From Fodinibius salicampi (GTDB lineage Bacteria > Bacteroidota > Rhodothermia > Balneolales > Balneolaceae), in the NCBI RefSeq assembly GCF_039545095.1, contig NZ_BAABRS010000002.1:682001-746000 (forward strand): DNA of 64,000 nucleotides, given 5' to 3'. The position numbers were made by a program, and so were the translations under genes. The notes below the pieces were generated by a model, which saw only the letters and a list, made by a program, of their open reading frames with translations, was not told where the DNA came from and ran no database searches. Positions 1-64,000 of the stretch are shown one piece after another (the first letter of the stretch is position 1; the number at the start of each line of letters is the position of its first letter).

Positions 1-170
1 TCTAAAAACTGTTCTTACCCAATTCGTATCAATAACTACTTTATTTCGTATTTCATTTGAATACTGCTAAATGATGCCTTAATTAAAAGCTAAATAAATA
101 TATCATATATAATTACCTTAATACTTATTTTTTTGTATCTCTACTTTTTGATGATTAGACTAAGGACTAA

Positions 171-1265
171 ATGAGTAAACTAGATAAACTTAAAATACAG
201 GGATTCAAATCAATAAGAGAGGCTGAAATTTCTCTTACCGATATTAATGTTTTAATTGGCCCAAATGCTATTGGAAAGTCTAACTTTATTAGTCTATTTA
301 ATTTATTCAATAGTCTTATTAAGGAAGAACTCCAAAACTATGTAGCTAAGTCAGGCGGTGCAGATTCTTTGCTTCATTATGGAAGTAAAGAAACTTCCAA
401 GATGGAATTTGAATTATTCTTTGGCCAAAATTCTTACAGAATAGTACTTGAACCTACTCACGATGATAAACTTTTGATTTCAAAAGAATATTGTCGATTT
501 CATAAGAAAGGGTATGACACCCCATATACAGAAAAAATTGGTTCCTCAAATTTTGAATCAAATCTTAATAAAAAAGTACGCAAGAATCTAAGACGTAGAG
601 TGCCTTATTATGTACAAGATGCTTTAAAAAATTGGAAGGTTTATCATTTTCATGATACTAGTGATGACGCTGGGGTTAAGAAAACTTGCAAAATAGATGA
701 TAATATTTCTCTAAAAAAAGATGCCTCTAATTTAGCCGCATTTTTATACAGATTAAAAGAAACAGCGCCTGAGAATTATTCTTTAATTGAAAGAACTGTA
801 AAACGTATTATTCCTTTTTTTGGTAGGTTTGAGCTCCATCCATCACGTTTAAATGAAGATACCATAAAACTGGAATGGAGAGAGCAAGGGAATGATAAAT
901 ATTTCAATGCCAATGATTTATCTGATGGTACTATTAGATTTATAAGTTTGGCAACGTTATTGCTTCAACCTTCTTTACCTTCAACAATAATTATTGACGA
1001 GCCAGAACTTGGACTGCATCCTAAAGCTATCTCTATTTTAGGATCACTGTTTCGCAAAGCTAGTCATAGAACTCAACTCATCATTTCCACCCAATCAGTC
1101 AATTTGGTAAATGAGTTTGATCCCTCTGATATTATGGTTTTAGATCGACAAGATGCTCAAACAAAATTTGAACATCTTGATCTTGAATCTCTAAATAATT
1201 GGCTTGAAGATTATAGCATTGGTGAAATTTGGGAAAAGAACCTAATAGGAGGAAGACCTCAATGA
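171..1265 (+). CDS. AAA/ABC-type ATPase (OLD/PARIS-like ATPase subunit)
   Basis: This 364-residue protein is a compact SMC/ABC-class ATPase of the type found in OLD-like and PARIS-like defence systems. The Walker A is GPNAIGKS (30-37), an ABC-like signature LSDGT lies near 250-254, the Walker B is IIIDEPELGLHP with D276/E277, and STQS downstream resembles the switch histidine region. There is no membrane segment. Its stop overlaps the start of the next gene in an ATGA, so the two are translationally coupled. By family analogy it senses or is loaded by an invader and controls the partner nuclease; that role is inferred. It lies in an AT-rich block ending at tRNA-Leu. Family assignment is good; specific function is unknown. 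Confidence 0.85.
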   Translation: MSKLDKLKIQGFKSIREAEISLTDINVLIGPNAIGKSNFISLFNLFNSLIKEELQNYVAKSGGADSLLHYGSKETSKMEFELFFGQNSYRIVLEPTHDDKLLISKEYCRFHKKGYDTPYTEKIGSSNFESNLNKKVRKNLRRRVPYYVQDALKNWKVYHFHDTSDDAGVKKTCKIDDNISLKKDASNLAAFLYRLKETAPENYSLIERTVKRIIPFFGRFELHPSRLNEDTIKLEWREQGNDKYFNANDLSDGTIRFISLATLLLQPSLPSTIIIDEPELGLHPKAISILGSLFRKASHRTQLIISTQSVNLVNEFDPSDIMVLDRQDAQTKFEHLDLESLNNWLEDYSIGEIWEKNLIGGRPQ

Positions 1266-1942
1266 TTAGGGTTCACATCTTAGTAGAGGGAGATACTGAA
1301 GAAAGTTTTGTTAACCGTATTTTGGCTCCTCACTTTGCCAGAACTAATATTGTTACAACAGTCAATAGAGTTACTACTAAAACAGATTATCGAAGTGGTA
1401 GGGTTTATAGAGGTGGACTCTCAACTTTTGGAAAAGTTGAAAATGAATTAACAAAATTACTAAATGAGGATGATAGTAGATATGTAACAACAATGTTTGA
1501 CCTTTATGCGATACCTAATGACTTTCCTCACTATTCTATTGCCATGAATGAACAAAATGGATCAGCAAAAGCTATTACAATTGAACGGGGATTAATATCA
1601 CACTTCGATAATCGAAGATTTATTCCATATATACAAACGCATGAATTCGAATCCCTTCTTTTTAGCGATGTTAATAGAATTGACGACTGTCTAAATATTT
1701 TACATGAGGTATCTAATAGCAATCTACAACAAGTCAGAGATGAATTTAATACACCAGAAGATATAAACGATAATCCTGACACTGCTCCATCAAAAAGGAT
1801 TAAAAATATGTATGAAGGCTACGATAAAGTAACAGATGGGGTAATGATTGCTGAAGATATAGGTATTGAAGGCATGAGAAACGAATGTCAACATTTTAAT
1901 GATTGGGTTACAGAGATAGAAAATTTAAAACCAATTAGCTGA
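1262..1942 (+). CDS. TOPRIM-like DUF4276-type partner protein
   Basis: A 226-residue protein. The start is set at 1262 because that ATG forms an ATGA overlap with the upstream stop and has a strong GGAGG just before it (about 1248-1252); the in-frame ATG at 1229 lies inside the ATPase gene. The N-terminus carries hydrophobic strand plus VEGDTE (8-13), the acidic motif typical of TOPRIM-like folds, with further acidic residues (FDLYA, HEFESLLF) matching what I recall of the DUF4276 family. Such proteins commonly sit next to SMC-like ATPases in defence islands and are thought to be nuclease effectors. Nuclease activity here is inference. AriB of PARIS is a functional analogue, but I cannot claim homology at family level. 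Confidence 0.8.
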   Translation: MIRVHILVEGDTEESFVNRILAPHFARTNIVTTVNRVTTKTDYRSGRVYRGGLSTFGKVENELTKLLNEDDSRYVTTMFDLYAIPNDFPHYSIAMNEQNGSAKAITIERGLISHFDNRRFIPYIQTHEFESLLFSDVNRIDDCLNILHEVSNSNLQQVRDEFNTPEDINDNPDTAPSKRIKNMYEGYDKVTDGVMIAEDIGIEGMRNECQHFNDWVTEIENLKPIS

Positions 1943-2058
1943 TTAAACTTGTGTAAAATATGGTGATCTTTCGTACTTCAATCAGATTTTCTTATAGTAG
2001 GCTCAAAAACTCCTTATTCTCTACTTTTGACTGGGTAAATTATGTTGAGGGGCACTGT

Positions 2059-2089
2059 AATCAAATTAAATACTTGATAAAATTTGATT
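2059..2089. repeat. Inverted repeat upstream of the large NTPase gene
   Basis: AATCAAATT (2059-2067) and AATTTGATT (2081-2089) are perfect 9-nt inverted arms with a 13-nt spacer, about 70 bp before the GTG start of the membrane NTPase. It could be a repressor operator or a weak hairpin in the mRNA leader. No U-run follows it. In such AT-rich DNA chance is a real alternative. Confidence 0.35.
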
Positions 2090-2155
2090 AGATTCCGATC
2101 TATAAAACCAACTTTTTAGACTTGTATAAATTGTTTGTAAATAAAATTATATCAA

Positions 2156-5100
2156 GTGGGTAAAGTTCACACATACAATTTTACTTTCGAATGGCACTTA
2201 AAGGTTATATGGGGATTATTTCGGGGAAATAACAATTTAAATCGTAAACAGAAACGATTAATTAAATTAATTAAAGGAAGATTAAGTTTTTTTCTACCCT
2301 TTTTAGCTACCCTTTTTATCCCATTAATTAGCTGGGGTCTAAATAAAAATACAATTTGGGGTTTATTAGGTATAGTTAGTTGCCTTTTCTTTTGTGCAGT
2401 ATCCTATATTATCTTTTTTAAGAACAAGATCAGTAAGAAAGGGGAAAGTAATCTAAAGTTTTTCGATGAGGTAAACTTTAAATCACCTGGAGATGAAATA
2501 GCTATAAAAGATACTGTTAAAGGAATTTTGAATTCCGAAAAAGCTCAACCACAATTCGTACATGTTGCCCCAATACCAGATGAGTTTAAAAAGGGTAAAA
2601 TTAATTTAGCAACTAATGGTTATTGTCAAATTATTGGAAAGCCAGGTGAGGGGAAAAGCTTGCTTGCATATCATTTAGCCTATCGATTCAGACCAATGAC
2701 TTTTCCTCCTAATTTAATAAATAGAGCCAATAGAGTTGTATTTCAGCTTACAACCAAATTTTTTCAAGAAAGTCTTGATGAAGATAGAGAGGAAAGGTTA
2801 ATAGAGGAAGTATTATTTGAACTGGATAAACTTCCAGGGAATATTAAGATTATCATAGTTGATGATGCTCATACAATTGAATCTAAAAGCTTAAAAAGTG
2901 AATTAATAAAAGAAGCAGAAAGTAATAATATTTATTTGATTTGGATCGAAACGGTTTTATATCAAGAATACATGAAACCCAGCCAATCTTTTATAAATAT
3001 CCGATTTAAAAAATTTGTAGATAAATTAGTCGAAGGGTTTTATAACACAAATGACCCTCAAGTAAATAGGTTGCTTGAGGGTAATATCGGAGGTATTGAT
3101 GAAGCCAAAAGAAGCGTTGGTTCAGAAAGACGTTTCCCAACTACAAATGTTAATGATGTATGGCATTTTAATTTTATCGCCACAAAAGGTGATGAAAGGT
3201 TAAAAAGAGAGATAACTAAACTGAATGATGCCCATCAGATAGTTTTATTTCATATAGCTGCAGTAAATATCATTAGAGGTGATGTAGAAGTTCACATTGA
3301 CGAGCTAACTGCTAAATTTTCGAGTAATCAATGGATTAAAACCTACCTCCCTACTATAAATGATATAGTGAATGCCATACATTATTTACAGAGCAATAAG
3401 GAAGAAGGGATAGAAATAAGATCATCTTTTATAAAGGAATATAATGAAGGAGTAAAGACACTGCACTTTAGATTTTCCGTTAAAATTATTAAAGAGATTT
3501 TTGATAATAACACTGAGGTATTTTACAGAAAGTTAATATCCTCCTTTAGTATATGGTTAGAAGATGGAGAGTATGAGTTAAATCAGTTTATATCAGTATT
3601 CCATGAATGCTTAAATGATGAAATGTTAAAGTCTTTGCTAAAAGAGAATATTTCTTGGTATCAAGATTTTATTAAAAATCCACATATAGAAAAGATCAAT
3701 AGATGGGAATATTGCTTAAGGGATTATACGAGAATATTTGGAAATCTTGATTTTTTACAGGCTAATAATTTGGAGCAAATTGTAAATGTAATAAGCGATA
3801 CCGATCCTAGTCAATTTCAAGTTCTTGGAGAAGGATTAAGGAAATTAAATCAGAATATTGAAGACTTCTACAAATTTTTCAAAGCAGATAACTGGAGAAG
3901 GTTAGCTAAACAAATAGAATTTGTTTCAATAGAATACTTCGACAAACTCGGTGATTTACTAAGGTTAATTGGGCGAAGTAATCAAATTAATCTTTTAAAA
4001 AACGTAGATTGGTCGATAGTTGAAAAAGAAATAAACAAAACCGAGATACAAAATTTTGATAAATTATTTCAACTAATGCGGAACCTTCCAAATGAGTACC
4101 AAAAAAGAGTTATTTCTTCTTTAAACTTAAATCGTTTGGTTGATGAAATTAAAAAAGCTAAACCTAGACAATTAGGAAAAGTAGCTTATCTGTTTAGTTT
4201 TTTAGATCTGCCTAGCCAAAGTGACATTATTCAGGATATAGATTGGAGTTTGATTGGCAAAAAAATGAGTTCCATCAAGCTCCAAAATGTTGATCAACTA
4301 TCAATGATATTAAAGTATCTAGGACCCAAAGAACAAGAATTAATACTTGAAGAGATCAACTGGGCTAGTTTGGCAGAGGACATTCAAAAGATGGATATCC
4401 GTAATGTGAGTAAACTTTCTGCAATTATTGGAAAATTAAATCCAAAGAGTAAAAGTAAATTATTTAGTCATATAAGGTGGAAAAAATTTACTGCTGATAT
4501 AGAACACATAGAGATTAACCGGCTTCATAGAGTAACGCACTTTTTGAATTTGCTGGATGAAGAATCTAAAGACAAGATCTTCAAAAATATTGACCTGTCT
4601 AGATTAATTGACCAATTCAACAGCTCTAAAATATATAATTTAGAAAAATTTTCATCCTTTTTAGCTTCTCTAAATGATGAATATAGGAATGAGTTCATTA
4701 ACAGTCTGGACTGGGATTATGTAGTTTCCATATTAAATAATGTTAATGCGAAATACTTAAGCTCCCTAGCTACATTCATTCGTGTTCTAGGTAAAGATAG
4801 ACGTCAATATATCTTTAAAAATTTGGAATGGGATAATATTATTAATGAGCTTAATGATATTAATATCCGGTATTTTAATGGTTTTTATAACTTTGTAAGA
4901 TTACTAGATGAAGAACATAAGAATTTTATTTTTTCGAAATTAGATAAGAAAAAAATAGCAAATAAGATTAACAATTGCTCCATTAAACAATTTAATCTGA
5001 TCAGCCTATATTTTGTTCTACTTAATAAGGAACAAAAGTATAGCCTTTTTGAAACTCTAGATTGGGATCATATAGCGGCTGAGTTTCAAAAAGTTGATGA

Positions 5101-5830
5101 AAGAACTCTCAATCAGGCAGCTAAATTACTTTCTGATTTAGAAGAATATAATGTTGAATTATTGGCCAGACTAGATCTTAAAAATATTGCAAAAAATCTA
5201 AAGCCATCCTATATGGCTACAAATGGATTAGTTTATTTAATTAGATTATTCCCCAAAGAATATTCAGAATCTTTTGCTAAAGAAATTAATTGGTATGATT
5301 GGCTGAAATTTGTGAAGAGTTCGCCTCATAGAGAGTTAAACCAGGTAGGAGTTATGTTACTTTATTCTCAAGAAGATAGAAGACAGATTAATGATTGGAT
5401 TCAAAATCGGAAACAAGAGTTGATTCGTAATTGTAAAAAAGTTTACCATAGTGATGGTATTGAAATAAGTAGGTTTTTAAAGGGGGTGTCTTGTTTAAAT
5501 GAAGATTTATCTAGAGAGTTTGCACGGATCATTATAAAAGATTCATTGTCTTGTGATTCTTCCTTCAAATTTAGTAGGAATTTATATAGCCTTATAAAGT
5601 CTTTTCATGATTTAGATCATGAAATATTGGAACTTTATTTAACACAAAAATTTGAAGATGGTATACCAATTGGTGAAAAGCTAATTGATAATATGAAAAA
5701 AGATGAGTGGGGAAGAGAGACGGAGAATGAAGAACTTATTAAAAACATTCTCAAATTGATTAATAGCACTAATCCAGATCTTATTAAAAGCCAATTAACC
5801 GAGAAAGAAATTCATGAATTCAATTTATAG
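2156..5830 (+). CDS. Membrane-anchored STAND-like P-loop NTPase with twelve 39-aa repeats
   Basis: A 1,224-residue protein of unrecognised family. It starts with GTG; the next in-frame ATG falls far downstream, inside the NTPase domain. Two membrane helices are visible (about 44-62 and 68-88), followed by a P-loop domain with Walker A GKPGEGKS (161-168) and Walker B IIIVDDAH (D236/D237). From about residue 579 to 1044 there are twelve tandem alpha-helical units of 38-39 residues, most beginning (D/N/E)W and containing a central L..L..L.. run (nucleotides 3890-5287). This resembles STAND-type sensors: NTPase switch, repeat ligand reader and here a membrane anchor as possible effector. A defence role is inferred from architecture and from the neighbouring ATPase/TOPRIM pair; it is not shown. 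It is very AT-rich compared with the core genome. Confidence 0.8.
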   Translation: MGKVHTYNFTFEWHLKVIWGLFRGNNNLNRKQKRLIKLIKGRLSFFLPFLATLFIPLISWGLNKNTIWGLLGIVSCLFFCAVSYIIFFKNKISKKGESNLKFFDEVNFKSPGDEIAIKDTVKGILNSEKAQPQFVHVAPIPDEFKKGKINLATNGYCQIIGKPGEGKSLLAYHLAYRFRPMTFPPNLINRANRVVFQLTTKFFQESLDEDREERLIEEVLFELDKLPGNIKIIIVDDAHTIESKSLKSELIKEAESNNIYLIWIETVLYQEYMKPSQSFINIRFKKFVDKLVEGFYNTNDPQVNRLLEGNIGGIDEAKRSVGSERRFPTTNVNDVWHFNFIATKGDERLKREITKLNDAHQIVLFHIAAVNIIRGDVEVHIDELTAKFSSNQWIKTYLPTINDIVNAIHYLQSNKEEGIEIRSSFIKEYNEGVKTLHFRFSVKIIKEIFDNNTEVFYRKLISSFSIWLEDGEYELNQFISVFHECLNDEMLKSLLKENISWYQDFIKNPHIEKINRWEYCLRDYTRIFGNLDFLQANNLEQIVNVISDTDPSQFQVLGEGLRKLNQNIEDFYKFFKADNWRRLAKQIEFVSIEYFDKLGDLLRLIGRSNQINLLKNVDWSIVEKEINKTEIQNFDKLFQLMRNLPNEYQKRVISSLNLNRLVDEIKKAKPRQLGKVAYLFSFLDLPSQSDIIQDIDWSLIGKKMSSIKLQNVDQLSMILKYLGPKEQELILEEINWASLAEDIQKMDIRNVSKLSAIIGKLNPKSKSKLFSHIRWKKFTADIEHIEINRLHRVTHFLNLLDEESKDKIFKNIDLSRLIDQFNSSKIYNLEKFSSFLASLNDEYRNEFINSLDWDYVVSILNNVNAKYLSSLATFIRVLGKDRRQYIFKNLEWDNIINELNDINIRYFNGFYNFVRLLDEEHKNFIFSKLDKKKIANKINNCSIKQFNLISLYFVLLNKEQKYSLFETLDWDHIAAEFQKVDERTLNQAAKLLSDLEEYNVELLARLDLKNIAKNLKPSYMATNGLVYLIRLFPKEYSESFAKEINWYDWLKFVKSSPHRELNQVGVMLLYSQEDRRQINDWIQNRKQELIRNCKKVYHSDGIEISRFLKGVSCLNEDLSREFARIIIKDSLSCDSSFKFSRNLYSLIKSFHDLDHEILELYLTQKFEDGIPIGEKLIDNMKKDEWGRETENEELIKNILKLINSTNPDLIKSQLTEKEIHEFNL

Positions 5831-5890
5831 AATGAGGTAGTTATAGTTTATAATTAATTGTTGTACTAATGTTGTACCATATATTAATAA

Positions 5891-5931
5891 AAAACCCCTA
5901 AGATGATGTTACAAAACAACTTAGGGGTTTT
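5891..5931. terminator. Bidirectional rho-independent terminator between island and tRNA-Leu
   Basis: AAAACCCCTAAG (5891-5902) pairs perfectly with CTTAGGGGTTTT (5920-5931) around a 17-nt loop. A and T runs flank both sides, so it can end transcription of the rightward NTPase gene and of the leftward tRNA-Leu, whose 3' end is 7 bp away. Confidence 0.8.
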
Positions 5932-5937
5932 ATTAAG

Positions 5938-6025
5938 TACCCGAGGCCGGACTCGAACCGGCACTGGTATTTAGATACCAATTGGATTTTAAGTCCAACG
6001 CGTCTACCAATTCCGCCACTCGGGC
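5938..6025 (-). tRNA. tRNA-Leu (anticodon TAA)
   Basis: An 88-nt class II tRNA. Read on the minus strand it has acceptor arms GCCCGAG/CTCGGGT, D arm with GGTAGACGC, anticodon stem-loop with TAA (5991-5989), an extended variable arm and a T arm with GGTTCGAGTCC. The first acceptor pair is a G-U wobble and CCA is not encoded. Its 3' end faces the AT-rich block, the orientation used by tRNA-targeting integrases. Confidence 0.95.
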
Positions 6026-6333
6026 ATCAGTCAATATGTTAAGGACACAATAAATATAACGAAATGTTACTTCCGTTGTAAGCAACCTGCTCAAAATCAG
6101 ACGCTAAATATAATAGTTTCATATCAACATCTACAACATTCTTTTTAGAGAAATAAGGTTCTCTTTTAGAGCCTGAGTCTGTCGGGCTGCCGGAATCGGA
6201 CAAAATATTTTGTCAAACTTTCCTTATTTTCACTGAACTACTTTTATATATAGGAGACGCTGAAGCATCAGCGATAGGTAAATAAAAAATATCAGCCAAA
6301 CGGTAATGCTAACTGAAGGATCTAAAGAATACC
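6026..6333. other. Intergenic region before kbl
   Basis: About 310 bp between tRNA-Leu and kbl. It must hold both promoters, but I cannot place convincing boxes. A small hairpin CGCTGA/TCAGCG (6258-6273) sits in the probable kbl leader. I checked for a glycine riboswitch pattern and did not see one. Confidence 0.5.
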
Positions 6334-7515
6334 ATGGGTAAGAATCTTAAAGAACGTCTTAAAAGAGAACTTTCCGAGCTAAAAGAAGAAGGCCTGTATA
6401 AAGAGGAGCGCGTTATTACGACACCCCAGGGAGCGGTAATCAATACGGAAGGAGGGGAGGAGGTGATTAATTTCTGCTCCAATAACTATTTGGGCTTGTC
6501 TTCCCATCCCCGGGTGCTAAAAGCCGCCAAAAAGACCGTCGATGAATATGGGTACGGCATGTCCTCGGTGCGATTTATTTGTGGCACCCAGACCATCCAC
6601 AAGAAGCTGGAAGCCAAACTGGCCGATTTTCTGCATACCGACGATGCCATCCTGTATGCCGCCTGTTTCGACGCCAATGGCGGTATTTTCGAGCCGTTAC
6701 TGGGACCTGGAGATGCGATTATATCGGATCGTCTGAACCATGCGTCAATCATCGACGGAGTGCGTCTCTGCAAGGCTGATCGCTACGTATATGCCCATAA
6801 CGATATGGAGTCGCTGGAAGATAAACTGCAGGAAGCCTCGGATGCCGAAGTGAAGATCATTGCCACAGACGGCGTGTTTTCGATGGATGGGACGATTGCC
6901 CAGCTGGATAAAATTTGCGACCTGGCTGACGAATACGATGCGCTGGTCATGTCGGATGAGTGCCATGCTACGGGATTTATAGGTGAAACGGGGCGCGGTG
7001 TGCCGGAATATCGTGACGTATTGGGACGAGTGGATATTATTACCGGTACGCTTGGAAAGGCATTGGGCGGCGCTTCCGGTGGATTTACAGCAGCGCGACA
7101 AGAAATTGTGGATATGCTTCGTCAGAAATCCCGGCCCTATCTTTTTTCCAATACGCTGGCTCCGTCTATAACCGGGGCGTCTATTGAGGTGCTGGATTTG
7201 CTGAATGAAACTACCGAGCTCCGAGACAAACTGGAAAACAATACCACTTATTTCCGGGAGGGCATGAAGGAAGCCGGTTTTGATATCAAGGAGGGTTCGC
7301 ATCCTATTGTGCCTATTATGCTGTATGATGCCAGGAAAGCGCAGAAATATGCCGAGCGCCTGTTGGAGAAGGGCATTTATGTGATCGGCTTCTACTACCC
7401 CGTGGTACCTAAAGGGGAGGCGCGTATTCGGGTACAGCTTTCAGCGGTCCATGAGAAGGAACATCTGGATCAAGCGATTGAAGCCTTTACCGAAGTCAAA
7501 AGAGAACTCGCATAA
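6334..7515 (+). CDS. kbl: Glycine C-acetyltransferase (2-amino-3-ketobutyrate CoA ligase)
   Basis: A 393-residue PLP enzyme of the alpha-oxoamine synthase family. It cleaves 2-amino-3-oxobutyrate with CoA to glycine and acetyl-CoA, the second step of threonine breakdown. The N-terminal substrate region [16 protein letters not shown] is intact, as are [11 protein letters not shown] around the PLP-ring aspartate and GTLGKALGG with the Schiff-base lysine K242. Length equals that of E. coli KBL. The threonine dehydrogenase follows 9 bp downstream, so the two form one unit producing glycine and acetyl-CoA from threonine. Confidence 0.95.
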
Positions 7516-7524
7516 CCTTTATTT

Positions 7525-8475
7525 ATGACAAAGATTTTAATTACGGGTGCCTGCGGTCAGCTAGGAAGTGAGCTGACGGGGAAGTTACGATCTGTTTACG
7601 GAAAAGATAATGTGATTGCCACGGATATTCGTCCCCCGGAGGGCGAAGTGGGGGAGGGACCCTTTGAAGAGCTGGATGTGCTTGACCGGGAACGTACCGA
7701 AGAAATCATCGATCAGTATAAAATCGAGCACGTTTACCATTTGGCGGCACTGCTTTCCGCCAAGGCCGAACAGGATATAGAGTTCGGCTGGAAGCTGAAT
7801 ATGGGGGGACTGCTGAATATTCTTAAGGTGGCCAGGGAAAAGTCACTCGGACGAATTTTCTGGCCCAGCTCTATCGCGGTTTTCGGTCCCGATGCGCCCA
7901 AACAGCAGACCCCGCAGAATACGGCACTCAATCCAACTACGGTTTACGGCATCAGCAAAGTAGCCGGGGAGCAGTGGTGCGCCTATTTTTACCGGCGCTT
8001 CGGAGTGGATGTCCGAAGCCTGCGCTATCCGGGACTGATTGGTTACAAATCCATGCCTGGGGGTGGAACGACCGACTATGCGGTGGATATTCATCATAAA
8101 GCACTAAAACGACAGTCTTATGACTGTTTCTTAGCCAGAGATACCGCTCTGCCTATGATGTATATGGCAGATGCGGTTAATGCCACCGTCCAGTTAATGC
8201 AGGCCGATGGAAAAGATATTGAAGTCCGCAGAAGTTATAACCTTTCCGGGGTTAGCTTTACGCCGGCAGAAATAGCCGAAGTCATAAAGCAGCACGTTCC
8301 TGACTTTGAAGTTAATTATGACCCCGACTATCGCCAGGATATTGCGGATTCCTGGCCCGATTCCATTGACGATGCTCCCGCACGCGAACAATGGGGATGG
8401 CAGCATCAGTACGATCTGGAGGCCATAGTGGAAGATATGCTGGATAATTTATCTGAACGAGTGGAAGTATTATGA
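7525..8475 (+). CDS. L-threonine 3-dehydrogenase, SDR (epimerase-like) type
   Basis: A 316-residue extended short-chain dehydrogenase. GACGQLG near 8-14 binds NAD, and the catalytic pair is Y141/K145 in YGISK, with an upstream WPSSIAVFG serine. This is the UDP-galactose-epimerase-like threonine dehydrogenase found in Bacteroidota and trypanosomes, not the zinc-dependent Tdh. It oxidises L-threonine to 2-amino-3-oxobutyrate, which KBL, encoded 9 bp upstream, then cleaves. Substrate assignment rests on family similarity and the kbl pairing, which is strong. Confidence 0.92.
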   Translation: MTKILITGACGQLGSELTGKLRSVYGKDNVIATDIRPPEGEVGEGPFEELDVLDRERTEEIIDQYKIEHVYHLAALLSAKAEQDIEFGWKLNMGGLLNILKVAREKSLGRIFWPSSIAVFGPDAPKQQTPQNTALNPTTVYGISKVAGEQWCAYFYRRFGVDVRSLRYPGLIGYKSMPGGGTTDYAVDIHHKALKRQSYDCFLARDTALPMMYMADAVNATVQLMQADGKDIEVRRSYNLSGVSFTPAEIAEVIKQHVPDFEVNYDPDYRQDIADSWPDSIDDAPAREQWGWQHQYDLEAIVEDMLDNLSERVEVL

Positions 8476-8611
8476 TTTGTTAATGTTAAGAACAAAACGG
8501 AGTTCTCTTTGGTAAGACCAATTAAGTATTTACTTTTTTTTACCTATATTCGATATTGCCCTAAATTAGCATAATGCATCATATTACTTCCTATAAATAA
8601 ATGAATAATCT

Positions 8612-9376
8612 ATGAAGTCTACTGTTGATCGAAGAGATAAAATTATACAAAAAATTCAGAGCGAAGGATCCGTTCGTGTTGATGAGCTGAGTGAAGAGTT
8701 CGACGTTTCCACGGTGACTATTCGCAATGATCTGGATTTTTTTGAAGAAAAGGGATTGATTCATCGTACTTACGGTGGTGCCCTTCTACGTAATAATGTT
8801 TATAACGACCCTTCTCTGGAAGAAAAACAGAAAATAAATGTAGAGGAAAAAAAGAGAATCGGAGAATATGCAGCGGGATTGGTTAGCGATGGAGACTCTA
8901 TTATCCTGGATTCGGGAACCACCACGCGCGAAATTGCCCTCCGTTTGAAGGAGAAAAAAGACCTGACGCTCATGACCAATGCCATTAATATTGCTGTTGA
9001 GCTGGCAGGAGTTTCCGGGATGCGATTAATGCTTACCGGTGGCGTGCTGCGGGATAAATCGTATTCGCTGGTAGGACCGGAAGCGGAGCGGATGATGGAG
9101 AATTACTACTTCGATAAGCTCTTTTTAGGAGTGGATGGAATGAATTTTGACCATGGATTGACAACGCCAAATCCGCAGGAGGCACAACTTAATAGGATGA
9201 TGGTTGAACGGTCGAATACGGTTATTTTGGTATCTGATTCGTCAAAATTCGGACGGCATAGTTTCTCTTATATTTGTGGCCTGGAGCCCATCGAAACCGT
9301 TATCACCGATACGAAAATATCGTCGGAGTTTGAGGAAGGATTTAAAGAGAGAGATATTGAAGTGGTGAAAGTGTAG
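8612..9376 (+). CDS. DeoR/GlpR-family (AgaR-like) transcriptional repressor
   Basis: A 254-residue sugar-phosphate-responsive repressor. The N-terminal winged helix-turn-helix has the DeoR signature (VDELSEEFDVSTVTIRNDL, then GLIHRTYGGA). The C-terminal DeoR sensor domain shows DSGTTT and GVDGM motifs that bind phosphosugar. The gene converges with the amino-sugar operon ending at 9404. Members of this family include AgaR, repressor of N-acetylgalactosamine genes, and AgaR-like sites occur nearby at 13579 and 14592. Its own leader has a weaker look-alike near 8490. The effector is probably a galactosamine- or tagatose-phosphate, by inference. Confidence 0.9.
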   Translation: MKSTVDRRDKIIQKIQSEGSVRVDELSEEFDVSTVTIRNDLDFFEEKGLIHRTYGGALLRNNVYNDPSLEEKQKINVEEKKRIGEYAAGLVSDGDSIILDSGTTTREIALRLKEKKDLTLMTNAINIAVELAGVSGMRLMLTGGVLRDKSYSLVGPEAERMMENYYFDKLFLGVDGMNFDHGLTTPNPQEAQLNRMMVERSNTVILVSDSSKFGRHSFSYICGLEPIETVITDTKISSEFEEGFKERDIEVVKV

Positions 9377-9382
9377 GTACAA

Positions 9383-9400
9383 CCTCCTTTAATTAGGAGG
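9383..9400. terminator. Small hairpin between convergent genes
   Basis: CCTCCT (9383-9388) and AGGAGG (9395-9400) form a 6-bp hairpin in the 27-bp gap between the convergent repressor and amidohydrolase genes. The stem is short and lacks a clear U-run, so termination is plausible but weakly supported. Confidence 0.35.
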
Positions 9401-9403
9401 ATA

Positions 9404-10399
9404 TTATTCCAATTGGTACCATTTTTCAGCATTCAGCCGATATATTTTCTCGAGAATGGCTTCCGGCAGCGCTAGCCCCTGGAAGGATTTTCTGACCTGT
9501 TCGGACTCCATGGGGCGGTCGGTGGTTAAAAACTCCCAGTGCGCAGTCCATCGCCGTTCGAGCTCCTCGTTAATAGTCTTTGCAGGCTGACCGGGATCAT
9601 TAATAATGTCCGTTCCATAGATGATGCGATCTTGGTATTTCTCAAAGAAGTCTATTACACTTTGGCGATTTTCTGCCGCGTGATAGTAGAGGTGCGTAAT
9701 ACGCTCGGCCAGGTCTACCGCCAAATTAGGATAGCGTTCCAGCCGTTGTTCCACCTTATCCAGGTTCCATTCCAGGCTGGCCAGGTGGAGTCCCACAAAC
9801 CGAAGATTGGGATGCCGGTCTAAAACGGCATCGCGGGCTTCAATATGGTCCCTGTAACCGGGGTATTCATCGTGTTTGTACATATGGTATTCCGGGTGTG
9901 CTGAGAAATACTCCCGGTCGCTTTTAACGGTCATTTCTTCCACCGGCAGCCAGCAGTTTTTGGGTTCGCCCTGGTGACCCAACACCGGAATCTGCTCTTC
10001 CTCAAGAAAGCTAAACACCGGCTCGAGCTCCGGATCATCCGGCATTAAGAAAGAACCGTCCGTGCGCCGGATGGACATCCCGATATTCTTCCAGAACTTG
10101 ACGCCAATGGCCCCTTCCGCCCGGTCGTTTTTAATTTTTGTTATCGCTGATTTGGCCCAGCCGTCCGAAAAAATATGTTCTGATGATACGGTGGTGGCAT
10201 AATGGAGAGGAATATCAGACTCTGCGCTGTGTGATTGGGCCAGCTGCCGCTGCTTTTCAATAGAGGGGAAGTCCGGCACTTCCGTATTGATGCTTACCAG
10301 CGAGAAGTTAAACCGCCGGGCCATCTCGAGTAGATTGGGTCGGTCGGCATTGTAGTGCACGTGGGCGTCAATTTTGGGAAAGGAATCGATAGCAGGCAT
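9404..10399 (-). CDS. Amidohydrolase_2-family TIM-barrel hydrolase
   Basis: A 331-residue metal-dependent hydrolase of the ACMSD/LigW-like amidohydrolase class. The metal ligands are visible: HxH (H13/H15 in DAHVHYN), VLGHQGE, GLHLAS and a late YGTD aspartate. It is the last gene of the leftward AgaS-PfkB-aldolase operon, 4 bp after the aldolase. In classical pathways the amidohydrolase of this locus is AgaA, the GalNAc-6-phosphate deacetylase, but that belongs to a different amidohydrolase branch. This enzyme may act as a lactonase, deacetylase or aldolase-like hydrolase; its substrate is not deducible. Confidence 0.85.
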   Translation of the reverse strand: MPAIDSFPKIDAHVHYNADRPNLLEMARRFNFSLVSINTEVPDFPSIEKQRQLAQSHSAESDIPLHYATTVSSEHIFSDGWAKSAITKIKNDRAEGAIGVKFWKNIGMSIRRTDGSFLMPDDPELEPVFSFLEEEQIPVLGHQGEPKNCWLPVEEMTVKSDREYFSAHPEYHMYKHDEYPGYRDHIEARDAVLDRHPNLRFVGLHLASLEWNLDKVEQRLERYPNLAVDLAERITHLYYHAAENRQSVIDFFEKYQDRIIYGTDIINDPGQPAKTINEELERRWTAHWEFLTTDRPMESEQVRKSFQGLALPEAILEKIYRLNAEKWYQLE

Positions 10400-10403
10400 A
10401 AGA

Positions 10404-11231
10404 TTATGCTTGATTTATCATTGTAATTTTTTCTTCCAGCAGCGCCTGCACATGATCGATGGCCCCCGGAAATACTTTGCGCAGGTCAATTTCCTCTGAC
10501 TGGGGCAGCTGCTCCCGAAGGGTATTCATAAAGCCGTTCTTGATTTCCGTCGCCAGGTTTATTTTTCGGATGCCGTTGCGGATCGCCGCCTGGATTTGGT
10601 CGTCCGGAATGCCTGAGCCTCCGTGAAGCACCAGGGCCGCCGGGGTGGCTTCGTGTATCCTGCCTAACAGCTCAATATCAAGGTCAGGGTCCATATCATA
10701 AAAACCGTGGGCCGATCCTATGGCCACAGCCAGAGCGTCCACGCCGGTATCCTCGACAAACGAGCGGGCTTGCCCGGGCTGGGTAAAGGCCACTTCTTCT
10801 TTCGACTGGCCAAGTTTGGCAATATAACCGAGCTCCGCTTCGACGTTGGCTCCGTAGGGGGCGGCCATCTCGACGACCTTCCGGGTAATGTCGCGGTTTA
10901 TCTCGATGGGCTTTTCACTGGCATCAATCATGACCGAGTCGTAGCCGGCATCGAGGGCTCGCCGGATGAGCTCGGTATCCTGGGCATGGTCCAGATGCAG
11001 CCAGGCTTCTACCCCGTACTGGCGGATTGCCGCCCGCGCCAGCTGGGCCGTCACTTCCAGCCCCAGGTAGTCAATGGTGCTCTTGGTGGACTGTAAAATG
11101 ATGGGAATGTCTTGGGCAGCAGCTGCCTTAAGAGTGGCAGAAAGGGTTTCAAAGTTGTAGAAATTTACAGCTAAAAGCGCCTTGTTCTGCTGGTCTAATT
11201 CAGCAAATTTATCCTGTAAAGTCATCGACAT
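10404..11231 (-). CDS. Class II ketose-bisphosphate aldolase (GatY/KbaY-like)
   Basis: A 275-residue zinc-dependent aldolase. HLDHAQD carries the catalytic D81 and zinc ligand H82; SAHGFY and LHGGSG supply the other zinc histidines and phosphate contacts, and NLATEIKNGF is the C-terminal phosphate-binding strand. Size fits GatY/KbaY tagatose-1,6-bisphosphate aldolases, not the longer Fba class. It probably splits tagatose-1,6-bisphosphate to DHAP and glyceraldehyde-3-phosphate. The first codons overlap the end of the upstream kinase gene by 23 bp; a second ATG at 11225 is an alternative start. Fructose-bisphosphate is the main alternative substrate. Confidence 0.88.
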   Translation of the reverse strand: MSMTLQDKFAELDQQNKALLAVNFYNFETLSATLKAAAAQDIPIILQSTKSTIDYLGLEVTAQLARAAIRQYGVEAWLHLDHAQDTELIRRALDAGYDSVMIDASEKPIEINRDITRKVVEMAAPYGANVEAELGYIAKLGQSKEEVAFTQPGQARSFVEDTGVDALAVAIGSAHGFYDMDPDLDIELLGRIHEATPAALVLHGGSGIPDDQIQAAIRNGIRKINLATEIKNGFMNTLREQLPQSEEIDLRKVFPGAIDHVQALLEEKITMINQA

Positions 11232-12192
11232 CGGTAATTGAAAATTGGTTTACGGCAATGTTTTGTACGGTTTCAAAACTTTTGATGGCCTTCGTGCCAC
11301 CGGCAGACGTGGTGGAAACGGCCCCGGTGATATGGCCAAACCGGATGCAATCCTGGATGTCATCCCCTTGCAGGTACCGGTGAATAAGGCCTGCATTGAA
11401 GCTGTCGCCGGCCCCGACCGCATCTACCGGCTGTTTATTATGGTAGCCCGGTATGGACTGTATCTCATCAGCAGTAAAGTAAAGAGCCCCGCTGGTCCCT
11501 TGTTTAATAATGATGGTGCCATCAGTAAGATGAGGTTGTAGTTTGGTGATGCCTTCTTCGATCGTTGGGCTCCCCGAAAGTGCCAGGAATTCATCTTCAT
11601 TGGGCAGAAAGAAATCCACCTTGGAAAGGAGGGCGGGGATATCCAGATCCCATCGTTCGTCGGGGTCCCACTGGGTGTCCAGAGAAATGGTCATCCCTTG
11701 CTTCTTCGCTTTATTTACTATTGCCAACAGGTTTTCTTGAATGACCGGCTGCATGAAGATGGAGGAAATATGCAGGTGTCGTATGTTGGTAAATAGATTT
11801 TCGGGAAAGTTATCCGGACCAAAGTGCTCCATCGCCCCGGGATAGGTAACCATAGCCCGATCGTTGTTGTGTCGGATGATGGCGGTCAGCCCGGTCTTAT
11901 GCTGGGGAGATGTAGTGACATGGGAGGTATCCACCCCGAATTCCCGGAGTTGTTCGGTGATCATGTGGCCGAAATCATCCTTGCCAACCATGCCACAAAA
12001 AGCAGTGGGGGTGCCCAGCCTGGCCAGATTTGCGGCAAAAATAGCCGAGGAGCTGCCCATGGTAAGGTTAAAGTCGGATGCAATTTTTTCCTTACCCAAT
12101 TCCGGAAAGGAGGCGACATTATCCAGTATTAAATCCATATTGAGCTCCCCGATCACCAAAACTTTAGGGTTAAATACTTTCTTATCAGCCAT
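11209..12192 (-). CDS. PfkB-family sugar kinase (candidate tagatose-6-phosphate kinase)
   Basis: A 327-residue ribokinase-fold kinase. VIGELNMDLIL marks the N-terminal strand, and DAVGAGDSFNAG near residues 260-270 is PfkB signature 2 with the catalytic aspartate and anion hole. It lies between the AgaS-like isomerase and the ketose-bisphosphate aldolase, exactly where a tagatose-6-phosphate kinase would be needed. Substrate is inferred from that context; 2-keto-3-deoxygluconate or fructose-1-phosphate kinases share the fold. It overlaps the aldolase gene by 23 bp. Confidence 0.88.
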   Translation of the reverse strand: MADKKVFNPKVLVIGELNMDLILDNVASFPELGKEKIASDFNLTMGSSSAIFAANLARLGTPTAFCGMVGKDDFGHMITEQLREFGVDTSHVTTSPQHKTGLTAIIRHNNDRAMVTYPGAMEHFGPDNFPENLFTNIRHLHISSIFMQPVIQENLLAIVNKAKKQGMTISLDTQWDPDERWDLDIPALLSKVDFFLPNEDEFLALSGSPTIEEGITKLQPHLTDGTIIIKQGTSGALYFTADEIQSIPGYHNKQPVDAVGAGDSFNAGLIHRYLQGDDIQDCIRFGHITGAVSTTSAGGTKAIKSFETVQNIAVNQFSITDVDDFTG

Positions 12193-12311
12193 GAAAGGAT
12201 ATCGTTTCGATTTCTATATTTTCTGTTAGTTCTGTGATCACTAATTCAGGATACTTTTGGAGTAGCACAGGAGATAATTAACCAAGGGATTGGCAAAAAC
12301 CAATAAAAACA

Positions 12312-13481
12312 TCACAAATTCGGTGTTTTTGGGGCTTTATTATAGATCGTAACGCCTTCTACAACGCGGGAAATAGTACCATTCGGCGAAGGGTTATCCG
12401 GATTATATCCAAAAGCCAGGGATTTATAAAAGCCGATAATCTGGGCGGGAATGGTACAGGCGATAGCCCAGAGATGATCTTTCAGCTTTGTTTCTTCATT
12501 CAGAGTTATCGAATAACTCGCTTTTACAGTATCATAAGGACTTTCAGAAACGGCAAGAGTCGTTAGTCCGATATCGTGATCCTGAATCTGAGTGACCAGA
12601 TCTCTTTCATACTGATGGACATCCTCTTTATTGGAAAGGAGGTATACTAATAGTGTTTGATTATCAATAATGGCCTTGGGGCCGTGTCGAAAACCTAGAA
12701 AGGAATCATATTTCCCGATGACTTTCCCGTTGGTAAGTTCCTGTACTTTAAGGTGCGATTCCCGGGCAATGCCCCATTTATTACCGCTGCCCAAAAAAAC
12801 GATTTTACTGAAATCAGCTTGAGAAACCTCGTAAAGGGTGTCACTGAAGTCGTTAATAAGTTGTTGACCGTAATCACAAAGTGTTTTGATCTGCTGGTTT
12901 AGCTCTTCCTCTTTTTTAGGTTCAGTTACAATTTGAGGGATAAGAACGGCGGCCAGGGACATACTGGTAAAACTGTTGGTCATAGCCAGGCTTTGATCTT
13001 CTGCCTCGGGAGGAATGAAGAAAACATAGGTGTTTTCATGATCTTTGAGCTGGCCTAATTTACCTTTTGGGTTACAGGTTATGATAAGATGGAGTACATT
13101 GTCACAGTGTTCATTTGCAAGATGAATAGTGGCGGTACTCTCCGGACTATTGCCCGACCGGGCAAAGGAGATAAGTAATAAGGATTTGGCGGAATTAATA
13201 TGCTCATCAAAATGAGTTACCAGGTCCGTAGTTGGAATAGCCCGGGCTGTCTGGGCGCAGGCTTTATTCCAGGAAGAAATCCCAGTATCTCCAATAAAAG
13301 CGGAAGAACCTGCACCGGTTAAAACGATTTGTACATGCTCATTAGCGAGGACTTCGCTTAAAAAGGTAGTAAGGTTTTCTTTTTCCTTACGGATTTTTCT
13401 CCACGTTTTAGCCCATGTATCAGGTTGAGCGGTAATTTCTCGGCCCGTGTTTTTACCGTTTCCGTTACTTTCTAACAACAT
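12312..13481 (-). CDS. agaS: SIS-domain aldose/ketose isomerase-deaminase, AgaS-like
   Basis: A 389-residue double-SIS protein close to AgaS (called tagatose-6-phosphate isomerase, in practice a galactosamine-6-phosphate deaminase-isomerase). Diagnostic stretches are LTGAGSSAFIG, LLISFARSGNSPES and QSLAMTNSFT in SIS domain 1, and LGSGNKWGIARE with GFRHGPKA in SIS domain 2. It would turn galactosamine-6-phosphate into tagatose-6-phosphate plus ammonia, feeding the kinase and aldolase downstream. An AgaR-like operator candidate lies about 100 bp upstream (13579-13592). Confidence 0.88.
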   Translation of the reverse strand: MLLESNGNGKNTGREITAQPDTWAKTWRKIRKEKENLTTFLSEVLANEHVQIVLTGAGSSAFIGDTGISSWNKACAQTARAIPTTDLVTHFDEHINSAKSLLLISFARSGNSPESTATIHLANEHCDNVLHLIITCNPKGKLGQLKDHENTYVFFIPPEAEDQSLAMTNSFTSMSLAAVLIPQIVTEPKKEEELNQQIKTLCDYGQQLINDFSDTLYEVSQADFSKIVFLGSGNKWGIARESHLKVQELTNGKVIGKYDSFLGFRHGPKAIIDNQTLLVYLLSNKEDVHQYERDLVTQIQDHDIGLTTLAVSESPYDTVKASYSITLNEETKLKDHLWAIACTIPAQIIGFYKSLAFGYNPDNPSPNGTISRVVEGVTIYNKAPKTPNL

Positions 13482-13578
13482 AAAATTTCTTTTAGACTAA
13501 TAACTCAAAATGTGGTTAGCCACTATGCTAACTCTCAGAAAAAATACATAACAATTGAAGGTATCTTAAATTATAAAA

Positions 13579-13592
13579 AAACAAAATGAAAG
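13579..13592. promoter_or_regulatory. Candidate AgaR/DeoR operator, copy 1 (upstream of agaS)
   Basis: AAACAAAATGAAAG in the 145-bp gap before agaS. The same 14 bases recur at 14592-14605 in the next regulatory gap of the locus. Its first 13 bases fit AAAYRAAAYGAAA, the reverse complement of the core of the E. coli AgaR consensus as I remember it (TTTCRTTTYRTTT). A DeoR/AgaR-like gene is encoded in the same locus. Confidence 0.5.
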
Positions 13593-13626
13593 TATATATG
13601 TTTATTAAATCTTTTTATGTGAAAAA

Positions 13627-14520
13627 TTAAGCATCTGCTATGTTTTCGGTTTCTTCTTCGATCCCAAGCAGAAATGAAGCAATAACCGCCAGAACCATAC
13701 CGGCCATAATGATGATATGAGGTATAACAGCATAGAGCATCAGTGAAAGAATTATAGTGATGACAGGAGCCAGGGAATTAGTTATTGGAGAAACAACGAT
13801 CGCTTTTCCGTATCTAAAAGCATATACAAGGGATAAAGCACCAATCGCATTAAGCAGCTGTATAATAATGGCCGAATAGAATCCTGAGATTCCCCAGTTA
13901 ATAGGTTGGTTAAAGTCGGTCATCAACAGGGCAAAAGGCATTAGCAGTAAACCGGTAATGGTCATATAGAAAAAGATACTTTCCGCCTGCATGGTTTCGT
14001 TTGCAAAACGCAGTATATAGGCCTGAATACCCCATGCGAGGAAGACAAGCAGCGAGAGGAAAATCCACAGGTAACCACTTGTAATCCCGTTTCCGGGTTC
14101 CTGGTATGATAAAAGGGGAATGGCTATAAGGGCCAAAACAATTCCCATCCAGCCTTTAAAGCTGGTTTTTTCTTTTAAAAAGAGGGTGGCAAGTATGATA
14201 GTAACGACCGGGGAAAGAGAAATAAAGGGAAAAATGAGGTAAGCCGGACCCGAACGCAGCGTTTCAAATAATATAAGTTGTCCCCCGGCTCCTAGTATAC
14301 CTGCCAGACTTCCATATATGATTGATTTTGTATCATATTGTACTTTCCATTCTACCTGGTACAGGGCAAAGATGCAGGGAGGAATCATGGTGAACGCCCA
14401 AACGGCATATCCCAGAGTTGCGGGAAACCCATTTTTTTCAGGTATTTCTATAAATGCGCCCCAAATTCCCCAGAAAAATGTTGTTAATACAGCATACCAT
14501 AACCAACGTTTATCAGACAT
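13627..14520 (-). CDS. EamA/DMT-superfamily transporter
   Basis: A 297-residue integral membrane protein with about ten predicted helices in two EamA repeats (WYAVLTTFFWGIWGAF at the start and a second repeat from about 150). Members of this superfamily move metabolites or sugars; GRP/RhaT-like sugar carriers are relatives. Its position between agaS and the GH109 gene, with operator-like sites on both sides, suggests amino-sugar uptake or metabolite export. The substrate cannot be read from the sequence. Confidence 0.85.
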   Translation of the reverse strand: MSDKRWLWYAVLTTFFWGIWGAFIEIPEKNGFPATLGYAVWAFTMIPPCIFALYQVEWKVQYDTKSIIYGSLAGILGAGGQLILFETLRSGPAYLIFPFISLSPVVTIILATLFLKEKTSFKGWMGIVLALIAIPLLSYQEPGNGITSGYLWIFLSLLVFLAWGIQAYILRFANETMQAESIFFYMTITGLLLMPFALLMTDFNQPINWGISGFYSAIIIQLLNAIGALSLVYAFRYGKAIVVSPITNSLAPVITIILSLMLYAVIPHIIIMAGMVLAVIASFLLGIEEETENIADA

Positions 14521-14913
14521 AATATTTATCCATATTTATCACACAAAAAGTGACAGATAATTGTTTTAAACTATAATGGCATTTATTTAAGAAACAAAAT
14601 GAAAGATAATTATCCTATAAAAAAGGAAAGAAAAACTAAAGTATTGTTTTTGGCTTAATAATTAATTAATTATTGGTGTTTTGAAGTGATTTTAAGTATT
14701 CATCATATAAACGATTCTACAGATCGTATTGTAAGTTATATGATTGATATGAGTCTTAAGGGATTATTCAAATTTATTCATATCGTATAAGCTTCTATGA
14801 TTATATCAATATATATTAAAGGGTGGGGGAAGAAGGTTTGAGTATCGGTATGATGGTTTCTATGTAGTTTATTAAACGATAAAGGAGATAAAATTGGAAA
14901 TAAATTAAGGTGA
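14521..14913. other. AT-rich divergent regulatory region (eamA / GH109)
   Basis: About 390 bp separating the leftward transporter from the rightward GH109 gene. It contains the second AgaR-like motif (14592-14605) and no open frame I believe. Several short A/T palindromes are present but none stands out from base composition. Confidence 0.5.
14592..14605. promoter_or_regulatory. Candidate AgaR/DeoR operator, copy 2 (eamA/GH109 gap)
   Basis: Identical to the 14-base AAACAAAATGAAAG at 13579-13592, in the divergent region where binding could control both eamA and the GH109 gene. Confidence 0.5.
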
Positions 14914-16332
14914 ATGACTATGAGTAACGGCTTTGGACGCAAGGAGTTTTTAAAGCTTATCGGATTAGCGGGTTTTACGGGTACAGGTCTTTTTTCAAAT
15001 TTTACCGATGATTCTGAACATGGAGTATCGTATAAGAAGAAACAAATCCAGCGATTTAATATGCACGGCTATGCCGCTCCAGCACTGGAAACCGTGCGGA
15101 TAGGAATTATAGGAGTAGGGAACAGGGGATCAGGTGCAGTCAGACGGCTTGCCCGTATTGAGGGGACCGATATAAAAGCTATTTGTGATCTGGAACAGCA
15201 AAGGGTCGAGTCGGCCATAGATTCGATCAAGGACACTTCTCATAATCCTGAAGGTTATTATGGCAGTGAAGAGGAGTGGAAGAAGGTGTGCAATCGGAAA
15301 GATATCGACCTTATATATATATGTACTCCTTGGGAGTGGCATACCCCTATGGCTGTATTTGCTATGGAGCACGAAAAACATGCGGCAACTGAAATTCCAG
15401 CAGCGCAGACTATTGAGGAGTGTTGGAAACTGGTTGAGACCTCGGAGAAGACCCGACGGCATTGTATGATGCTGGAAAACACCTGTTATGATTTTTTTGA
15501 GATGGTCACTTTAAATATGGCTCGCAATGGATTTTTCGGAGAGATTATTCATGGGGAAGGCGCTTATATCCATCAGCTGATCAACCACAATTTTTCTAAG
15601 GATAACTATAGTAATATGTGGCGTTTGAACGAAAACAGGGACAGAAATGGGAACTTGTATCCTATGCATGGTTTAGGGCCGATCGCCCAGACAATGAATC
15701 TTAATTCCGGAGATCAGATGGATTATATGGTATCAATGTCCAGCAAAGATTTTATGATGCGGGAGAAGGCGAATGAGCTGGCAGAAGAAGATGACTTCTG
15801 GGAGCAGTATGCCGACTGGGACTACAGGGGAAATATGAATACCAGTACCATTCGGACTCATAAAGGACGGACAATTATGCTGCAGCACGATGTCACTTCA
15901 CCCCGTCCCTATACTCGAATACATCTGTTGAGCGGTACCAAAGGAATGGCAAGAAAATGGCCATTGCCGGCAAAGATAGCAACAGATCACAGTGGTTGGA
16001 TTTCAGAGGAAGAGTTCAACGAGCTGGAAGAGAAATTTACCCCGAAAATCACTAAAAAGGTAGGAGAAATGGCCCGACAGGTAGGTGGCCACGGAGGTAT
16101 GGATACGTTGATGGACTGGAAGCTGATTGACTGTCTCCGCAATGGTTTGCCCCTGGATATGACCGTTTATGATGCGGCCCTGTGGAGCTCGGTTATCCCG
16201 CTAAGTGAACGGTCTGTTGCCAACCGATCTGAAACGCTGGATGTGCCTGATTTCACAGGTGGGGCCTGGAAGAGCAATGAACCGCTGATGGATATCGAAC
16301 TTCGGCGGGGAGGGACAACACAAATTATTTAA
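14914..16332 (+). CDS. GH109-like Gfo/Idh/MocA glycosidase, exported
   Basis: A 472-residue NAD-dependent protein of the Gfo/Idh/MocA fold matching glycoside hydrolase family 109 (alpha-N-acetylgalactosaminidase). The N-terminus looks like a Tat signal (GRKEFLKLIGLAGF); the NAD site is GIIGVGNRG near residue 67, and TEIPAAQTIEECW and MMLENTCYDF are stretches I recall from the Elizabethkingia enzyme. It would release GalNAc or a related sugar outside the cytoplasm, feeding the AgaS-kinase-aldolase route next door. The second ATG (14920) is better spaced from AGGTG at 14909-14913. Other GH109 specificities (beta-GalNAc, plain oxidoreductase) remain possible. Confidence 0.85.
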   Translation: MTMSNGFGRKEFLKLIGLAGFTGTGLFSNFTDDSEHGVSYKKKQIQRFNMHGYAAPALETVRIGIIGVGNRGSGAVRRLARIEGTDIKAICDLEQQRVESAIDSIKDTSHNPEGYYGSEEEWKKVCNRKDIDLIYICTPWEWHTPMAVFAMEHEKHAATEIPAAQTIEECWKLVETSEKTRRHCMMLENTCYDFFEMVTLNMARNGFFGEIIHGEGAYIHQLINHNFSKDNYSNMWRLNENRDRNGNLYPMHGLGPIAQTMNLNSGDQMDYMVSMSSKDFMMREKANELAEEDDFWEQYADWDYRGNMNTSTIRTHKGRTIMLQHDVTSPRPYTRIHLLSGTKGMARKWPLPAKIATDHSGWISEEEFNELEEKFTPKITKKVGEMARQVGGHGGMDTLMDWKLIDCLRNGLPLDMTVYDAALWSSVIPLSERSVANRSETLDVPDFTGGAWKSNEPLMDIELRRGGTTQII

Positions 16333-16424
16333 TTACCCAACTTTCTGAAGGGCTTAACTTAATCTCTCATTATTTTCTGTAAAGGTAGGAGGGGGGGAAC
16401 TCTTGGAACTATTTCACATAAAAA

Positions 16425-16450
16425 AAGCCCGCTCAAAAATGAGCGGGCTT
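16425..16450. terminator. Rho-independent terminator of csp
   Basis: AAGCCCGCTC / GAGCGGGCTT 10-bp stem with a 6-nt loop, followed on the minus strand by a U-run. It ends the leftward cold-shock gene and, less strongly, the rightward GH109 gene. Confidence 0.85.
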
Positions 16451-16477
16451 CTATATTTTAATCAATAAATCGATTAT

Positions 16478-16696
16478 TTACTTATAATCAAGACTGCGTA
16501 CATCAGTTGCACTCAATCCTTTAGGAGTTTCTTCGACGTTGAATTCTACACTTTCACCGTCTTCAAGACCTTGATTATAGTCTAAGTTTTCTACGTTGTT
16601 TCGGTGGACGAATACATCTTTGCTTCCGTCCTCAGGTTCGATAAATCCAAATCCTTTTTCTACGTCGAACCATTTAACTTTACCTTGTTGTGCCAT
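16478..16696 (-). CDS. Cold-shock domain protein
   Basis: A 72-residue single cold-shock (OB-fold) protein binding single-stranded RNA/DNA as a chaperone in the cytoplasm. GKVKWFDVEKGFGFI contains RNP1 and VFVH is RNP2. Length and residues are canonical for CspA-type proteins. It is monocistronic, with its own terminator. Confidence 0.95.
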   Translation of the reverse strand: MAQQGKVKWFDVEKGFGFIEPEDGSKDVFVHRNNVENLDYNQGLEDGESVEFNVEETPKGLSATDVRSLDYK

Positions 16697-17049
16697 TTAT
16701 ACTATGTATTGTTTTGTCACCTACGGTTTAATCCCTTGATTAGAATTTATGTTGTCAAATTCTGGAAAGGAGTTCACACGATAGGTGGGAATTAAATATA
16801 ACATACCAAGATAATAATCTGTAAACGGAATTTCCATATTTATTTTATATCGTTTTTTGAACAGGTATTGATGTTTATAAAACTTTTTTCCGGAAAAAGG
16901 GAATAAAAGAGCATATATATCTGTTATATGCATAGAATTACCGAAACAGGGTAATGTTTTGATTCTTTTCAAAAGTCCGGGATATTACCTTAAGACGGAG
17001 TAAATAAACGAACGTAAAAAATCATTTATATATAAGAGGTAAAGTTACT
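16697..17049. other. Divergent intergenic region (csp / outer-membrane protein)
   Basis: About 350 bp, AT-rich. It must hold the csp promoter and 5' UTR (leftward) and the promoter of the barrel gene (rightward). I see no RNA gene or convincing open frame. Confidence 0.5.
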
Positions 17050-17631
17050 ATGGATATTAAAAAACTATTATTTGGTTTGGCTACTTTTGCACTATTAATA
17101 AGCTCTGTACCCCAGAAAGTAGCGGCGCAATGGAGTTTAGGCGCTTCTTACGAGATAAGAGATGAAGAACCGGAAAATGGGTTCGGTGTTCGCCTGGAAC
17201 GAGATATTTTGCAGCGTCTGCCGATTGTAAACCTGGGTTTACGCGGACATTTTAGTTACTTCAATGAAGAAAACTCCCTTTCGCGAGATGGAGTAACCTA
17301 CTCAAGGGAACTTACAAATTATGATTACGGATTAGCTGCTGTAGGCGGTGTATCGGTTGGGCTTGTGGCTCCATATGTGGGATTGGGATTAGGATCAAGC
17401 ACGATGGATGTAAATCGTGATGATTTACCAGAAGATTCCCCCTTCGATGAGGATGGAAGCGATAGCGCAATCTATTGGAATGGATTTGTAGGCGCTGAAA
17501 TTAGTCCTGTTCCTTTATTAACTCCTTTTGTAGAATACCGCCTTGAGCAGGTAAGCAATTATGAAAATTTAGATGAGTCTATTAAAGAAGGAAATGGGCG
17601 GCTGATCTTTGGAGTCTCTATTAATTTTTAA
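17050..17631 (+). CDS. Outer-membrane beta-barrel protein (OmpA/porin-like small barrel)
   Basis: A 193-residue secreted protein. A clear signal peptide (residues 1-26, cleavage after KVAA before Q) is followed by alternating amphipathic strands rich in aromatic and glycine residues, ending in the typical C-terminal phenylalanine (GVSINF). This fits an eight-stranded outer-membrane barrel. It has its own terminator. No specific function can be assigned. Confidence 0.8.
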   Translation: MDIKKLLFGLATFALLISSVPQKVAAQWSLGASYEIRDEEPENGFGVRLERDILQRLPIVNLGLRGHFSYFNEENSLSRDGVTYSRELTNYDYGLAAVGGVSVGLVAPYVGLGLGSSTMDVNRDDLPEDSPFDEDGSDSAIYWNGFVGAEISPVPLLTPFVEYRLEQVSNYENLDESIKEGNGRLIFGVSINF

Positions 17632-17649
17632 ATTTAAGATATTTTATCA

Positions 17650-17679
17650 GGCGGACACCATGTTGTGTCCGCCTTTTTT
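17650..17679 (+). terminator. Rho-independent terminator after the barrel gene
   Basis: GGCGGACAC (17650-17658) pairs with GTGTCCGCC (17665-17673) around a 6-nt loop, followed by six T residues. Confidence 0.9.
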
Positions 17680-17781
17680 ATTTATGATTGGAATTGAATA
17701 AACAGTTATTTTACTTATAAATAAGAAGCCCCGAACGTTATGGCTTCAAACCGAATAGGCTTTTTTTGTTAACAAGGTTCT

Positions 17782-20028
17782 ATGGCTGAAACCAAAGCTA
17801 CATATAATATTGATCTGGATGCACATACGCTTGCCCCACCCGAGCAGGCGAATCTGGATCAGCTTTTGCAGGTATGTCGAGACCATCTGGAAGAAGTTGA
17901 TGAACAGATGGTTTCCCGTGCATTTAAGCTGTGTTACCTGTCCCATGAAGGCATCGAACGTGCCTCTGGAGAAGCTTTTTACCTGCATCCGGTAGCTGTG
18001 GCAGAAATTGTTGCATCAGAAATTAATATTGATGATGTATCGGTGGTTGCTGCTCTTTTGCACGATACCGTAGAAGATACCGGGGTTACCCTCGATGACA
18101 TAGAGGAAAAGTTCGGTGAGGTGGTTTCCCATCTCATAGATGGAGTAACCAAAATTTCGGGTGTCTTTAAAAGCCGGGATACCAAGCAGGCAGAAACGTT
18201 TATGAAGCTGCTGCTCTCCATGGCGGAGGATATTAGGGTAGTACTCATAAAATTTGCCGACCGGCTTCATAATATGCGGACGATACAGCATCTTCCTCGC
18301 GAAAAGCAGATGCAAAAGGCCACTGAAACGATGGAGCTGTATGCACCGCTGGCCCACCGTTTTGGACTGTTTAATATGAAGAGTGAACTTGAGGATCTCT
18401 GTTTTAGGGTTATCGATCCCAATTCATATAAATTTATTGCCCGAAAACTGCGGGAGAAGAAAGAGGCACGGGAGAATTTCATCGAGGAGTTTATGGAGCC
18501 CATTAAGGAAGAGCTGGAAAAACAGGGGTTTACTTTCGAGATTAAGGGACGTCCCAAACATATATATTCGATTTTTCGGAAGATGCAGCGCCAGCAGAAA
18601 CCTTTTGAAGAAATTTATGATCTGTTTGCTATCCGAATTATCCTTGAAGATCCCCACAGCAAGGAAGATTGCTGGCGCGTCTATTCAATTATTACCGATT
18701 GGTATACTCCAATCCCCAAGCGGTTTCGTGATTTTATCTCTGTACCAAAGGCGAACGGATACCAGTCTTTACATACTACCGTAATAACCAAGCAGGGGCG
18801 CAAGGTTGAAGTCCAGATACGTACCCGGCAGATGGATGATATCGCCGAAAAAGGTCTGGCAGCACACTGGAAATACAAAGAAGGGAAAAAAGGTTCTGAA
18901 ACACTGGACAAATTTGTTCATTGGGTACGCGATGTACTCGATAATCCTCGCCCCGATGCGGCAACTGAATTTGTAAAAGATTTTCAGTTGAACCTATATC
19001 AGGATGAAATTTATGTTTTTACCCCACAGGGAGAGCTTCGAACGCTTCCGCAGGGAGCAACGCCCATCGACTTTGCTTTTGATATCCACAGTGAGATTGG
19101 AGAGCGGGCTATGGCAGCTAAAATAAATGGCAAGATGGCCCCCTTGAGGCAAAAGCTGGAAATTGGAGACCAGGTCGAGATTATTACGGGGAATAAAATC
19201 AATTTAAATCCCGACTGGATTAATGATGTGGTTACTCATAAAGCCAAATCGCGCATACGCCAGTATATTAAACAGCAGGAACGCGAGGTGGCCGATGAGG
19301 GACAGGAAATCTGGGAAAAACGAGCCAAGCGTGCGAATGTGGTGATCTCTGACCAAGACCTGATGAAGGTGGCTCATAAACTGAAGTTTGAGTCGACACA
19401 GGAGCTTTTCTACGAGATTGGGAAGGGCAACTTTGACGTCAGCAAGCTTTTGAAAGCTGCCAAGCAGTTCACTGGAAAGGGGCGTATCCAAAAGGAGGAA
19501 AAAGAACAGAAGAAAACCCCCATAACTGAGGAAGAGATTCAAAAAACCTATATTGATGCGGCCCGCTCTATAGGTGATGAGAAGGCCCTGGTTATCGACG
19601 ATAATATCTCCAATATCAAGTACAGCTATGCCAATTGCTGTAATCCTATCCCTGGCGACGATGTAATTGGATTTATCAGCCGCACAGGTGATGTCAAAGT
19701 ACATCGCTCGAACTGTAAAAACATACATCATTTAATCCAAACAGACGGCGAACGGGTCATTGATGTATCCTGGGCCAAGAATATTAGCTCTAAGTTCCTG
19801 GGAGCTGTTAAGATCGTTGGTGAAGACCGGGTAGGAATGATTAACGATATTACTGATATTCTTTCTAAATCCATGGAAACGAATATGAAGAGTATTAACG
19901 TTAATAGCGACAGCGGTATGTTTGAGGGCATCCTGACGGTCTATGTAGATAATATTGATCATCTTGATCGTGTGATCACTAAATTGCACAAAGTCGAAGG
20001 GGTGAAAAGCGTGTTCCGCTATGAATAA
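17782..20028 (+). CDS. Bifunctional (p)ppGpp synthetase/hydrolase, RelA/SpoT
   Basis: A 748-residue long RSH protein controlling the stringent response. In order: HD hydrolase domain (HPVAVAEIV ... LLHDTVEDTG, about 60-190) with its His-Asp intact; synthetase domain (about 260-370) with YDLFAIRII and EVQIRTRQMDDIAEKGLAAHWKYK; TGS domain (about 410-470, VFTPQGELRTLPQGATPIDFAF); a conserved-cysteine region (YANCCNPIPGD); and a C-terminal ACT domain (about 670-748). Both catalytic halves look intact, so it should make and degrade ppGpp. Stands alone, 225 bp before the HU-like gene. Confidence 0.95.
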   Translation: MAETKATYNIDLDAHTLAPPEQANLDQLLQVCRDHLEEVDEQMVSRAFKLCYLSHEGIERASGEAFYLHPVAVAEIVASEINIDDVSVVAALLHDTVEDTGVTLDDIEEKFGEVVSHLIDGVTKISGVFKSRDTKQAETFMKLLLSMAEDIRVVLIKFADRLHNMRTIQHLPREKQMQKATETMELYAPLAHRFGLFNMKSELEDLCFRVIDPNSYKFIARKLREKKEARENFIEEFMEPIKEELEKQGFTFEIKGRPKHIYSIFRKMQRQQKPFEEIYDLFAIRIILEDPHSKEDCWRVYSIITDWYTPIPKRFRDFISVPKANGYQSLHTTVITKQGRKVEVQIRTRQMDDIAEKGLAAHWKYKEGKKGSETLDKFVHWVRDVLDNPRPDAATEFVKDFQLNLYQDEIYVFTPQGELRTLPQGATPIDFAFDIHSEIGERAMAAKINGKMAPLRQKLEIGDQVEIITGNKINLNPDWINDVVTHKAKSRIRQYIKQQEREVADEGQEIWEKRAKRANVVISDQDLMKVAHKLKFESTQELFYEIGKGNFDVSKLLKAAKQFTGKGRIQKEEKEQKKTPITEEEIQKTYIDAARSIGDEKALVIDDNISNIKYSYANCCNPIPGDDVIGFISRTGDVKVHRSNCKNIHHLIQTDGERVIDVSWAKNISSKFLGAVKIVGEDRVGMINDITDILSKSMETNMKSINVNSDSGMFEGILTVYVDNIDHLDRVITKLHKVEGVKSVFRYE

Positions 20029-20253
20029 TCACTTAGGATTGATCAACTATTTTATTCAGAAGTATTTAACCTCTGTTCTTAGCTGATAATTGCTTGAAAT
20101 CCGTTAAAAAAGGCTATGTTAAGCATAGCAATACAAAATCACTGGCAAAACTTTCAAATCCGTCATAAAAGTAATATTATCAACCACCTCGTGGAAACAG
20201 GTATAAAAATAGATTTTTGTGCTTTATTCCAGTACTAATTGTGTGGTTTTTAA

Positions 20254-20586
20254 ATGATGACTTATACCAAAAAAGATATTGTTCGACGCGTGGCAGAGCA
20301 GCTCGATGAACCAATGGTTCAGACAGAGCCGTGGGTTGAGGCTGTGTTGGTAGCCCTGCGGGAGACCATGATGGATGCGGATCCTACCTGTCGGATCGAA
20401 TTGAGGGATTTTGGTGTTTTTGAAGTGAAGAAAACCAAGGCTAAGCCCAGGGCGCGAAATCCTCGAACAAACGAAGAGATTTATGTTCCCGCGCATCGAA
20501 AAACGCATTTTAAACCAAGTAAACTTTTAAAACAATTTCTGAAACAGCCTCTTGAAGAAGAGGAAATAGAAGAAATGGAAGGCTGA
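20254..20586 (+). CDS. HU/IHF-family DNA-binding protein
   Basis: A 110-residue nucleoid protein. TKKDIVRRVAEQL is the dimerising N-terminal helix and the arm RARNPRTNEEIYVPAHRKTHFKPSK carries the DNA-intercalating proline region. It is slightly longer than HU (90) because of an acidic tail (EEEEIEEMEG). Either of two adjacent ATGs may start it. It stands 2 bp ahead of ruvX and is probably co-transcribed with ruvX-def-fmt. Confidence 0.9.
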   Translation: MMTYTKKDIVRRVAEQLDEPMVQTEPWVEAVLVALRETMMDADPTCRIELRDFGVFEVKKTKAKPRARNPRTNEEIYVPAHRKTHFKPSKLLKQFLKQPLEEEEIEEMEG

Positions 20587-20588
20587 TT

Positions 20589-21044
20589 GTGGCTAAATAT
20601 GGCAGACTTATAGGAATCGATGTCGGTACCAAGTGGATTGGGTTGGCACGTACGGATTTGCTTAAAACCGTTGCAAATCCCATAGGGACCTATCACGATT
20701 CTGAAGTAATGGAAGCGCTCAAAAAGCTTGTTGAAAATGAACAGGTGGAAAAATTTGTGGTAGGATGGCCGCTCACCCCCGAAGGCGACGAAGGAAAAGC
20801 TATTAAGATGGTTCGTAGCTTTCTGAGTCGGCTGGAAGAGCATTTTCCTGATATGGAAGTTGCCAAGATGGATGAACGCTATACCTCTAAGGAAGCTGTA
20901 CGGGCTATGGTAGAAGCAGGAGTTCCTAAAATGAAGCGCAGGGAGTCGGATCGTATTAACAAGGCGGCCGCTGCTATTATTCTTCAGAAATACATAGAAT
21001 TCATGAAATCAGAGAATGTCCGTGTTACCGATCGTTACGTATGA
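20589..21044 (+). CDS. ruvX: Putative Holliday junction resolvase / pre-16S rRNA nuclease YqgF
   Basis: A 151-residue RNase H-fold protein with a GTG start. GIDVGTKWIGLA supplies the first acidic residue, GWPLTPEGDEG the central motif and DERYTSKEA the later acidic residue. Family members process the 5' end of 16S rRNA or act on junctions. The 3' end overlaps the def gene by 29 bp, suggesting tight coupling. Confidence 0.92.
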   Translation: MAKYGRLIGIDVGTKWIGLARTDLLKTVANPIGTYHDSEVMEALKKLVENEQVEKFVVGWPLTPEGDEGKAIKMVRSFLSRLEEHFPDMEVAKMDERYTSKEAVRAMVEAGVPKMKRRESDRINKAAAAIILQKYIEFMKSENVRVTDRYV

Positions 21045-21576
21045 TGATGAAGTGCTTCGCCAAAAGGCAGAGCCTGTCACAGAAAATTCCGAAGAAATTC
21101 AGCAACTTATCGATGATATGTTTGATTCGATGTATAATTCTGACGGGGTCGGGCTTGCAGCACCCCAGGTCGGGAAGCTTAAACGGCTTTTTGTTGTAGA
21201 TGCCGATCCGATGGCTGAAAAGGAGGATGAGCCCGAGTATGGTCCTATTGCCATGATTAATCCTGAAATAACTTCAGAAAGTGATGAGGAAGTTGATATG
21301 GATGAGGGATGCCTCAGTATTCCGGGAGTGAATGCAACGGTTAGCCGGCCTGAAAAGATAACGGTAAGCTATCTTGATCGTGATTTTAACCGAAAAGAAC
21401 TGAAAATAGGGGGATGGCTTTCTCGTATCGTTCAGCACGAAACCGATCATTTGGATGGAATACTGTTTCTGGATCACCTTTCTTTCTTTAAACGGAAATT
21501 ACTCAGTTCTAAACTGAAGGAAATTGCATCCGGAGAAAAGGAGATTGATTATCCAACTGTACCAAAGGATAAATAA
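21016..21576 (+). CDS. def: Peptide deformylase
   Basis: A 186-residue metalloprotease that removes the formyl group from nascent proteins. All three motifs are intact: GVGLAAPQVG, EGCLSIPG (metal cysteine) and QHETDHLDG (HExxH metal histidines and catalytic Glu). It is followed 18 bp later by fmt, whose product adds the formyl group, the usual pairing. Confidence 0.96.
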   Translation: MSVLPIVTYDDEVLRQKAEPVTENSEEIQQLIDDMFDSMYNSDGVGLAAPQVGKLKRLFVVDADPMAEKEDEPEYGPIAMINPEITSESDEEVDMDEGCLSIPGVNATVSRPEKITVSYLDRDFNRKELKIGGWLSRIVQHETDHLDGILFLDHLSFFKRKLLSSKLKEIASGEKEIDYPTVPKDK

Positions 21577-21594
21577 CTAGCGGAGGGTTCCTTT

Positions 21595-22509
21595 ATGCGT
21601 ATCGTTTTTATGGGTTCACCTGATTTTGCTATTCCAAGCCTCGAAAAACTAAATCAGACGGAACACGAAATCGTATCGGTAGTCAGTAATGTGGATAAGC
21701 GCAGAGGGCGGGGTGCTAAGCCATCACCAACTCCGGTAAAGGCAAAGGCATTGGAACTGGGATTACCGGTTATCGGAGTGGAAGAACTGGACGATCCGGC
21801 TTTTTATGAGAAACTAAAAGCCTTGGAGGCGGATCTTTATGTGGTAGTGGCCTTCCGAATATTACCTCCTGATATATTAGAGTTGCCCTCCAAAGGATCT
21901 ATAAATCTGCATGCCTCGCTGTTACCGAAATACAGGGGAGCAGCCCCTATACACTGGGCGGTTATAAATGGAGAAGAAAAAACGGGTTGTACGGTTTTTT
22001 TCCTGAATGAAAAGGTCGATACGGGAAAAATTATTAAACAGAAGGCTACTGATATCGGTAGCAAGGAAACGACTGGTGATGTCTACAACCGATTGAAAGA
22101 GATGGGAAGCAGTTTGTTGGTTCAGGCAGTAGAAGAAATTGACCACGAAAGTTATGAACTGACCGAACAGGATGATGAGAAAGCCACTCCCGCGCCTAAA
22201 TTATTCACTGAAGACTGTAAGATTGATTTTGACCGCCCGTCTAAAAAAGTACATGATAATATAAGGGGATTAAGTCCCTTTCCTACGGCATGGGCGACTC
22301 TCGACGGACTGAAATTCAATATGTATCGTTCGGAATTGGGTCCTGAGGATGCACTCAGAACCGGTGAGTTAAAGGTTGAAGACGGCCAGCTCATGGTGGG
22401 GTGCGCATCCGGCACCGTTATTTTAAAGGAGGTACAGCTGGAAGGGAAGCGGCGAATGAGCGGAAGTGACTTTATCAACGGTTACCATGGAGCTGGTATT
22501 TTAAAGTAA
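21595..22509 (+). CDS. fmt: Methionyl-tRNA formyltransferase
   Basis: A 304-residue enzyme formylating initiator Met-tRNA with 10-formyl-THF. MRIVFMGSPDFAIPSLEKL begins the formyltransferase domain, NLHASLLPKYRGAAPI has the catalytic Asn/His and SLLPxxxG loop, and the C-terminal OB-like domain is present from about 210. A GGAGG precedes the start. Partner of def directly upstream. Confidence 0.96.
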   Translation: MRIVFMGSPDFAIPSLEKLNQTEHEIVSVVSNVDKRRGRGAKPSPTPVKAKALELGLPVIGVEELDDPAFYEKLKALEADLYVVVAFRILPPDILELPSKGSINLHASLLPKYRGAAPIHWAVINGEEKTGCTVFFLNEKVDTGKIIKQKATDIGSKETTGDVYNRLKEMGSSLLVQAVEEIDHESYELTEQDDEKATPAPKLFTEDCKIDFDRPSKKVHDNIRGLSPFPTAWATLDGLKFNMYRSELGPEDALRTGELKVEDGQLMVGCASGTVILKEVQLEGKRRMSGSDFINGYHGAGILK

Positions 22510-22594
22510 AATTTCTCTATGGAAAATTAATGTGATAATAATATTATACCTGTCAGGAAATTTCAGTTAATCAACAGATAAAAGTTAATTTTTT

Positions 22595-23269
22595 ATGGAA
22601 CAGTTACCTTTGCTCAAAGCTGCTGAGAAAGGAGATTTAAAAGAAGTAGAAAAACTGCTTAAAGCAGGAGCAGATATAAACGGAACTATTAAAAATGGAG
22701 CTTCGGCTCTTATTACGGCAGCCCAGCATGATCAGGAAAAAGTCGTTAGATACCTGCTTGAAGAAGGCGCTGACCCTAATTTGAAAACCGTTATGGGGGG
22801 AGCTGCGCTGAATAGGGCCGCTGAGAACGGAAATATAGGGATGATCCAATTATTAATTGAGCATGGGGCTGAAATTGGTGATCTGGCACTGATTGCAGCA
22901 GCCCGTGAGGGACAATTGGAGGCCGTACGCTACTTACATGAACAGGGGACTAACCTCAATGCCACCCAGCGTTGGGAGCAGACTGCTCTTATGCTTGCCG
23001 CACGAGACGGACATCTGGAAGTGGTGAAATATTTGCTTGATAACGGGGCGTCGGTTAAACGAAAAGACAAGAATGGAAATGGTGCCCTCGCCATGGCGCT
23101 CGATAATGATAATATGGAGATCGCCCGCCTGTTACGAAAAGCGGGTGCTACGGCAGAGAGTAAAGAGGAAACTGAAGAAGAACCAGAAGAGGACGAAGAT
23201 TTTATGCAGGATTTTCCTCTTGATGAAATTCCTCCGGAGGATCTTGATCTGGATGAAGAAGAGGATTAA
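22595..23269 (+). CDS. Ankyrin-repeat protein with acidic tail
   Basis: A 224-residue protein without a signal peptide. About five ankyrin repeats (e.g. DLKEVEKLLKAGADINGT, EKVVRYLLEEGADPNLK, HLEVVKYLLDNGASV) run from about 8 to 185, followed by a strongly acidic tail of Glu/Asp with few other residues. Ankyrin repeats mediate protein binding; no partner is evident. Lies alone between fmt and gapA. Confidence 0.88.
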   Translation: MEQLPLLKAAEKGDLKEVEKLLKAGADINGTIKNGASALITAAQHDQEKVVRYLLEEGADPNLKTVMGGAALNRAAENGNIGMIQLLIEHGAEIGDLALIAAAREGQLEAVRYLHEQGTNLNATQRWEQTALMLAARDGHLEVVKYLLDNGASVKRKDKNGNGALAMALDNDNMEIARLLRKAGATAESKEETEEEPEEDEDFMQDFPLDEIPPEDLDLDEEED

Positions 23270-23412
23270 AATTATCATTCAATAATTTACAAAGTAGGGA
23301 TTTACTGTTATTTTTAGGCGGCTTGATTATCGCCTGTACTGTTTTATAACACTCCATGCTATAAACAAGTATTTTACACTTAAACCGAGCTAAACTAAAA
23401 AGAATAAGTTTT

Positions 23413-24417
23413 ATGGCTAAAATAAATGTAGGAATTAACGGATTCGGACGAATCGGCCGATTGGTTACACGATCCATATTGGCATACCACAAAGATGAAA
23501 TTAATATTGTTGGTATCAACGATCTAACGGATGCGGAAACATTAGCATATCTATTTAAGCGTGACTCCGTTCACGGCACCTTTGAAGGTGAAGTTAATGT
23601 AAGTGAAGGAAGTATTACCATCGACGGAATGGAGATCGGTATTACAGCAGAGCGCGATCCGTCTAATCTAAAATGGGACGAACGTGGAGCGGACGTTGTA
23701 GTTGAATCTACCGGTTTATTCCGAACATATGATGCTGCTGCAAAACATCTTGAAGCTGGTGCTGAAAAAGTAATTATTTCTGCTCCTGCAAAAGGAGATA
23801 AAGAAGTGAAAACGGTAGTTTTAGGGGTCAATGATGAAATTATTGATGACGACACCCAAATCTATTCCAATGCCAGCTGTACTACTAATTGTTTGGCTCC
23901 AATGGTCAAAGTACTTAATGACTCCTTTGGTTTGGAGAAAGGATTCATGACGACGACTCATGCGTATACCGGTAGCCAAAATATACTGGACGGTCCGCAT
24001 GGTGACCTGAGAAGAGGACGTACAGCCGCACATAATTTGGTCCCAACAACAACGGGAGCTGCACAAACCGTAGAACTTGTATTGCCGGAGCTTGAAGGAA
24101 AACTCGACGGAAGCGCTATTCGCGTTCCTGTACCCGATGGTTCACTTACGGATTTAACGGCAATTGTCGAGCAAGACGTTACGGTTGAACAGGTTCACGA
24201 GGCGTTTAAGAATGCTGCAGAAGGACCAATGAAAGGTGTGTTAGCCTACTCCGAAGAAGAACTGGTATCTACGGATATACTGAGCGATCCGCACTCTTGC
24301 ATTTATGATTCCGGATTTACTAAGGCGAACGGTAAGTTAGTTAAGATTTTAGCGTGGTACGATAACGAAGCAGGTTATTCTGCACGTACAGCTGATCTGG
24401 TTACCAGAATCGTTTAA
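23413..24417 (+). CDS. gapA: Glyceraldehyde-3-phosphate dehydrogenase, type I
   Basis: A 334-residue glycolytic dehydrogenase. INGFGRIGRL binds NAD, and NASCTTNCLAP holds the catalytic C156. GRTAAHNLVPTTTGAA contributes the phosphate sites. Full length, monocistronic, with a strong terminator. It would consume the glyceraldehyde-3-phosphate made by the aldolase of the amino-sugar locus as well as normal glycolytic flux. Confidence 0.97.
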   Translation: MAKINVGINGFGRIGRLVTRSILAYHKDEINIVGINDLTDAETLAYLFKRDSVHGTFEGEVNVSEGSITIDGMEIGITAERDPSNLKWDERGADVVVESTGLFRTYDAAAKHLEAGAEKVIISAPAKGDKEVKTVVLGVNDEIIDDDTQIYSNASCTTNCLAPMVKVLNDSFGLEKGFMTTTHAYTGSQNILDGPHGDLRRGRTAAHNLVPTTTGAAQTVELVLPELEGKLDGSAIRVPVPDGSLTDLTAIVEQDVTVEQVHEAFKNAAEGPMKGVLAYSEEELVSTDILSDPHSCIYDSGFTKANGKLVKILAWYDNEAGYSARTADLVTRIV

Positions 24418-24445
24418 TATAACTTCCAGTACTTTTTGATTTTGA

Positions 24446-24478
24446 GGCGGTGTATGATTTTCATGCACCGCCTTTTTT
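24446..24478 (+). terminator. Rho-independent terminator of gapA
   Basis: GGCGGTGTATGA (24446-24457) pairs with TCATGCACCGCC (24461-24472; one G-U) around a 3-nt loop, followed by six T residues. Confidence 0.9.
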
Positions 24479-24567
24479 ATTGGGAAGAACTTTTGAGGTT
24501 TGGTTTTTAGATGTATATGTCATCAAATACTGTAGGTCCGCTAGGACTCATGTTGGAGACTATACTC

Positions 24568-25428
24568 TTATTCTACCTGTTTTTTATTACCCTCTGGTAG
24601 TCGTCTGCTAGGGACCTGGGCAAAGTTTAAGATAGCAACTAATACCACCCCACCCACAGTATTTCCAATGGTGACAGCTGATAGTACATGTCCATAATCC
24701 AGCCACGATACTGCTCCTTCAAAAACTACGTAGGCCATCTCACAGGAGGCAATAATACAGTGAAACAGATCCGCTGAGGGGATCATAAACATCAATACGT
24801 AAACAATTATAAAACGGCCGGTCATATCGCGCGCGGCATGCACCAGCCAGACCATAGAGGCAACAAGCCATCCGGCCATAACTGCTTTCCAGAACAGATC
24901 CCACCATGGTAATTCGGCCGCATGCTCTCCAAACCGAAGGGCTGCCATGGCAGAATCGGTATTGAAAATCCCGGTATTGGATAATAGAAAAGCCAGGAGG
25001 GCTGCTCCCATAATGTTGGCAAAAAAAACAACGCCCCAGATTCTTAGCAATACCGGTAATTCGGTCAGTCGTGTCAATACAAGGGTGACCGGGGTGAGCG
25101 TGTTTTCGGTAAAAAGCTGATAGCGTCCCTATACAATGAGCAGGAATCCCAGCGGGTATAACAAGTTCCCGAGCAGCCCGGAGCCATCCCAGGGGCCTGC
25201 CCCCATAAATGTTGAACGCGCAAGAAAAGTGAGCCCCATAGAAAGTCCTGCTGTCAGACCACTTAAAAATAATAGTCGATCTGACCGGCTGAATTCTTCT
25301 TCGGCGGTAGCAACAATGCGATAAAAAAAAATCTCATCAGTCGAAAACATGTCCCGAATAGCACGCCCGCCGGTAGGGGCACCGCTTTACGAGGTATCTA
25401 CTTGATTTTCAGGCTGATTGGGTGACAT
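24568..25428 (-). pseudogene. Formate/nitrite transporter family gene with two in-frame stops
   Basis: Read on the minus strand from the ATG at 25428, a single uninterrupted frame of 287 codons gives an FNT-family channel related to YfdC-type proteins: PTGGRAIRDMFSTDEIF, SRSDRLLFLSGLTAGLSMG, GRYQLFTENTLTPV, and the C-terminal GNTVGGVVLVAILNF. It is interrupted at codon 14 (TAA, 25389-25387) and codon 100 (TAG, 25131-25129), both in frame with no indel. TAG needs one base change from a Leu TTG, which would fit the LGRYQLFTEN-type family sequence. Two nonsense changes in an otherwise well-kept gene suggest recent inactivation. Sequencing error is unlikely to do this twice. Confidence 0.85.
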
Positions 25429-25659
25429 ATATTGTGCGTTTAAACTAAATTATCAGAGCGTCTCGGATTTGACTTGGTATCTTTGGTTTCCAAAAGCTTA
25501 TTTGGTCTTACACAATGTTGGGTTAAACTCCTTCCTCGTGGGCTATGTTCCTTATGACTTAGCTGACGGTTTGAAAAGAATTGTCAAAAGGGGTAGGCAG
25601 TAATAATGCTAAACTTTGGGTATCTTTATATAAGTAAGTATTTTCCTATGAAATAAATT

Positions 25660-25733
25660 CGGGACGTAGCGCAGTCCGGTAGCGCACCACGTTCGGGACG
25701 TGGGGGTCGCTGGTTCAAATCCAGTCGTCCCGA
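25660..25733 (+). tRNA. tRNA-Pro (anticodon CGG)
   Basis: A 74-nt cloverleaf: acceptor CGGGACG/CGTCCCG, D loop with AGTCCGGTAGCGC, anticodon stem CCACG/CGTGG with loop TTCGGGA (CGG at 25694-25696) and T arm with GGTTCAAATCC. CCA is not encoded. Nearly the same layout as E. coli proline tRNA. Confidence 0.96.
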
Positions 25734-25794
25734 CTATCAGTTTATTTTTAACTCTGGCCCTAACTTTTAATGCGAAGGAGAAGCAAGTATCGTA

Positions 25795-26244
25795 ATGATT
25801 GATTGGCAAGAAATTCATAAAAAGACGGTAAATGGCAGTCCTGAACCGCCTAAAAGAGTAGAAAAGAGCGAGGCTGAATGGAAAGAGCAATTAACCGAAG
25901 AGCAATTCAGGGTTACGCGCAATAAGGGAACAGAAAAGCCTTATTCGGGGGAGTATTGCGAAGCACACCAGCCGGGGCTTTATGCGTGTGTCTGTTGTGG
26001 CACCGAGCTTTTTGACTCCTCAGAAAAATTTGAATCGGGTTCGGGCTGGCCCAGCTTTACCGAACCCGTTAAGGATAATGTGGTTCGCTATGAGGAGGAC
26101 CAAAGCCTGGGAATGAACCGTATTGAAGTGCTGTGTAATGTATGTGATGCACACTTGGGACACGTCTTTCCCGATGGGCCCGAGCCCACCGGACTTCGGT
26201 ACTGCATCAACTCCGCCTCACTGGAGTTGGTAGAAAAATCGTGA
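25795..26244 (+). CDS. msrB: Peptide-methionine (R)-S-oxide reductase
   Basis: A 149-residue repair enzyme reducing methionine-R-sulfoxide. Zinc-site CxxC pairs are visible in YACVCCGTE and [15 protein letters not shown] is the substrate pocket, and RYCINSASL holds the catalytic cysteine (C137). No signal peptide, so cytoplasmic. Stands alone after tRNA-Pro. Confidence 0.96.
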
Positions 26245-26514
26245 CAAGATATTAGTAGTTCTATACTCATGCCTTCGGCACAGGAAAGTATACCGTACAA
26301 CTCTGCGAAGAAGTAAGCACCGGATGTAAAAATCAGATATGTTATTTATAAATTCACATAGGTGAATTACAAAATGGCATATGTTATTTCAACAAAACAT
26401 ACGGATAAGTTTTTGAGCCGATCCGCTGAACTTACTCCAATCACAGGGATAAGCGAAGTGCCTCTCGTATGTTGTTAAGCCGTCCGACAATTTAATTGAA
26501 AGCTAGAGCAATCA

Positions 26515-27696
26515 CTAATACTGCGGAACACTCTCATCAATTTCCTGCGACCAGGCCAGGATTCCCCCTTTTAGGTTGTATAGGTTGTCAAAACCGTACT
26601 TATCCCGGAGCTGTTTAATAGCATCGGCACTGCGCTGACCGCTACGACAATGGACAACCACTTTTTTATCCCGGCTTATTTTATCCGCATTTTCAGTTAC
26701 CGTTTTGAGGGGAATAAGTTCCCCTCCGATTTCAGCAATTTCCACCTCGTGCGGTTCGCGAACGTCAATGAGCTGTACATCTTCGTTGGAATCCAGCCAC
26801 GATTTATATTCCTGTACGGTTACTTCCGGAACCTCGGAATCTTTGCTTTCCTCTTCTTCTGAAGATGGGATGCCGCAGAAGGCCTCGTAATCAATGAGCT
26901 CAGTAATCTCAGGATTTTCTCCGGTCAGTGGATTATCCTTATTCTTAGTGACTTTAACTTTTCGGGTGCTGAAATTCTGGGCATCAAACAGGAATAATTG
27001 TCCCGCTAACGGTTCACCTATCCCAGTGATAATCTTGATAACTTCACTGGCTTGGAGGCATCCGATAATACCGGGGAGTACGCCTAAAACGCCCGCTTCG
27101 GCACAACTGGGTACAAGTCCGGGAGGGGGAGGTTCGGGAAAAAGATCACGGTAATTCGGCCCGCGGTTTCCTTCTTCATCTACATAGTTAAAAACGGAAA
27201 GTTGTCCCTCGAACTGAAAAATGGAACCGTGGACGTTTGGCTTATCCAGCATTACGCAGGCGTCATTAATCAGGTAACGAGTTGGAAAGTTATCGGTCCC
27301 GTCGGCAATTACATCGTAGTTTTCTATAATTTCAAGAGCGTTTTCACTTGTAAGCCGAACATTGTGAACCTGGATGTCTATATGCGGATTGATTTCCTGG
27401 AGGCGCTCTTTGGCAACCTCAACTTTGGATCTTCCCACATCAGAAGCTCCGAATAACACTTGCCTGTGCAGATTGCTTGCCTCGACTTTGTCAAAATCAA
27501 CGATACCAATGGTACCAACCCCGGCTGCTGCGAGATACTGGAGCATGGGTGCTCCGAGTCCACCGGTACCAACGGCTAATACTTTAGCAGCTTTTAGTTT
27601 CTTCTGCCCTTCCATGCCAAATTCCGGTATTGAAAGATGACGACTGTAATGGCCGAGTTCATCACCCGAGAACTCTATGTCTTGCCAATTGCTCAT
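26515..27696 (-). CDS. MoeZ-like adenylyltransferase-rhodanese (sulfur-carrier activating enzyme)
   Basis: A 393-residue fusion. The N-terminal ThiF/MoeB E1-like domain (about 1-260) has GTGGLGAPMLQYLAAAGVG, DGTDNFPTRYLIND and the LVPSCAEAGVLG cysteine. A rhodanese domain (about 295-393) has VVHCRSGQRS with the persulfide cysteine. It would adenylate the C-terminal Gly of the small carrier encoded upstream and transfer sulfur to it, as MoeZ does for CysO in mycobacteria. The usual zinc CxxC pairs are not seen; the first position reads NPLTG. It is the last gene of the leftward cysM-mec-cysO operon, 90 bp after the carrier gene. Confidence 0.9.
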   Translation of the reverse strand: MSNWQDIEFSGDELGHYSRHLSIPEFGMEGQKKLKAAKVLAVGTGGLGAPMLQYLAAAGVGTIGIVDFDKVEASNLHRQVLFGASDVGRSKVEVAKERLQEINPHIDIQVHNVRLTSENALEIIENYDVIADGTDNFPTRYLINDACVMLDKPNVHGSIFQFEGQLSVFNYVDEEGNRGPNYRDLFPEPPPPGLVPSCAEAGVLGVLPGIIGCLQASEVIKIITGIGEPLAGQLFLFDAQNFSTRKVKVTKNKDNPLTGENPEITELIDYEAFCGIPSSEEEESKDSEVPEVTVQEYKSWLDSNEDVQLIDVREPHEVEIAEIGGELIPLKTVTENADKISRDKKVVVHCRSGQRSADAIKQLRDKYGFDNLYNLKGGILAWSQEIDESVPQY

Positions 27697-27786
27697 AACT
27701 GTATGTAATTTTTAAAATTCTTAAATATTGCCTGGTTCATGCGGATACCAAATAACCAGTGGTAAACGTCTAAGGTTATTTTTTAT

Positions 27787-28074
27787 TCAGTATGGTATTT
27801 GACAACCGCCCGCAATAGCGGGGACAATACTTATTTCTGTATCCTCATCGAGCTCTATGGTACCATTTTTAACGGGATCCACTTCCTCATCTTCGATATA
27901 GATTTTAATATACGACCGGATATTGCCGTCCTCATCCAACAGGTTCTGTTTTACCTCAGGATATTCATCCACAAATTGTGCGATAGCATCCGAGAGGTTG
28001 TTTTCCTGAGTCTCAAAACTGCGGTTTTGGTTCGTATATTTCCGCAAGGGTGTTGGAATAATAATCGTTGCCAT
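27787..28074 (-). CDS. CysO/MoaD-like sulfur-carrier protein with C-terminal extension
   Basis: A 95-residue ubiquitin-fold carrier (MATIIIPTPLRKYTNQN start, IYIEDEEVDP core, SIVPAIAGG near the end). Typical carriers stop at GlyGly so that the terminal Gly can be thiocarboxylated. Here five residues, CQIPY (91-95), follow G89-G90, so the protein needs trimming first. The JAMM protease encoded 21 bp upstream is the obvious candidate. QbsE/QbsD of Pseudomonas are, as I recall, a similar case, in which the protease removes a Cys-Phe tail. Confidence 0.9.
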   Translation of the reverse strand: MATIIIPTPLRKYTNQNRSFETQENNLSDAIAQFVDEYPEVKQNLLDEDGNIRSYIKIYIEDEEVDPVKNGTIELDEDTEISIVPAIAGGCQIPY

Positions 28075-28095
28075 AGTAATTACGTATTTAGGGTT

Positions 28096-28533
28096 TTAGC
28101 TTGTTGAAAGTTCTTTTTCTGATATTGTTTCTTCGTCAAATTGCCGTTCATCATTTAAGCGCCAGGAACGGGTAGCCGCTGCTTTTCCATTCTGCACTGA
28201 TACAATAACATAGGAAAACCAGGGCATCGCTACTTTCCGGTCATGTTCGGAAGGTTCGGCCGGATGATCAGGGTGTGAGTGATATACCCCCAGTAAATCC
28301 AAGTCGTGATCAATAGCATATTTTTCAGCTTTTCGGTAATCATTGGGATCAATTTGAAAGCGTCTGCTCTGATCTCCTTCCTTTGCATTGTCAACCTGCT
28401 GAACAAACTGTACCTGGCGTATTTCTCCTTCCTGATCCTGTCCGTAGAAAAAACCGCAGCACTCATTGGGGTAATCAGCTTCAGCGTGCTGATGCATTTT
28501 CTGTAGCTCCTTATGAGTTATTTCAAGTTTCAT
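28096..28533 (-). CDS. JAMM (Mov34/MPN) metalloprotease, Mec+-like
   Basis: A 145-residue zinc isopeptidase-fold protein with a complete JAMM motif: E24 in NECCGFF, H85 and H87 in HSHPDH, S95 and D98. In mycobacteria Mec+ cleaves newly made cysteine from CysO-Cys; QbsD-type members trim carrier tails. Both jobs are needed here because the carrier downstream ends in GG plus five residues. Lies 5 bp after cysM and 21 bp before the carrier gene. Confidence 0.92.
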   Translation of the reverse strand: MKLEITHKELQKMHQHAEADYPNECCGFFYGQDQEGEIRQVQFVQQVDNAKEGDQSRRFQIDPNDYRKAEKYAIDHDLDLLGVYHSHPDHPAEPSEHDRKVAMPWFSYVIVSVQNGKAAATRSWRLNDERQFDEETISEKELSTS

Positions 28534-28538
28534 AATTG

Positions 28539-29483
28539 TTAAAAAAGTTGGTTAAATATTTCCCCGTACTTGCTGGTATCATCAGGAAAAATGGTCACAA
28601 TGACCCCTTCATCTAATTGTTCAGCGAGCTGTAGCGCTCCGGCCAGGTTAGCACCGGAAGAGGGACTGATTAATAATCCTTCTTTACGGGCCGTTAATTT
28701 TACAACCTCGTGGGCTTCTTCGGTGCTTACCGTTCGAATTTCATCGGGAACCGAAGAGTCATAAATTTTCGGTGTTATGGCTGTTTCCAGATGTTTCCAT
28801 CCTTCCAGTCCATGCATCGCAAGATCAGGTTGTAAACCAATAAGTTGAATGTCAGGATATTGCTCTTTTAAAAAACGTGCTGTCCCCGTAAACGTTCCAG
28901 TCGTTCCCAGGCCCGTAATAAAGTGAGTTAGTGTGTGATCCGTTTGGTCCCAGATTTCTGGTCCTGTTGTATCGTAGTGCGCTTTCCAGTTACTTGGGTT
29001 GCTATATTGGTCGGCATAAAAGTATTTCTCGGGTTGTTCTTCAAAAATTGATTTAGCGACTCCCTGGGCTTCATCGGTCCCGCCACTACGAGAGGTTAAT
29101 TTAAGATTAACCCCTAGTGCTTTTAGAATCTGTTTTCGTTCTTCTGAAGCATTTTCCGGCAGGCACAGGGTAACGGGTATATCAAGCGCTGCTCCAACAT
29201 GTGCATAAGCAATACCAGTATTTCCACTGCTTGCATCCAACAGATGTTTGGTCTGGTCAAGTTTTCCATTTTTAATAGCATCACGGATTATTCGATAGGC
29301 AGGACGTGCTTTAACACTTCCGCCGAACTGTTGCCATTCTAATTTGGCAAAGATCTTAACATCTTTATTGGAATGAAGCTTTTGGATCGGAAAAAGTGGG
29401 GTTTCCCCGATATAAGAGCCAATAGTTAGGCTTCTTTGCTTTAAGTCGTCTATTTTATTTTCAATAAATTTTGCGGACTTCAT
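28539..29483 (-). CDS. cysM: Cysteine synthase, CysM-type PLP enzyme
   Basis: A 314-residue fold-type II PLP enzyme. The Schiff-base lysine is K58 in GGSVKARPAY; SSGNTGIAYA is the substrate-binding loop and GLGTTGT the phosphate loop. Co-location with carrier, JAMM protease and MoeZ-like enzyme strongly suggests use of protein thiocarboxylate as sulfur donor, as for mycobacterial CysM with O-phosphoserine. Choice between O-phosphoserine and O-acetylserine cannot be made by eye. First real gene of the leftward operon; its leader holds a poly-Cys reading frame (29608-29703). Confidence 0.92.
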   Translation of the reverse strand: MKSAKFIENKIDDLKQRSLTIGSYIGETPLFPIQKLHSNKDVKIFAKLEWQQFGGSVKARPAYRIIRDAIKNGKLDQTKHLLDASSGNTGIAYAHVGAALDIPVTLCLPENASEERKQILKALGVNLKLTSRSGGTDEAQGVAKSIFEEQPEKYFYADQYSNPSNWKAHYDTTGPEIWDQTDHTLTHFITGLGTTGTFTGTARFLKEQYPDIQLIGLQPDLAMHGLEGWKHLETAITPKIYDSSVPDEIRTVSTEEAHEVVKLTARKEGLLISPSSGANLAGALQLAEQLDEGVIVTIFPDDTSKYGEIFNQLF

Positions 29484-29596
29484 ATTGGAATAATTATATC
29501 ATAAAATTTTATAAAGGGATAGATCATTGGCAGAGATAAAAGTTGGGATAAGAACCGGAACTGAAACCTGCTTTACAATAAGAAATTGAGAAAAAT

Positions 29597-29650
29597 CAGG
29601 TTAGTTACTAACTACAACAACAGCAACAACACGCACAAGTTAAGTGCGTG
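29597..29650 (-). promoter_or_regulatory. Hairpins in the leader of the cysM operon
   Basis: On the minus strand CACGCAC and GTGCGTG form a perfect 7-bp hairpin with a 7-nt loop (29650-29630) overlapping the first Cys codons of the leader peptide. A second short hairpin (GTTAG/CTAAC, 29612-29600) covers the leader stop codon and is soon followed by five T residues. AACCTG (29602-29597) could also pair with CAGGTT (29570-29565). Ribosome position on the Cys codons would decide which forms. No strong terminator is obvious, so the output step is uncertain. Confidence 0.4.
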
Positions 29651-29703
29651 AAAAGAGGGGAGGGTAATATATTAATTGCTGTTAGCAAAGTTAGTTGAGT
29701 CAT
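29608..29703 (-). CDS. Poly-cysteine leader peptide (31 aa) of the cysM operon
   Basis: A 31-residue frame from ATG (29703-29701) to TAG (29610-29608). Its C-terminus reads TCACCCCCCS: seven cysteines, six in a row. It lies 125 bp before cysM on the same strand, and a TATAAT stands 34 bp ahead of its start. Such a run is typical of a sensing peptide where ribosomes stall if Cys-tRNA is short. The opposite operon has its own Cys-rich leader. I see no Shine-Dalgarno site. TTG/TGT repetitiveness is the main caveat. Confidence 0.7.
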   Translation of the reverse strand: MTQLTLLTAINILPSPLFTHLTCACCCCCCS

Positions 29704-29736
29704 ATTAATGACACTTTAAATAGTGCTTTATGATAA

Positions 29737-29742
29737 ATTATA
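29737..29742 (-). promoter_or_regulatory. Candidate -10 box for the cysM operon
   Basis: TATAAT on the minus strand, 34 bp before the leader-peptide start codon. No good -35 box at 16-18 bp spacing; TTGGAT lies 21 bp upstream. Confidence 0.35.
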
Positions 29743-29902
29743 AAGTACTAATTTTTTTATTAAATCCAATGAAAAATGCTTTAATCCGGTAATAAATGGA
29801 ATATCTCTAACACCGATACAGCTATTTTCGTTTCCTGATTATCATCGGAAATTGACTTTCCAGCCGGAATGTTAAAGGGATGTAATTTTTTTAAAAAAAG
29901 AG

Positions 29903-29931
29903 TTGACATAAATAATTATAGTTTCTAATGT
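29903..29931 (+). promoter_or_regulatory. Sigma70-type promoter of the sulfate-assimilation operon
   Basis: TTGACA (29903-29908), a 17-bp spacer and TAATGT (29926-29931). Transcription should start near 29939, about 43 nt before the Cys-rich leader ORF. Confidence 0.7.
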
Positions 29932-29981
29932 ATAGGCGCACTGATGGGCCGATGCCATCGTAAGCAATAGAATTTTTTTTT

Positions 29982-30098
29982 ATGAATACTCAAAATCAGA
30001 TCCACAACTTTTCGATGATACCCACTACCATGTGTGTTATGTGTATGTGTTGTTGTATGTGTATGCCGAGAGGTAGTGGAACTGATATGTCAAAATGA
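29982..30098 (+). CDS. Cys/Met-rich leader peptide (38 aa) of the sulfate-assimilation operon
   Basis: A 38-residue frame from ATG 29982 to TGA 30096-30098, too short for ordinary gene callers. Its centre reads MCVMCMCCCMCM (residues 17-28): six Cys and five Met in twelve codons. It sits between a good promoter (29903) and a perfect terminator hairpin (30121-30147), directly before the Cys-forming operon. The Cys codons (30033-30062) follow segment 1 (30021-30029) of an attenuator. It acts as a sensor, not as a structural protein, by analogy with trp and his leaders. Confidence 0.85.
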   Translation: MNTQNQIHNFSMIPTTMCVMCMCCCMCMPRGSGTDMSK

Positions 30099-30154
30099 GT
30101 TATAGAAACTGACTGTCAAAAGCCCACTACCTGTCGCAGGTAGTGGGCTTTTTT
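30021..30154 (+). promoter_or_regulatory. Cysteine transcription attenuator (four pairing segments)
   Basis: Four segments alternate in sense: 1 CCCACTACC (30021-30029), 2 AGGTAGTGG (30071-30079), 3 CCCACTACC (30123-30131), 4 GGTAGTGGG (30139-30147). Segments 1 and 2 pair over 8 bp, 2 and 3 over 9 bp, and 3 and 4 inside a 13-bp terminator. If ribosomes stall on the Cys codons just after segment 1, segment 2 is free to pair with 3 and the terminator cannot form. If they pass, 1:2 and 3:4 form and transcription stops. The segments are seen directly; the mechanism is inferred from the trp model. Confidence 0.85.
30121..30154 (+). terminator. Attenuator terminator of the sulfate-assimilation operon
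   Basis: AGCCCACTACCTG (30121-30133) pairs perfectly with CAGGTAGTGGGCT (30137-30149... stem end) around a TCG loop, followed by a run of T residues. It stands 97 bp before the first gene of the operon, so it must be conditional. Confidence 0.9.
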
Positions 30155-30250
30155 GATTGTTAAAACACCCACCCACCTGCGTCAGAAGGGCTTTGTGACT
30201 ATTTATTTAATCACCTAACCCAAAACAAAAAACACAAAGCAATAAATATT

Positions 30251-31093
30251 ATGCCTGACGTATTAACTAACGAAAAAGTACTTGTTACCACAGATTGGGC
30301 CGCTGATCATCTTAATGATGAAGGCGTCCGATTCGTAGAAGTTGACGTAGATACCGAATCCTATGATTCCGGTCATATTCCCGGTGCCGTAGGATGGAAC
30401 TGGAAAAACCAATTGCAGGATACGCTGCAGCGCTCGATTGCGTCTCAAGAAGATTTCGAGCAGTTACTGCAAGAATCGGGTATCGATAACGATACTACAA
30501 TTGTACTCTACGGAGATAATAACAACTGGTTTGCTGCATGGGCCTACTGGCTATTAAAGTATTATGGGCACGAAGATGCTCGTATTCTGGACGGTGGCCG
30601 TAAGAAGTGGCAAGCCGAAAATCGTGAATTGACGACCGATGAGCCGGATCTTAGCGCTGGTGATTATTCCATTGAGAGCGTAAATAAAGAATATCGTGCC
30701 TTCCGCAATGATGTTGCCGAACTTATAGAGGGCGACGATTTTGGCTTGGTGGATGTTCGTTCTCCTGAAGAGTTCAGTGGCGAAAAACTGGGTCCTGAAG
30801 GACTAAATGAAGGTGCTCAGCGTGGTGGCCATATACCCGGTGCATCCAATATACCTTGGTCTAAGGCGGTCAATGAGGACGGCACATTCAAGAGTAAGGA
30901 AGAATTACAGAAAATTTACGAGAATGAGGGAGTTACACCAGACAAAGAGATTATCGCATACTGCCGTATTGGTGAACGATCAGCACACTCCTGGTTTGTA
31001 CTTAACGAGTTGCTCGAGTATCCAACCGTTCGAAATTACGACGGTTCATGGACTGAATGGGGTAACTTGGTAAATGCACCTATTGAGCGGTAA
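30251..31093 (+). CDS. Thiosulfate/3-mercaptopyruvate sulfurtransferase (CysA2/SseA-like)
   Basis: A 280-residue tandem rhodanese protein. The N-terminal domain is inactive (no Cys in the loop), while the C-terminal domain has YCRIGERSAHSWFVL with the persulfide cysteine. That loop is close to mycobacterial CysA2. It moves sulfane sulfur from thiosulfate to an acceptor and may supply sulfur to the carrier pathway of the divergent operon. First gene of the rightward operon, directly behind the cysteine attenuator. Confidence 0.92.
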   Translation: MPDVLTNEKVLVTTDWAADHLNDEGVRFVEVDVDTESYDSGHIPGAVGWNWKNQLQDTLQRSIASQEDFEQLLQESGIDNDTTIVLYGDNNNWFAAWAYWLLKYYGHEDARILDGGRKKWQAENRELTTDEPDLSAGDYSIESVNKEYRAFRNDVAELIEGDDFGLVDVRSPEEFSGEKLGPEGLNEGAQRGGHIPGASNIPWSKAVNEDGTFKSKEELQKIYENEGVTPDKEIIAYCRIGERSAHSWFVLNELLEYPTVRNYDGSWTEWGNLVNAPIER

Positions 31094-31123
31094 TTTCTAA
31101 CTATAAACAACTGGAAATCCTTT

Positions 31124-32806
31124 ATGGGTTCTCGACGAAAACGAACAAAAAGTAAAATCGAAGTCATAAAGGAGAACAGCGATTATCTGCGAGCGCCTCT
31201 TGCTGAAGAAGTGGGGAATGATTCTTCCCACTTCGGCAAGGAGGCGATCCAGGTGCTTAAATTTCACGGCACCTACCAGCAAGATGATCGTGATCTCCGA
31301 GAAGGCCGAGACCGACACTATATTTTTATGATCCGGGGACGATTGCCCGGTGGTAAAATGACTCCCGAACAATATCTTGCGATTGATGAAATCGCCGATG
31401 AATATGCGGATCAGACGCTGAGGGTTACCACCCGGCAGGCGTTTCAATTGCATGGGATCATTAAGGACGAGCTCAAAGAAACATTGCAGGAAATCAATAA
31501 TTCATTGATTACTACACTGGGAGCCTGCGGAGATATTGTCCGAAATGTAATGGCGACACCTGCACCTGATATCGATGGCCGTCAGGCTAAAGTTCAGGCA
31601 TTTGCCGATGATCTTTCGGATATTCTCCTTCCGGCCAGTAAAGCCTATCACGAGGTATGGCTGAATGGGGATAAAGTATATTCTGGAAAGGAAGAGGTTA
31701 CGGAAAGTGAACCTCTGTATGGACACAGCTACTTGCCACGTAAATTCAAGGTAGGAATCGCACTGCCCAAAGATAACAGTATTGACGCCTATACACAGGA
31801 TATCGGGTTGGTAGCATTGTTCGATGATGATAATGAAATCGAAGGCTTCAACGTGATTGTCGGTGGAGGCATGGGTATGAACCACCGCAAAGAAGAAACA
31901 TTTCCCCGGCTTGGTGATGATCTTGGATACATTCCCAAAGAGAAAGTGGTAGATGTGGTTAAAACAATCATTGAGATACAGCGCGATCACGGGGATCGAA
32001 AGAACCGCAAGCAAGCCCGAATGAAGTACCTGATTCATAAATGGGGACTGGAAAAATTTGAAAACGAACTCGTAGAACGCCTTGGATATGAGCTGGAGCC
32101 CTTTCGAGAGCTGCCGGACTTTGAACTGGATCTTTATCTTGGCTGGAATAAGCAGTCGGATGGCAACTGGTTTTTAGGACTCTCCATTGAAAACGGTCGC
32201 ATCAAAGATGAGGGCGCACTTCAGCTGAAAACGGCACTTCGTAAGATTGTTAAAGAGTATGAGACGGGTGTTCGATTGACCCCGAACCATAACGTCATTC
32301 TTACGGATATATCTGAGGATGATAAAGCTGCTATAGAGCAGATCTTTGATGAGCATGGAGTATTGCTGGATGATGAGCTTTCCAATGCAATCAAGTATTC
32401 GATGGCATGCCCGGCCCTTCCTACCTGTGGACTTGCCATTACTGAATCGGAGCGTGCGCTTCCGGATATCATCAGAGATTTGGATGACGTACTCCATGAA
32501 CTTGGTCTCGAAGACGAGAAGCTGTCTGTGCGTATGACAGGCTGCCCAAATGGCTGTTCCAGACCCTATGTAGCGGATATTGGTTTTGTAGGGCGCTCGC
32601 TTGATAAATATTCTATTTTTATTGGTGGAGATCCTTCCGGAACCCGGTTAAATAGCCGTTACAAAGATCTGGTTGAACGTAAAAATCTCGTAAATGAGGT
32701 TCGTCCCTTACTCGAGCACTTTAAAGATAATCGTGTAAATGGCGAATCATTTGGAGACTTCTGGGAAAGAGTCGGGATTGAAGAAGTCGAACAAGTTACT
32801 GCATAA
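31124..32806 (+). CDS. Sulfite reductase hemoprotein (ferredoxin/NirA-like)
   Basis: A 560-residue siroheme/[4Fe-4S] reductase. CPALPTC (C429, C435) and GCPNGC (C474, C478) bind the cluster that bridges siroheme; both ferrodoxin-like halves are present (TTRQAFQLHGI, then LTPNHNVIL). It reduces sulfite to sulfide with six electrons. Context with APS/PAPS reductase and siroheme genes favours sulfite over nitrite. No flavoprotein subunit lies nearby, so the ferredoxin at 35198 is the probable donor. Confidence 0.93.
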   Translation: MGSRRKRTKSKIEVIKENSDYLRAPLAEEVGNDSSHFGKEAIQVLKFHGTYQQDDRDLREGRDRHYIFMIRGRLPGGKMTPEQYLAIDEIADEYADQTLRVTTRQAFQLHGIIKDELKETLQEINNSLITTLGACGDIVRNVMATPAPDIDGRQAKVQAFADDLSDILLPASKAYHEVWLNGDKVYSGKEEVTESEPLYGHSYLPRKFKVGIALPKDNSIDAYTQDIGLVALFDDDNEIEGFNVIVGGGMGMNHRKEETFPRLGDDLGYIPKEKVVDVVKTIIEIQRDHGDRKNRKQARMKYLIHKWGLEKFENELVERLGYELEPFRELPDFELDLYLGWNKQSDGNWFLGLSIENGRIKDEGALQLKTALRKIVKEYETGVRLTPNHNVILTDISEDDKAAIEQIFDEHGVLLDDELSNAIKYSMACPALPTCGLAITESERALPDIIRDLDDVLHELGLEDEKLSVRMTGCPNGCSRPYVADIGFVGRSLDKYSIFIGGDPSGTRLNSRYKDLVERKNLVNEVRPLLEHFKDNRVNGESFGDFWERVGIEEVEQVTA

Positions 32807-32824
32807 CAATCATAACATCGTACT

Positions 32825-33640
32825 ATGAGTATTCAACCACATCAATACCAGAACTGTGGAAAAGTTTACCTTGTTGGAGCAGGGCCGGGAGATCCCGACT
32901 TGATTACCGTTAAGGGGGCAAAAGTGCTGGGAGAGGCCGATGTAATTGTATATGATCGGCTGGCTAATCCGGAACTTTTGTCACTTACCCGGGATCGCTC
33001 AGAGCACCTTTATGTCGGGAAACGCCCCGGCAAGCCATCGGTTTCGCAAGAACAGATTAATCACATTTTAATCACCAAAGCTCAGGAAGGTAAAACGGTG
33101 GTGAGACTTAAGGGAGGAGATCCTTTTGTCTTTGGCCGGGGAGGGGAGGAATGTGAGGCATTGCGTAAAGAGGATATTCCGTTTGAGATAGTACCGGGTA
33201 TTAGCAGTGCCTTGGCTGCTCCGGCCTTTGCCGGTATTCCGGTAACGCATCGAAATGTGGCACGATCATTTACGGTAGTTACCGGACATACTATTAAGAA
33301 AGCAGATACTTTTGCTAACTGGGAACACCTGGTCAACGCCGATACGCTTGTTATTCTTATGGGAATGAAGAGTCTTCCAAAAATAGCTGAAATTTTGATA
33401 AGATACGGCCGGAAAGCAGATACACCTGTAGCTGTTATTGAGCAGGCGACTTATCAATCCCAGCGAACGGTATTAGGAACTTTGGAAAATATTGCTGAGA
33501 AAGCTGTGTCGCTGTCTCCACCTGGTACAATCGTAATTGGAGAATTAGCTGCCAAAAGCAATGACTTAGCGTGGTTTCAGACAGAAGAAAAGGCAGAAGT
33601 CACTTTTAATACCAGTTTACGAACGCAATTTGCAGGTTAA
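32825..33640 (+). CDS. cobA: Uroporphyrinogen-III C-methyltransferase
   Basis: A 271-residue SAM-dependent SUMT making precorrin-2, first committed step to siroheme. VGAGPGDPDLITVKG is the N-terminal signature, GGDPFVFGRGGEE the SAM-binding loop, and VPGISSALAAPAFAGIPVTHR the active-site region. Serves the sulfite reductase encoded 18 bp upstream. Monofunctional, so the oxidase/chelatase half is the separate gene at 34436. Confidence 0.94.
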   Translation: MSIQPHQYQNCGKVYLVGAGPGDPDLITVKGAKVLGEADVIVYDRLANPELLSLTRDRSEHLYVGKRPGKPSVSQEQINHILITKAQEGKTVVRLKGGDPFVFGRGGEECEALRKEDIPFEIVPGISSALAAPAFAGIPVTHRNVARSFTVVTGHTIKKADTFANWEHLVNADTLVILMGMKSLPKIAEILIRYGRKADTPVAVIEQATYQSQRTVLGTLENIAEKAVSLSPPGTIVIGELAAKSNDLAWFQTEEKAEVTFNTSLRTQFAG

Positions 33641-33651
33641 AACTATTAACA

Positions 33652-34428
33652 ATGCAGAAGCTAAAAGAAAAAATTATTCCAAACCAAAAACTTTCTCCAG
33701 AGCTGCTGGATAATCTTAATGCACAGTTTGAAGTAGCTGGTCCTGATGAGGTATTGCTATGGGCATACCATACTTTTGGATCTGATATGACACTCGGGAC
33801 AGGCTTTGGTCCGTCGGGAATGTTTTTAATCTATCGTCTTTGGGAGTTGGGAGTAGAAATCCCGATTTTCTACCTGGATACGAATCTGCTGTTTGATGAA
33901 ACTTATAAACTCAAAGATCGCATCGAAGAGCGGTATGATTTCGAAATAACTAGGGTGACCCCCGAGCTTTCAGTGGACGAGCAAGCAGAAAAATATGGTG
34001 ATGAACTTTGGAACAAAAATCCGAATCGCTGCTGCTACCTTCGAAAAGTACGCCCACTCCGTAATTATCTTTCGGATAAAAGGGCATGGGTAACAGGTAT
34101 TCGTAGAAGTCAGTCTGAAAGCCGACGTGATACCCAGTTTGTAGAATGGGATCCCGAGAACAATGTGGTTAAGATTAATCCCCTTGCCAGCTGGACCGGA
34201 GATGAGGTATGGAACTATATCCGTTCTAAAGGACTTCCATACAATCCTCTGCATGATGAAGGTTATCCTAGTATAGGTTGTATTCCTTGTACACAGCCCG
34301 CAGATGGAAAAACCGATGATCGGCGTACCGGGCGTTGGAACGGCTCTGATAAAACGGAGTGTGGTATTCATCTGCCAACACAACAAAAAAATGGCAAGAA
34401 AAATAAATTAACACCAAACAATAAATAG
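33652..34428 (+). CDS. cysH: Assimilatory APS/PAPS reductase
   Basis: A 258-residue thioredoxin-dependent reductase converting activated sulfate to sulfite. The C-terminal TECGIHLP holds catalytic C237. The pairs in NRCCYLRK and GCIPCT are the [4Fe-4S] cysteines that mark APS reductases, so APS is the likely substrate. GTGFGPSGM is the nucleotide loop. No ATP sulfurylase gene occurs in the window. Confidence 0.93.
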   Translation: MQKLKEKIIPNQKLSPELLDNLNAQFEVAGPDEVLLWAYHTFGSDMTLGTGFGPSGMFLIYRLWELGVEIPIFYLDTNLLFDETYKLKDRIEERYDFEITRVTPELSVDEQAEKYGDELWNKNPNRCCYLRKVRPLRNYLSDKRAWVTGIRRSQSESRRDTQFVEWDPENNVVKINPLASWTGDEVWNYIRSKGLPYNPLHDEGYPSIGCIPCTQPADGKTDDRRTGRWNGSDKTECGIHLPTQQKNGKKNKLTPNNK

Positions 34429-34435
34429 CGATATT

Positions 34436-35104
34436 ATGGAGATGTTTCCCATTTATTTACGCCGATTGGATGAGCGTAAAACGGTGATCGTCGGCGGTGA
34501 CCACGAAGCGGAAGGGAAGGTTGAACAGCTTCTCGAACGAAATGCCAGGTTAACGGTTATTAGCCCTCACCTGACAGAGAAACTACAGCGGTGGGCAGGG
34601 GAGAGGCGCTTCGAATGGATTCCCCGAAGGTATAAGCAAGGTGATCTGGAAGGGGCTTTTATGGCAATTGTAGCCCAATTTGAGGGGAATACAAATAAGG
34701 TAGCTTATCAGGAGGCCAAAGAGAGAGGTATTTTAATCAATGTAATGGATGATCTGTCTCATGCAAACTTTGCTTTTGGATCAATCGTAAAACGCGGTCC
34801 ACTAACTATTTCTATATCCACCAGTGGCGCAGCCCCTGCTTTATCTGTTCGATTACGACAGCGTTTCGAGAAAGAATTTGGTCCCGAATATGGAACTTTT
34901 CTGGAGTTCATGCAGAAACTGAGGGATCCAATGTCCAAACATCATGATAAGTTTGAAACTCGTAAAAAACTGTGGTATGAAGTGATAGATTCGGAGGTGC
35001 TTACTCTTTTTAGAGAAGAAAAAATTAGTGAAGCCTATCAGAGAACTGCGGATATTGTAGGCGAAGAAGTAGTGGAAGCTGCCTTGGGCACCTACAAATA
35101 TTAA
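34436..35104 (+). CDS. Precorrin-2 dehydrogenase/sirohydrochlorin ferrochelatase
   Basis: A 222-residue protein like Met8 or the N-terminal half of CysG. MFPIYLRRLDERKTVIVGGDHEAEGKVEQLL is the NAD-binding start; the SISTSGAAPALSVRLRQRFE stretch is the family hallmark. It oxidises precorrin-2 and inserts iron to give siroheme. With the SUMT in the same operon it makes the cofactor of the sulfite reductase. GG-DHEAEGK replaces the more common GGGxVAxRK, slightly unusual. Confidence 0.92.
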   Translation: MEMFPIYLRRLDERKTVIVGGDHEAEGKVEQLLERNARLTVISPHLTEKLQRWAGERRFEWIPRRYKQGDLEGAFMAIVAQFEGNTNKVAYQEAKERGILINVMDDLSHANFAFGSIVKRGPLTISISTSGAAPALSVRLRQRFEKEFGPEYGTFLEFMQKLRDPMSKHHDKFETRKKLWYEVIDSEVLTLFREEKISEAYQRTADIVGEEVVEAALGTYKY

Positions 35105-35197
35105 TTGAGTGATGATAACGATTGCTATTACATTTTTGTAAGAAAAGTATTTATACACTAAACCCAATAATCATAATTTAGATAACAAAACTTAACC

Positions 35198-35536
35198 ATG
35201 GCTTATATTGTAGCTGAGCCCTGCATTAATTGTAAATATACCCACTGTGCCGCTGTTTGTCCGGTTGATGCCTTTCGGGAAGGACCTAATTTTTTGGTCA
35301 TTGATCCTTTTGAGTGTATTGATTGCGACGCCTGTGTACCCGAATGTCCCGTAGAGGCAATTTATCCGGATGATGAACTGCCCCTGGAGTGGGAGCACTA
35401 TATCGATCTCAATGATCGGTTGTCCGAAAAGTGGATGGAACACCATATCACTGAAACAACGGATCCGTTACCGGATGCTGATGACTGGGCTGAGAAGGAA
35501 GATAAAGATGACCTTCTTGAGGAGTCATGGGCATAA
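35198..35536 (+). CDS. 7Fe ferredoxin (FdxA-like)
   Basis: A 112-residue ferredoxin. C9xxC12x4C17x3CP (C21) and C40xxC43xxC46xxxCP (C50) match a [3Fe-4S]/[4Fe-4S] FdxA protein; an acidic tail follows. Last gene of the operon (93 bp after the siroheme gene), a probable electron donor to the sulfite reductase. Confidence 0.93.
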
Positions 35537-35575
35537 TATTTTAAACGGGATAGAACCATAACATTACTTTTACCT

Positions 35576-35607
35576 GGCTCTAACCTTATTGGGTTAGAGC
35601 CTTTTTT
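35576..35607 (+). terminator. Terminator of the sulfate-assimilation operon
   Basis: GGCTCTAACC (35576-35585) pairs with GGTTAGAGCC (35592-35601) around a 6-nt loop, followed by six T residues. Confidence 0.9.
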
Positions 35608-35636
35608 ATTTTCACTCGGTTCCATCTATCACATAA

Positions 35637-35666
35637 AAAAGGCCTGACATTAATGTCCGGCCTTTT
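35637..35666. terminator. Second bidirectional terminator hairpin
   Basis: AAAAGGCC and GGCCTTTT flank the palindrome GACATTAATGTC with one mismatch between them. A/T flanks on both sides suit both directions, insulating the convergent cys and ilv-leu operons. Confidence 0.75.
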
Positions 35667-35683
35667 CTAATTGGTAAGTATAT

Positions 35684-35722
35684 ATAAAAAATTAACCTAC
35701 CCGGCTATCAACCGGGTAGGTT
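35684..35722 (-). terminator. Terminator of the ilv-leu operon
   Basis: AACCTACCCGG (35694-35704) pairs perfectly with CCGGGTAGGTT (35712-35722); on the minus strand it is followed by AATTTTTT. It lies directly after ilvE. Confidence 0.88.
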
Positions 35723-35725
35723 ATA

Positions 35726-36841
35726 TCAGCCAATAGAAGACATCCATTGATAGGTGTCTTCGAGAGTTGAATATTGGATACCAGTAATGGTATCATAAAG
35801 TCTTTGAGCAAAGGGACCGATTTGTTCTCGATCTGTTACAATAGTTTGTCCCTTGTGGTTGATGGAACCTACCGGTGAAATAACGGCAGCAGTACCTGTT
35901 CCAAATATTTCTTCGAGATTTCCTTTGTCATCTTCTTCGAAGATCTCATCGATGGTAAGGGGACGCTGGTGTATGGGTGTATCCCATTTATCGGCAAGCT
36001 GAATGACAGAGTCACGTGTTATTCCTCCCAGAATTGAACCATTTAGTGATGGGGTATACAACTCACCATTAATTTTGAAGAAGATATTCATCGTACCTAC
36101 TTCTTCAATATATTTGTGCTCGTGAGCATCTAACCAGATAATTTGGGTAAATCCGTTTTCTTTGGCTTTTTTGGCCGGAAGAAGAGTGGGTCCATAATTA
36201 CATGCCGTCTTTACAAATCCGGATCCTCCTTTAACAGCCCGAATATAGTCTTCGGTAGTCGTCAAATTAACCGGATCAAATCCCTCTTCATAATAAGCAC
36301 CAACGGGTGAAGTAAGGACAATCAAGCGATATGTCTGCGCTGGCTTAACGCCCAGGCATGCATCCGCGGCAAAAACTATTGGCCGTATATATAGTGCATT
36401 TCCATACTTTTCCGGAACCCAATCCCGATCGATAGCAATAAGTTTTTTGATCGCCTTGCCCAAAAGATTGGCATCCGGTTGAGGAATACACATTCGGGCA
36501 CAGGAATTGTTAAATCGATTTAGATGGTCTTGGAGTCGAAAAATGTTTACGTCGCCATCCTCGCTTTTGAAAGCCTTCATCCCTTCAAAAACCGTTTGTC
36601 CGTAGTGAAGGGTGGCAGTAGCGGGAGAGAGTGAGAGATCACCAAATGGTACAACCTTAGGTTGCTGCCATTGCCCATCTCGGTATTCCATACTTAGCAT
36701 ATGATCAGAGAAAACATCTCCAAAACCAGGATTATCCAGATCTACGGAATGAATCCGGCTTTCTCCTTTACGTTCTACCTGGAGAAATGAAGAATCCTGC
36801 TGTTTAGCTGTCTGAGGAATGGCTGACGACTGACGGTTCAT
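35726..36841 (-). CDS. ilvE: Branched-chain amino-acid aminotransferase
   Basis: A 371-residue fold-type IV PLP enzyme transaminating the 2-oxo acids to Leu, Ile and Val. LHYGQTVFEGMKAF, EEVGTMNIFF and FGTGTAAVISPVG are family motifs. The length and TACNYG region fit the eukaryotic-like BCAT2 subclass, not the 310-residue E. coli form. Last gene of the operon, overlapping leuB by ATGA. Confidence 0.94.
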   Translation of the reverse strand: MNRQSSAIPQTAKQQDSSFLQVERKGESRIHSVDLDNPGFGDVFSDHMLSMEYRDGQWQQPKVVPFGDLSLSPATATLHYGQTVFEGMKAFKSEDGDVNIFRLQDHLNRFNNSCARMCIPQPDANLLGKAIKKLIAIDRDWVPEKYGNALYIRPIVFAADACLGVKPAQTYRLIVLTSPVGAYYEEGFDPVNLTTTEDYIRAVKGGSGFVKTACNYGPTLLPAKKAKENGFTQIIWLDAHEHKYIEEVGTMNIFFKINGELYTPSLNGSILGGITRDSVIQLADKWDTPIHQRPLTIDEIFEEDDKGNLEEIFGTGTAAVISPVGSINHKGQTIVTDREQIGPFAQRLYDTITGIQYSTLEDTYQWMSSIG

Positions 36842-37947
36842 AACAGGTTGCCTGGTTGCATCTTAGGATTTAAATGTTTGAGAACAGCACTTCCCATCTC
36901 AGAAGTATCAACCAGATATTCCTTGGAAGGATTGGAAGCAATGTCACCGGTTCGGAACCCATCCTGAAGGGTAGCCTGTATGGCGTCTTCAATTTCCTGA
37001 GCTGCTTCGGGCATATCGAGCGAATAGCGGCACATTAAGGCTATAGAAGCAATAGCTGCCAGCGGATTTGCTTTATTTTGTCCCGCTATATCAGGTGCGG
37101 ATCCGTGAACCGGTTCATACATGGCATACTTTTCTCCGATACTGGCAGAGGGAAGCATCCCGATAGAACCGGTAATCATTGCGGCGGCATCACTCAGGAT
37201 ATCGCCGAACATATTTCCAGTTAGAATAACATCAAATTGTTTGGGATCGCGGATCAGCTGCATGGCACAATTATCGACCAGCATGTGGCTTAGGGAAATT
37301 TCGGGCCACTGGCTGGCTGAGTCTATCACGGTACGCCGCCACAACCGAGAAGAATCCAATACATTGGATTTATCTACTGAGGTGACCTTGCGATTACGGT
37401 CGGTGGCCATCTCAAATGCCTTATGGGCGATACGTTCAATCTCGTGTGTTTCATAGGCCAAGGTATCAACACCGCGTTCCCCGGCAGAAGTTTGTTCAAT
37501 AAATCTCGGTCGCCCAAAATAGATTCCACCTGTTAATTCACGCAGGATGAGAATATCAACTCCATTAACAATTTCTTCTTTAAGCGGAGAAGAATGAATA
37601 AGCGATTGATGGGTTGTTATGGGACGCAAGTTAGCAAATAGTCCGAGCTCCTTGCGAAGACCTAATAAAGCAGCCTCGGGACGTTTATCTTTAGGTTCTT
37701 CATTCCATTTGTCGCCTCCAACAGCACCTAATAGAACCGCCGGTACTTCTTTACAGGCTTCGAGCGCTTTTTCGGTGAGGGGGCGTCCATAGCGATCTAT
37801 GCTTGCACCTCCCACGTCAAAAGAGCGGGTTTTTAGCTTATAGCCGTGACGTTTACAAACGGTTTCTAAAACATTTACGGCTTCCCGGGTTACTTCCGGG
37901 CCAATACCGTCGCCGGGTAAAACAACAATTTCTTTGGTTACTGACAT
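36838..37947 (-). CDS. leuB: 3-Isopropylmalate dehydrogenase
   Basis: A 369-residue NAD-dependent decarboxylating dehydrogenase. VLPGDGIGPEV opens the enzyme, LRELTGGIYFGRPR is the substrate loop and GSAPDIAGQNKANPLA the C-terminal NAD site. It oxidises 3-isopropylmalate in leucine synthesis and may also act in the citramalate route to isoleucine. Overlaps leuD by 10 bp and ilvE by 4 bp. Confidence 0.96.
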   Translation of the reverse strand: MSVTKEIVVLPGDGIGPEVTREAVNVLETVCKRHGYKLKTRSFDVGGASIDRYGRPLTEKALEACKEVPAVLLGAVGGDKWNEEPKDKRPEAALLGLRKELGLFANLRPITTHQSLIHSSPLKEEIVNGVDILILRELTGGIYFGRPRFIEQTSAGERGVDTLAYETHEIERIAHKAFEMATDRNRKVTSVDKSNVLDSSRLWRRTVIDSASQWPEISLSHMLVDNCAMQLIRDPKQFDVILTGNMFGDILSDAAAMITGSIGMLPSASIGEKYAMYEPVHGSAPDIAGQNKANPLAAIASIALMCRYSLDMPEAAQEIEDAIQATLQDGFRTGDIASNPSKEYLVDTSEMGSAVLKHLNPKMQPGNLL

Positions 37948-38510
37948 GGGATCATTCCTTCTTTACGTGCAAATTCAAAAATTCCGCCTGCCTGAACGAT
38001 ATCTGCTACACTGCCCAAGGGGCGAATTTCATAGGTTTCATCTTGTGTAATATTGTGAACCGAACGATTTTGAGGATCAATCCGGAGAGTATCGCCTGTA
38101 GATACTTTGGAACTGAGGTCTTCCAGGCTTTCGTAGGGAACGACAAAGCCACCATCTACAGAATTACGATAGAAGATCCGGGCAAAAGTGGGCGCAATAA
38201 TAGCCTGGATGCCTGCAATATCGAGAGATGCAGGAGCGTGCTCGCGAGACGAACCACATCCAAAATTAGGCCCCCCAACTATAATACTATATTCGCTTTC
38301 GAATTTATCTTCTTCAACTAATGGGGTATTACCCTCAGGCAAACCAGATTCAGCATCTGGGACACCTGAGAGGGCATATCGCCCATAAAATTTTCGTTCC
38401 TCGGGATCATCGAGGCTATAGACTAAGTGCTCAGCCGGGATAATTTGATCGGTATCGATATTTTTCCCAAGAACAAAAGCCTTTCCTTCAATTTGTTGTT
38501 CGTTCGACAT
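37938..38510 (-). CDS. leuD: 3-Isopropylmalate dehydratase small subunit
   Basis: A 190-residue swivel-domain subunit. NIDTDQIIPAEHL and GPNFGCGSSREHAP are the diagnostic substrate-specificity motifs. Pairs with LeuC, encoded 24 bp upstream. The same enzyme would isomerise citramalate when cimA supplies the isoleucine branch. Confidence 0.95.
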   Translation of the reverse strand: MSNEQQIEGKAFVLGKNIDTDQIIPAEHLVYSLDDPEERKFYGRYALSGVPDAESGLPEGNTPLVEEDKFESEYSIIVGGPNFGCGSSREHAPASLDIAGIQAIIAPTFARIFYRNSVDGGFVVPYESLEDLSSKVSTGDTLRIDPQNRSVHNITQDETYEIRPLGSVADIVQAGGIFEFARKEGMIPCQ

Positions 38511-38534
38511 AATTTGTATTAGCGATTAATAATT

Positions 38535-39848
38535 CTAAATAACAGTTTCTTGAATAAATACGCGTGGATCGGTGATTTTTCCTGTTACAGCAGAAGCAGC
38601 TACTGTATAAGGAGAAGCGAGGTATACCTGGGCCTGCTTGGATCCCATACGCCCGGGATAATTCCGGTTTGTAGTGGAGATACAAACTTCAGCATTATTC
38701 AAGCGGCCAAAGGTATCAGATGGACCTCCAAGGCAAGCAGCACAGGAAGCTTGTCCAATATGGCATCCGGCATCTCTGAAAATTTGAATCAGCGGCTTGC
38801 CATTTAAGGTATGAGTTTCAAGCTTATCAGCTATCTCCGTTGTTGCCGGTACAATATAAGTATCGAGTTTCAACTCATTGCCCGCAATAATTTCTGCAGC
38901 CGCTTCAAAATCCGACAGTTTTCCACCGGTACACGAACCTATATAGGCTCGATCGAGTTTGGTGCCTTCGAGTTCTAATGCAGTGGCTTTATTATCCGGA
39001 CTGTGTGGTTTTGCAACCATTGGAACCATATCCTCCAGATTATAGCTGTACCGGCTGTGGTAGGTGGCATCAGCATCACTGTAAACAGGTTCAAAGTCTT
39101 TGTCGGTTCGTTCGCGGACATAGGCTTCGGTTTTCGCATCCGGTTCTACCACCCCGTTCTTACCGCCTGCTTCGATAACCATATTGGTGAGTGTCATTCG
39201 ATCTTCCATTGTCATGGCACTTATACCGGGACCGCCGAATTCCATCGTGCGATATGTTGCTCCGTCAACCCCTATATCGCCAATAATTTGCAGAATAAGA
39301 TCCTTGGCCATCAAATAGGGAGGCATGGAGGTGCCTTCAAAGTCAAAACGCATTGTTTCTGGTACTTTGACCCAGAGCTTGCCGGTTCCCATGATGAAAG
39401 CGGCATCAGTATTTCCTATACCCGTAGCAAATTGTCCAAAAGCGCCGGCCGTACAGGTGTGAGAGTCAGTACCGAACAGAACCTCACCCGGACGGGTAAA
39501 TCCCTCTTCGGGCAGCGCAATATGGCAAACGCCTTTATAATCATCCGATCCTACATCATAGAAATAGGGAAGGTCCTGATCAGCAGCAAAAGCGCGGAGG
39601 ATATCAACATTACGATTAGCGTATTTATCTTCGGTAAAAATGTAGTGGTCCGGAATAATAACTAACTTTTCCTTGTCCCATACCCGGGCATCTTCTCCAA
39701 ATTGCTTTTGAAAAATGCCGATGGATGGCGGCCCGCATACATCGTGAGTCATAAGAACATCCACATCAACCCAAACACTTTCGCCGGGCTCCACGGAGGA
39801 GGAGTCACTGTGGTTTGCTAAAATCTTTTCGGTGAGAGTCATTCCCAT
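38535..39848 (-). CDS. leuC: 3-Isopropylmalate dehydratase large subunit
   Basis: A 437-residue aconitase-family subunit with [4Fe-4S] cysteines in YIGSCTGGK and SCAACLGG. GTDSHTCTAGAFG is intact. Shorter than E. coli LeuC (466), so closer to the archaeal/homoaconitase-like subgroup. A second ATG two codons in is an equally good start. Confidence 0.94.
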   Translation of the reverse strand: MGMTLTEKILANHSDSSSVEPGESVWVDVDVLMTHDVCGPPSIGIFQKQFGEDARVWDKEKLVIIPDHYIFTEDKYANRNVDILRAFAADQDLPYFYDVGSDDYKGVCHIALPEEGFTRPGEVLFGTDSHTCTAGAFGQFATGIGNTDAAFIMGTGKLWVKVPETMRFDFEGTSMPPYLMAKDLILQIIGDIGVDGATYRTMEFGGPGISAMTMEDRMTLTNMVIEAGGKNGVVEPDAKTEAYVRERTDKDFEPVYSDADATYHSRYSYNLEDMVPMVAKPHSPDNKATALELEGTKLDRAYIGSCTGGKLSDFEAAAEIIAGNELKLDTYIVPATTEIADKLETHTLNGKPLIQIFRDAGCHIGQASCAACLGGPSDTFGRLNNAEVCISTTNRNYPGRMGSKQAQVYLASPYTVAASAVTGKITDPRVFIQETVI

Positions 39849-39883
39849 AGTTCAAATACGTTTATGTCGTTGTTTAATATTTA

Positions 39884-41074
39884 TTATTGTGTAACTGTTG
39901 TATCGCCGGATACTTTCTTGTGGGGCAGGGTTTCACTGACAAGCGCAAGGAGTTCCTGCTCTTTTATGGTTTTCTTTTCATCAGCAAGATTCGTGAACTT
40001 CACATATATCTGGTTCAGTTCATCCTTACCGAGAGTATATCCCAGCTTTTGAAGCTTCTTGTTAAGTGCAAACCGTCCGGAGTGTTTGCCGAGTACTATT
40101 TTATTGCCGGTCAGGCCAACTGATTCCGGGGTCATGATTTCGTAGGTCATCGGATTATTTAACACCCCATGTTGGTGGATGCCCGCTTCGTGTGCAAAGG
40201 CATTTTCACCGACAATCGCTTTATTGGGCTGGACTTGGTTCCCGGTAATCTCTGTCAGCAGTTTACTTGTGGGTACAATTTGATCCGTTACAATATTGGT
40301 TTCCTTCCCAATGATATTTTTTCGGGTTGCAATAGCCATTACGATCTCTTCAAGAGAGGCATTACCAGCCCGTTCACCAATACCGTTAATAGTACATTCT
40401 ATCTGTTGAGCCCCGTTCTTAATAGCAAAGAGTGAGTTGGCTACTGCCACTCCCAAATCGTTATGACAGTGTACACTCAGTATTGCCTGGTCGATATTGG
40501 GAACATTTTCACGAATTTTGCGAATGAGTTCTCCATACTCCCAGGGCATAGCATATCCCACGGTATCCGGGACATTGATGATTTTTGCTCCGGCATCAAT
40601 AACAGCCGTAAATATGTCATAGAGGAATTCCGGATCGCTGCGGGATGCATCTTCAGCAGAAAACTCCACTTCGTCACAGTATTTCCGGGCATGCTCCACG
40701 GCTCCCACAGCAGATTCCAATACTTCTTCGCGGTTCTTTTTGAGCTTATACTTCATGTGGATATCAGAAGTCGCAATGAAGGTATGGATGCGTGGCTTTG
40801 GAGCCGGTTCTACTGCTTCAGCGGCTCTTTCAATATCCTTTTTCCGCGTCCGGCATAAAGCTGCAACAGTACTCCTTTTAATATGTTCACTTATTTTACG
40901 AACCGTCTTAAAGTCTCCTTCTGATGCAATAGGAAAACCGGCCTCAATAACATCAGCCTGTAGACGCTCGAGCTGAAGGGCAAGACGAAGTTTTTCATCC
41001 TGGTTCATGCTAAAGCCTGGGGACTGCTCCCCATCTCGAAGAGTCGTATCGAATATTGAAATTTGGTTTTCCAT
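39884..41074 (-). CDS. leuA: 2-Isopropylmalate synthase, short form lacking the regulatory domain
   Basis: A 396-residue HMGL-like Claisen enzyme. [17 protein letters not shown] is the catalytic start, [15 protein letters not shown] has metal histidines and [13 protein letters not shown] completes the site. LeuA is usually about 510-570 residues with a C-terminal leucine-binding domain; this one stops after the communication region. Leucine feedback through that domain seems impossible. Homocitrate-synthase-like activity is an alternative, but leuCDB neighbours favour leucine. Confidence 0.88.
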
Positions 41075-41212
41075 AGTATTAAGCAGTGTTGATCTATTCA
41101 GAATTAGGTTACAATCGTAAATCGGTTAGTTTGAGGTGAAAGCATATTGCACTTGTTAGCAGTCTGGCTGCTTAGGAGTGTTTGTATGTTGCAGGTAGAA
41201 CGAATCATGTTA

Positions 41213-42805
41213 TTAGATTGCTTCTTTTTGGTGAATATTTTTCGCTTGTTTTGCCAGATAGTAACTAAAGCTATCCGTCAGTGCTTGCCAGCTTGCATCA
41301 ATAATATTGTGTGAAACTCCTACGGTACCCCAACTGTCGCTTCGTTTAGCTGAATCAATCAATACGCGTACATCAGCTCCAGTTCCGTCTTTTTCATTCA
41401 GTACCCGTACCTTGTAATCTGTCAGGTGCATCTCGCTTATTTCCGGATAGAACTTAATCAGTGCTTTTCGAAGTGCTTTATCCAGAGCGTGTACAGGTCC
41501 ATTACCTTCGGCGGCACAGTGTTCAACCTGGTCATTGACTTTTATGCGCAGAGTGGCCTCGGTACGGGAATTGCCGGAAATATTTTTCTCAGCAATGATG
41601 CGGAATCCTTCGAGGGTAAAAAACTCTTCCCAAGCTCCGGTCATTTTTTTTGCAAGGAGCTCAAAAGAAGCTTCCGCTGCCTCAAACTGATATCCTTTGT
41701 TTTCCAGTTGTTTCAGTTTCTGAACAATTTCAGGTACTTTGTCGCCATATTTTTCCAGCTCAATACCCAGCTGTTCGGCTTTATAGTTGATATTGCTTTT
41801 GCCGGATAAATCGGAAACAAGCACACGACGACTATTACCGACCTGTTGTGGTCGTATATGTTCATAGGTTTCCTCATTTTTCATGACAGCACTTACATGG
41901 ATGCCTCCTTTATGGGCAAAAGCACTGCGACCCACATATGGTTGTCTGATATCCGGATTGAGGTTGGCCACTTCGCTGACGAAGTGGGAAACAGCCGTAA
42001 GCTGGTCTAAATTATCAGTTGGGATACAGTGATAGTTTTGCTTGAGCTGCAAGTTCGGAATCAACGAGCAGAGATTCGTATTTCCACAGCGTTCACCATA
42101 TCCGTTGATTGTTCCCTGCACATGCACACACCCATTTTGGACTGCTGAAAGAGCATTCGCCACACCCAACTCGCAGTCGTTATGTGCATGTATCCCCAAC
42201 GGAGCATCTATCTGTTTTCCAACTTCATTAACGATTTCCGAAACTTCATGGGGCAGTGTTCCTCCATTGGTGTCGCAGAGAACCAGTACATCAGCACCAG
42301 CATCTTCTGCGGCCTTGAGAGTACTCAACGTATAATCTGGATTGGCCTTGTAGCCATCAAAGAAATGCTCGGCATCGTATATGACTTCTTTGTCGTGTTC
42401 TTTAAGATAGCGAACCGAGTCTTTGATAATAGTTAAGTTTTCCTCTGCAGAAATTTGAAGCGCTTTTTCTACATGCAGGAGCCAGCTTTTGCCAAAAATA
42501 GCAACGGCTGGCGTACCGGCATCCACCAGTAATGCAAGATTACGATCTTTCTCCGGCGGGGTATGAGCCCGGCAGGTGCTGCCAAAGGCAACAATTTTGG
42601 CATGGTCGAAGGAAGCCTGGCCAGCCAGTTCAAAGAACTCCATATCACGGGGATTGGATCCCGGCCAGCCTCCTTCAATATAGTCTATGCCCAGACTATC
42701 GAGACGTTGTGCTATTCGCAGTTTGTCCTCAGCAGAAAAGGCGACCTTTTCTCCCTGAGTCCCGTCCCGAAGGGTGGTATCGAATATTTGGATTTGTTGG
42801 TCCAT
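41213..42805 (-). CDS. cimA: (R)-Citramalate synthase
   Basis: A 530-residue enzyme condensing pyruvate and acetyl-CoA to citramalate for threonine-independent isoleucine synthesis. [15 protein letters not shown] and the [10 protein letters not shown] loop distinguish it from Leu[15 protein letters not shown] and [12 protein letters not shown] complete the site. The C-terminal LeuA-dimer domain (about 390-525) is present, so isoleucine feedback is possible. Start overlaps the ilvC stop by one base (TAATG). Confidence 0.94.
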
Positions 42806-43824
42806 TATTCAGCAGCTTCTGCAGTTTTATCTTCTTCCAGCCAGTTCATCATTGAGCGGAGTTGTTTACCCACTTTTTCAATCTTATGATTATCTAAATC
42901 ACTTCTGAGCGCTTTAAGCTTAGGTATTCCATTTTTGTTTTCTTCAATCCATTCATCAGCAAAAGTACTATCCTGTACTTCACTGAGTATCGCTTCCATT
43001 CGCTTCTTGGTGACCTCATCAATAATTCGGGGGCCGCGGGTCAACCCGCCGTATTCGGCTGTATCACTTACAGAGTAATACATGCCTTCGATTCCTCCTT
43101 CATACATGAGATCTACAATAAGTTTGAGTTCATGGAGGCATTCGAAATACGCAATTTCGGGCTGATATCCAGCCTCGGTAAGGACTTCAAAACCCTGTTT
43201 AACGAGTTCAGAAACGCCACCGCACAGAACAGCCTGTTCGCCAAAAAGATCAGTTTCTGTTTCCTCTTCAAAAGTTGTTTCAAGTACCCCAGCACGTGTT
43301 CCGCCAAGTCCTTTGGCATAAGCCAGAGCCGTATTTTTTGCTGTTCCTGTATAATCCTGCTCAATAGCAATAAGGCAGGGAACGCCCGATCCTTTTGTAT
43401 AAACTCGACGAACCAGATGACCCGGGCTTTTCGGGGCTACCATGAAAATATCAACATTTGAAGGCGGCTCAATCTGACCAAAATGAATATTAAATCCATG
43501 GGCAAATGCCAACACATTACCATCCGACAAATGGGGCTGGATTTCATTCTTATATACCTCAGCCTGGAATTGATCGGGAATGAGGACCATCACAATATCG
43601 CCTTTCTTTGCTGCTTCAGCAGTGCTAAGTACTTCTAATCCTTCATTTTGTGCCTCTTCACGAGAAGAACTTCCTTTCCGAAGGCCCACTACAACATCTA
43701 CGCCGCTTTCTTTAAGATTCAAGGCGTGGGCATGCCCCTGACTTCCGTATCCAATAATGGCAACGGTTTTGTCGCTTAGATACTTAAGGTCAGCGTCGTC
43801 GTTATAATAAGTTTTTGCTTCCAT
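42805..43824 (-). CDS. ilvC: Ketol-acid reductoisomerase, class I
   Basis: A 339-residue NADPH enzyme for Val/Ile/Leu precursors. [18 protein letters not shown] is the dinucleotide fold; [19 protein letters not shown] carries the magnesium ligands. Short class I length. Between ilvN (43 bp) and cimA (1-base overlap). Confidence 0.96.
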
Positions 43825-43867
43825 CTTTATTGTTTGTAGTTATAATATGTTTGAGTTGTTCGTTGTC

Positions 43868-44395
43868 TTATACAGATCCTTCAAATTCTCTTTTGAGTGC
43901 TACACTGCCTGTCCGTGAAATTTCGTCAATACCAAAGGGATCCAGCATACCGATAAAAGCATTGATTTTGTCCCGATTTCCAGTGACCTCAATCGACAGT
44001 TTGCCGGGACTTATATCGATTACCTTGGCCCGAAAAACCTGAGCAATCTGCATGATTTCAGATCTGCTGGATCGCGTGGCGGTTACCTTAATCAGTGCTA
44101 ACTCACGCTCCACAAATCGCTCATAAGTGAGGTCCGTGACGGTAACAACATCAATTATTTTGTGCAGCTGCTTGGTTATTTGTTCAATAATCTGCTCATC
44201 ACCATGGGTAGTAATCGTAATTCGTGCTAAGTCCGATTCCTTTTCCGAACCGAAACTTATGCTGTCAATGTGAAAGCCTTTCCCGCTGAAAATTCCAATA
44301 ATACGGGAGAGTGCATTCAGATTATAGCTAACCAGTACGGAAAGTGTATGTCTGTCGGATGTTTGAGATGAAATACCGTTTTTTGATACTGTCAT
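43868..44395 (-). CDS. ilvN: Acetolactate synthase small (regulatory) subunit
   Basis: A 175-residue ACT-domain protein (HTLSVLVSYNLNALSRIIGIFSGKGFHIDSI begins the ACT fold). It binds valine or related end products and activates the catalytic subunit. One-base overlap with ilvB (TAATG). Confidence 0.95.
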   Translation of the reverse strand: MTVSKNGISSQTSDRHTLSVLVSYNLNALSRIIGIFSGKGFHIDSISFGSEKESDLARITITTHGDEQIIEQITKQLHKIIDVVTVTDLTYERFVERELALIKVTATRSSRSEIMQIAQVFRAKVIDISPGKLSIEVTGNRDKINAFIGMLDPFGIDEISRTGSVALKREFEGSV

Positions 44396-46146
44396 TATTC
44401 TGGACCTTCAACCATTTCGTTCAATGCGGCTCCTGAGGGAACCATAGGATAACAATTTTCTCGTGCTTCAACGCGGAAATCCATTACGACCGGCCGGTCG
44501 TTAATCTTCATTGCTTTTTCAAGTATATCATCCATCTCCTCATCATTGGAGGCTCGATATCCAACGGCGCCATAACTTTCCGCAAGTTTTACAAAATCGG
44601 GATTTCCTTTCTTAAGGATAGAGTGGCTATATCTCTTATTGTAGAAAAGTTCTTGCCACTGCCGGACCATGCCGAGGCATTCATTATTCATAATGGCGAT
44701 TTTTACCGGCACTTCATATTCAACAGCCGTTGCCAATTCGTATGCTGTCATTTGAAATCCACCATCGCCGGTAATACATACAATCGGCCGATCGGGACAA
44801 CCAAAAGCAGCACCCATTGCGGCGGGGAAACCATACCCCATTGTTCCTAATCCACCTGAGGAGAGAAATGACCGCGGATGATTAAAAGTATAGTGTTGGG
44901 CAGCCCACATTTGGTGTTGGCCAACATCGGTAACTACAATCGCCTCGCCATTTGTTACTTCAGAGATTCGTTCAATCATACGTTGCGGCTTAATAAGCCC
45001 TTCAGATTTCGGAACTTTCAGGGGGTGATTCTTTTTCCAGTCTTCAATAGTATTCCACCAGTCAGTAGTATCAGGCTTGCTGGCCTGTTGATCTATAGCT
45101 GAAAGGACATTCTTTACATCTCCAACAATAGGTACCTCAACCGGAACATTCTTTCCAATATTAGAAGGATCAATATCAATATGGATTTTCTTGGAATGCG
45201 GAGAAAATCCATCGAGTCGGCCCGTAACCCTGTCATCGAATCTTGCGCCTGCGGCCAAAAGTACATCGCATTCGGTAGTAGCCATATTTGCATAATAGGT
45301 GCCATGCATTCCCAGCATTCCGAGTGATTGGGGTTTACTTTCGGGAAATCCACCCAAGCCCATTAATGTAGTTGTTACCGGAATATTGAGACGTTCAGCC
45401 ATTGCAGTGAGTTCTTCCCAGGCTTCCCCAAGAATAACACCACCGCCGGCATAAATAAGCGGCTTCTTGGCATTGCTAAGCATTTGGGCTGCTTTGGAAA
45501 CCTGTGTGGAATGTCCCTCACGCGTAGGTTTATAGCTGGGGATAGAAACTTTCTTTAAGCCGCTGTAGTGGGCCTCGCTTTTGATCATATCCTTTGGGAG
45601 ATCAACGAGTACAGGCCCCGGTCGCCCGCTTGTTGCTACATGAAATGCTTCCCGGATAACCTGTTCAAGATTACTGACATCCTTAACCAAATAATTATGC
45701 TTGGTTATGGGACGAGTGATGCCTACAATATCCGCTTCCTGGAAAGCATCATTTCCAATCATATCTGTGGGAACCTGGCCGGTGAAAACCACCATGGGAA
45801 TAGAATCCATGGCGGCGGTAGCAATACCGGTAACCGTATTTGTTCCACCGGGACCAGAAGTCACCAATACTACTCCGGCTTTTCCAGTGGCACGGGCATA
45901 ACCATCTGCGGCATGAGCGCCGGCCTGTTCGTGACGTATCAAAACGTGGTTGATGTCATGTTCGTCAAAAAGGGAATCATAAATAGGCAGAACAGCCCCA
46001 CCGGGATAACCGAAAATGGTATCCACATTGACATCCTTTAGAGTATTAATTAAAATCTCCGCTCCATTTAATACAGCCGTGTCAGGCGTATTCGTAGCTT
46101 GGTTCTTATTTTTGTGTTCAGCGGGTTCTGTTTTTGGCTGTGCCAT
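44395..46146 (-). CDS. ilvB: Acetolactate synthase large subunit
   Basis: A 583-residue ThDP enzyme. LIRHEQAGAHAADGYARATGK holds the catalytic glutamate, CITGDGGFQM...IMNNECLGMV binds ThDP-magnesium. It joins two pyruvates, or pyruvate and 2-oxobutyrate. First structural gene of the operon; a 345-nt leader with a BCAA-rich reading frame precedes it. Confidence 0.96.
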   Translation of the reverse strand: MAQPKTEPAEHKNKNQATNTPDTAVLNGAEILINTLKDVNVDTIFGYPGGAVLPIYDSLFDEHDINHVLIRHEQAGAHAADGYARATGKAGVVLVTSGPGGTNTVTGIATAAMDSIPMVVFTGQVPTDMIGNDAFQEADIVGITRPITKHNYLVKDVSNLEQVIREAFHVATSGRPGPVLVDLPKDMIKSEAHYSGLKKVSIPSYKPTREGHSTQVSKAAQMLSNAKKPLIYAGGGVILGEAWEELTAMAERLNIPVTTTLMGLGGFPESKPQSLGMLGMHGTYYANMATTECDVLLAAGARFDDRVTGRLDGFSPHSKKIHIDIDPSNIGKNVPVEVPIVGDVKNVLSAIDQQASKPDTTDWWNTIEDWKKNHPLKVPKSEGLIKPQRMIERISEVTNGEAIVVTDVGQHQMWAAQHYTFNHPRSFLSSGGLGTMGYGFPAAMGAAFGCPDRPIVCITGDGGFQMTAYELATAVEYEVPVKIAIMNNECLGMVRQWQELFYNKRYSHSILKKGNPDFVKLAESYGAVGYRASNDEEMDDILEKAMKINDRPVVMDFRVEARENCYPMVPSGAALNEMVEGPE

Positions 46147-46155
46147 ATGTAATCC

Positions 46156-46230
46156 GGTAGATATACTTTTCCTACCAGAGGTCAGAAATAAAGCAGCATT
46201 TTTAGTGGACTGTGAGTTTCTAACCTCTGG
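46156..46230 (-). promoter_or_regulatory. Competing hairpins in the ilvB leader
   Basis: On the minus strand CCAGAGGTTAGAAA (46230-46217) pairs with TTTCTGACCTCTGG (46188-46175), 14 bp with one G-U. Its 3' arm shares two bases with a second hairpin GGTAG (46176-46172) / CTACC (46160-46156) just ahead of the ilvB start. The two seem mutually exclusive. No U-run follows, so control of translation is more likely than termination. Confidence 0.45.
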
Positions 46231-46239
46231 CTATTTTGG

Positions 46240-46467
46240 TTAGCTAATAATTAGAATTAGGTTAATAATGCCAGAAATTAGAATAGGTAGACCAATTAGA
46301 ATGCTAATTAGACCTACCACAGGAGAGACAGAAACAGCTATAATAGGTAATACAATAGAAATGAATGTAAGAGCAACCAGTACAGATATACTATCAGTTG
46401 TTTTAAAGCTGGAAGGAATTTCCGCCAGTTGGACAACAGAGTTTGTATGTGATGCTGGTTTATTCAA
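46240..46467 (-). CDS. Candidate Ile/Leu/Val-rich leader peptide of the ilv-leu operon
   Basis: An open frame ending in TAA (46242-46240), 94 nt before ilvB. Its last 50 residues contain 15 Ile, 9 Leu and 7 Val, e.g. GLISILIGLPILIS, just what an ilv-leader should encode. It lies between a sigma70-type promoter and a long hairpin. The start is uncertain: TTG at 46467 and GTG within the frame are candidates; the nearest ATG is upstream of the promoter. A small hydrophobic membrane protein is the alternative. Confidence 0.5.
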   Translation of the reverse strand: MNKPASHTNSVVQLAEIPSSFKTTDSISVLVALTFISIVLPIIAVSVSPVVGLISILIGLPILISGIINLILIIS

Positions 46468-46498
46468 TTTTGGCTGTTTCTTTGAATTAAGAAGCAGT

Positions 46499-46527
46499 AG
46501 TATATATAATGGAGAGTTGCTTGTCAA
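46499..46527 (-). promoter_or_regulatory. Sigma70-type promoter of the ilv-leu operon
   Basis: On the minus strand TTGACA (46527-46522), 17-bp spacer, TATACT (46504-46499). Transcription should begin near 46491, giving a leader of about 345 nt before ilvB. Confidence 0.75.
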
Positions 46528-46669
46528 ATAAAAAAACAAATATTTTTGTTTCTTTTTCTCCTTGTATAGTTTTACGAATATGTTAGCTTTAGCATGCTGT
46601 TGATTACAGCGTTCTTTTTTATTTATCTCTTTAACCTTTTTTAGAAAATATATCGTAAATAACGTCTCT

Positions 46670-48349
46670 ATGTCTCCTAAACTTAACAAGTACAGCTCTC
46701 GATTAACACAGGAGGAATCTCAGGTTGGCTCACAAGCTATGTTATACGGCGCGGGTTTGACTGATGAAGATTTTGATAAAGCGCAGGTAGGAATTGCCAG
46801 CACCGGATGGGAAGGAAATCCTTGCAACATGCATTTAAATGATCTTGCTGAGCATGTGCGTGATAGTGCATGGGAATCGGGGCTGGTAGGATTAAATTTT
46901 TATAGTATTGGTGTGAGTGACGGCATCTCCATGGGTACCCAGGGTATGAAATATTCCCTGCAATCCCGCGAAATTATTGCAGATTCTATAGAAACAGTAA
47001 TGCGTGCCCAATGGTATGATGCTAATATCTCTATTGTAGGATGTGATAAGAATATGCCTGGGGCCGTAATAGCTATGGCTCGATTTAATCGTCCATCAAT
47101 TATGGTATATGGAGGATCCATTCGACCTGGAGAGCTTAACGGACAGAAGTTAGATATTGTATCTGCTTTTGAATCGTATGGCTCCTACCTCTCGGAGGAA
47201 ATTACTAAAAAAGAAATGAAGGATGTGCTCCGTCATGCATGTCCCACAGCCGGTGCTTGTGGAGGAATGTATACGGCCAATACCATGGCTTCGGCTATTG
47301 AAACAATGGGAATGAGTTTGCCTTTTAGTTCTTCTATCCCGGCTACCCATTCCGAAAAGATCAAGGAATGCAAAAAAGCGGGAGAAGCAATCCGACTTTT
47401 ACTTGAACAGGATATCAAACCGAGGGACATTATTACACGGCAGGCGATTGAGAATGCGGTTACCATGACTATAGCTCTTGGGGGATCCACGAATGCCGTA
47501 ATGCATATCCTGGCGATTGCGCATGCAGCTGAAGTGGATTTTACGATTGACGATTTTCAGGAAATTAGCAACCAAACACCCTATTTGGCAGATCTCAAGC
47601 CCAGTGGAAAATATGTTATGGAAGATCTCTATAATGTAGGCGGGGTTCCGGCGGTTCAAAAGTTACTTCTCGAAGAAGGCTACTTAGAAGGGGATTGTTT
47701 AACGGTAACCGGAGAGACGCTGGCAGAAAATGTAGCTGATGTACCGGGACTTTTTGAGGAACAGAATATCATTGCACCGGTTGATAAGCCTATTAAGTCC
47801 ACGGGGCATTTGGAAATTTTGTATGGCAATCTGGCTTTGGAAGGGGCAGTAGCCAAGATTACAGGCAAGGAGGGAACCCGTTTTTCAGGTCCGGCGCGCG
47901 TTTATAACTCAGAAGAGGAAAGTTTGAAAGCAATTCAGGACGGAGAGGTGCAAAAAGGAGATGTCGTTGTAATTCGATATGAAGGCCCTAAAGGCGGTCC
48001 CGGAATGCGTGAAATGCTGTCGATAACGGCAGCGATTATGGGCGCTGGACTCGGTAAGGAAGTAGCACTTATTACTGACGGACGCTTTTCCGGAGGGAGT
48101 CACGGCTTTGTCATTGGTCACGTGACACCGGAGGCGCAAGTTGGCGGAGCTATTGGATTGATCAAGGATGGAGACCTCATTACGATTGATGCCGATGAGC
48201 GAGCTATTAATGTGGATCTTTCCGACGAAGAGCTGGAAGACCGACGCCAAAATTGGGAAGCTCCTCCACTGCAGGTTACCAGCGGCTCACTGTACAAATA
48301 TGCCAAGTTGGTTTCTTCAGCCTCCGAAGGATGCGTTACGGATAAATAA
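46670..48349 (+). CDS. ilvD: Dihydroxy-acid dehydratase
   Basis: A 559-residue Fe-S dehydratase converting dihydroxy acids to 2-oxo acids for Val, Ile and Leu. [16 protein letters not shown] and [16 protein letters not shown] carry cluster and substrate residues. Divergent from ilvB across a 520-bp regulatory region, so it completes the pathway of the leftward operon. Confidence 0.96.
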
Positions 48350-48397
48350 TGTAATTCTGATGTTTTCCTTTAAGCAGGAAGATAGTTTTCAGAAAAT

Positions 48398-49564
48398 TTA
48401 ATGCAGGGCTTGATCAATATCCTGCTGAATATCTTCTATTGCTTCAAGTCCTACGGCTATTCTAACCATTCCGGGTGTTATATTTACTACCGCACGCTCT
48501 TCTTCCGTGAGTTTAGAGTGAGTCGTAGAGGCCGGATGTGTAGCAATGGTTCGGGTATCTCCCAGGTTAGCTGAAAGAGAAAGAGTATTCAGTTTGTCCA
48601 GGAATTGTTTGGCAGCATCATATCCGCCTTCAATGTTGAAGGCCACGACTCCGCCTCCTTTCTTCATCTGTTTTTGTGCCAGTTTATATTGTGGATGGCT
48701 CGGCAGAAAAGGATATTTTACCCATTCAACAGTAGACTGTTCTTCCAGGAATTGAGCCAGGGCCAACGCATTATCGCAGTGGCGATCCATACGTACGGGC
48801 AGGGTTTCCAGACTTTTGGAAAACATCCAGGCGTTAAAAGGGGAGAGGGCCGGACCGGAATGCCGGCAAAAGAAACTGATATCTTCAATATATTCTTCTT
48901 TTCCTACGATTACGCCCCCTATCCCGCGACCCTGTCCATCGATAAACTTCGTGGCAGAGTGTAAGACGATATCGGTTCCGTATTCTATCGGCTTTTGAAG
49001 GTATGGGGTGGCAAAGCAGTTGTCAACAATAAGAATCAGGTTATGGGCTTCGGCCAGCTCCCCGGCCCATTCCAGATCAATAAGATCGAGCCCCGGGTTA
49101 GACGGGGTTTCAAGAAATAATACTTTGGTATTATCCTGTATATATTGCTCCCATTGTTCCGGTTGGTCGATATTGCCATAAGAGTAGTCGATACCCCATT
49201 TAGGTAAAATCTCATTTAAAATTTGATGAGAGGATCCAAATAGAGAACGACAGGCCAGTATATGATCTCCCTGTTCGAGCAGAGCAGCAAGACTCGAGAA
49301 GATAGCAGACATACCTGAAGCTGTAGAAACACCGTCCTCGGCACCTTCCAGCCGACACATTTTTTCTACAAACTCATTGGTATTGGGATTGGAGTATCGA
49401 CTATAAACATTTCCATCTACCTCCCGGGCAAAAAGTGCACGCGCATGCTCAGCTGAATCAAAAACAAAGCTGGAGGTCATGAAAAGGGGAGTAGAATGCT
49501 CGCGCTGTTCAGTGCGTTCAGTTTGGGTACGAATAGATTTTGTTTCGGCTTGCTGCTCACTCAT
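48398..49564 (-). CDS. O-succinyl/acetyl-homoserine sulfhydrylase or cystathionine gamma-synthase (MetZ-like)
   Basis: A 388-residue Cys/Met-metabolism PLP enzyme. SRYSNPNTNEFVEKM and HSATKFIDGQGRGIGGV (PLP lysine) are class motifs. The SATKFIDGQGR sequence fits MetZ, which joins sulfide directly to an activated homoserine. Exact substrate cannot be decided by eye. Convergent with ilvD; the OsmC gene is 9 bp upstream. Confidence 0.9.
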   Translation of the reverse strand: MSEQQAETKSIRTQTERTEQREHSTPLFMTSSFVFDSAEHARALFAREVDGNVYSRYSNPNTNEFVEKMCRLEGAEDGVSTASGMSAIFSSLAALLEQGDHILACRSLFGSSHQILNEILPKWGIDYSYGNIDQPEQWEQYIQDNTKVLFLETPSNPGLDLIDLEWAGELAEAHNLILIVDNCFATPYLQKPIEYGTDIVLHSATKFIDGQGRGIGGVIVGKEEYIEDISFFCRHSGPALSPFNAWMFSKSLETLPVRMDRHCDNALALAQFLEEQSTVEWVKYPFLPSHPQYKLAQKQMKKGGGVVAFNIEGGYDAAKQFLDKLNTLSLSANLGDTRTIATHPASTTHSKLTEEERAVVNITPGMVRIAVGLEAIEDIQQDIDQALH

Positions 49565-49573
49565 AATAAAATA

Positions 49574-49990
49574 TTATTCGGATTTGATTTCGTAGCTATG
49601 GGTAATTTCTGATGTCTTTTCGAGGGTTTTTGAGACAGAACAGTATTTATCCAAAGATAAGTTGATGGCACGCTCTACTTTTTGTTTGTCAAGATCTCCG
49701 GTAAATATATAGTGCATATGGATAGTCGTAAACTCTGAATAGGTATCTTTCTTCTGTCGATCCCCTTCGATTTCAACTTTAAGATCTTTTAAATTCTGCT
49801 TTTGTTTCTCAAGTATACCAATAATATCAATAGCGCTGCATCCGCCTGCGCCGGCCAGCAGAAGCTGCATGGGACTAAATCCACCTTCAAGTCCGCCAAT
49901 ACTGGTAGAGCCGTCCATGCGAATAAGTCCTTCTTCTTCATTTTCAGCCTGCATATGCGTTCCTTTTAGCTGCTCAACTGTGATCTTCAT
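49574..49990 (-). CDS. OsmC/Ohr-family protein
   Basis: A 138-residue OsmC-fold protein. GGFSPMQLLLAGAGGCSAIDII has the first active cysteine; a second cysteine is in DKYCSVSKTL. Members reduce organic hydroperoxides using this pair. Operonic with the sulfhydrylase. Confidence 0.88.
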   Translation of the reverse strand: MKITVEQLKGTHMQAENEEEGLIRMDGSTSIGGLEGGFSPMQLLLAGAGGCSAIDIIGILEKQKQNLKDLKVEIEGDRQKKDTYSEFTTIHMHYIFTGDLDKQKVERAINLSLDKYCSVSKTLEKTSEITHSYEIKSE

Positions 49991-50170
49991 ATATAATAAT
50001 TTTTTAACTATTTAATGACAGGCGGAAGTTAATTAAATCGGATGGGGGAAGAAAGGTCATTACCAATATCAGATAATCCTATGTAATGCTAAAATGCTCT
50101 TGTTTTCTTAATTACATCTATTAACTTTGTTTTGATATCAATTATCAAGCCAATAAAAAGAGGAGTGCCC

Positions 50171-52219
50171 TTGAGTAATTCAAAAAAGAAGTTCACGCCT
50201 TTTGTTAGCGCTGAAGATGACCTTCCGCAAATAACATTCAAAGCGGTAGTATTGGGTATCTTATTATCTGCAATTTTAGCCGGGGCCAACGCCTATCTGG
50301 GATTAAAGGTTGGAATGACGGTTTCAGCTTCTATCCCGGCAGCAGTAATTTCAATGGCTGTTCTGCGATTATTTAAGCACTCTAATATTCTTGAGAATAA
50401 TATCGTTCAGACAGCAGCCTCGGCCGGGGAATCACTCGCCGCTGGTGTTATATTTACCCTTCCTGCCCTTATCTTGCTTCGTTACTGGGTGGACTTCCCC
50501 TTCCTCGATACAATGGCTATTGCCATGCTGGGAGGAGTGCTAGGTGTACTCTTTACCATCCCTTTGCGTCGCGCTTTGATTATTGAACAGGATCTGAAAT
50601 TTCCGGAAGGGGTAGCTACCGGGGAAGTCCTGAAAGCTGGAACCGAGGGTGGTCAGGGAATTAAACAAATTGCATGGGCTGGATTGGCTGGTGCGTTATT
50701 TAAACTGGGACAAACGGGGCTAAAGGTATTTTCAGGAGCAGCTAGTGGATCGGTAACAGTAGGCCGTTCTATTTTTGGATTAGGAACAGAGCTTTCGGTA
50801 GCGTTGCTTGGCGTGGGGTATATCGTGGGACTTAATATTGCGGTATTGGTTTTTGCCGGTGGACTTATTTCCTGGCTATTCGGAATACCGTTGTATATGG
50901 CTTTTACGGATCCCGCTGAAGTGTCAGCTGTTGTGGGAGAGGCTTCGGGCTATAGTGCCGCTCTAGAGATTTGGAGCCAGAAAATACGCTATATGGGAGT
51001 AGGTGCTATGGTTGTTGGTGGTATCTGGGCTCTTATTTCCTTAGCCAAGCCCCTAAAAGACGGTATCCAATCATCATGGAAGACCGTTCAAAAAATACGG
51101 TCAGGTGAAGAAGATACCCGACTTAGAACAGAAAGGGATATGCCGATTAATTATGTCCTGTGGGGAGTTGCAGGACTTGCATTACCGATTTTTTTGGTTT
51201 TTACCCAGGTTATTGACACTTCCCATTTACCCGTTAGCAGCGGACTGTACTGGTCAACGATGGCGATCGGGATGCTGTTTTCGCTCATTGCCGGATTTTT
51301 GTTTGCATCCGTCGCCGGTTATATGGCGGGACTGGTCGGTTCTTCCAATAATCCAATTTCAGGAGTAACTATAGCAACTATCTTAGCTACCTCGTTGATT
51401 TTACTTGTACTGCTGGGATCGCAGCTTGAGTTTAGTGCTGATACGGAGAGGGCTCAGGCTGCTGCCGCGGCTGCCATTGTTGTGGGAGCCATGGTTGCCT
51501 GTGCTGCGGCCATAGCTGGTGACAATATGCAGGACTTAAAAGCAGGTCAGTTGGTAGGATCCACGCCCTACAAGCAACAAATTATGCAGATTATAGGAGT
51601 GGTAGCTGCGGCCCTTGTTATTGCACCTATCTTAAGTCTTCTTTTTAATGCATATGGCATGGGAGGAGTATTTCCAAGAGAGGGAATGAATCCCGATGAG
51701 ATGCTTAGCGCACCACAGGCCACATTAATGCAGTCCGTGGCCGAAGGGGTATTTGCCCGCAATTTAGAGTGGAATATGATCTGGATTGGATCAGCCATAG
51801 CGGTGGCTATTATTATACTGGATAAGTTCCTGGAAAAGCGGGGAACAGATTTTCAAACACCTGTGTTGGCCGTAGCCGTGGGAATCTATCTCCCGCTGGA
51901 ATTAACGGTCCCTATCTTTGTGGGCGGTATGATTGCCTGGTTTGCTGGAAGAGTCGTGGCTAAGCGGGCTAAAGAAGCAGGGAAAGATCCGGAAAAAGCC
52001 AAAACAAAAGCTGAAAATAACGGCTTACTCTTTTCATCTGGACTTATCACAGGAGAGGCGCTGATAGGAATTGTCTTGGCTATTCCGTTCGCTATCCAGG
52101 AGAGTACCGATGCGCTTCGTATTGTTCCGGAATCCTTTACTCCTTATGCAAACTGGCTGGGCGGACTGGCAGCGGTCTTCTTTATTATCTGGCTTTACAA
52201 GGTTGCCGTTAAGAAGTAA
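50171..52219 (+). CDS. OPT-family oligopeptide transporter
   Basis: A roughly 682-residue polytopic membrane protein with about 15 helices. QITFKAVVLGILLSAILAGANAYLGLKVGMTVSASIPAAV is the OPT signature start. TTG at 50171 is preferred since AGGAG (50161-50165) precedes it by 5 bp; TTG 50132 would overlap nothing useful and GTG 50165 overlaps the ribosome site. Likely imports peptides or metal chelates by proton coupling. Substrate unknown. Confidence 0.9.
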   Translation: MSNSKKKFTPFVSAEDDLPQITFKAVVLGILLSAILAGANAYLGLKVGMTVSASIPAAVISMAVLRLFKHSNILENNIVQTAASAGESLAAGVIFTLPALILLRYWVDFPFLDTMAIAMLGGVLGVLFTIPLRRALIIEQDLKFPEGVATGEVLKAGTEGGQGIKQIAWAGLAGALFKLGQTGLKVFSGAASGSVTVGRSIFGLGTELSVALLGVGYIVGLNIAVLVFAGGLISWLFGIPLYMAFTDPAEVSAVVGEASGYSAALEIWSQKIRYMGVGAMVVGGIWALISLAKPLKDGIQSSWKTVQKIRSGEEDTRLRTERDMPINYVLWGVAGLALPIFLVFTQVIDTSHLPVSSGLYWSTMAIGMLFSLIAGFLFASVAGYMAGLVGSSNNPISGVTIATILATSLILLVLLGSQLEFSADTERAQAAAAAAIVVGAMVACAAAIAGDNMQDLKAGQLVGSTPYKQQIMQIIGVVAAALVIAPILSLLFNAYGMGGVFPREGMNPDEMLSAPQATLMQSVAEGVFARNLEWNMIWIGSAIAVAIIILDKFLEKRGTDFQTPVLAVAVGIYLPLELTVPIFVGGMIAWFAGRVVAKRAKEAGKDPEKAKTKAENNGLLFSSGLITGEALIGIVLAIPFAIQESTDALRIVPESFTPYANWLGGLAAVFFIIWLYKVAVKK

Positions 52220-52228
52220 TGCTCTTTC

Positions 52229-52843
52229 TTATTGATGCCGTTCTTGTAATCGCTCAATAATATCATCTAAACGTATCCCTTTTTCGGTTAGCAACACCAG
52301 CAGGTGATATAACAGGTCTGCGACTTCACCTTTAAATTCATCCGGGTTGTTGTTTTTTGCTTCAATAACTGTTTCAATGGCTTCTTCACCTACTTTTTGA
52401 GTGATCAGGTCCAGTCCCTCATCAAATAGATGGGTAGTGTAGGAGCCTTCCGGCCGTTCTTTTTTTCTGCTGGCAATAAGGTTTTCCAGCTGGGATAAAA
52501 AGTCCGGTGATGAGGTTGGTTTAAAGTCTTTTTTAAAAAAACAGCTTTTATTGCCCGTATGACAAGTGGGACCCTGCGGATGAGCCAGTACCAATAGCGT
52601 ATCATTATCACAATCCTGCTGAAGCTCAACCAGATCTAGATAGTTGCCGGAGGTTTCCCCTTTGGTCCAAAGTCGCTGTTTGCTTCTGCTAAAGAAAGTA
52701 ACTTGTTTTTTTTCAAGAGTTGTTTCCAGAGCTGGGCGGTTCATATAGCCCAGCATGAGCACCTGAAATGAATCCGCATCCTGAATGATGGCAGGAATAA
52801 GTCCGTCTCCTTTGTCAAAGTCTATAGAATCAATATCAATCAT
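52229..52843 (-). CDS. hisIE: Bifunctional phosphoribosyl-AMP cyclohydrolase / PR-ATP pyrophosphohydrolase
   Basis: A 204-residue fusion for steps 2 and 3 of histidine synthesis. HisI domain (about 1-110): RSKQRLWTKGETSGN and CDNDTLLV ... GPTCHTG with zinc cysteines. HisE domain (about 115-204): EEAIETVIEAKN, EVADLLYHLLVL. Follows hisF by 75 bp; other his genes are not in the window. Confidence 0.95.
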   Translation of the reverse strand: MIDIDSIDFDKGDGLIPAIIQDADSFQVLMLGYMNRPALETTLEKKQVTFFSRSKQRLWTKGETSGNYLDLVELQQDCDNDTLLVLAHPQGPTCHTGNKSCFFKKDFKPTSSPDFLSQLENLIASRKKERPEGSYTTHLFDEGLDLITQKVGEEAIETVIEAKNNNPDEFKGEVADLLYHLLVLLTEKGIRLDDIIERLQERHQ

Positions 52844-52918
52844 TTTAAAATAGTTATGGTGAATTTCTTATGGCATATTTTAGCTCTTTATCTTTGACAG
52901 CAAAGATAAAGAAGGTAA

Positions 52919-53680
52919 TTATATAGTTTCTCGAACCGGGATATCTGCATTTTTTAGTTTTTCTTTGAGATCATGAATTTCAATTTCCTGGAAGTGGAAA
53001 ATACTGGCCGCCAATACTGCGTCGGCCTTCGCCTTTTTAATGGCGTCGATGCAGTGTTGAGAAGTTCCCGCCCCGCCGCTGGCAATGACAGGAATGGAGG
53101 TGATATCGTTCACTGCTGAAAGCAGTTCCAGATCAAAGCCGGACTTTGTACCGTCGCGGTCCATACTCGTCAGTAAAATTTCTCCCGCTCCCCGCTCTTC
53201 AACTTCCTTAATCCATTTAAGAGCATTTTTGCCCGTATTTTTAGATCCACCTGAAATAAAAACTTCCCACTGGTCTCCTTGACTTTTGGCATCTACAGCA
53301 GCAACAATGCACTGAGATCCAAATTGTCGGGAAGCTTCATTAATCAAATCAGGATTGCGTACGATGGCGCTGTTTAGAGATACCTTGTCGGCCCCGGCAT
53401 GCAGCAAGTCAGCTATTTCTTCAACACTTCCAATACCACCACCAACAGTAAAGGGTATGTCCAGCTCAAGGGCGATTTTTTCTACGAGCTTTACCAGTGT
53501 TTTTCGCTTCTCCTTGGTAGCTGTTATATCCAGAAAGACAAGCTCATCTGCACCTTCCTTCGCATAACGGCGGGCCAGTTCTACCGGATCTCCGGCATCA
53601 CGTAGTCCCTCAAAATTCACCCCTTTTACTGTTCGTCCGTCTTTGATATCGAGACAAGGAATAATTCGTTTTGCGAGCAT
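52919..53680 (-). CDS. hisF: Imidazole glycerol phosphate synthase, cyclase subunit
   Basis: A 253-residue TIM barrel. [19 protein letters not shown] holds the first catalytic Asp, and [10 protein letters not shown] the second. GGGIGSVEE and [10 protein letters not shown] bind phosphate. Works with HisH, not seen here. Co-directional with hisIE. Confidence 0.96.
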
Positions 53681-53776
53681 TCGTTTCGGTTAACTTAAAG
53701 AGTTTTGATATATTACTTGAAGCTAAAGGTAAGACTTAAGTAGTGGTGAATCACAATTTATTTAAGAAATAATATC

Positions 53777-54277
53777 GTGAGGTACATAATACAACCTATT
53801 TTTTTTCTGATTGAGCTTGCCCTTAAGCTGGCAGCACCGCTATCTGCTATCATTAGTATGGCCGCATCGGGTAATTTTATTCAGAAAGTTTTAGAAGGAT
53901 TTCATTCGCTGCCGGATACCGTAAGGGAAATAATCTGGTGGATTCGTAATATTCCCGAGATAAGTAATATTATTGATGACTATAATACCTTAACCGCCGC
54001 TGAATTTAATCAAAAATACGGGGCTGGGGCAGTAAATTATGTAATGGATTATCTTAATGAAGGAGTCGAGTATCTTCAGCAAGTGTATGTAAATCTTGCT
54101 GAACGACCGCTAAGTACTATTTTAGCTGCGCTGTTGGCCTTTTTTATATGTTATTTATCGGCGCGCATTGTACGCTTTATACGGCAGAAGGGAGAAGGTT
54201 CCGTAATTACTAAATTTGAACGACAGGCGGGTGATAGAATGTTCAAAAAAGGTGATAAAAATGAGAAGTGGTTTTAG
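53777..54277 (+). CDS. Hypothetical membrane protein
   Basis: A 166-residue protein of unrecognised family, GTG start. A hydrophobic stretch lies near 7-30 and another near 112-132 (LAALLAFFICYLSARIV), followed by a basic C-terminus. The middle is amphipathic helix. Single gene, divergent from hisF; no function can be proposed. Confidence 0.7.
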   Translation: MRYIIQPIFFLIELALKLAAPLSAIISMAASGNFIQKVLEGFHSLPDTVREIIWWIRNIPEISNIIDDYNTLTAAEFNQKYGAGAVNYVMDYLNEGVEYLQQVYVNLAERPLSTILAALLAFFICYLSARIVRFIRQKGEGSVITKFERQAGDRMFKKGDKNEKWF

Positions 54278-54430
54278 CTATAATTGTAAGGATTTTTCTG
54301 TTTTTAATTATTAAGGAAGTAAATATATCTATTTAACTTAGATCAAGTATAAATTTTGGATTCAGGGAATCATCTTAGCAAAACTTTGGTATGTTCCTAA
54401 TGAAGGTTAACAAAAAACCGAGGAGTAGTT

Positions 54431-54526
54431 ATGGCTAAACCAAGTGAATGTCCAAAATGCGGAGCTACAGCAGTTGATCCGTGTAAGAAGGAACCAAAAA
54501 TCGACTGCGTACGAGATGATAAGTAG
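54431..54526 (+). CDS. 31-aa Cys-rich mini-protein
   Basis: A 31-residue frame (ATG 54431, TAG 54524-54526) preceded by GAGGAG at an ideal distance. It encodes CPKCGAT and two more cysteines (DPCKK, DCVRDD), enough for one zinc-ribbon knuckle. A strong terminator follows within 30 bp, so it has the layout of a real short gene: ribosome site, ORF, terminator. Function unknown. Confidence 0.7.
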   Translation: MAKPSECPKCGATAVDPCKKEPKIDCVRDDK

Positions 54527-54551
54527 ATTCTAATAACATTAATTAGGTAGT

Positions 54552-54586
54552 AAAAAGGCTGCGAGGTTACTCGCAGCCTTCTTTTA
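54552..54586 (+). terminator. Terminator after the Cys-rich mini-protein gene
   Basis: AAGGCTGCGAG (54555-54565) pairs perfectly with CTCGCAGCCTT (54570-54580) around GTTA, followed by CTTTT. Confidence 0.88.
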
Positions 54587-54630
54587 TTTAATACATTTTT
54601 TTATTAATTCCAGATTGAAAATATCTAAAT

Positions 54631-54657
54631 AAAAAGCCGACCCAACGAGGCCGGCTT
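54631..54657 (-). terminator. Terminator of the act-cox operon
   Basis: On the minus strand AAGCCG (54657-54652) pairs with CGGCTT (54639-54634), then TTTATTT. It lies 31 bp after the last cox gene. Confidence 0.7.
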
Positions 54658-54688
54658 AAGATGATAAAAGGATTTAAAAAAGTTTAAT

Positions 54689-54991
54689 TTAAAATCCTGG
54701 TACAACATCCGTTCTGAATAGGGTATCGAGCAAAGTAAGTCCTACTAAGAGGATAAAAAAGGCAATAGAGGCGAGAAAAAGCATCAGGTTAAATCTGTCA
54801 TCCCAGTACAGATTCATGAAAAATAGAGCAACCAATGTAGCTTTAAAAATAGCTATACCCATAGCAACGATAATAGACCAGGGATCAGGAATATGCACGT
54901 AATGAACGCCAACGGTAAGTACTGTTAAGATAAAAAGCGCGCCCGCCACGCCTAATAAAGTTTTATCGGATGAAATGTGATGTCCGCTCAT
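54689..54991 (-). CDS. Cytochrome c oxidase subunit IV (CoxD-type)
   Basis: A 100-residue protein with three hydrophobic helices (LLGVAGALFILTVLTVGV; IIVAMGIAIFKATLVALFFMNL; LMLFLASIAFFILLVGLTL). Matches small subunit IV of caa3-type oxidases in which the FKATLVALFFMNL helix is conserved. Last gene of the operon. Confidence 0.88.
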   Translation of the reverse strand: MSGHHISSDKTLLGVAGALFILTVLTVGVHYVHIPDPWSIIVAMGIAIFKATLVALFFMNLYWDDRFNLMLFLASIAFFILLVGLTLLDTLFRTDVVPGF

Positions 54992-55012
54992 GAGAAAAAA
55001 CGTTTTTAGTTA

Positions 55013-55666
55013 TCAGTCAATTAGATAGAATAAGGGGAAGAGGAAAATCCAAATAATGTCAACCAGGTGCCAGTACAGGCCTGTTATTTCAACCGGTGTA
55101 TAGTATTCGCTATCAAAATGGCCCTTCATCGATCGCAAAAGAAGCCAAATCATTAAGCCTATACCAATAACCACGTGAATACCGTGTAGGCCGGTCATTA
55201 AATAATAAAGGCTAAAAAAGACATTGGCTTTAGGATGATCTATACCTTCAAAGGCATAGAATTCGCCGGGGAAAATTCCAAGGTGGAATTTATGCGTCCA
55301 CTCAAAATATTTAATAACCATAAAGACGGCAGCAAGTGCCAGCGTAATGCCAAGGTTTATGGCAATATTTTTTTTCTGGTTAAGCTGAGCCGATTTAATG
55401 GCCATTGCTACCGTCAGACTACTACCGATAAGTACAACAGTGTTAACTCCACCCCAAAGCGTATTAAGTTCCTCAGAAGCAAGGGTGAAGAGTTCGGGAT
55501 ACCATAGCCGGTAGACGATATAAGCGGCGAAAAGGCCACCGAAAAAGAGGATTTCAGTTACTAAAAATACCCACATCCCCATTTTTGCAGAATCAAACTG
55601 CTGTTCAGCATCTACAAAATGATGCTGTAAAAATTTAGAATGTGTGGAACTTGAATGATTTGCCAT
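55013..55666 (-). CDS. Cytochrome c oxidase subunit III
   Basis: A 217-residue five-helix protein (MGMWVFLVTEILFFGGLFAAYIVYR; GLHGIHVVIGIGLMIWLL; YWHLVDIIWIFLFPLFYL). WHLVDIIWI at the end is the subunit III hallmark. Stabilises the oxidase. Confidence 0.94.
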   Translation of the reverse strand: MANHSSSTHSKFLQHHFVDAEQQFDSAKMGMWVFLVTEILFFGGLFAAYIVYRLWYPELFTLASEELNTLWGGVNTVVLIGSSLTVAMAIKSAQLNQKKNIAINLGITLALAAVFMVIKYFEWTHKFHLGIFPGEFYAFEGIDHPKANVFFSLYYLMTGLHGIHVVIGIGLMIWLLLRSMKGHFDSEYYTPVEITGLYWHLVDIIWIFLFPLFYLID

Positions 55667-55701
55667 AATTCAGATTCTGCTGTTTATAGTTTAATACTCA
55701 A

Positions 55702-57426
55702 TTATTCAGCTTTTGCTTCAATTTCATCAGTTGTTTCGGCCTCTTCTCCATGCCCGGTTTCAGCCAGACCAAGCTGGAATTCATCCATTGGCTTATGATA
55801 GTCGTACGGGCCATTGATGATTACCGGAGTATAGTTGAAATTATGAAGAGGCGGCAAGCTATTTACCTGCCATTCTAATGCGCGGCTTCCCCAAGGGTTA
55901 ACCGGTGCCTTTTTGCCGGTATAAATAGATTTCACCAAGTAGTAGAAGATCATTACAAATCCAAAGCCGAGGATGTATGATCCAATAGTAGAAGCTTGGT
56001 GGAAAGGCTGAAATTGTTCAATGTAATTGAAATAGCGTCGGGGCATTCCAAGAGAACCCATTACGAACTGGGGAAGGAAAGTAGCATTAAATCCAATGAA
56101 AATGATGCCGCATGCAATCTTGGCCATTGTTTCGTTGTACATACGCCCCGTCATTTTAGGCCACCAGTAATGAACACCGGCTAGGAACGCCATCACCATA
56201 CCACCAACCATCACAAAGTGAAAGTGAGCAACTACATAGTAGGTATCGTGCAGATGTACATTAAGGCCAATTGAGCCGAGTACAATTCCGGTAAATCCAC
56301 CTACAAGAAAGAGAAAGAAAAAGCCAAATATATAGAGCAGGGGGGATTTTAAATCGATTGAGCCCTTATATAGGGTGGCCGTCCAGTTAAACATTTTAAT
56401 ACCTGTTGGAATCCCCACCAAGAAAGTGAGAAAAGAGAAGACCATAGAGGCCAATGAAGCCTGGCCTGAGACAAACATATGGTGCCCCCAAACCAAAAAT
56501 CCAATAAAGGCAATAGCTAAGGAAGATAAAGCAATAGCCCAGTAACCGAAAATATGCTTCCTGGAAAAGGTGGTAATCACTTCAGAGACGATTCCAAAAC
56601 CAGGGACAATCATAATATAAACGGCGGGGTGGCTGTAGAACCAGAAAAAATGTTGGAAGAGTACAGGATCTCCTCCCAGTGCCGGATCGAAAATACCGAT
56701 TCCTAAAAGCCGTTCCATCCCAACCAGGGCTAGCGTAATCGCCAGTACAGGAGTAGCCATAATCTGGATAATGCTGGTTGCATAGAGACTCCAGGAAAAA
56801 AGAGAAAGTTTATCCCAAGTGAGGCCCGGCGCCCGCATTTTATGGATCGTAGTTATAAAGTTTACACCTGTAAGAATAGATGAGAATCCGATAACAAAAA
56901 CACCAAACACCATGGTAGTGACAGCACCTCCCGTAGTTGATGAATAGGGGGTGTAGAATGTCCATCCGGTATCTATGCCACCATTAACAATAGATATAAT
57001 TGCGATAAAAGCTCCGGCCAAATAGAGATAATAACTCAGTAAGTTAAGCCTTGGAAATGCTACATCTTTTGCTCCCAGTTGGATAGGAAGAAAAAAGTTA
57101 CCTAAGGCAGCAGGAACAGACGGCACAAGGAACAGGAACACCATTATGGCTCCGTGCAACGTAAAGAGCTGATTATAAGTATTGGCCTCAATAAAAGTTT
57201 TGGCCGGGGTCCAAAGTTCAGTGCGAACCAAAAGGGCCATAATGCCTCCCACAAAAAAGAAGAAGGTGATAGAAGCCAGATACATAAGGCCAATTTTCTT
57301 ATGGTCAACGGTAGTTAACCAAGCCCATAAGCCCGTTTCCTCATTTAAATAGTGTTTCTCAGGGTCTGCTTCAGGTTCAAAGCGTTGAACCTGAAATTTC
57401 TCAAGGTTTGATTCTGCTGTAGCCAT
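55702..57426 (-). CDS. Cytochrome c oxidase subunit I, A2-type
   Basis: A 574-residue heme-copper oxidase core with 12 or so helices. TLHGAIMVF supplies a heme a ligand, [17 protein letters not shown] the copper B histidine/tyrosine pair, WGHHMFVSG copper ligands, and [13 protein letters not shown] heme a3 and a ligands. YSHPAVY, where the usual glutamate is replaced by Tyr-Ser, places it in the A2 subfamily described for Rhodothermus caa3 oxidase. Reduces O2 to water and pumps protons. Confidence 0.96.
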
Positions 57427-57427
57427 G

Positions 57428-58378
57428 TTAATTCAGTGTTTTTATATATTCGATAATAGCATTGATCTGTTCGTCGTTCAGCTGGCCTTGATAGGTGTTC
57501 ATTACATCAGGATAGCCATCAACGACTTTTGCACTGGGTTCGAGTATAGATTCGCGGAGGTAGTTTTCATCAACCGTTACGGTAGATCCGTCTGTTAGGG
57601 TTTCTTCGCTGTCAAAGACTCCTTGCCAGGTTGGGCCGGTCAGTTGGGTCCCGTCGGTAGAGTGACAGGTTGTACATGCGTACTCCTGAGCGAGTTGTTC
57701 TCCCCACTCTGCCGGCTCCATATCTTCAGGTGCTGAACCCCCACCTGCATTATCAGCCAGCCATTTTTTGAATTCGTTTGGTTCATGAACAATTACATTG
57801 GCTGTCATATCGGAGTGGGCCGTACCGCAGTATTCAGTACAAAAGATAATTGACTCACCTGGTTCCGGGGCGTTAAACCAGACTTCAGTATAACGTCCGG
57901 GTAATACATCCTGCTTTATTCGATAATCGGGAACATAAAAGGAGTGAATAACATCATTAGAATTCATAATCAGCTTAATAGGCCGTCCGGCAGGTACATG
58001 TAATTCTCCGGTAGTTCGAGCACCGTTTTCATAGCTAAACTGCCAGAGCCATTTTTGCGCCGTCACGTTAACTTCATATGAATCCTCTGGGGCAACACGT
58101 TGATCTATAAAAACCTGATATCCCCATCCAAATACAATGAGTACCATAATAAGCGGAATAACAGACCAGGTTACCTCAAGCTTATTATTATGTGTGATAA
58201 GTGGTGTGACCTCATCCTCAGACTTCCGTCGATATTTGATTACAAAGTATACGATGACAGCAATAAGTCCTATGGTAAGGACCAAGCTGCTCAGATGAAC
58301 AAACCAAAAGAGAGTATCGGTCTGATGGGCCAGCGTTGATTTCGCCGGTGGTAATAGTAAATCGTTAAGCGCGTCCAT
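57428..58378 (-). CDS. Cytochrome c oxidase subunit II with C-terminal cytochrome c (caa3-type)
   Basis: A 316-residue subunit. Two N-terminal helices (about 24-52 and 75-95), a cupredoxin domain with CuA motif [12 protein letters not shown], then a fused cytochrome c domain with CTTCH and an axial methionine in PDVMNTY. The cytochrome domain is similar to domains in ActE and the 61071 gene. Overlaps the SCO gene by 14 bp. Confidence 0.95.
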
Positions 58379-59204
58379 TCGGTTCCTTTATTTGCTTTTC
58401 ATTAGTATAATTTCGGTGCCGTAACCACATGAAACCTAAAAATATACCCAGAATGATAAGGGTGGCAAAGCCGCCTATCTGCATAAATCTCCAGGCAACA
58501 GGTACATAAGAGTTAGAATCCGCATCGTATTGATAGCAGTAGAGCAATACCTGTTCAGCTGTGCTGCCGATATTTCCATCTGCTGCATCATAGAGTGCAT
58601 TCCTCATGTCAAATTCATTAAACTTAAGACCATAAAGATATCGGGTAATGGTCCCGTCGGGACTTAAAAACATGATTGCAGCCCCGTGGGCAAAGTCTCC
58701 GTTTTCAAGTTTATTATAATCATATCCAATTGTTTCAGTTAATCGTTGGATATTTTCTTTATTGCCGGTCAAAAAATACCAGCCTTCTTCGGCACCTTTA
58801 CGCTTTAGTTTATTCAAATATTTTTCTTTGTTCTCTGCTGCCAGTTCATAGCTCTCACTGGGATCAAAACTAAAGGTTACAATATTATAGTCAGTGCCCG
58901 GATTCCATTTCAAATCTTTTACGCCATTATAAATAGCATCTTTTACCATAGTACAAAGTTGCGGACATTCATAATAGACCGGGTTCAGCAATATCGGTTT
59001 ATCATTATTAAAAAGTTTTTCCAATGTTACGGAATCTCCCTTTGCATTGGCAAACTTCAAATCCAAGGGGACTTTTGTTCCCAGTTGTTCTGTAACTCCT
59101 ACGTCCTGAATATTTTCAGGTTTTTGTTTGTTAAGCTGAGCAACAGAGTACATTGGTTGTAGGAACAAGCAACATATTCCTAAAGCTATTCCTACCGAGC
59201 GCAT
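58365..59204 (-). CDS. SCO1/SenC-type copper chaperone
   Basis: A 279-residue thioredoxin-fold protein that loads copper into the CuA site. Signal sequence (1-22), ECPQLCTMV with the copper-binding CxxxC, FAHGAAIMF with the third ligand His, and a C-terminal membrane anchor (about 245-265, TLIILGIFLGFMWL). Located directly before coxB. Confidence 0.92.
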   Translation of the reverse strand: MRSVGIALGICCLFLQPMYSVAQLNKQKPENIQDVGVTEQLGTKVPLDLKFANAKGDSVTLEKLFNNDKPILLNPVYYECPQLCTMVKDAIYNGVKDLKWNPGTDYNIVTFSFDPSESYELAAENKEKYLNKLKRKGAEEGWYFLTGNKENIQRLTETIGYDYNKLENGDFAHGAAIMFLSPDGTITRYLYGLKFNEFDMRNALYDAADGNIGSTAEQVLLYCYQYDADSNSYVPVAWRFMQIGGFATLIILGIFLGFMWLRHRNYTNEKQIKEPNGRA

Positions 59205-59218
59205 AATTTCATATTATT

Positions 59219-59773
59219 CTATTCTTCATTGACAGCCATTTCATTGATTACGCTGTCTATAGGTACCCTATAGGTACCCTCTTCAAGGTCAACAACACCG
59301 AAAGTATTCAGTTTTTCTTCTGCATTTTCCTTTAATTCTTTAGCTTGGTAAAATTCACTTTCAGAAGAAACACGGAGTTGTGTTGTATCCATGTGATATT
59401 GATACATTTCAAAAAGCGCCTGTACAAATACGAGAACTAAAATAATACCTAAAACACTCCAGAAAGTGAGGCGTTTATAGTTGAGTTTGTCGTACATCAC
59501 GCCATGTTGCATGGAGTCTGTTAACTCTTCATCAGAAATATCTACATCAGCTTCTTTTAACTTATCTTTTTGTGCAGTGCTCTCCGTATCCGAGGCTTCT
59601 TTAAATGCTTCTTCGCCTCCTTTTTCGAGTTCCGTTGCCCACATAAGAATGACGGAAACAGGAATATCATATTGGTCAGATAATTGCTCAAGATTTTGTT
59701 TTTCATTTTCTAAAGCTTTTTGAGCAATCTTTTTCTTGAACTCCGGAGTGTATTTATTTCCTTCGTTAGGCAT
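59219..59773 (-). CDS. Membrane protein with transposase-like HTH domain
   Basis: A 184-residue protein of odd design. Residues 5-60 (KYTPEFKKKIAQKAL ... LSDQYDIPVSVILMWATELEKGG) look like the helix-turn-helix of IS3/IS911-type OrfA. One membrane helix (about 103-124) and a C-terminal domain, presumably outside, follow. It stands between actF and SCO and is co-directional with both, so it may be an assembly or accessory factor. No catalytic residues are evident. Confidence 0.75.
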   Translation of the reverse strand: MPNEGNKYTPEFKKKIAQKALENEKQNLEQLSDQYDIPVSVILMWATELEKGGEEAFKEASDTESTAQKDKLKEADVDISDEELTDSMQHGVMYDKLNYKRLTFWSVLGIILVLVFVQALFEMYQYHMDTTQLRVSSESEFYQAKELKENAEEKLNTFGVVDLEEGTYRVPIDSVINEMAVNEE

Positions 59774-59840
59774 AACATTAGATCTTTATTTGAACGCAGC
59801 AGAGTGTTTCTTTTGCGTTAAAAAGTATTGAATATTTTAC

Positions 59841-61025
59841 TTAGTGTTTATTAAGAGAACTTTCCAACTGTGGATCCTTAACGGGTACCATTTTGCTTTG
59901 CTTAAACTTACGGAAAAATAAGCCCAGAAAAATCCCCCCAAGTCCAAAAAAGCTGGTTATGCTCATCCAGTTAAAATGGAAGCCGTGATGATCGAGAACC
60001 GGCATAACAATCCAGTAGAGTTCAACAAAATGGGAGACAAGTATTAACACTGAAATGCTTCCTACAACCTTAGAATTGGACTTTGCCCTTTTTGGTAGTA
60101 AAACTATGAAAGGAATCACAAAGCGTCCGAACAAATAGAAATAGGCCAAATATTCATAACCTCCACTAAGACGCTCTAAAAACCAAAGCGTTTCTTCCGG
60201 GATGTTGGCGTAATAGATTAATAAAAATTGACTAAATGCGATGTAGGCGTAAAATACCGTAAACCCAAAGAGCTGGACACCGAGGTCGTAAATATGTCCT
60301 TTTTTAATAGTGGAAGTCAGTAAATTTTTGCTCCAAAGAAAGAATATGATAAGTATGAGTGCTGCAAAGAGCCCCTGGAAACTCATGGCAAAGTAATAAA
60401 CTCCGAAAATGGTAGAATACCAATGGGGATCGAGCACCATTAGCCAGTCGAAAGAGGCAAAGCCAAGTGTAATAGCAAAGAAAAATAATCCTGGACCACT
60501 CACTTTACGCATCAATGTTTGAAGTCCCCAATCACCGGTTTCATCCATTTCCACGGAATTGCTATACAAGCTGTATCCCAGATAGCTCCACAGTCCAAAA
60601 TAGATGAACTGGCGAACGATAAAGAAAGGAGTATTCAAATAGGGAACCTTTCCTTCCAGGACGGGATCATGTGCAATGGCATCCGCATGGGTCCAGTGAA
60701 AAAGCGTGTGCATTCCAAAGAAAATAGGAATTATAAAAAGGCCCCAAATCCAAAAATTTGAAGAAATAGCTTCCGGAATTCTTCGAATGGCTACACTCCA
60801 ATGAGATCTCGTTAAATGCTGAACCATTACAAAGAATAAGCTGGCCAGTGCAAAACTGGAAAAGAAAGTAAAGTTAACCAGATATGAGAAGAAAAACTGG
60901 CCGTGGTCTAAGTAATAGCCAATACCACTGGCCAATAACCCTACCACACCAACACCAAATAGCGATTTGGTAATATTCAGGTCAGAGGGAAAGTCCAGCG
61001 TATCTGTTAATTTAGGCTTGCTCAT
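59841..61025 (-). CDS. actF: Alternative complex III quinol-oxidising subunit ActF
   Basis: A 394-residue polytopic protein with about ten helices, matching the NrfD-like ActF. It forms part of the quinol:electron-acceptor oxidoreductase that replaces the bc1 complex. Stretches such as HWSVAIRRIPEAISSNFW and SFDWLMVLDPHWYSTIFGVYYF are typical. It follows the cytochrome genes and precedes the HTH/TM gene. Confidence 0.9.
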   Translation of the reverse strand: MSKPKLTDTLDFPSDLNITKSLFGVGVVGLLASGIGYYLDHGQFFFSYLVNFTFFSSFALASLFFVMVQHLTRSHWSVAIRRIPEAISSNFWIWGLFIIPIFFGMHTLFHWTHADAIAHDPVLEGKVPYLNTPFFIVRQFIYFGLWSYLGYSLYSNSVEMDETGDWGLQTLMRKVSGPGLFFFAITLGFASFDWLMVLDPHWYSTIFGVYYFAMSFQGLFAALILIIFFLWSKNLLTSTIKKGHIYDLGVQLFGFTVFYAYIAFSQFLLIYYANIPEETLWFLERLSGGYEYLAYFYLFGRFVIPFIVLLPKRAKSNSKVVGSISVLILVSHFVELYWIVMPVLDHHGFHFNWMSITSFFGLGGIFLGLFFRKFKQSKMVPVKDPQLESSLNKH

Positions 61026-61070
61026 AATTTTTTAAACACAATTAAGCTTTTGGTGTAAGCATTTTAAAAT

Positions 61071-61538
61071 TTAACGTAATGCTTTAATATAATCTGTAAT
61101 TTCCTGCAACTCCTGATCAGACATCAAATCTCTGAAAGAGGGCATATTATCGTTGTATCCCTGTACTACCTTAGCACCGGGATATTGTATCGACTCTTTT
61201 ATATAACCTTCATCAGCAACTATTGTGGAATCATTCTTAAGTTTTCGCTCATTTCCATACAACCCTCTAAGGGGTGGTGTCAGCTGATTTGAACCATCAA
61301 TAGGGTGACAACTCTGGCATTTATGTTGTTCAAAAAGTGTTTTGCCCCTTTGAGCACTGGTTGTAAGCGTATCTGCTTGTTCAGTTGTAACCGTATCTGT
61401 TGTATTGTCGGTATCCACGGAGTTACTTACTTTCTTTTGCAATAGGAGACTCATCAGTTGCAGTATCAGAAGTTTCTTGCGCAGATACATTATTACTTGG
61501 CTCAGGTTCCATATTCCCTTCAGGCGGTTCCTGGTCAC
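61071..61538 (-). CDS. Monoheme cytochrome c domain protein (overlapping ActE)
   Basis: The open frame covers 155 codons; CQSCH is a heme c site, with the axial methionine in DNMPSF, and the fold matches the second ActE domain. It runs in a +1 frame against the end of actE, overlapping by 116 bp. A start at GTG 61417-61415 removes the overlap but leaves no signal peptide. An ATG-started version has a leucine-rich N-terminus (YLRKKLLILQLMSLLL) of uncertain export value. It may once have been fused to ActE, or be reached by frameshifting. Confidence 0.75.
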   Translation of the reverse strand: MTRNRLKGIWNLSQVIMYLRKKLLILQLMSLLLQKKVSNSVDTDNTTDTVTTEQADTLTTSAQRGKTLFEQHKCQSCHPIDGSNQLTPPLRGLYGNERKLKNDSTIVADEGYIKESIQYPGAKVVQGYNDNMPSFRDLMSDQELQEITDYIKALR

Positions 61539-62520
61539 TTAATGATTTTATATATTCAATCAGTGAATTGATCTCGCTTTCGCTAAGATGATCATAGGGA
61601 ACCATAGAGGGTGGATACCCTTCAGCAACTTTTGCCGATGGTTCTACAATTGATTCATGCAAATAATCTTCGTCCGCAATTACCGTTGATCCATCCTCAA
61701 GAGGACGTTCCGAGCCATACAAATTCTGCCAGGTTGGTCCAACCATTGAGGAACCATCCGTAGAGTGACAGGCTCCACATGCATTTTCTGTAGAGATAGT
61801 TTTTCCTCGCTCTACTGAAACTTCACCGCCATCTTCAGCAGCAGGTTCCTCAGCCTGTGCGTCCGCCATTTGCTGCTCAAACTCATCTTGCAGTGCAGCG
61901 ATATCAACGTCATAGCTACGCAGCTGTTCTTCAGTAGCATTTTGACTTCTTTGGAGAGCACGTACATAAGCAACAATTGCCCAGCGGTCTTTGACTCCTA
62001 TCTGTTTACCATATGCGGGCATATTACGAATACCGTCCGAAATAACAGAATACAGATAGCCATCGGCTTGGTTTCTCAGGCGATCGGAATGAAAGCTTGG
62101 CGCGGGCACATAACCATAGTTATTTTCCATGATAATGCCATTACCAGCCCCGGTTCCACCATGACAGGGGGTACAGAATACGTCGTACTGATCCTTACCC
62201 CGGTAAATAAATGATTTTGTGAGATCAACGGGAATCTCTTGTACGTAGCTGCTGTCTTCATTTATTCCATAATATAACGCTTTGTCGTCTTTTAACTTGC
62301 CGCGGGCGACCGTCCCTTCAACCGGCTGACGCATGGCCCGATTATCGGCAAAAAATTCATTTCGTTCTTGTGGATCAAATCGTTCCTGTTGATCCATATT
62401 CATATTAGGATGAATCGGAGGCTTTTCCGAGGTTTGACCGCGGCATGAAGTCAGGACAATGGGCAAAGTAATAGCCGCCAGAAGTAAATAGTTAGTAGCT
62501 TTCATCGGATTGTAATGCAA
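61423..62520 (-). CDS. actE: Alternative complex III cytochrome c subunit ActE, diheme form
   Basis: A 365-residue lipoprotein (lipobox VLTSC, Cys26 counting from the first ATG). Two heme c sites: CTPCHGG (first domain, PAYGKQIGVKDRWAIVAYVRALQ) and CGACHSTDG (second domain, about 240-330). ActE is normally a monoheme protein, so the second domain is an addition similar to the one fused to subunit II. The Ser/Thr/Glu-rich tail follows. It starts at M1 or, equally plausible, M6 (62505). Confidence 0.9.
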   Translation of the reverse strand: MHYNPMKATNYLLLAAITLPIVLTSCRGQTSEKPPIHPNMNMDQQERFDPQERNEFFADNRAMRQPVEGTVARGKLKDDKALYYGINEDSSYVQEIPVDLTKSFIYRGKDQYDVFCTPCHGGTGAGNGIIMENNYGYVPAPSFHSDRLRNQADGYLYSVISDGIRNMPAYGKQIGVKDRWAIVAYVRALQRSQNATEEQLRSYDVDIAALQDEFEQQMADAQAEEPAAEDGGEVSVERGKTISTENACGACHSTDGSSMVGPTWQNLYGSERPLEDGSTVIADEDYLHESIVEPSAKVAEGYPPSMVPYDHLSESEINSLIEYIKSLSDQEPPEGNMEPEPSNNVSAQETSDTATDESPIAKESK

Positions 62521-62542
62521 AACTATAGATTGTATTTGTTAA

Positions 62543-63091
62543 TTATTCCGAATCGTAAACGGTTTCTATGTGTGAAGCTCCATTCTCACGAAACAGCTGA
62601 GATACTTTTTCTTCGGCAAAAAGATCGTCGGAGGCTTCAATACACACGAAAAAACCATCGTCCGAAGCTTTATCAAAGCGATCAACGTTAAAAAGAGGGT
62701 TGTTAAACCGTGGAAGTTTATTTAAGGATAACATTCCGAAAACAGCTGCAAAAGCAGAGAGTAACACGGTAATTTCAAAAGTAATAGGAACATAAATGGG
62801 ATAGTTAATAAAAGGCTTTCCACTGATGTTCATTGGATATTCATAACCCATTACCCAGATCATCAACGACAGGGCTCCAATCATGCCTGTCAGTGCTCCG
62901 CCCAATACAATCCAGCCCAATGGGGATTCTTTAATACCCATGGCTTTCTCCATCCCATGGATAGGAAAAGGGGCATAGGTATCAAAATCCTGATACCCGG
63001 ATTTTCGTACCGAATTGGCGGCATCCACCAACTCTTTTGGATTACGGAACTCCGCTAAAACACCGTGAACTTGTTTGTTTTCAGATTCCAT
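62543..63091 (-). CDS. actD: Alternative complex III subunit ActD (DUF3341)
   Basis: A 182-residue membrane protein. The N-terminal part (VLAEFRNPKELVDAANSVRKSGYQDFDTYAPFPIHGME) is the DUF3341 signature, followed by two hydrophobic helices (about 60-82 and 104-124). Anchors the complex, with no cofactor. 13 bp after actC. Confidence 0.93.
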   Translation of the reverse strand: MESENKQVHGVLAEFRNPKELVDAANSVRKSGYQDFDTYAPFPIHGMEKAMGIKESPLGWIVLGGALTGMIGALSLMIWVMGYEYPMNISGKPFINYPIYVPITFEITVLLSAFAAVFGMLSLNKLPRFNNPLFNVDRFDKASDDGFFVCIEASDDLFAEEKVSQLFRENGASHIETVYDSE

Positions 63092-63104
63092 AAAATATTA
63101 TTCT

Positions 63105-64000
63105 CTAAACAGTTTGCTCTTGTTGAACCACTACAGGCTCAGTTTTCGCTTCTTCAAATTCATTATTCTCATCGTAGTTATGTGGATCGGCTTGCGGCAT
63201 CACACCTTTAACTTCTGCAATGGCAACCATTGGCAGGAATCGGAGAAAAAGCAGGAAAAAGGTGAAAAAGAGTCCGAAAGTACCAATGTAAGTCAATATA
63301 TCCCAAATGGTCGGGGAGTAGTAGTCCCACGCAGAAGGCATAAAATCGGTTGCAAGTGAGGCAACAGAAATCATAAATCGCTCAAACCACATGCCGATAT
63401 TTACAATAATGGAGATGATGAATGTCGCAACAACATTTCGCCGAATACTCTTGATCCATAAAAACTGGGGTGTAACCACATTGCAGAACATAAGTGTCCA
63501 GAATCCCCAGGCATAAGGTCCTACCACATATAGCCAAAAAATACCTTGTTCATATATGTAGCCACTGTACCAGGCAACGAAACCCTCGGTTAGGTAAGCA
63601 AACCCAACCAGATTACCGGTCAATAGTAATACAAGGTTCATCTTTTCCATGATGTCGATGTTCATGATATCTTCGAGCCCATAAATTTTTCGGGCGATTA
63701 ACATCAGGGTAAGAACCATTGCAAAACCAGAAAAAATAGCTCCTGCAACAAAATAGGGCGGAAAAATAGTACTGTGCCATCCGGGAATAACTGAAACGGC
63801 AAAGTCAAAGGATACAATAGTGTGGACTGAGAGTACCAATGGTGTTGCCAGTCCGGCCAGGATCATATAAGCCTTTTCATAATTCCACCAGTTGCGGAAA
63901 CTACCAGTCCATCCCAAAGCTGCAATACCGTAAGAAATTTTAGCAACTTTGCTTTTTGCTTTATCGCGCAGTGTTGCAAAGTCGGGAATAAGTCCCACAT
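63105..64000 (-). CDS. actC: Alternative complex III NrfD-like subunit ActC (5'-truncated by window edge)
   Basis: The frame is still open at the right edge; at least 297 residues are inside the window, compared with about 470 expected, so the N-terminal third lies outside. Hydrophobic helices with GWHSTIFPPYFVAGAIFSG and MWFERFMI are ActC/NrfD-like. It interacts with quinol. The rest of the operon (actA, actB) should lie beyond the edge. Confidence 0.92.
   Translation of the reverse strand, partial: VGLIPDFATLRDKAKSKVAKISYGIAALGWTGSFRNWWNYEKAYMILAGLATPLVLSVHTIVSFDFAVSVIPGWHSTIFPPYFVAGAIFSGFAMVLTLMLIARKIYGLEDIMNIDIMEKMNLVLLLTGNLVGFAYLTEGFVAWYSGYIYEQGIFWLYVVGPYAWGFWTLMFCNVVTPQFLWIKSIRRNVVATFIISIIVNIGMWFERFMISVASLATDFMPSAWDYYSPTIWDILTYIGTFGLFFTFFLLFLRFLPMVAIAEVKGVMPQADPHNYDENNEFEEAKTEPVVVQQEQTV

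Follow-up and report, generated by a model that had tools for sequence, protein, structure and literature searches.

A putative ribosome-mediated transcription attenuator with cysteine and methionine codons before the sulfate-assimilation operon of Fodinibius salicampi and its relatives

A short leader ORF rich in Cys and Met codons lies amid four mutually complementary segments upstream of the sulfate-assimilation operon of Fodinibius salicampi (contig NZ_BAABRS010000002.1). From the comparison of sequences we consider it very probable that this region acts in the manner of the trp/his leaders, as a ribosome-mediated transcription attenuator that would read how much charged tRNA-Cys, and possibly charged tRNA-Met, is available. 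The anatomy of the leader is well supported, while its function, including premature termination and the response to charged tRNA, is what we infer from that anatomy.

Leader anatomy

The leader ORF (29982-30098, plus strand; all coordinates are those of the window, the whole 64-kb stretch of DNA that was analysed) starts with ATG and encodes the 38-residue peptide MNTQNQIHNFSMIPTTMCVMCMCCCMCMPRGSGTDMSK, which contains TMCVMCMCCCMCM. Its putative sensing codons are those of residues 17-28, MCVMCMCCCMCM (30030-30065, plus strand), comprising six Cys and five Met. Segment 1, CCCACTACC (30021-30029, plus strand), identified in a repeat search, lies immediately before these codons, and an alternative candidate for it occupies 30000-30015. 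Segment 2, CGAGAGGTAGTGG (30067-30079, plus strand; core GGTAGTGG at 30072-30079), follows the Cys and Met codons and is still within the ORF. Both the 38-residue ORF and the placement of segments 1 and 2 on either side of the Cys codons agree with what a preliminary description of this DNA had claimed. Segment 3 (30118-30133, plus strand; also from the repeat search) has its core CCCACTACC at 30123-30131, and segment 4 (30137-30152, plus strand) is the 3' arm of the terminator, with a T-run at 30149-30154. The pairing of segments 3 and 4, perfect over 16 bp and closed by a 3-nt loop, is followed by the T-run and makes an intrinsic terminator; it is indeed as perfect as described before, with a stem longer than the 13 bp then given. 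Between the end of the terminator and the first gene of the operon there are 96 nt. Since the gene upstream of the leader is divergent, a terminator at this place would have no upstream transcript to end.

The complementarity covers 8 bp, all exact, between segments 1 and 2, 13 positions (92%) between segments 2 and 3, and 9 bp, again exact, between segments 1 and 4, and the stop codon of the ORF (30096) falls between segments 2 and 3. The predicted energies are -16.9 kcal/mol for helix 1:2, -27.2 kcal/mol for 2:3 and -26.9 kcal/mol for 3:4; the switch would be a balanced one. The predicted fold of 29945-30160 lies 4.25 SD below dinucleotide shuffles, and that of 30064-30154 lies 5.6 SD below shuffles.

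The promoter had been described as a consensus one, which is true of half of it. The -35 element, TTGACA (29903-29908, plus strand), read directly from the sequence, is perfect, whereas the probable -10 element, TAATGT (29926-29931, plus strand; 17-nt spacing), is weak and matches at three of six positions. The promoter at 29903 was not among the matches of a promoter scan. By eye, TTGAC[A/T] is found at the -35 position in all eight Fodinibius loci, and TATNNT at the -10 position, at a spacing of 17-18 nt, in seven Fodinibius relatives.

In the Rfam covariance models the leader has no match at the gathering score, and at E <= 1 only three matches are obtained (mir-5736, rli22 and RsaJ), far under their gathering scores. 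Small ORFs (15-60 aa) with at least five Cys per nine residues number three in the 64-kb window, whereas 12 first-order Markov simulations produced none; two of the three are the leader of the sulfate operon and a divergent cysM leader. The third is located at 53241-53312 on the minus strand. A scan of the 64-kb window found no attenuator of comparable kind for another amino acid.

Target operon and proposed mechanism

Domain matches confirm that the leader stands before a sulfate-assimilation operon. The first gene encodes a sulfurtransferase with two rhodanese domains (30251-31093; PF00581), and it is followed, all on the plus strand, by genes for a sulfite reductase (NIR_SIR; 31124-32806; PF01077, PF03460), a tetrapyrrole methylase, probably uroporphyrinogen-III methyltransferase (32825-33640; PF00590), CysH of the PAPS_reduct family (33652-34428; PF01507), the NAD-binding part of siroheme synthase (34436-35104; PF13241, PF14824, PF10414) and a ferredoxin (35198-35536), which may be the last member of the operon. 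The CCYLRK and SIGCIPCT motifs of CysH presumably point to an APS reductase. The genes of the operon make the amino acid that is presumed to be sensed. On the minus strand, a divergent set (26515-29483) is composed, according to its domain matches, of a cysM-like PLP enzyme, a JAMM protease, a ThiS-like carrier and a ThiF/MoeB-rhodanese protein, and we take it to resemble the mycobacterial CysM/Mec/CysO system.

The order of events that we infer from this arrangement is as follows. The footprint of a ribosome extends about 12 nt downstream of its A-site codon. A ribosome halted on Cys18-Cys25 would thus cover or adjoin segment 1 and leave segment 2 free, one halted at Cys27 would begin to cover segment 2, and one reaching the stop at 30096 would pass through segment 2. 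When Cys-tRNA is plentiful, the ribosome would run to the stop, or leave so that helix 1:2 re-forms; the 3:4 terminator would then form, and transcription would end near 30154. When Cys-tRNA is scarce, a stall on the Cys codons would block segment 1 and allow the 2:3 antiterminator to form, upon which the polymerase would read on into the sulfate-assimilation operon.

Distribution of the leader in the order

The preliminary description had proposed to look for the same layout in relatives, and it recurs at 36 loci of the order, which belong to two families; eight are Fodinibius loci and 28 lie outside Fodinibius, in further genera and in a second family (order, class and phylum are used here in the sense of GTDB, which is broader than that of NCBI, where the phylum is Balneolota). 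Close homologues of the sulfurtransferase, the first gene, are present in eight of the 12 Fodinibius genomes, and all eight have the leader, one of the eight leader ORFs having been recognised by eye. The 28 non-Fodinibius loci were obtained from a CysH search of 128 genomes of the order and from neighbourhood scans, the leader of locus L096 again being recognised by eye. The leader heads the gene or operon at 34 of the 42 close cysH places (E <= 1e-69). Of the eight other places, two (L090 and L094) are on contigs that begin within the operon. In the remaining six, which are assessable, our scans showed no leader: L093, L095, L102, L112 and, in L092 and L105, one additional cysH upstream.

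The first recognised gene behind the leader may be the sulfurtransferase, the methylase, the sulfite reductase or CysH. In the second family, the operon opens with methylase or sulfite reductase and not with the sulfurtransferase; there are also lone cysH genes with a leader of their own. As the leader is kept while the first gene changes, it goes with the pathway rather than with any single gene. The distance from the stop codon to segment 3 is 23-45 nt (median 27, n = 30 loci), and the place of the stop between segments 2 and 3 is kept, which backs the trp-leader layout attributed to this region. This distribution suggests that much of the order controls sulfur assimilation through a leader RNA.

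Some loci of the order depart from the common arrangement. L096, L114 and L115 have a second, lone cysH with its own poly-Cys leader, which contains little or no Met, and a terminator-like hairpin. In the Fodinibius genome G009 (L006, L116) the leader and the sulfurtransferase are present, with no close CysH match. In G007, a tandem second copy of the sulfurtransferase (L017) shows remnants of segments 2-4 and no Cys ORF, possibly a decayed attenuator.

Co-variation of the segments

The core of segment 3 is CCCACTACC in the window and takes forms such as CCCGCTACC, CCCGCTGCC, CCCACTATC and CCCGCTATC, among others, elsewhere, and segments 2 and 4 change to match it in many lineages. Pairs were counted in 22 rows of the first family, because the 30-row MAFFT alignment misplaced segment 2 of the second family. 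In helix 2:3, 97.7% of the cells are paired, with six double-change cells, three base pairs altered in both partners and a covariation score of 0.216 (0.158 when shuffled); for helix 3:4 the corresponding values are 95.9%, 14, four and 0.248 (0.169 when shuffled). In neither helix did any of 500 shuffles reach the observed values of paired cells, double-change cells or covariation score. Two other measures do not stand out in this way: as many base pairs altered in both partners arose in 41 of 500 shuffles for 2:3 and in 17 of 500 for 3:4, and as many pair types in 227 and 325 of 500, respectively. For all of these measures, the relatedness of the rows may by itself be enough to beat shuffles, without any structure. 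Sliding breaks both helices. In these alignments segments 2, 3 and 4 co-vary in both mutually exclusive helices, and the earlier description of four alternating complementary segments holds.

The swap test, which requires no alignment, compares the pairing of each locus with its own partner to that with exchanged ones. For helix 2:3 it gave -17.1 for own partners vs -15.1 +/- 0.4 kcal/mol over 30 loci (0/20,000 permutations) and -17.35 vs -14.77 +/- 0.52 kcal/mol over 21 lineages (0/20,000); L007, L082 and L083 fail this test, and L081 and L103 give a nearly neutral result. For helix 1:2 the values were -13.80 vs -11.65 over 28 loci (0/20,000), with p = 0.0002 for 18 lineages, 0.002 for the 20 non-Fodinibius loci and 0.03 for the eight Fodinibius loci. 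These tests were run without L115, in which segment 2 comes after the stop, and without L096, L101, L108, L109 and L114; the 1:2 test was also run without L099, which has no upstream sequence, and L087, where the segment 2 call overran the Cys codons and whose inclusion gives -14.3 vs -11.6. Conservation is lowest in segment 1, and helix 1:2 is weaker than 2:3 and weak in several lineages. The frame of segment 2 reads differently by lineage (GSG, VVE, DSG, IRQR, AAVV), with the pairing mostly kept; as its amino acids vary in this way, selection on this segment would be at least partly on the RNA.

Cys and Met codons, and translation of the leader

Cysteine had been named as the sensed amino acid. 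Its codons are abundant in the leader, but they do not stand alone, as Met codons are present too. In the densest 12-residue stretches of 33 of the 36 sulfate leaders (the other three being the lone-cysH leaders L096, L114 and L115, with little or no Met there), Cys accounts for 139/396 residues (35%) and Met for 106/396 (27%), the background in ORFs of at least 250 aa of the window being 0.9% and 2.0%, respectively. At least two Met are found in the densest stretch of 31/33 leaders and 17/19 lineage representatives. The cysM leaders, on the other hand, have 103/168 Cys and 4/168 Met (14 of the 15 leaders, L059 being left out). To judge from this contrast in codon content, the sulfate leader may respond to both sulfur amino acids, although the Met codons may be kept for another reason, for instance as extra start sites. 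The spacing of the Cys and Met residues is not fixed (MCMCCMCCMC, MCCMMCC, MCTMCC, KCMCC).

The codon content also bears on a different idea of what is sensed. The Cys/Met-rich nascent peptide could itself be the sensor, of copper or another thiophilic metal, of redox state or of sulfide, and arrest the ribosome, so that the same downstream RNA switch would work with tRNA charging not being the signal. The cluster contains almost as much Met as Cys (106/396 vs 139/396), mixtures of the two residues are known to bind soft metals, and a copper-sensing Cys-rich uORF exists in Bordetella, all of which is in line with such a peptide. A binding motif would, however, be expected to be kept, and what is kept is the presence of several Cys and Met codons without a pattern; moreover, the operon makes cysteine, and the divergent cysM leader has Cys and hardly any Met. 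We therefore regard a peptide sensor as improbable and retain the reading of charged tRNA.

The leader ORF shows a pN/pS of 0.57 (539 codon pairs, which are non-independent), and its translation is moderately supported by the sequences compared. The codons TGT/TGC occur 155, 118 and 31 times in the three frames of the leaders; frame 0 and frame +1 are poorly separated, because ATGTGT holds TGT in both. Since a scan for open frames was how the leader ORFs were found, their openness is in itself no evidence of translation. The +1 frame of the leader in the window is also open and rich in Cys and Val (30034-30105, plus strand; MLCVCVVVCVCREVVELICQNEL).

The divergent cysM leader

The preliminary description overlooked a second leader ORF, taken here from the ORF list, which lies before the cysM operon on the minus strand (29608-29703) and encodes the poly-Cys peptide MTQLTLLTAINILPSPLFTHLTCACCCCCCS. 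In the order, each of the 15 close cysM orthologues (E < 1e-110) is preceded by a poly-Cys small ORF, and near the gene none was found in 15 distant PLP-enzyme paralogues of cysM. In L068, one such paralogue, a Cys-rich small ORF is seen about 1.2 kb upstream. Directly 3' of the stop of the cysM leader there is a possible hairpin (29565-29602, minus strand), formed by AACCTG at 29602-29597 and CAGGTT at 29570-29565, with a pyrimidine-rich loop, no T-run and a p of 0.08. Nine of the 15 loci give p <= 0.04 for this hairpin and the other six, the window included, lie above that value. Over the 15 loci its arms prefer their own partners (19.2 vs 15.5 +/- 0.7; 0/20,000). No intrinsic terminator was found in the cysM leaders of the order, and the hairpin is perhaps a Rho-linked or other switch.

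The more distant cysM orthologues of the phylum give another picture, since in 12 of 23 the Cys-rich small ORF is followed by an intrinsic terminator (L122-L126, L130, L133, L134, L136-L138 and L140); seven of the 12 belong to other families of the class and five to other classes. The swap test over these 12 gave -13.7 vs -11.8 +/- 0.67 (p = 0.0035), five of them (L123, L130, L133, L137, L140) being no better than average. In L132 a poly-Cys small ORF comes with a terminator-like hairpin, which was not scored, and another nine of the 23 are negative or ambiguous. L124 has the look of a textbook attenuator. In L121 (463-688, reverse complement), two poly-Cys ORFs were noticed by eye before a peroxiredoxin-like gene, not directly before cysM.

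The absence of an intrinsic terminator from the cysM leaders of the order might be taken to mean that the sulfate operon, too, is controlled mainly at translation or via Rho, its hairpin being incidental, and control of these kinds is described or suggested for the Cys leaders of Mycobacterium in excerpts of the relevant papers (PMC13236596, PMC1262725). This would be harder still to accept than a peptide sensor, for the terminator of the sulfate operon is perfect in the window, T-tailed, co-varying and 96 nt away from the first gene, and the competing helix leaves the start region of that gene out. Least probable of all is chance, or an ordinary terminator beside a spurious ORF: low-complexity TGT/ATG sequence can yield Cys-rich ORFs in more than one frame, but 36 loci in two families, two mutually exclusive co-varying helices, the divergent upstream gene and, strongly, the swap tests speak against it.

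Attenuation by charged tRNA thus being our preferred reading, a wider proposal may be put forward tentatively, with somewhat less than even confidence. The sulfate leader would be a two-amino-acid sensor, to which Met was recruited since sulfate assimilation feeds both amino acids, and a shortage of either charged tRNA would open the operon, with the cysM leader reading Cys alone. The divergent pair would then represent a cysteine-controlled switch of deep age in Bacteroidota/Balneolota, in which versions with an intrinsic terminator and versions without one stand side by side.

Comparison with known systems

The trp, his and leu attenuators of Proteobacteria consist of a leader ORF with codons for the product, segments 1-4 that pair alternatively as 1:2, 2:3 and 3:4, and an intrinsic terminator. 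The sulfate leader is similar to them in having codons for the pathway product, alternative helices and an intrinsic terminator before a biosynthetic operon, and it differs in its combination of Cys and Met codons, in serving sulfate assimilation, in its Balneolota host and in a segment 1 that is weak in several lineages. The stop codon is also placed differently, lying between segments 2 and 3 here and between segments 1 and 2 in E. coli trpL. Termination is also the means by which some T-box, SAM and other riboswitches regulate genes for sulfur or amino acids, whereas the sulfate leader has no Rfam match at the gathering score.

The cysA2 gene of Mycobacterium encodes a sulfurtransferase, as does the first gene of the sulfate operon described here, and the work of Canestrari (2020) is said to deal with poly-Cys uORFs of Mycobacterium and Actinobacteria. 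According to excerpts of the literature, the cys operons of actinobacteria have leader peptides with Cys runs and without a conserved terminator hairpin (Seliverstov 2005, PMC1262725), runs of Cys codons precede sulfur genes of Mycobacterium, including cysA2 (PMC1262725; Shell 2015, PMC4633059), and the poly-Cys uORFs of M. smegmatis are described in terms of translation attenuation (PMC13236596). The sulfate leader shares with these mycobacterial uORFs the Cys-codon runs before sulfur genes, and differs from them in its intrinsic terminator and co-varying antiterminator. The earlier view that Cys-rich uORFs are mainly actinobacterial agrees with these reports and has to be widened to the Rhodobacterales, in which, in the excerpts of PMC8632094, the uORFC-8-2 motif before cysS has two tandem Cys codons and a U-run that fits a 3' terminator, and transcription attenuation by Cys-tRNA is proposed. 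That motif belongs to another phylum and to another gene, for cysteinyl-tRNA synthetase, and these excerpts mention no Met cluster.

For the phylum of Fodinibius, no published example of a Cys attenuator was found in the open-licence literature, in accordance with the preliminary description, which knew of none; an earlier prediction in the group is possible, and a survey of attenuation by Lopatovskaya (2010) reportedly exists. If our reading is correct, Cys-codon attenuation with a complete intrinsic-terminator switch would be extended to the core sulfate-assimilation operon of this phylum, possibly with a dual Cys/Met specificity added. With the divergent cysM leader, two solutions to one sensing problem would be open to comparison within 0.5 kb.

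Cys-rich leaders beyond the order and elsewhere in the genus

To follow the leader beyond the order, the best 80 among at least 570 named relatives of the sulfurtransferase were surveyed. The leader ORF is present in all 11 Balneolaceae-type loci among these 80. In the other 69 relatives of the same best 80, ten have a small ORF with at least three Cys per nine residues, as compared to 5.4% of shuffled upstream sequences, and no terminator was found after any of these ten. As a control, a small ORF of this kind occurs in one of 11 sulfurtransferase paralogues or distant homologues, and it is unlike the leader. L187, L213 and L215, from Rubrobacter and Acidobacteria MAGs, have short small ORFs with CCC before sulfurtransferase genes, which could be due to chance.

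Further poly-Cys leaders in the genus were sought with TGYTGYTGYTGYTGY in 12 genomes, and 40 loci among a larger set of matches were scanned. Besides the known leaders, these 40 loci contain two new small ORFs with a gene at most 700 nt downstream, L254 and L230. L254, which is in the genome of the window, was rejected as a poly-Cys leader, because it lies antisense to a coding ORF, over a poly-Gln stretch of the latter. L230 is a 9-aa small ORF located about 550 nt before a gene.
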